Assembly: GCA_026987255.1 (NCBI GenBank)
Contig: JALSNA010000089.1
Span: forward strand, 1-17,733
Source: Hyphomicrobiales bacterium
Lineage (GTDB): Bacteria > Pseudomonadota > Alphaproteobacteria > Rhizobiales > Aestuariivirgaceae
Length of the DNA: 17,733 bases
Direction: 5' to 3'
Of this stretch, positions 1 through 17,733 are shown piece by piece. The translations under genes were made by a program, and so were the position numbers. Each line of letters opens with the position of its first letter. Position 1 is the stretch's first letter. The notes beneath the pieces are model-generated. The model was not told the origin of the DNA. It saw only the letters and a list, made by a program, of their open reading frames with translations, and made no database searches.

Positions 1-94
1 TTATGCTGCATATCAGCGTCCTTTCGCCCTCGACAATACCTTCAGGTATTGCCCGCGGACGAAAGAAAGCTGATATTTTGCCTAAATCCTGCAT
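1..94 (-). CDS. Possible 5' end of an unidentified gene running off the left edge
   Basis: An open minus-strand frame begins with ATG at 94-92 and stays open for 31 codons to the window edge. The peptide begins MQDLGKISAFFRPRAIPEG. A good Shine-Dalgarno sequence, AGAGGG, lies 7 bases upstream of the ATG. I do not recognise the protein. Codon use is odd for this window: ATA, TCA, GCT, CGT and CCT appear, where neighbouring genes favour G or C at the third position. Most of the stretch also forms an imperfect hairpin (10-76). It could be the start of a real gene co-oriented with thiBPQ, an acquired gene, or chance reading of a non-coding repeat. Confidence 0.3.
   Translation of the reverse strand, partial: MQDLGKISAFFRPRAIPEGIVEGERTLICSI
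10..76. repeat. Imperfect long inverted repeat
   Basis: The arms ATATCAGC (10-17) and GCTGATAT (69-76) close a hairpin. Further pairing follows between CTTTCG (21-26) and CGAAAG (60-65), then CAATACC (34-40) with GGTATTG (45-51) around a 4-base loop. An asymmetric internal loop separates the last two helices. There is no T-run typical of a terminator on either side. It overlaps the partial reading frame at 1-94, so it is either a coding sequence with chance symmetry or a small palindromic repeat. It is unrelated in sequence to the repeat at 129-226. Confidence 0.4.
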
Positions 95-128
95 ATGTCA
101 TCCCTCTTTATGAGTCCTGACCCTAACT

Positions 129-226
129 GTCTGAAGACCATCCTCACCCCCTGCCAACCACCCGTAGTCTCCCATGATAGGGATGGTTGGCAGGGGGTGA
201 GGATGGACGCACAAGCGTTTTTCACC
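129..226 (+). repeat. Palindromic intergenic repeat, full copy 1
   Basis: A perfect 22-bp inverted repeat (138-159 with 185-206) surrounds a 25-base loop, and the loop holds a smaller palindrome, TCCC-ATGATA-GGGA. The flanks are GTCTGAAGA on the left and GGACGCACAAGCGTTTTTCA on the right. The same unit, including both flanks and the loop core CTCCCATGAT, recurs in opposite orientation at 9527-9623. The right half alone recurs at 8464-8505. The copy ends just before the thiQ stop codon, so it lies in the 3' untranslated space of the thi operon. It resembles REP or small palindromic elements in form, and it could also act as a transcript 3'-end stem. Confidence 0.8.
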
Positions 227-233
227 TGACCGG

Positions 234-947
234 CTATTGGCCCAGATAGGCGGCCAGTTGGGGCACGGTTCCGGCCTGGGCGAAAAACTCGCTGACCGGG
301 GCGGCGGCGCGCACCTGGCCATCATGGATGAAGACGGCGCGCTGGGCGATGGCGCGGGCATCGTCCGGCTGGTGGGTGACCATGATGACGGTAAAGCCGC
401 GGCTGGCGTGGATTTCGGCGACGAGATCGAGCATTTCGGCGCGCAGGGCCGGCCCCAGGGCGGCGAAGGGTTCATCGAGGAGCATGACCGGCCTGTCGCG
501 CAACAGGGCGCGGGCGATGGCCACCCGCTGGCGCTGGCCGCCGGAAAGCTCCGCCGGTTTGCGCCTCTCCAGGCCCGCCAGGCCGGTGCGGGCCAGGGCG
601 GCGCGCACCTGCTCCCTTTGCGCGCCATCGAGGCGGCCGGTGGGAGACAGCCCCAGGCCGGTGTTGGTCAGCACGTCGAGATGGGCGAAGAGATTGTTGT
701 CCTGAAAGATCATGCTCACCGGCCGCCTTGCGGGGGCAAGCGTGGTCATGTCCTCACCGCCGATGAGAACTTTCCCCGATTGCGGCTGCTCGAAGCCGGC
801 GATGAGATTGAGCAGGGTGGACTTGCCGGCTCCCGATGGGCCCATGACGGCGCTCAGGGAGCCGGCCGGAAAGAGGACATCGAAATGCATGCGCATGTCC
901 TCGAAGCGAAAGGCGGCGTCTTTCAGCCGCACGTCCAGGCCGCTCAT
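234..947 (-). CDS. thiQ: Thiamine ABC transporter ATP-binding protein ThiQ
   Basis: This is the cytoplasmic ATPase that powers import of thiamine and TPP through ThiP. The protein has 237 residues, about the length of E. coli ThiQ. Visible motifs in order are Walker A GPSGAGKST (36-44), Q-loop Gln82 in MIFQDNN, ABC signature LSGGQ (134-138) followed by RQRVAIARALL, Walker B VMLLDEP (154-160) and the switch His192 in VTHQ. The ATG overlaps the thiP stop by 4 bases (ATGA), which indicates translational coupling. It is the last gene of thiB-thiP-thiQ. Assignment to thiamine rather than another ABC importer rests on the adjacent ThiB and ThiP and the TPP riboswitch at the head of the operon. Confidence 0.95.
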   Translation of the reverse strand: MSGLDVRLKDAAFRFEDMRMHFDVLFPAGSLSAVMGPSGAGKSTLLNLIAGFEQPQSGKVLIGGEDMTTLAPARRPVSMIFQDNNLFAHLDVLTNTGLGLSPTGRLDGAQREQVRAALARTGLAGLERRKPAELSGGQRQRVAIARALLRDRPVMLLDEPFAALGPALRAEMLDLVAEIHASRGFTVIMVTHQPDDARAIAQRAVFIHDGQVRAAAPVSEFFAQAGTVPQLAAYLGQ

Positions 948-2554
948 GGGGTGTTCCTTCGCGATTGTCCGCCCAGGGCCTCGGCCAGGGCCATGAGAGC
1001 GAGAATAAAGACCAGCAGGATGAGCGCAAGCCCGGCGGCCTCATCGGTGCGGTAGCTGCCCAGCTTCTGGTAGAGCAGCCAGGGCAGGGTGCGGAAGGAT
1101 TCGGAGCCGAACAGGGCGATGGCGCCCAAATCCCCGATGGACAGGGCCAGGGAGAGGGCCGCCGCCAGGCCCAGGGGGCGGCGCAGCATGGGCCAGTCCA
1201 CCAGCCGCAGACGGGCCAGGCCGGTGATGTCCAGTGCGGCGCACAGCCGCCCGTAGCGCGCTTGCGCCTCCTCGAAGGGCGGGCGCAGGATGCGCCAGGC
1301 AAAGGGCAGGCTCATCAGGGCGTTGATGGTGGCCACCAGCACCGGGGCCAGGGTCGCTTCCTGCCCGGCGCGGTGCAGGATGATGAACCACCCGGCGCCG
1401 AGCACCACCGGGGGGATGACCAGGATGAGGGAGGCGGCCAGATCGCCCATGGCGGCAAAAGAGGGATCGCGAAGGCGCAAGGATTGCAACAGCGCCCAGC
1501 TCAGGATCAGGGTGAGGGCGGCGGCCGCGGCGGCCAGGATCAGGGAAGCAAGGAGCGCGCCATGCAGGGCGGGTGATGCGAGCAGGGGGACAAGATCCGG
1601 GGTCAGACCGGCAGCGGCGATGGCGGCCAGGGGCGCGGCGGTGAAGATGGCGGCCAGTCCGATCCAGAAGGTATCGGCGAGGCGCGCTGCCGGATCGTTG
1701 CCGGCCGGGTGGGCATGGGGAGCTTCGAGGCTGGCGGTGACATCCGGGGCGCGGGTGAAGCGGCGCAGGATGAAGAACACCGCCGTGGTCACGAGGACCT
1801 GCAGCAGGCTCAGGGCCATGGCGCGCGGCGGGTCGAAATCGAAACGCAGGGCCTGATAGATGGCCACCTCCAGGGTGGTGGCGGCCGGGCCGCCGCCGAG
1901 GATGAGCACGACGGTGAAGCTGGTGGCGCAGAGCATGAAGATGAGCAAGGCGGCGCCGGGGATGACGCGCGCCATGGCCGGCCATGCGATGTGCCGCCAG
2001 ATGGCCGCGCGCGGCATGGCGAGCTGGGCGGCCAGCCGCCAGTATTCGCCGGGGATGCGCTCAAGGGCGGCGGTGAGGATGCGCGCCGCCAGCGGCATGT
2101 TGAAGAAGACATGGGCGAGCAGAATGCCCGTCAGGCCATAGATGCCGGGCAGCCCGGGCAGACCCGTAAAATGGGCGGCGCGGGCCAGCCAGCCATGGCG
2201 GCCCCACAGGCTCAGGATGCCCATGACGGCAACAAGCTGCGGCAGGGCCAGGGGCAGGGAGAGCAGCCGGATCAGCCAGGTGCGGCCCGTGAACCTTGCG
2301 CGCCGCGCCAGGGCATGGGCCACCGGCATGGCAAAGAGGATGGACAGAAGGGCCGAAAGGGCCGCCTGCCAGAGGGTGAAGCGCGCCACCCGCCAGACGT
2401 AAGGATCGGTGAAGGTCCCGCTCCAGGCGCTGCCGCCGGGGGCGAGAAAGATCAGGCCCGTGGCGGCGGCCAGGACGGCCCCGGCGATGAAGGCCAGGGC
2501 AGCCCATGTGGCGCTTGCCGATGCGCTGGCGGCAGTGTGGCGCAAGGTTGGCAA
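944..2554 (-). CDS. thiP: Thiamine ABC transporter permease ThiP
   Basis: This is the inner-membrane permease of the thiamine/TPP importer. At 536 residues it matches the double-length permeases of this family, in which two homologous halves are fused. Many hydrophobic segments are spread along the chain. Each half has an EAA-like loop that contacts ThiQ: EYWRLAAQLAMPRAAIW in the first half and a degenerate one around ARYGRLCAALDITGLARLR in the second. No ATG lies near the N-terminus. The best start is TTG at 2554-2552, four bases after the thiB stop, with no strong Shine-Dalgarno sequence, so it probably depends on coupling from thiB. A second TTG three codons on (2545) is possible. The 3' end overlaps thiQ by 4 bases. 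Confidence 0.94.
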   Translation of the reverse strand: MPTLRHTAASASASATWAALAFIAGAVLAAATGLIFLAPGGSAWSGTFTDPYVWRVARFTLWQAALSALLSILFAMPVAHALARRARFTGRTWLIRLLSLPLALPQLVAVMGILSLWGRHGWLARAAHFTGLPGLPGIYGLTGILLAHVFFNMPLAARILTAALERIPGEYWRLAAQLAMPRAAIWRHIAWPAMARVIPGAALLIFMLCATSFTVVLILGGGPAATTLEVAIYQALRFDFDPPRAMALSLLQVLVTTAVFFILRRFTRAPDVTASLEAPHAHPAGNDPAARLADTFWIGLAAIFTAAPLAAIAAAGLTPDLVPLLASPALHGALLASLILAAAAAALTLILSWALLQSLRLRDPSFAAMGDLAASLILVIPPVVLGAGWFIILHRAGQEATLAPVLVATINALMSLPFAWRILRPPFEEAQARYGRLCAALDITGLARLRLVDWPMLRRPLGLAAALSLALSIGDLGAIALFGSESFRTLPWLLYQKLGSYRTDEAAGLALILLVFILALMALAEALGGQSRRNTP

Positions 2555-2558
2555 GGGG

Positions 2559-3563
2559 CTATTCGCTCATGGCCTTGAGCCATTCGGCGATCCAGGCCTT
2601 GCGGTTCTTGCTGACCACCTGCGGCGGATAGAGCAATGTCCTGGACGGTTTGATCAGCTTGCCGAAGGCCTCCGGCAAGGGCCTTGAGGTCGGTGCGGCG
2701 GGGAACATCCAGTTCTTTGTGGGAATATTGTCCTGGAAGGCCGGGGTGATCATGAAGGCGAGGAAATCATGGGCCAGCTTCGGGTGGGCGGAGGTCTTGA
2801 CGGCCGCGGCCACCTCCACCTGCAAGTAATGACCCTCGGCGAATTTCGCCGCCTTGTAGCGCGTGGTCTTGTCCTCGATCATGTGATAGGCGGGGGAGGT
2901 CACATAGGAGAGCACCATGGGGGCCTCGCCCTTGGTGAAGAGGCCATAGGCGGCCGACCAGCCGGGGGTGATGGTGAGAATGCGGCGCTTGAGCTGTTTC
3001 CACTTGGCCGCCGCCCCGGGGCCATAGACGGACTTCATCCACAGCAGAAAGCCCAGGCCGGGGGTGGAGGTGCGCGGATCCTGCAGGACGATCTTCTGTT
3101 CCGCCGGGCCGCTGACCAGCTCCTCCAGGGAGCGCGGCGGGGTCTTGATCCTCCGGCTGTCGTAGATGACGGCGAAATGGGCCCAGTCATAGGGGACGAA
3201 ATCGCCATCGCTCCAGGAGATGGGCAGTTTCAGGCCGGTCAGCTTCAGCCCGTGGGGGGCGTTGAGGCCACTGGCGCGGGTCTCGGTGATCAGGTTGGTG
3301 TCCAATCCCAGAACGATGTCGGCCTTCGTGCTCGATCCCTCCAGCTTGAGACGGTTGAGGATGCTCACGCCGTCCTTGAGGCCTGTGTATTTCACCGTGC
3401 AGCCGCAGGTTTTCTCGAAGGCGGCCTTGACCGCCGGGCCGGGGCCCCAATCGGCGCTGAAGCTGTCATAGGTGTAGATGGTCAGCACCGGCTTGTCCGC
3501 GGCGCGCACAGGGGCTGCGAGCGCGGCCAGGGCCAGAATGAGAACGGAAATCGTCTTGAACAT
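2559..3563 (-). CDS. thiB: Thiamine-binding periplasmic protein ThiB (TbpA)
   Basis: This is the periplasmic binding protein that delivers thiamine or its phosphates to ThiPQ. It has 334 residues, near the length of E. coli TbpA. A Sec signal peptide spans residues 1-21, with likely cleavage after APVRA. The mature N-terminus reads [20 protein letters not shown], which closely matches the TbpA family, as does the later stretch [13 protein letters not shown]. Two cysteines (53 and 55, TCGC) sit where E. coli TbpA also has a CxC. The ATG at 3563-3561 follows AGAGGTGG at a normal distance, and that Shine-Dalgarno sequence can pair with an upstream complement (see 3569-3607). It is the first gene of the thi operon. 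Confidence 0.96.
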
Positions 3564-3568
3564 GGTGA

Positions 3569-3607
3569 TCCACCTCTTGGCTTGTTGCGTCTTGTTTGCG
3601 AGGTGGA
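3569..3607 (-). promoter_or_regulatory. Candidate Shine-Dalgarno-sequestering stem of the thi riboswitch
   Basis: In the transcript, UCCACCUC (3607-3600) is an exact 8-base complement of GAGGUGGA (3576-3569), which contains the thiB Shine-Dalgarno sequence. The loop is about 24 bases. The segment lies directly downstream of the TPP aptamer. I see no terminator hairpin with a U-run between aptamer and start codon. This fits an expression platform that blocks translation when TPP is bound. The pairing is seen in the sequence; the switching role is inferred. Confidence 0.55.
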
Positions 3608-3640
3608 GGGTGCGGGATGATGCGCATCTTGGCGCGTGCC

Positions 3641-3733
3641 CTTTCTCCCTCCGCCGGCATGATCCGGTTCAGGTTCTGCGGGTTGGCCCATGGCCTCTCA
3701 GCCCCGCCATGCGCGGCGGGACACCCCGGAGAG
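3641..3733 (-). promoter_or_regulatory. TPP riboswitch (THI element)
   Basis: On the minus strand the segment has the conserved thi-box parts in order: GGGGTGTCCCGCC, a short variable hairpin (GGCGGG around GCGCAT), the core GCTGAGA (3702-3696), then ACCCGC and GAACCTGAACCGGATCATG (about 3676-3658), closed by GCCGGCGGAGGGAGA. These form the sensor helices that bind the pyrimidine and the diphosphate of TPP. It sits between the thi promoter and thiB and should turn the operon down when TPP is plentiful. Confidence 0.94.
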
Positions 3734-3741
3734 CTGGGGCG

Positions 3742-3770
3742 AGAATAGCGCGCATGCAAAGGAGGCGCAA
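3742..3770 (-). promoter_or_regulatory. Probable sigma-70 promoter of thiBPQ
   Basis: The minus strand reads TTGCGC (3770-3765), a 17-base spacer, then TATTCT (3747-3742). The predicted transcript start, near 3735, falls right at the 5' edge of the TPP aptamer, which supports the call. No operator is obvious. Confidence 0.6.
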
Positions 3771-3854
3771 GGCGGCATTTCACCAGCCGGGCGGTGGCAT
3801 GAGCCGCCGTAGGGCAAGCGGATTTTTTTCTGGCCTTTTGGGGCGGGCTTGCTG

Positions 3855-3860
3855 TATAAG
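3855..3860 (+). promoter_or_regulatory. Possible -10 box of the rpmF promoter
   Basis: TATAAG lies about 100 bases before the rpmF start, next to a T-rich tract at 3811-3840. No good -35 box is present at 16-18 bases, so the call rests on the -10 hexamer and position only. The promoter would be divergent from the thi promoter, about 85 bases away. Confidence 0.3.
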
Positions 3861-3962
3861 GCGCGCAGCGAACGCTCCGCCGGGGCGGGCGCAGGTTTTC
3901 TTTTGTCCTGCCATGCCCGTTTCCGAAGCGGCCAGACCATGCAGACTTGATGGAGTAGACCA

Positions 3963-4148
3963 ATGGCGGTTCCGAAGAGCAAAATCACCCGCTCCAAGCG
4001 CGGCATGCGCCGCTCCGGCCATGCCAAGGAGACGGTGACCTATGTGGAAGACAAGAAAAGCGGCGAGCTGCGCCGTCCGCATCACATCGACCTGAAGACG
4101 GGCATGTATCGCGGCAGGCAGATTCTGGAGCCCAAGGGCGACTACTGA
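3963..4148 (+). CDS. rpmF: 50S ribosomal protein L32
   Basis: A component of the large ribosomal subunit. The 61-residue protein begins [20 protein letters not shown], the classic L32 N-terminus, and ends [13 protein letters not shown]. It contains no cysteine, so it is the zinc-free form. The ATG follows TGGAG at a normal distance. It stands alone, not with plsX-fabH as in E. coli, and is followed by a strong terminator shared with the converging cold-shock gene. Confidence 0.97.
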
Positions 4149-4180
4149 GCGCCTTTCTTCTTCCCCATGCTCCGAGACGA

Positions 4181-4211
4181 AAAACCCCGCTCCAGACCGG
4201 AGCGGGGTTTT
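4181..4211. terminator. Bidirectional intrinsic terminator between rpmF and the cold-shock gene
   Basis: AAAACCCCGCTCC (4181-4193) pairs perfectly with GGAGCGGGGTTTT (4199-4211) around the loop AGACC. The outer A and T tracts supply a U-run for transcripts from either side, so it can end both rpmF (plus) and the cold-shock gene (minus). Confidence 0.93.
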
Positions 4212-4253
4212 GTTCTTGTCGTTAAAGGCTCCGCCCGTCAGGCAGGGGGGCTT

Positions 4254-4463
4254 TTAGTCCTCGACTTCGAGGTTCTCGGCGGAGGAGCGGCCATTGCGGC
4301 CCTCGACCAGCTCGAAGGACACCTTCTGGCCCTCGCGCAGGGTGGAAAGGCCGGCGCGCTCAACGGCGGAAATATGCACGAAGGCATCCTTGCCGCCATC
4401 GGCGGGCTCGATGAAGCCGTAGCCTTTTTCCGCGTTGAACCATTTCACTGTTCCGGTAGCCAT
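4254..4463 (-). CDS. Cold-shock domain protein (CspA family)
   Basis: A 69-residue single-domain RNA/ssDNA-binding protein of the CspA family, which acts as an RNA chaperone. RNP1 is KGYGFIEP (13-20) and RNP2 is DAFVHIS (26-32), both intact with the aromatic binding residues. The opening [14 protein letters not shown] is typical. The frame stays open upstream to 4691, but the start is set at 4463 by family homology and by AAGGAG about 10 bases before the ATG. CspA-family genes often have long structured leaders. The upstream segment has inverted repeats but no promoter I can place firmly, so cold induction cannot be claimed. Confidence 0.95.
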
Positions 4464-4997
4464 GAGTTCTGTCTCCTTGTCTCTTTGGTGGCTGTTTACA
4501 GGTGATCTGTCCGCGGGCGAAAAATGTCCGCCGCGCGGCAAATGGTGTGAGAGGGCCCATTGGCAGGGTGCGGCACGTGCAGCGCTGCGGCCTGCCAGGC
4601 CCGGGATGAATATGCTGGGGTGTCTCTGACGCCGGACGGGATGTCCTGTGATGCGCAGGGGCCGGTTCTCCGGCAAAAGGGTCTTGATCAAGGGCGGGGC
4701 TGCTTCCTGCGTCTTCGGCGTCGTCTTCTCCGGCTCAGCCCTGGCGCAAAGCGGACGGGCCGGATGGTCTTGAAATCTTCAGCGGTGCTGCGGCTGCCAG
4801 CCCCCACCGGCAGAATGCGCTTCCCAGCGCGCTGATCGTGGCTGGACGATGGGCGCAATGGCGGGGCAAGTCAAGGATTATATTTTTTCCCGTGTTCACC
4901 AATCCGTAACCTGCCGCAGGGTGCAACTTGCCGCACATGGAAATTTCGGGCACCCTTGCGGCCTGCAACAGATGCCTTTTGCACCGGGAGGGAGTTC
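4464..4997. other. Divergent intergenic region between csp and aas
   Basis: This 534-base stretch contains no credible gene; the short frames in it have no family resemblance and no ribosome binding sites. It must carry both divergent promoters. An inverted repeat, TGGCAGG (4561-4567) with CCTGCCA (4591-4597), lies about 100 bases before the csp start and could be leader structure. The perfect palindrome CTTGATCAAG is at 4682-4691. Near aas, GGATTATATTTTTT (4875-4888) includes a TATATT that could be a -10 box, but no matching -35 is seen. Confidence 0.5.
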
Positions 4998-7900
4998 ATG
5001 CCAGAGAGCCAGGGGGGCGGTTTCAGCCTGTTCCGCACGCGCCGGTTTCTGCCGCTGTTCATTTCGCAGGCGCTGGGGGCGTTCAACGACAATATCTTCC
5101 GCAACGCCCTGATCATTCTGGTGACCTACCGGCTGGCGGCGCAGCAGGGCTTCGATCCGGCCAGCCTGATCGCCACCGCCGGGGCGGTGTTCATCCTGCC
5201 GTTCTTTTTGTTTTCCGGTCTGGCCGGAGAGCTGGCCGACAAACATGACAAGGCGGCGCTGGCGCGCGCCATCAAGCTGATGGAAATCGTCATCGCGGTC
5301 CTGGCCGTTGCGGCGCTGTGGCTGGAATGGGTGCCATTGATGCTCTTCGTGCTGTTCCTGGCCGGGCTGCAATCGGCCTTTTTCGGGCCCATCAAATATT
5401 CCCTGCTGCCGCAGCATCTGGCCGGCAACGAGCTGGTGGACGCCAATGCCTATATCGAGACGGCGACCTTCCTGGCCATCCTGCTGGGCACGCTGTTTGG
5501 CGGCCTTCTGATTCTCACCGGGCACGGGCTGGCCATCGTCGGGGCCACCATGATCGCGGTGGCGGTCATTGGCTGGCTGGCGGCGCGGCGCATTCCGCCG
5601 GCGCCGGCGGCCAATCCCGAATTGAGGGTGCATGCCAACATTTTCGCCTCCACCGCCGCCATCATGGGCGATGTCATGCGCCGTCCCGCCATGCTGGGCG
5701 CGGTGCTGGCCATTTCCTGGTTCTGGGCGCTTGGCGCGGTGCTTCTGGCGGTTTTGCCCAATTTCACCCGCGCCTATCTGGGCGGCGACGAGACGGTGGC
5801 CAATTTCTTCATCGCCATGTTCACGGTGGGCATAGCGGCGGGCTCCTTTGGCGCCTCGCGGTTGCTCAAGGGCGATATTTCGGTGCGTTTTGCGCCCATT
5901 GCGGCGCTGCTGATGACCATCTCGCTGCTCGATTTGTGGCATGCCTCGCATACCCTGGCGGCGGTGAATGGCGATGGCGCCTTGCGCTCCCTGGGGGCGT
6001 TCCTGTCCACCTGGCGGGGCTTGCGCATTTCGGCCCATTTCATCCTGACGGCGGCCTTCGGCGGGCTTTTCGTGGTGCCCTTCTATGCCTGGCTGCAGAA
6101 CGCCGCCGGAGAAGAGGAGCGCTCGCGGGTCATTGCCGCCAACAACGTGATCAACGCGCTGTTCATGGTGGCGGGGCAGATCCTGCTGGCGCTGGCGCTG
6201 AAAGCGGGCCTGGGCATTCCGCAGGTCTTTCTCGTTCTGGCGCTCTCCAATGGTCTGGTGGCGCTCTATGTCATGTGGCGCATGCCGCGCCAGCTGGTGC
6301 GCTCTTTGGGGCGGATCCTGTTCAGGCTCTTCTACCGGGTGGAAATCCGCGGCGAGGAGAATTTCGAGGCGGCCGGGGCGCGGGCCGTCATCGTGCCCAA
6401 TCACGCCTCCTTTCTCGACGGGCCGCTCATGGCCTGTTATCTGCCGGAGGATGCCCAGTTCGCCGTCAACACCTTTACGGCGCGCGGGCTGATGGTGCGG
6501 CTGGCGAGCCGCATCTTCGATCTTCTGCCCATCGATCCGGCCAATCCCATGGCCACCCGCACGCTGATCAGGGCGGTGCGCGATAACCGCAAGGTGGTCA
6601 TCTTCCCCGAAGGGCGCATCTCGGTGACCGGCGGGCTGATGAAGGTCTACGAGGGGCCCGGCGTCATTGCCCACAAGGCCGGGGCGCTGATGGTGCCGGT
6701 GCGCATCGAGGGGGCGCAAAGGGCGCGGTTCTTCTCCAGGCAGCCGGACAAGCAAAGGCTCAGGCTGTTTCCGAAAATCGTCATCACGGTGCTGGAGCCG
6801 GTGCGCATGGAGCCGCCGGAGGGGCTGAGCGGGGCGGCGCAACGCAAGTATCTGGCCAACCGGCTCTATGACGTCATGTCCGAGGCCGCCTTCGTCACCT
6901 CGCCGTGGAAACGGCATCTGATGGAGGCGGTGCTGGATGCCCGCAAGGCCCATGGCGGCAAGAAAAAGATTGCCGAGGACATCCAGCGCATGCCGATGAG
7001 TTTCGACCGGCTGATCACCGGCGCGCATGTGCTGGGCCATGCCCTGGCGCAGGATACGCGCGGCGAGGATACGGTGGGGGTGCTTTTGCCCACGTCGGCG
7101 GGCTGCCTGGTCACCCTCCTGGGGCTTTTGACCCATGGGCGCACCCCGGCGATGCTCAATTTCTCCACCGGGGCGGTGAACATGGCCGCCGGGTGCAAGG
7201 CGGCGCGGGTGAAGACCATCGTCACCTCGCGCAAGTTCGTGGAGATGGGCGGCCTTGAGGAAACCATCGCCATCCTCGAAAAGCAGGCGCGCATCATCTG
7301 GCTGGAGGACGTGCGCGAGACCCTGGGGGCCGGGGCGAAATTGCGCGGCCTGCTGATGGCGCGGCTGGGGCATGCCGGGTTGCGGCTGGCGGGGGCGAAC
7401 CTGGATCCGGAATCGGCGGCGGTGGTCCTGTTCACCTCCGGCTCGGAAGGGGTGCCCAAGGGGGTGGTGCTGTCGCACAGGAACGTGCTGGCCAATGCCA
7501 ACCAGGTGCTGGCGCGCATCGACCTGACGCCTCGGGACATCGTGTTCAACGCCCTGCCCATGTTCCATGCGCTGGGGCTCTCCGCCGGGGTGTTCCTGCC
7601 GCTGGTGGCGGGGGCAAAGCTGTTTCTCTATCCCTCGCCGCTGCATTACAAGATCATTCCGGAGCTGGTCTATGACACCAATTCCACCGTCTTTTTCGCC
7701 ACCGATACCTTCCTGAACGGCTATGCGCGGCAGGCCCATCCTTATGACTTCTACAACGTGCGCTATGTGGTGGCCGGGGCGGAGCGGGTGAAGAAGGAGA
7801 CCCGCGAGGTGTGGATGGAGAAGTTCGGCCTGCGCATCTTCGAGGGCTACGGGGCGACGGAGACCTCGCCGGTGATCTCGGTGAACACGCCGATGCATTT

Positions 7901-8441
7901 CAGGTCCGGCACCGTGGGGCGGCTGCTGCCGCGGATCGAGGCGCGCCTTGCGCCGGTGCCCGGCATCGAGGAGGGCGGGCGGCTGATCGTGCGCGGGCCG
8001 AATGTCATGAAAGGCTATCTGAGGGCCGACAACCCCGGCATCATCGAGCCGCCGCAAGATGGCTGGTATGACACCGGTGACATCGTCAGCATCGATGCAG
8101 AGGGCTATGTGACCATCCAGGGCCGCGCCAAGCGGTTTGCCAAGATCGGCGGCGAGATGGTGTCGCTGACGGGGGTGGAAAACATCATCAATTCCGCCTT
8201 CCCGCAAGAGGCGCACGCGGTGGTCTCCCTGGCGGACAAGCGCAAGGGCGAAAAGCTGGTGCTGATGACCACCCGCAAGGATTTGACGCGCAAGGAGCTG
8301 TCGAAAGCCATGAAGGAGGCCGGCTGCCCGGAGCTCAACATCCCGCGCGACATCATCGAGGTGGAGGAGATCCCGGTGCTGGGATCGGGCAAGACCGATT
8401 ACGTCGCCTTGCAGGCCCTGGCGGTGGAAAGGCTGGGGTGA
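4998..8441 (+). CDS. aas: LplT-PlsC-Aas fusion: lysophospholipid transporter, acyltransferase and acyl-ACP synthetase
   Basis: This three-part membrane enzyme should flip lysophospholipids inward, activate fatty acids and re-acylate the lysolipid. Residues 1 to about 410 are an MFS transporter of LplT type, opening with FLPLFISQALGAFNDNIFR and carrying many membrane segments. Residues about 440-650 are a PlsC acyltransferase with H(X4)D at His469-Asp474 (NHASFLDG) and FPEGR at 536-540. Residues about 680-1147 are an AMP-binding acyl-ACP synthetase with FTSGSEGVPKG (812-822), GYGATE (950-955), YDTGD (to Asp1028) and the C-terminal catalytic Lys1132 in GSGKTD. In E. coli these are two adjacent genes, lplT (about 397 aa) and aas (719 aa); the length here equals their sum. 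The start at 4998 has GGGAGGGAG just upstream; an earlier in-frame codon at 4956 lacks a binding site. Confidence 0.95.
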   Translation: MPESQGGGFSLFRTRRFLPLFISQALGAFNDNIFRNALIILVTYRLAAQQGFDPASLIATAGAVFILPFFLFSGLAGELADKHDKAALARAIKLMEIVIAVLAVAALWLEWVPLMLFVLFLAGLQSAFFGPIKYSLLPQHLAGNELVDANAYIETATFLAILLGTLFGGLLILTGHGLAIVGATMIAVAVIGWLAARRIPPAPAANPELRVHANIFASTAAIMGDVMRRPAMLGAVLAISWFWALGAVLLAVLPNFTRAYLGGDETVANFFIAMFTVGIAAGSFGASRLLKGDISVRFAPIAALLMTISLLDLWHASHTLAAVNGDGALRSLGAFLSTWRGLRISAHFILTAAFGGLFVVPFYAWLQNAAGEEERSRVIAANNVINALFMVAGQILLALALKAGLGIPQVFLVLALSNGLVALYVMWRMPRQLVRSLGRILFRLFYRVEIRGEENFEAAGARAVIVPNHASFLDGPLMACYLPEDAQFAVNTFTARGLMVRLASRIFDLLPIDPANPMATRTLIRAVRDNRKVVIFPEGRISVTGGLMKVYEGPGVIAHKAGALMVPVRIEGAQRARFFSRQPDKQRLRLFPKIVITVLEPVRMEPPEGLSGAAQRKYLANRLYDVMSEAAFVTSPWKRHLMEAVLDARKAHGGKKKIAEDIQRMPMSFDRLITGAHVLGHALAQDTRGEDTVGVLLPTSAGCLVTLLGLLTHGRTPAMLNFSTGAVNMAAGCKAARVKTIVTSRKFVEMGGLEETIAILEKQARIIWLEDVRETLGAGAKLRGLLMARLGHAGLRLAGANLDPESAAVVLFTSGSEGVPKGVVLSHRNVLANANQVLARIDLTPRDIVFNALPMFHALGLSAGVFLPLVAGAKLFLYPSPLHYKIIPELVYDTNSTVFFATDTFLNGYARQAHPYDFYNVRYVVAGAERVKKETREVWMEKFGLRIFEGYGATETSPVISVNTPMHFRSGTVGRLLPRIEARLAPVPGIEEGGRLIVRGPNVMKGYLRADNPGIIEPPQDGWYDTGDIVSIDAEGYVTIQGRAKRFAKIGGEMVSLTGVENIINSAFPQEAHAVVSLADKRKGEKLVLMTTRKDLTRKELSKAMKEAGCPELNIPRDIIEVEEIPVLGSGKTDYVALQALAVERLG

Positions 8442-8463
8442 GCACAAGGCCCGCTTGCGCGCC

Positions 8464-8505
8464 TTGGCAAGGGGAGTGAGGATGGACGCGCAAGCGTTTT
8501 TTCAA
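8464..8505 (+). repeat. Half copy of the palindromic intergenic repeat
   Basis: The segment matches the right half of the 129-226 element: TTGGCAAGGGGAGTGAGGAT, then GGACGCGCAAGCGTTTTTTCA, the same right flank. The left arm is absent, so no hairpin forms. It lies 22 bases after the aas stop codon, a 3' position like that of copy 1 behind thiQ. Confidence 0.7.
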
Positions 8506-8534
8506 GACCCTCAAGGGTGCGCCATTGGCCAAGG

Positions 8535-8570
8535 AAAAAGACCGCCCCCGATTTGCGAAGCGGCCTTTTT
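8535..8570. terminator. Probable bidirectional terminator between aas and the RraB-like gene
   Basis: AAAAAG-A-CCGC (8535-8545) pairs with GCGG-C-CTTTTT (8560-8570), with one mismatch, around a 14-base loop. T-runs exist in both directions. It sits between converging genes. Confidence 0.65.
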
Positions 8571-8601
8571 CATCTGTTTTGCGGCAAGGCCATGGGGATG
8601 G

Positions 8602-9357
8602 TCAGCCGGTGCGGGCGGTGCGCAGTTCGGCGCGCCAGCCGTCGTATTCGCCGCCGAGCTGGCCGGTGGTGTGGCTGATGGCGGCGGTGTCTGCGTTGAT
8701 GATTTCCGGCAGCGGCGGGATGGTCTTGTGGAACAGCAAGGTGAAATCATCCTCTTCCCTGGCCGGGGAGCGGATGCCATCGACGATGAAGCGGTTCTTG
8801 CGCGCCCAGTTGGCGAAGGCGATGGCCTGGTGACGGTTGCCGAAGCGGGCCGAATGGGTGATGGGCCTGGGGGTTTGCAGATCGTCACCCCGGGCGCTGA
8901 GATCTGCAATGGTGGACAGATCGCGCATCTGGCGGCGCTCGTCATGGGTGGGCAGGAGCAGCTCGAAATAGGTGCGGTTGCTGGGGTCGGCCTGCATCCT
9001 GAACCCCAAGTCCATGTTCTTGCGCAGGGCGATGCGGCGGATGAGGTTTTCCGCCTCCTCCTTGCCACAGGAGACATAGAAGAACATGGTGCGCAATCCG
9101 GCGATGGTGACCTGGCCGGCATAGCGCCCGCCGATGGCGGCGATCCAGCTTTCCAGCTCGCTTTCCAGCTCCTGCAGGCGTTCTTCGTCTTCGCCGGAGG
9201 GCAGGCCATCGGGCGTGGCCGGGCTGAACTCCACCTGGATGCTCAACAGGTTGGGCAAATCCATGCTCTTGAGCTCGCGGGCGATGCCGGCGTTGAACAC
9301 GATCCAGGCCTCGTGGCCCTCGATATCGGCCTGGTAGGCTTCCCATTGTGCATTCAT
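8602..9357 (-). CDS. DUF695 and RraB (RNase E inhibitor-like) two-domain protein
   Basis: A 251-residue cytoplasmic protein with no membrane segment. Residues about 1-130 fit DUF695: a Trp near the start, then DGLPSGEDEERLQELESELE and a GLRTMFFYVSC strand. Residues about 155-250 fit the RraB fold, with DDLQTPRPITHSARFGNRHQ, AIAFANWARK and the closing GGEYDGWRAEL. RraB in E. coli binds RNase E and alters its activity, but that function is not proven for DUF695-RraB fusions, so a role in RNA decay is only a suggestion. The start is ATG at 9357 with GGGAAGA upstream; an in-frame TTG five codons earlier is less likely because it overlaps that site. It is transcribed alone. Confidence 0.8.
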   Translation of the reverse strand: MNAQWEAYQADIEGHEAWIVFNAGIARELKSMDLPNLLSIQVEFSPATPDGLPSGEDEERLQELESELESWIAAIGGRYAGQVTIAGLRTMFFYVSCGKEEAENLIRRIALRKNMDLGFRMQADPSNRTYFELLLPTHDERRQMRDLSTIADLSARGDDLQTPRPITHSARFGNRHQAIAFANWARKNRFIVDGIRSPAREEDDFTLLFHKTIPPLPEIINADTAAISHTTGQLGGEYDGWRAELRTARTG

Positions 9358-9449
9358 TGTCTGTCTTCCCAACGCAATACTGACATGTTTCGTGTTTTAA
9401 CCATATTGGCGGCAAGGCATTAACGCTGTCTTTCCCGGCCAATCCCTTT

Positions 9450-9517
9450 GTCTTCATGGTTGCCAAATGGTAACTGTGACAAAAAGGGGACTGGCCAATC
9501 CGTTTGGCAGTGAAGAC
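9450..9517. repeat. Imperfect inverted repeat next to repeat copy 3
   Basis: GTCTTCA...TGCCAAA (9450-9467) is inversely repeated as TTTGGCA...TGAAGAC (9503-9517). Partly overlapping it, GGCCAATCCCTTTG (9438-9451) recurs directly as GGCCAATCCGTTTG (9493-9506) with one mismatch. With the adjacent element at 9527-9623 these fill most of the space between the RraB-like gene and the dehydrogenase gene (9358-9674). I see no firm promoter for either gene there. Confidence 0.45.
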
Positions 9518-9526
9518 AACTGGGGA

Positions 9527-9623
9527 CTTGAAAAGCGCGTGCGTGTCCATCCTCACCCCCCTGCCAACCGCCCAATCATGGGAGAACTGCGGGGGTGGCA
9601 GGGGGTGAGGATGGTCTTCAGAC
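9527..9623 (-). repeat. Palindromic intergenic repeat, full copy 2 (inverted)
   Basis: Read on the minus strand this segment aligns along its length with 129-226: left flank GTCTGAAGA, arm, loop core CTCCCATGAT, second arm, then GGAC and a GCG..TTTTCA right flank. The arms are 9547-9569 and 9593-9614. One arm has an extra C and one base differs, so the hairpin is slightly imperfect, unlike the perfect copy at 138-206. It ends about 50 bases before the dehydrogenase start codon. Confidence 0.8.
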
Positions 9624-9674
9624 GGGCAACACAGATGCCCAACCGGGCCGTGGGGCAATGAGGAAACCGCTTTC

Positions 9675-10529
9675 ATGAACGCCATCTGGCAAATCGAAGG
9701 GCCGCGCCGGGCGCTGATCACCGGCGCATCGGGGGGTATTGGCGAGGCTTTCGCGCGCATTCTGGCCGATGAGGGCTGGGAGCTGGCGCTGGTGGCGCGC
9801 AACGAGGAACAGTTGCACCGGGTGGCCGGGGTCTTGCGCGCCAAATATCGGATCGAGGCGCATGTCATTGCGCTGGATCTGGGGCGCGCCGATGCCGGAC
9901 AGGTATTGGAAGAGGCGCTCAAGGAGCGCGGCTTTGCGCCCGATGTGGTGATCAACAATGCCGGGTTCGGGCTGTGCGGGGCGGCGCTGGAGCTGCCTGT
10001 CGCGGAGCAGCTGGCGATGATCGATGTCAATGCGCGGGCCCTGGCTGATCTGACCTTGCGGTTTGTTCCCGGCATGATGGCGCGCGGACGCGGCGGCGGG
10101 GTGCTCAACGTGGCCTCGCTGGCCGCTTTCATGCCGGGGCCGGGCATGGCGGTCTATTTCGCCACCAAGGCTTTCGTGCTGTCCTTTTCCGAGGCCCTGG
10201 CGGAGGAGCTCAAGGACAAGGGAATCACCATTTCGGCCTTTTGTCCGGGGCCGGTGCGCACCTCCTTTCTCGACCGTTCCGGCATGCGCAAGGTATGGAT
10301 GAGCCGCCTGCTGGCGCCGATGAAGGCGGACAAGGCCGCCTGGGCCGGCTGGCAGGGCTTCAAGGAAGGGGCGCGGGTGGTCGTTCCGGGCATTCTTGGC
10401 CATCTGGCCGTGGCCGGTGCGCGCATCCTGCCACGGGCACTGATGCGCAAGATCGCCGCCTTCCTGCTCAGGCCGCGCAAGATCCTGGAGCGAAGAAGGA
10501 CCAGGCGGGAAGACGGGGAGACAAAATAG
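9675..10529 (+). CDS. Short-chain dehydrogenase/reductase, classical SDR family
   Basis: A 284-residue NAD(P)-dependent oxidoreductase whose substrate is unknown. The cofactor motif TGASGGIG is at 16-23, NNAG at 94-97, and the catalytic tetrad is Asn119, Ser148, Tyr161 and Lys165 (YFATK). Arg42, after the second strand (LVARN), suggests NADP(H) preference. The PGPVRTSF stretch after the active site is typical. The basic C-terminal tail (LRPRKILERRRTRR) extends past the usual SDR core of about 250 residues. ATG at 9675 follows GAGGAAA. It ends about 100 bases before trcR, which has its own promoter. Confidence 0.92.
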   Translation: MNAIWQIEGPRRALITGASGGIGEAFARILADEGWELALVARNEEQLHRVAGVLRAKYRIEAHVIALDLGRADAGQVLEEALKERGFAPDVVINNAGFGLCGAALELPVAEQLAMIDVNARALADLTLRFVPGMMARGRGGGVLNVASLAAFMPGPGMAVYFATKAFVLSFSEALAEELKDKGITISAFCPGPVRTSFLDRSGMRKVWMSRLLAPMKADKAAWAGWQGFKEGARVVVPGILGHLAVAGARILPRALMRKIAAFLLRPRKILERRRTRREDGETK

Positions 10530-10532
10530 CCT

Positions 10533-10561
10533 TTGCATGAGCGCGCCGGGGCGTCTATATT
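10533..10561 (+). promoter_or_regulatory. Probable sigma-70 promoter of trcR
   Basis: TTGCAT (10533-10538), a 17-base spacer and TATATT (10556-10561). It begins just after the dehydrogenase stop codon and predicts a leader of about 70 bases before trcR. Confidence 0.6.
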
Positions 10562-10595
10562 GCGCGCCATCCCGTCATTGACGCAAGACAGACGG

Positions 10596-10618
10596 AATCC
10601 CGCCTGACAGCCGGGATT
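10596..10618 (+). promoter_or_regulatory. Leader hairpin before trcR
   Basis: AATCCCG (10596-10602) pairs with CGGGATT (10612-10618). It ends about 5 bases before the Shine-Dalgarno sequence AAGGAGA and is followed by TTTCC, too weak for a confident terminator. It may be leader structure only. Confidence 0.35.
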
Positions 10619-10636
10619 TTCCGAAGGAGAACATGC

Positions 10637-11386
10637 ATGTCCAACAAACCCCTCATGCCCAAGGCCACCGCCGTGTGGCTGGTGGAGAATACCGCCTTGA
10701 CCTTCAGGCAGATCGGCGATTTTTGCGGCCTGCACGAGCTGGAGGTCAAGGGCATCGCCGATGAGGAAGTGGCCCGGGGCATCAAGGGCATCGATCCCAT
10801 CAAGGCCGGGCAGCTGACGGCGGAGGAAATCGCCAGGGGCGAAAAGGATCCGGCCTACCGCCTGAAGCTGGCCAGGCCGAAAGTGGATGTGCCGCAATCG
10901 CGCATCCGCAGGGGGCCGAAATATACTCCGCTGTCGCGCCGCCAGGACCGGCCGGATGCCATTGCCTGGCTGTTGCGCAATCATCCGGAGCTCTCCGATG
11001 CCCAGATCATGAAGCTGGTGGGCACCACCAAGCCGACCATCGAGGCCATCCGCAACCGCACCCACTGGAACATCGCCAACATCAAGCCGCGCGATCCGGT
11101 GGCCCTGAGCATGTGCAGCCAGATCGAGCTCGACGAGGCGGTGCGCAAGGCGGCGGAGCGGGCCGCGAAGCTGCGCAAGAAGAATGGCGAGCCGGAACCG
11201 GAAGAATCGCCGACCCTGAAGCCGGCAGAAGAGACGGTGGGCGGGCTCGTTCATTCCACGCCGGAGGTCAAGAAGGAAGACAAGCCGGTGTTCGAGAACA
11301 TGGAGGCGCCGGAGAAAAAGGAAGACGACGCCATTGCCGATGCCGATTCGGTCTTCTCCGGCCTCAAGGAGTTCAAGAAGGACTGA
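10637..11386 (+). CDS. trcR: TrcR, DUF1013 cell-cycle transcriptional regulator
   Basis: A 249-residue cytoplasmic protein of the DUF1013 family. In Caulobacter the family member TrcR associates with RNA polymerase and affects cell-cycle transcription and antibiotic tolerance. The conserved region covers about residues 5-175: MPKATAVWLVENTALTFRQI, FCGLHELEVKGIAD, then RPDAIAWLLRNHPELSDAQI and KLVGTTKPTIEAIRNRTHW, which looks like a helix-turn-helix. The tail from about 180 is low in complexity, acidic and lysine/glutamate rich, and probably disordered. ATG at 10637 follows GAAGGAGAA. An overlapping out-of-frame ATG four bases earlier is not the start. It has its own promoter and leader. Confidence 0.92.
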   Translation: MSNKPLMPKATAVWLVENTALTFRQIGDFCGLHELEVKGIADEEVARGIKGIDPIKAGQLTAEEIARGEKDPAYRLKLARPKVDVPQSRIRRGPKYTPLSRRQDRPDAIAWLLRNHPELSDAQIMKLVGTTKPTIEAIRNRTHWNIANIKPRDPVALSMCSQIELDEAVRKAAERAAKLRKKNGEPEPEESPTLKPAEETVGGLVHSTPEVKKEDKPVFENMEAPEKKEDDAIADADSVFSGLKEFKKD

Positions 11387-11420
11387 ATTGTCCGCAATGG
11401 GGTCTTTTGTGCACGCCGCC

Positions 11421-11450
11421 TTGACAAGAGCGGCTGGCGGGCAGTAGAAG
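11421..11450 (+). promoter_or_regulatory. Probable promoter of rpmJ
   Basis: A consensus TTGACA (11421-11426) is followed after 17-18 bases by GTAGAA or TAGAAG (11444-11450). The predicted leader is about 70 bases and carries the hairpin at 11473-11502. Confidence 0.5.
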
Positions 11451-11472
11451 TGCCCCTCAGACGAGAACGCAC

Positions 11473-11502
11473 AGGGCGCGCATCCTTGCCGGGGTGCGCC
11501 CT
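11473..11502 (+). promoter_or_regulatory. Hairpin between trcR and rpmJ
   Basis: AGGGCGC (11473-11479) pairs with GCGCCCT (11496-11502), followed by TGTCTTT. It could be a weak terminator for trcR readthrough or structure in the rpmJ leader; the T-run is interrupted, so neither is certain. Confidence 0.4.
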
Positions 11503-11529
11503 TGTCTTTGACAAACAGGCAGGGTCATC

Positions 11530-11655
11530 ATGAAAATCCGCAATTCCCTTCGCTCCCTGGCCAAGCGTGACCGCGCCAACCGCGTCGTGCGCCGCCGTGG
11601 CCGTCTCTATGTCATCAACAAGGTCAAGAAGCGCTTCAAGGCCCGCCAGGGCTGA
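11530..11655 (+). CDS. rpmJ: 50S ribosomal protein L36, cysteine-free YkgO type
   Basis: The 41-residue protein begins [20 protein letters not shown] and ends RFKARQG, matching the alphaproteobacterial C-minus L36. It lacks the CxxC zinc ligands of classical L36 and carries the extra N-terminal residues typical of the YkgO form. In E. coli such paralogues replace the zinc form under zinc shortage; in many alphaproteobacteria this form is the usual copy. ATG at 11530 follows GGCAGGG. A terminator follows closely. Confidence 0.95.
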
Positions 11656-11695
11656 GGGCCGGGCGGCCCGCCGCCTTTGCTTGTGCAGAACGCGA

Positions 11696-11728
11696 AAAAC
11701 CCCTGCGCCGTGTGGCGGCAGGGGTTTT
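11696..11728. terminator. Intrinsic terminator after rpmJ
   Basis: AAAACCCCTGC plus GCC (11696-11709) pairs with GGC, a one-base bulge, then GCAGGGGTTTT (to 11728). The loop is GTGT and the T-run is good in the plus direction. The A-tract would let it work for minus-strand transcripts leaving the pnt operon too. Confidence 0.9.
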
Positions 11729-11770
11729 CTGTTTGCAAAGGGGCGCTCCGGGGCAGGAGATTGGCGGCTC

Positions 11771-12036
11771 TAGGGCGCAGACCCATAAACCCCGCACCGC
11801 CAGTTAGCCGGATTTTTGTTCTGGCAAGGCGCAGCCCCGCAGGAATAGCGGGGCTATTTCAAGGGGGTGCAACACCGCCAGGACGAAAATCCGGCTAACC
11901 CGAAGGGCGTGAATATCGCTCCATCCCAGTGGCCCCCGCCGCTTGCCAATAGAACCACTATTGACGGCGCGTCGCAAGCCACTGATATTTCGCGATATTC
12001 ACGCTGGCGGCGCGGGGTTTATGGGTCTACGCCCTA
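11771..12036. mobile_element. 266-bp MITE-like element with terminal inverted repeats and two hairpin arms
   Basis: The ends are 33-bp inverted repeats, 11771-11803 and 12004-12036, matching at 31 of 33 positions (start TAGGGCG, with ACCCATAAACCCCGC inside). Between them lie two self-complementary arms. Arm 1 (11804-11898) has a 22-bp base stem and an inner stem AGCCCCGC/GCGGGGCT (11833-11855). Arm 2 (11907-12004) has a perfect 13-bp base stem GCGTGAATATCGC, then CAGTGGC/GCCACTG (11927-11984) and CAATAG/CTATTG (11947-11963). The whole could fold as a cloverleaf. GCTC flanks both sides (11767-11770 and 12038-12041), a possible 4-bp target duplication. No coding frame is present. It lies between converging genes, 3 bases from the pntB stop. 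Confidence 0.75.
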
Positions 12037-12039
12037 AGC

Positions 12040-13434
12040 TCACAGGGCCTTGTTGATCTCCTCGACCATTTTCTTGGCATCGCCGAAGAGCATCATGGTG
12101 TTGTCGCGGTAGAACAGCGGGTTGTCGATGCCCGCATATCCTGGCGACAGGGAGCGCTTGACGAACATGACCGTCCTGGCCTTCCAGACCTCCAGCACCG
12201 GCATGCCGTAGATGGGCGAGTTGGGATCCTCCTCGGCGAGCGGATTGGTGATGTCGTTGGCGCCGATGACGAAGGCCACGTCAGCCTCGGCGAACTCCGG
12301 GTTGATGTCCTCGAGCTCGAAGACCTCGTCATAGGGCACCTGGGCCTCGGCCAGCAGCACGTTCATGTGCCCCGGCATGCGCCCGGCCACCGGATGGATG
12401 GCATACTTGATGGTCACTCCGGCCTTTTTCAGCTCATCGGCCATTTCGCGCAGGGCGTGCTGGGCCTGGGCCACCGCCAGGCCGTAGCCGGGCACGATGA
12501 TGACCTTGCTGGCGTTCTTCAGCAGGAAGGCGGCATCTTCCGCCGAGCCGGCCTTGACCGGCTTTTGCTCGCCATCGCCGGCGCCCGCCGCGGCCTGCGC
12601 GCCGAAGCCGCCGAGGATGACGGAGATGAAGGAGCGGTTCATGGCCTTGCACATGATGTAGGAGAGAATGGCGCCCGATGAGCCGACCAGGGCGCCGGTG
12701 ATGATCAGGGCCACGTTGTGCAGGGTGAAGCCGATGCCGGCCGCCGCCCAGCCCGAATAGGAGTTGAGCATGGAGACCACCACCGGCATGTCAGCGCCGC
12801 CAATGGGAATGATGAGCAGAAAGCCCAGGGCGAAGGAGACCAGCACGATGAGCCAGAACAGCGCATGGCTTTCGGTGTTCATGAAGGCGGCGATGAGAAT
12901 GACCAGGAGCGCGCCCAGGGCGATGTTGATGACATGGCGCATGGGCAGCATGATGGGCTTGCCGGACATGATGCCCTGCAGCTTGGCGAAAGCGATGAGC
13001 GAGCCGGTGAAGGTGATGGCGCCGATGGCCACGCCGAGCGACATTTCGATCAGCGAAGAGGCGCGGATGGCTCCGGGTGCGCCGATGCCGAAGGCGGAAG
13101 GGGCGTAAAGGGCGGCTGCCGCCACGGCCACGGCGGCCAGGCCGACCAGCGAATGGAAGGCGGCGACCAGCTGCGGCATGTGGGTCATGGGAATGCGCCG
13201 GGCGATCACCGCGCCGATGCCGCCGCCGATGGCCAGGCCGGCGAGAATCAGCAGCCAGGTGGCAAGGCCCATGGCGGGCATGGCCAGAAAGGTGGTGAGG
13301 ATGGCCAGCGCCATGCCGCCCATGCCCAGATAATTGCCGGTGCGCGAAGAATCCGGATGGGACAGGCCGCGCAGGGCGAGGATGAAGAGCGCTCCGGAGA
13401 CCAGGTAGAGCAGGATGATCAGGTTGTGTGACAT
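12040..13434 (-). CDS. pntB: NAD(P) transhydrogenase subunit beta
   Basis: The subunit of the inner-membrane enzyme that uses the proton gradient to reduce NADP+ with NADH. The protein has 464 residues, full length. Residues 1 to about 265 carry the proton-channel membrane helices, with conserved stretches FHSLVGLAA (93-101) and GGADMPVVVSMLNSYSGWA (212-230). Residues about 290-464 form the NADP(H)-binding domain III, with VPGYGLAVAQAQHALREMAD, HPVAGRMPGHMNVLLAEA and GANDITNPLAEEDPNSPIYG. The last gene of pntAA-pntAB-pntB, 21 bases after pntAB; its Shine-Dalgarno sequence is weak or distant (AGGGGGC). The 266-bp repeat begins 3 bases beyond its stop. Confidence 0.97.
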   Translation of the reverse strand: MSHNLIILLYLVSGALFILALRGLSHPDSSRTGNYLGMGGMALAILTTFLAMPAMGLATWLLILAGLAIGGGIGAVIARRIPMTHMPQLVAAFHSLVGLAAVAVAAAALYAPSAFGIGAPGAIRASSLIEMSLGVAIGAITFTGSLIAFAKLQGIMSGKPIMLPMRHVINIALGALLVILIAAFMNTESHALFWLIVLVSFALGFLLIIPIGGADMPVVVSMLNSYSGWAAAGIGFTLHNVALIITGALVGSSGAILSYIMCKAMNRSFISVILGGFGAQAAAGAGDGEQKPVKAGSAEDAAFLLKNASKVIIVPGYGLAVAQAQHALREMADELKKAGVTIKYAIHPVAGRMPGHMNVLLAEAQVPYDEVFELEDINPEFAEADVAFVIGANDITNPLAEEDPNSPIYGMPVLEVWKARTVMFVKRSLSPGYAGIDNPLFYRDNTMMLFGDAKKMVEEINKAL

Positions 13435-13455
13435 GGTTTTTCTTGCGCCCCCTGG

Positions 13456-13875
13456 TTACTTTTTCTTGTACATGGCCAGCATGCGCTGGGTGACGAGGAA
13501 GCCGCCGAAGATGTTGACGGCGGCCAGCACCAGCCCGATGAAGCCGAAGGAGACCGCCCAGCCGGAAACGGCCGCGCCGGCCCCGACGGCAAGCAGGGCG
13601 CCGACGATGATGACCGAGGAAATGGCGTTGGTCACCGACATCAGCGGGGTGTGCAGGGCCGGGGTCACCGACCAGACGACGAAATAGCCGATGAAGATGG
13701 CCAGAACGAAAATGGAGAACAGGTAGATGAACTCGCTGGAGCCGCCCGCGGTCATGCCCATGCCGTGGGCGGCGGAAGCGGCCTGCTCGGCGTAAGCCTG
13801 GGCGGCGGATGCAGCTTCCCTGGCGGCGTCGGCGGCCATGCGCGCCTTTTCGGCCAATGTCTGGATGTCCTGCAT
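13456..13875 (-). CDS. pntAB: NAD(P) transhydrogenase subunit alpha, membrane part
   Basis: This 139-residue protein is the membrane half of the alpha subunit, separate from the NAD-binding half as in Rhodospirillum rubrum. An alanine-rich, charged N-terminal helix (about 1-40) precedes several membrane segments, with the family stretch GYFVVWSVTPALHTPLMSVT and NIFGGFLVTQRML near the end. The start has a strong Shine-Dalgarno sequence, AAGGAGGG, formed by the last sense codons of pntAA; the gap between the genes is 5 bases, so translation is probably coupled. Confidence 0.96.
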   Translation of the reverse strand: MQDIQTLAEKARMAADAAREAASAAQAYAEQAASAAHGMGMTAGGSSEFIYLFSIFVLAIFIGYFVVWSVTPALHTPLMSVTNAISSVIIVGALLAVGAGAAVSGWAVSFGFIGLVLAAVNIFGGFLVTQRMLAMYKKK

Positions 13876-13880
13876 GGTCT

Positions 13881-15005
13881 TCAGCCCTCCTTGGTCAGCA
13901 TGGGATGAACGATCTCGCCCTCGAAGGTCACGCAGGTTCCGGCGATGATCTCATCCTCGCGGTTGATGTCCAGTTTGCCCTCTTCCTTGAGCATGAGCTT
14001 GAGGAAATTGCGCAGGTTGTTGGCATAAAGGGCGCTGGCGTTGGCCGGCACGCGGCCGGGCCAGTTGGTATAGCCGATGATGGTCACGCCCGCGTGGCTG
14101 GTGACCTTGCCGGGCTGGCTCAGTTCGCAATTGCCGCCGCGTTCGGTGGCCAGATCGACGATGATGGAGCCTTCGCGCATGCTTTCCACCATTTCCTTGC
14201 CGATGAGCTTCGGAGCCGGGCGGCCGGGGATGAGAGCGGTGGTGACCACCACGTCCATGTCCTTGATGTGCCCGGCGACAAGTTCGGCCTGCTTTGCTTT
14301 TTGCTCATCGCTCAGCTCCTTTGCATAGCCCCCCTCTCCGGCGGCGGCCAGCTCGTCGAGAAAGATGAACTTCGCCCCCAGGGAGCGCACCTGCTCGCCG
14401 GCCTCGGGGCGCACGTCGGTGGCCGAAACCGCGGCGCCCAGACGGTGGGCGGTGGCGATGGCCTGCAACCCGGCCACGCCGGCGCCCATGACGAAAACCC
14501 TGGTTGGGGGGATGGTGCCCGCGGCGGTCATCATCATGGGAAAGATGCGCGAGAAGGCATTGGCGGCCTCGATGACGGCCTTGTATCCGGCCAGGGAGGC
14601 CTGGGAGGACAGAACGTCCATGGACTGGGCGCGGGTGATGCGCGGGATCAGCTCCATGGAAAAGGCGGTAAGCCTGTTGGCGGCCAGGGCAGAGAAGAAA
14701 TCCCCGTCATCGTAAGGGTCGAGCATGCCGATGAGCAGCGCCTTTTCCTTCATGGCGGCGGCTATAGCTTCAGCCGGGCGGCGCACGGTGAGCACAATAT
14801 CGGCATCGCTCACCGCCGCCTTGGCATCCGGGACGATGGCGGCCCCGGCCTGTTCGTATTCGGCATCGGGCCAGAAGGATTTTTCTCCCGCCCCGGATTG
14901 CACCACCGGGGACAGGCCGAGCTTGACGAAATCCTTCACCGTGGCCGGGGAGGCGGCGACGCGCGTCTCGCCAGCGGCGGTTTCTGTGGGTATGGCGATT
15001 TTCAT
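13881..15005 (-). CDS. pntAA: NAD(P) transhydrogenase subunit alpha, NAD-binding part
   Basis: The 374-residue soluble domain I binds NAD(H) and passes hydride to domain III on PntB. It begins MKIAIPTETAAGETRVAASP, the typical start of the family. The conserved RITRAQSMDVLSSQASLAGY (122-141) lies at the hydride-transfer site, and the Rossmann turn GAGVAG is at 174-179. The frame is open to 15170, but those extra codons have no family match. The start at 15005 is chosen by homology, with GGATGAG just upstream. First gene of the operon; its promoter in 15006-15147 is not clear. A small palindrome GTTGC-ATACC-GCAAC (15030-15044) lies in its leader. Confidence 0.95.
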   Translation of the reverse strand: MKIAIPTETAAGETRVAASPATVKDFVKLGLSPVVQSGAGEKSFWPDAEYEQAGAAIVPDAKAAVSDADIVLTVRRPAEAIAAAMKEKALLIGMLDPYDDGDFFSALAANRLTAFSMELIPRITRAQSMDVLSSQASLAGYKAVIEAANAFSRIFPMMMTAAGTIPPTRVFVMGAGVAGLQAIATAHRLGAAVSATDVRPEAGEQVRSLGAKFIFLDELAAAGEGGYAKELSDEQKAKQAELVAGHIKDMDVVVTTALIPGRPAPKLIGKEMVESMREGSIIVDLATERGGNCELSQPGKVTSHAGVTIIGYTNWPGRVPANASALYANNLRNFLKLMLKEEGKLDINREDEIIAGTCVTFEGEIVHPMLTKEG

Positions 15006-15147
15006 TGGCTCATCCGGGCTTTTGTTGCTGTTGCATACCGCAACGGACTTTAGCCGCATTGGCAAAAAGGGAAAAGGGGCCACAATCGGCTTTGTGCAGG
15101 TATCAGAATTGATTGGCGAATGACCGGCGCGTGGGATCGCAAGATGC

Positions 15148-15175
15148 AAAAAGGGAGGCGGCAAGGCCACCTCCC
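15148..15175 (-). terminator. Intrinsic terminator of the cytochrome c peroxidase gene
   Basis: On the minus strand GGGAGGTGGC (15175-15166), loop CTT, then GCCGCCTCCC (15162-15153) forms a 10-bp stem with one G-U pair, followed by TTTTT (15152-15148). It lies 30 bases past the stop codon and ahead of pntAA. Confidence 0.9.
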
Positions 15176-15205
15176 CCCAGGTTCATCATTGAGGGTTTTG
15201 AGCAT

Positions 15206-16252
15206 TCAGCCGGCGGGCTTGGGCGTCTTGTCCGTTTCCGGCGGCAGGATGGGATAGACGATCTTCGGCTGCTTGCCGGTCAGAGTCTTGAGGAAGGCGG
15301 TTATGGCCTTGACATCATCCTTGCTCAGGCTGCCCTTGCCGAGCTGGGCATCGCCCATGATGGCCACCGCCTGCTCGAGGCTCCAGACCTTGCCGGAATG
15401 GAAATAGGGCGCGGTCAGGGCGATGTTGCGCAACGGCCCGGCGCGGAAGGCGAATTCATCCTCCTTGGCCTTGGTGACCTTGAAGCGGCCCTTGTCGCCC
15501 TCGGGGCGGACTTCCGCCGGGGGTTTCCCGGCCACGCCGAAGGGATAATAGGCCTGGCCGCCGATGTTCACCCCCTGGTGGCAGCCCGCGCAGCCCTTGT
15601 CGATGAACAGCGCAAGCCCCTTCTTCTCGGTTTCGTTCAGGGCCTTGGCATCGCCCTTCAGGTAAAGGTCGAAGCGCGAATCGGGGGTGATCAGGGTGGC
15701 CTCGAAATCCTCGATGGCGCGGGCCATGTTGTCGAAGGTCACCGGATCCTTGTCCTTGGGGAAGGCGGCCTTGAAGGCGGCCACGTATTCGGGCATGCTC
15801 TTCAAGGTGGCGACGACCACATCAGGCCTGTTGTGCATCTCCACCCCGGCCTGCACCGGCCCCTTGGCCTGGGCCTTGAGATCCTTGGCGCGGCCATCCC
15901 AGAACTGGGCGATGTTGAACACCGCGTTGAAGACCGTGGGCGCATTGCGCGGCCCCTTGGCGAAGCCATGGCCAATGGATGTCTCATGGCCATCATCGCC
16001 GCCCATGCCGACATTGTGACAGGTGTTGCAGCTGATGATCTGGCTGCCCGATAGCCTGGGATCGAAGAACAGCATCTTGCCGAGCTTGATCTTGGCGGCG
16101 CTGAGCGGATTGTCGGCGATTTGCGGCGCGGTTTCGGGAATGGGCTTGAACAGCTCCTTCGCCTGGCTCATGAGGTCATCGGCGGCGATGGCCGGGGCGG
16201 TCATGGCCAGGGCGGAAGTGGCAATGGCGAGCGAAATGAGAAGTTTCTTCAT
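15206..16252 (-). CDS. ccp: Di-haem cytochrome c peroxidase, periplasmic
   Basis: A 348-residue enzyme that reduces hydrogen peroxide to water with electrons from cytochrome c or a cupredoxin. A Sec signal peptide covers residues 1-24 (KKLLISLAIATSALAMTAPA, likely cut after AIAA). Two c-haem sites are present: CNTCH (75-79) and CAGCH (221-225). The family stretches KLGKMLFFDPRLSGS, NAPTVFNAVFNIAQFWDGRA and LRNIALTAPYFHSGKVWSLE are intact. Met299 could be an axial ligand of the high-potential haem, judged only by family position. The start at 16252 has GAGGA upstream; an ATG six codons earlier has no binding site. Monocistronic, with its own terminator and an FNR-type palindrome upstream. Confidence 0.95.
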   Translation of the reverse strand: MKKLLISLAIATSALAMTAPAIAADDLMSQAKELFKPIPETAPQIADNPLSAAKIKLGKMLFFDPRLSGSQIISCNTCHNVGMGGDDGHETSIGHGFAKGPRNAPTVFNAVFNIAQFWDGRAKDLKAQAKGPVQAGVEMHNRPDVVVATLKSMPEYVAAFKAAFPKDKDPVTFDNMARAIEDFEATLITPDSRFDLYLKGDAKALNETEKKGLALFIDKGCAGCHQGVNIGGQAYYPFGVAGKPPAEVRPEGDKGRFKVTKAKEDEFAFRAGPLRNIALTAPYFHSGKVWSLEQAVAIMGDAQLGKGSLSKDDVKAITAFLKTLTGKQPKIVYPILPPETDKTPKPAG

Positions 16253-16347
16253 GGCGTCCTCGCTGGGCATGCATGCCGTGCCAGCGCGCTTCGCTCCCTG
16301 GAAAGATTCTTAGACAAGTTCTCAACAAATGGCAATGGCGCCGGATT

Positions 16348-16363
16348 ATTGACGTGAGTCAAT
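16348..16363. promoter_or_regulatory. FNR/FixK-type operator candidate upstream of ccp
   Basis: ATTGACGTGAGTCAAT is a perfect 6+6 palindrome with a 4-base centre, of the form TTGAC-N4-GTCAA, close to the CRP/FNR-family consensus TTGAT-N4-ATCAA. It lies about 100 bases before the ccp start in an AT-rich island between ccp and rpoH. Bacterial di-haem peroxidase genes are often activated by FNR-type proteins under low oxygen, so ccp is the likely target. A looser symmetry, TTGATTT-N7-AAATCAA, follows at 16370-16390. No clear -10 box is placed at the class II distance. Confidence 0.55.
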
Positions 16364-16466
16364 AAAATCTTGATTTCCAAATAAAATCAATATCTTGTCA
16401 TGTTCTTGCGGGAGGTCTTGCGTCAAGGTGGTTCCATCAATAATCTGGAATTGGTCTTATTCTTGC

Positions 16467-16472
16467 TATAAT
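16467..16472 (+). promoter_or_regulatory. Probable extended -10 promoter of rpoH
   Basis: A perfect TATAAT is preceded by TGC, giving an extended -10 box. The -35 region is weak. The predicted leader is about 95 bases and includes the hairpin GCCTT-GTG-AAGGC (16489-16501). I do not see a convincing heat-shock sigma promoter. Confidence 0.5.
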
Positions 16473-16559
16473 CGTCATTGCGCCTATTGCCTTGTGAAGG
16501 CCGGCTGCCCACAATACGGTGAAGGCGGTTCGCGACCCGCGCCTGCCCGGGGCGGGAGA

Positions 16560-16576
16560 ATGAAAGGGGTTTTCAT
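16560..16576 (+). promoter_or_regulatory. Small hairpin over the rpoH start codon
   Basis: ATGAAA (16560-16565) pairs perfectly with TTTCAT (16571-16576) around the loop GGGGT. The 3' arm includes the first two bases of the chosen start codon, and the loop carries the Shine-Dalgarno G-run. It is A/U rich and would melt easily. Confidence 0.35.
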
Positions 16577-17576
16577 GTCAAAAACCGGCAAGAGGCAGGA
16601 TCAGGCCAGGCAAGAGGCAAAGTCCCCGGCGGCCGAAAAGGCGCGCGCCAAGGCCCGGTCGATGGAAAAGCGGGTGGGTGGCAAGGTCAACCTGCCAACG
16701 CCCAGGGTCACGGGCCAGACCCTGCCGGTGGTCAGCGGCGAGGGCGGGATCGCGGCCTACCTGCAGAAAATCCGCCAGTTCCCCATTCTCGGCGCGGATG
16801 AGGAATACATGCTGGCCAAGCGCTGGAAGGAGCATGGCGACACCCAGGCGGCGCACAAGCTGGTGACCTCGCACCTGCGGCTGGTGGCCAAGATCGCCAT
16901 GGGCTACCGTGGCTATGGCCTGCCCATCGGCGAGGTCATCTCGGAGGGCAACGTGGGGCTCATGCAGGCGGTCAAGCGCTTCGAGCCGGACAAGGGCTTT
17001 CGCCTTGCCACCTATGCCATGTGGTGGATCAAGGCCTCCATCCAGGAATACATCCTGCGTTCGTGGTCCTTGGTGAAGATGGGCACAACGGCGAGCCAGA
17101 AGAAGCTGTTCTTCAACCTGCGCAAGATGAAGGGCCAGATCAAGGCGCTGGAGGATGGCGACATGAAGCCGGAGCAGGTGAAGCAGATCGCCGGCAAGCT
17201 GGGCGTGCCGGAGGCCGATGTGATCTCCATGAACCGGCGCCTGGCGGGGGATGCCTCGCTGAACGCGCCTTTGCGCGCCGATGGCGAATCGGGCGGCGAA
17301 TGGCAGGACTGGCTGGTGGACGAGGAGGAAAACCAGGAAGAGAAGCTGGCCGAGAAGCAGGAGCACGATCTGCGCATGAAGATGCTGCATGCGGCCATGG
17401 ATCAGCTCAACGAGCGCGAGCGGCGCATTTTCGAGGCCCGCCGCCTGCGCGAGCCGCCGCTGACATTGGAGGATCTGTCCAGGGAATTCGGCGTCTCGCG
17501 CGAGCGCATCCGCCAGATCGAGGTGCGCGCCTTCGAGAAGGTGCAAAAGGCCATGCGGGCGGCGGCCTCGTCGTGA
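16575..17576 (+). CDS. rpoH: RNA polymerase sigma-32 factor, heat shock
   Basis: Directs RNA polymerase to heat-shock promoters. The protein has 333 residues from the chosen ATG. Region 2 includes LRLVAKIAMGYRGYGLPIGE and the -10-binding helix FRLATYAMWWIKASIQEYIL. The RpoH box QKKLFFNLR (175-183), specific to this sigma, is present. Region 4 with its helix-turn-helix is at about 294-325 (LTLEDLSREFGVSRERIRQI). The core starts near residue 51 (LPVVSGEGGIAAYLQKIRQF), so this protein has about 45 extra N-terminal residues, rich in Lys, Arg, Ala and Gln. The start at 16575 has AAAGGGG upstream; an in-frame ATG at 16560 has its GGGAG too close, and Met30 (16662) would remove most of the extension. 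Confidence 0.94.
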   Translation: MSKTGKRQDQARQEAKSPAAEKARAKARSMEKRVGGKVNLPTPRVTGQTLPVVSGEGGIAAYLQKIRQFPILGADEEYMLAKRWKEHGDTQAAHKLVTSHLRLVAKIAMGYRGYGLPIGEVISEGNVGLMQAVKRFEPDKGFRLATYAMWWIKASIQEYILRSWSLVKMGTTASQKKLFFNLRKMKGQIKALEDGDMKPEQVKQIAGKLGVPEADVISMNRRLAGDASLNAPLRADGESGGEWQDWLVDEEENQEEKLAEKQEHDLRMKMLHAAMDQLNERERRIFEARRLREPPLTLEDLSREFGVSRERIRQIEVRAFEKVQKAMRAAASS

Positions 17577-17733
17577 TCACTCCCTGATGATGATTTTCAC
17601 CGGCTTGCGGGTGAAATGGATGCGCCTTTGCATGGCTTTCGTCATGTAGACCGTGCCGGACTTGTCCACCAGCATGACCTGGGTCACGCCCATCTTGCGG
17701 GCGATGGCGGGCCAGTCTTTGGGCCCGGCGACG
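17577..17733 (-). CDS. 3' end of a gene, possibly apbE-like FAD:protein FMN transferase
   Basis: A minus-strand frame open to the right edge gives the last 52 residues of a protein. It includes KDWPAIARKMGVTQVMLVDK, then SGTVYMTKAMQRRIHF and the end KPVKIIIRE. The pattern of a helix, a hydrophobic strand, D-x-x-G and then a turn to MxxRI resembles the C-terminus of ApbE proteins, which attach FMN to membrane redox subunits, but the catalytic part is outside the window. Codon use fits the surroundings. Its stop codon directly abuts the rpoH stop, with no spacer. Confidence 0.6.
   Translation of the reverse strand, partial: VAGPKDWPAIARKMGVTQVMLVDKSGTVYMTKAMQRRIHFTRKPVKIIIRE

Follow-up and report, generated by a model that had tools for sequence, protein, structure and literature searches.

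A probable IS5-type MITE with a conserved, two-armed palindromic interior whose hairpins appear to face opposite strands

The 266-bp element at positions 11771 to 12036 of the DNA analyzed here (17,733 nt, hereafter the window) is a mobile, IS5-ended palindrome that inserts into TA at YTAR sites and keeps a conserved fold. We interpret it, with a probability of roughly 0.8, as a MITE of the IS5 superfamily, IS427-like, which is moved in trans and whose interior fold is under constraint as a single strand. MITE interiors are usually regarded as empty filler; the interior of this element appears not to be plain filler, which is unusual for a MITE. The first-pass annotation, made from the window alone, had proposed a non-autonomous mobile element with a folding single strand, and this proposal is borne out by copies with sharp edges, the exact empty site of a sister copy, and an insertion sequence with identical ends in the genome of that sister. 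The parts of the element, together with a truncated element of a second kind at the contig edge, are as follows (window positions):

11771..12036, no strand assigned: whole element, TA to TA (one TA being the target duplication), 266 bp; edges drawn from copies of 264-267 bp (n = 23), distinct flanks and the empty site of a sister copy
11771..11803, plus strand: left terminal inverted repeat, 33 nt; outermost ~17-20 bp similar to IS5/IS427-type ends
12004..12036, minus strand: right terminal inverted repeat, 33 nt
11803..11899, plus strand: arm 1 hairpin with plus-strand motif orientation, two internal loops and a basal stem formed by 11803-11825/11877-11899
11838..11863, plus strand: arm 1 tip motif CGCAGGAATAG-N5-CTATTTCAAG with a GCA/AA internal loop
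11900..11906, no strand assigned: linker mini-hairpin within CCCGAAGGG (CCCTTCGGG on the minus strand)
11907..12004, minus strand: arm 2 hairpin, motif orientation on the minus strand; basal stem 11907-11919/11992-12004
1..125, plus strand: sister element of ~163 bp with TAGGGTCAGGACTCATAAA ends, copy cut off at the contig edge

The terminal inverted repeats are complementary at 31 of 33 positions (94%), and nested stems occupy both arms. Predicted folding energies of the 266 nt are -170.9 kcal/mol for RNA (z = -14.8) and -97.3 for DNA (z = -13.9), values equalled by none of 200 shuffles in either case, which confirms the original description of a palindromic element with 33-bp ends and two nested arms. 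The single strand is indeed predicted to fold into a junction, but not simply into the three-way one first envisaged: between the arms, the RNA fold adds the mini-hairpin at 11900-11906, making the junction four-way, whereas in the predicted DNA fold this hairpin is open. All nine open reading frames overlapping the element are short (31-73 aa), and in this sense the element has no coding capacity, as had been stated. Its location 3 bases past the stop of pntB (12040-13434, minus strand) likewise agrees with the coordinates. The GCTC that had been reported on both sides is flush with the left edge but stands 1 base off the right edge, and it is not the target duplication; the duplicated bases are TA, the first and last two of the 266, as revealed by the empty site of the sister copy. 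A promoter-like match (9 of 12 positions) is located inside arm 2 at 11961-11989 on the plus strand, with two such matches in 801 bp against a shuffle mean of 0.2.

The assembly of the host genome (2.5 Mb in 529 contigs) contains two complete copies and one interrupted copy, in addition to partial copies and loose ends. The second complete copy, on contig C469, is 94% identical to the one in the window, and the copy on contig C81 is split by a different palindromic repeat. Four of the eight best own-genome matches stop exactly at a contig end, indicating that the assembly breaks at copies of the element. The 17-bp end GGGCGTAGACCCATAAA occurs 35 times in this genome at up to 2 mismatches (0 for the backward control), and the related end GGGTCAGGACYCATAAA occurs 86 times (1 for the control), with 54 of these 86 arranged as 27 inverted pairs 144-145 bp apart, that is, as sister elements of ~163 bp. 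Six covariance-model matches of ~254 bp represent a third size class. Several sharp-edged copies, which the first-pass annotation had recommended looking for, are thus present at unrelated sites of this one genome and in other genomes as well, as is typical of a MITE, and the short length, lack of coding capacity and terminal inverted repeats of the element fit the same class.

Other repeats accompany these copies. On C469, a 68-bp element with ends TAGGATCTGGTCTCAATAAA...GAGTCCGGACCCTA (1766-1833 of the extracted locus) abuts the second full copy and has the TA in common with it; it has the same type of ends, resembling those of the host's own ~254-bp family, and no arms are left. Lone ends of 17-33 bp on eight contigs have no partner within the next 150 bp, as if the remainder had been lost. 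A second palindromic repeat family, CCATCCTCACCCCCTGCCAACC...GGTTGGCAGGGGGTGAGGATGG-ACGCACAAGCGTTTTT, is found at window positions 129-222, 8470-8501 and 9529-9623, and relatives of it are located inside arm 2 of the C81 copy.

Beyond the host, a pattern derived from the linker and arm 2 retrieved 35 stretches from GTDB genomes, all titled Sulfitobacter, Pseudophaeobacter or Rhodobacteraceae; plasmid-borne copies were found in Phaeobacter and Pseudosulfitobacter, and shorter matches in further Rhodobacterales plasmids. A phage search gave no match, and two patterns gave none in viral contigs. At 34 of the 41 places examined, whether found by pattern or fetched, both ends are complementary at 28 of 33 positions or better. 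These two-ended copies comprise 23 of 264-267 bp and 11 of 276-396 bp, the longer ones with extra palindromes, judged by eye, in the arms or linker. The script detected no credible pair of ends at the other seven places, four of which were later matched end to end by a covariance model. The left flanks, from several genomes, are distinct in all 34 copies checked. Eight Rhodobacteraceae copies carry further palindromes, for example CTCTCGGGACATTGC...CCTGCCGGGCAATGGG, at arm or linker positions.

The most informative insertion site is that of a Sulfitobacter copy, L106. Its joined flanks match an uninterrupted 241 bp in another Sulfitobacter genome at 91% identity without a gap, and compared with 62 genomes they match in 48, of which 32, including that one, do so in one stretch across the junction, the other 31 at lower identity; the remainder consist of 15 matches to the left side only and the source genome itself in two pieces. 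The empty site reads CGT-TAG, and after insertion TAG stands at both ends of the element, so that this sister copy displays the target-site duplication and empty site of a MITE, with TA in place of the GCTC that had been anticipated. At a second locus, L121, the flanking gene pair is contiguous in plasmids of Alloyangia, Salipiger and Thioclava (69-73% identity). All seven plasmids matching a third site, L122, are occupied and furnish no empty site, and none was found for the window copy, the flank of which is not syntenic in relatives. Among the 68 ends of the 34 copies, 63 are TA, with a purine outside in 66, and Y-TA-R is present on both sides in 32 of 34 copies, compared with 285 of 3,375 TAs in the flanks (8.4%). 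YTAR is the target of IS5 elements, and its use here with duplication of TA is as expected of the IS5/IS427 group.

The same target bears on the genes next to the element. Seventy-one flanking frames of at least 120 codons read towards 44 elements, and 17 of them stop exactly at the TAG of the element, 5 inside it and 49 before it. By crude gene calls, 12 of 43 elements lie between convergent genes against 33 of 172 background pairs, and we claim no preference. An element kept for the host at pntB as a structured RNA or bidirectional terminator would account for the stop-codon spike, for the strong fold on both strands, for the position just after pntB and for a weak terminator-like match inside (11904-11890, minus strand; three in the region against a shuffle mean of 1.0). 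The spike can also follow from the choice of YTAR targets, and we regard this explanation as very improbable: the element is multicopy, none of five same-genus relatives has a copy after pntB, and none of the 68 ends is followed by at least 5 T in the next 8 bases, that is, by the T-run that accompanies the GC-rich hairpin of an intrinsic terminator. The earlier idea that the element could end pnt transcripts is accordingly unsupported as far as intrinsic termination is concerned. Searches of Rfam 15 returned only chance-level matches on the element and, for five diverged loci, matches outside it, so that no known structured RNA family was recovered there. The first-pass annotation had named a single copy, conserved in place and with compensatory changes, as the mark of an RNA or terminator; compensatory changes abound, but the copies are many and scattered, and the five same-genus relatives have none after pntB. 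Elsewhere in the window, a TPP riboswitch scoring above the Rfam gathering score is located at 3629-3738 on the minus strand, upstream of minus-strand genes resembling an ABC transporter set.

To identify a source of transposase, PF13340 loci were taken from six genomes, four of which had hits (two of them being a Sulfitobacter and a same-genus relative of the host) and two of which, including the host, had none. TIR-like ends were present at 6 of 14 PF13340 loci and at 0 of 21 PF13358, Y1 and PntB loci, a comparison for which the end pattern was chosen with the first ends already known and in which 8 of the 14 PF13340 loci are without such ends. The closest counterpart, L144, is a PF13340 insertion sequence of 853 bp with two overlapping frames, which shares its Sulfitobacter genome with L106. 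The left end of this insertion sequence agrees at 21 of 21 bp with each end of the L106 element, and between the interiors there are chance-level matches only. L144 is of the IS5 family, IS427-like; the IS427-group elements of Paracoccus are described as 832-865 bp long, with a pair of overlapping ORFs and, in most cases, 2-bp repeats (PMC3281130). Ends common to PF13340 insertion sequences and the element were found in two Sulfitobacter genomes. In the same-genus relative, the sharing is less exact: insertion sequences there end in TAGGCTCAGGACCCATAAA, and the ends of the window copy agree with them at about 88% over 17 bp, with a chance-level E-value. Thus, the transposase with matching ends that had been called for was found in the genome of the sister copy but not among the 529 contigs of the host, which gave no hits for PF13340, PF13358 or Y1; with no PF13340 hit there, the mobilization in trans of the window copy is something that we infer. 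An IS630/Tc1-type transposase, suggested by the TA duplication, was rejected, with no PF13358 hit in the host genome and TIR-like ends at none of four PF13358 loci.

Paired inverted hairpins with conserved tips are also reminiscent of REP doublets, which would make the element a REP/REPIN-like unit mobilized in the form of single-stranded DNA by a RAYT (Y1) enzyme. This reading is largely refuted and scarcely credible, given that only 3 of the 15 carrier genomes gave a Y1_Tnp hit, 2 of them above the cut-off, that the host gave none, and that the TA duplication, YTAR target and IS5-type terminal repeats indicate a DDE enzyme.

The interior of the element carries a signal of its own. In an alignment of 23 copies, 96.1% of the cells are paired, and 42 of 93 pairs exhibit two-sided compensatory changes. 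Cells with two-sided change number 238, against 80.7 in shuffles and at most 54 with partners slid, and the covariation score is 0.329, against 0.140 shuffled and at most 0.085 slid, the shuffle control being one that does not keep the relatedness of the copies; of five covariation measures, one, further pair types, is not above shuffles (76 vs. 74.8). The covariance model R1 matched 22 of 39 genomes including the host, or 21 of 38 relatives (9 of 10 at the level of the genus, 6 of 13 at family level and 6 of 15 at order level), and among the R1 matches listed, sizes of ~268, ~223-236, ~175 or ~165 bp recur within a genome. A class-wide search with strict filters retrieved 8 of 385 genomes, host included, which is probably an undercount, judging from the sensitive run on the 39 genomes. 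Many copies are matched by R1 on their opposite strand as well, a consequence of the likeness of arm 2 to a reversed arm 1. The diverged copies that were folded (11 + 28) consist of an outer stem, in one case cut by a contig edge, around a single arm or a pair of arms. A length of 265-278 bp is found repeatedly among two-armed copies from several families, and others measure 223-255 bp. Two further search models were discarded: a core model, R2, had weak structure, and a strict arm-tip pattern was too narrow, matching 3 of 385 genomes, with its backward control matching in 1.

Compensatory changes in a DNA palindrome can also come from template switching, and long palindromes invite hairpin-templated correction. 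Template-switch correction remains the main rival explanation of the covariation: the element would be an ordinary IS5-family MITE with a functionless interior, the fold of which persists through recently active masters and through correction that mimics covariation. The ends, target and copies already explain the mobility, palindromes of this length are prone to such correction, and the fact that 11 of 34 two-ended copies exceed 267 bp implies that the interior tolerates additions. We nevertheless consider this account rather unlikely, in part because the two-armed form recurs across families (despite the shorter copies) and in part because of which bases are conserved. Conservation was measured as the mean top-base frequency in 24 diverse two-armed copies. 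In the outer stem, it is 0.87 where the outermost 20 bp are paired and 0.54 in the rest; in arm 1, 0.67 at paired and 0.74 at unpaired positions; in arm 2, 0.57 and 0.52, respectively; and at the six paired positions of the linker, 0.88, with the linker CC and GG of the window sequence near-invariant. The ends, parts of the arm 1 internal loops and the mini-hairpin linker are therefore the most conserved parts. Frequencies of at least 0.9 are reached at 7 of the 19 unpaired positions of arm 1 and at 10 of its 78 paired ones, the unpaired share being difficult to reconcile with a functionless interior, and at 0 of 30 unpaired and 2 of 66 paired positions of arm 2, which is less conserved than arm 1, loops included.

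A second observation at odds with correction concerns the strands. Our earlier counts of G·T against A·C took their helices from folding the same alignment as RNA, a procedure biased by construction towards G·U; hence, 43 copies were folded with Watson-Crick pairs only, and single mismatches within helices were recounted. The ratio of G·T to A·C is 40:18 for arm 1 against 14:32 for arm 2, and the outer stem gives 18:25; mismatches of neither type number 35, 69 and 21 in the same order. Counted on each arm's own strand, the ratio is 72:32, with 24 copies for the bias and 7 against (a binomial value of 1e-4 assumes independence, which fails as the copies are related). For 23 diverse copies it is 42:15 (16 for, 4 against, 3 ties), and for the 16 of these outside the alignment that suggested the bias, 29:7 (12 for, 2 against, 2 ties). 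Turning the element round leaves the count unaffected. With G·T favored on opposite strands in the two arms, each arm looks like a directional hairpin acting as a folded single strand, and the bias agrees with a pair of hairpins of opposite sense, each important in single-stranded form, RNA and single-stranded DNA not being told apart. Such an arm-specific bias, with the outer stem as an internal control, is unexpected from symmetric correction. The whole fold has no strand preference, 10 of 23 copies being more stable on the plus strand, which speaks against selection for one whole-strand RNA. The initial view that no RNA strand is favored thus holds for the complete fold but not for the arms taken apart.

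The distribution of the element points to transfer between lineages. Identity to the window copy is 90.6-92.9% for four copies from a pair of Rhodobacteraceae metagenome bins, one of which has copies on several contigs, and 63.6-70.3% for the remaining aligned Rhodobacteraceae copies. The PntB encoded in the window is 53-57% identical to that of seven Rhodobacteraceae hosts of copies (48% for one short piece), the corresponding values being 82-87% for five genomes of the genus and 75-76% for two further relatives, one from the family and one from the order. From these sequence comparisons, the element seems to have passed from one distant lineage to another, probably between orders, with the caveats that the metagenome bins may contain binning errors and that pntB may have an odd history.

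The ends and the core seem not to be inseparable either. TAGG-like IS5-type ends are kept in 22 of 24 diverse copies, the exceptions being L160 and L220, and three single-arm relatives (L162, L163 and L225) have other ends and a similar tip. The occurrence of a similar core or tip within different ends suggests that the cloverleaf core can change its ends. The match in L220 is bounded by entirely different terminal repeats with ends TAGCAGGCTGTTGAAGAACTC, and L160, L163 and L225 are likewise differently bounded. The single-arm relative L162 (1501-1675) ends 2 bases before a tRNA gene (1678-1751).

Under the interpretation that we favor, an IS5-type MITE with a constrained interior, the ends would be recognized in trans by an IS5-family transposase, of the IS427 type in the case of the window copy, which would cut the double-stranded element and join it into the TA of YTAR sites. 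The interior would comprise two directional hairpins on opposite strands, joined by the mini-hairpin and closed by the outer stem, and its folded single strand, DNA or RNA, is probably what is constrained, as covariation, loop conservation and the G·T strand bias suggest. As the arms are directional on opposite strands, either strand and either orientation of insertion would present one arm in the active sense. We would suppose, with little confidence, that the folded element is carried on transcripts reading through the 3' ends of genes. A more specific version, which we put forward tentatively and give somewhat less than even odds, is that the cloverleaf core is a portable device, namely, two directional hairpins with conserved internal loops recognized as folded single-stranded DNA or RNA, working in either orientation and equipped with IS5-type ends in the majority of the lineages seen and with different ones in some.

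The significance of the element lies in an interior fold kept by compensatory changes across genera and families, together with conserved loops and strand-specific wobble, which offers a testable case of a parasitic DNA element carrying a functional folded strand. Should the core be a portable device, a large family of structured mobile elements would be selected for single-strand function. At a practical level, the covariance model allows unannotated repeats in related genomes to be named, and the copies of the element are repeats at which the 529-contig assembly breaks. Insertion at a stop codon leaves a TAG, so that the element may sit harmlessly at gene 3' ends.

The element can be placed among several known systems. 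REP, BIME and REPIN sequences, associated with RAYT transposases, consist of hairpin units in opposite orientation with a conserved tip sequence; the present element differs in its TA duplication and IS5-type ends, and 12 of 15 carriers gave no Y1 hit. Plasmid RSF1010 carries ssiA and ssiB, paired single-strand initiation hairpins that are directional, one per strand, and the likeness to them is one of layout. Correia/NEMIS, ERIC and RUP repeats are short, non-coding and foldable, have terminal repeats and are often situated between genes. MITEPye1 of Paracoccus yeei (PMC11578231) is likewise short, non-coding, foldable and often intergenic, with terminal repeats, but has long stem-loops and IS1182-type ends, whereas the element studied here has a two-armed cloverleaf, covariation and conserved loop bases and is found in several families. 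The IS427 group of the IS5 family, exemplified by Paracoccus (PMC3281130), also duplicates 2 bp of target, and the fetched PF13340 elements have TAGGNTCNGGACYCAT-kind ends, as does the element, which departs from these insertion sequences in having no transposase gene, a length of 266 rather than ~850 bp and an interior similar at chance level only. A two-armed, directional, covarying core is described neither in the titles and opening lines of abstracts of the open-licence papers retrieved by our literature searches nor in Rfam 15. In its mobility and its ends, then, the element is of a known kind, an IS5-family MITE, and what sets it apart is its two-armed, directional, covarying core.
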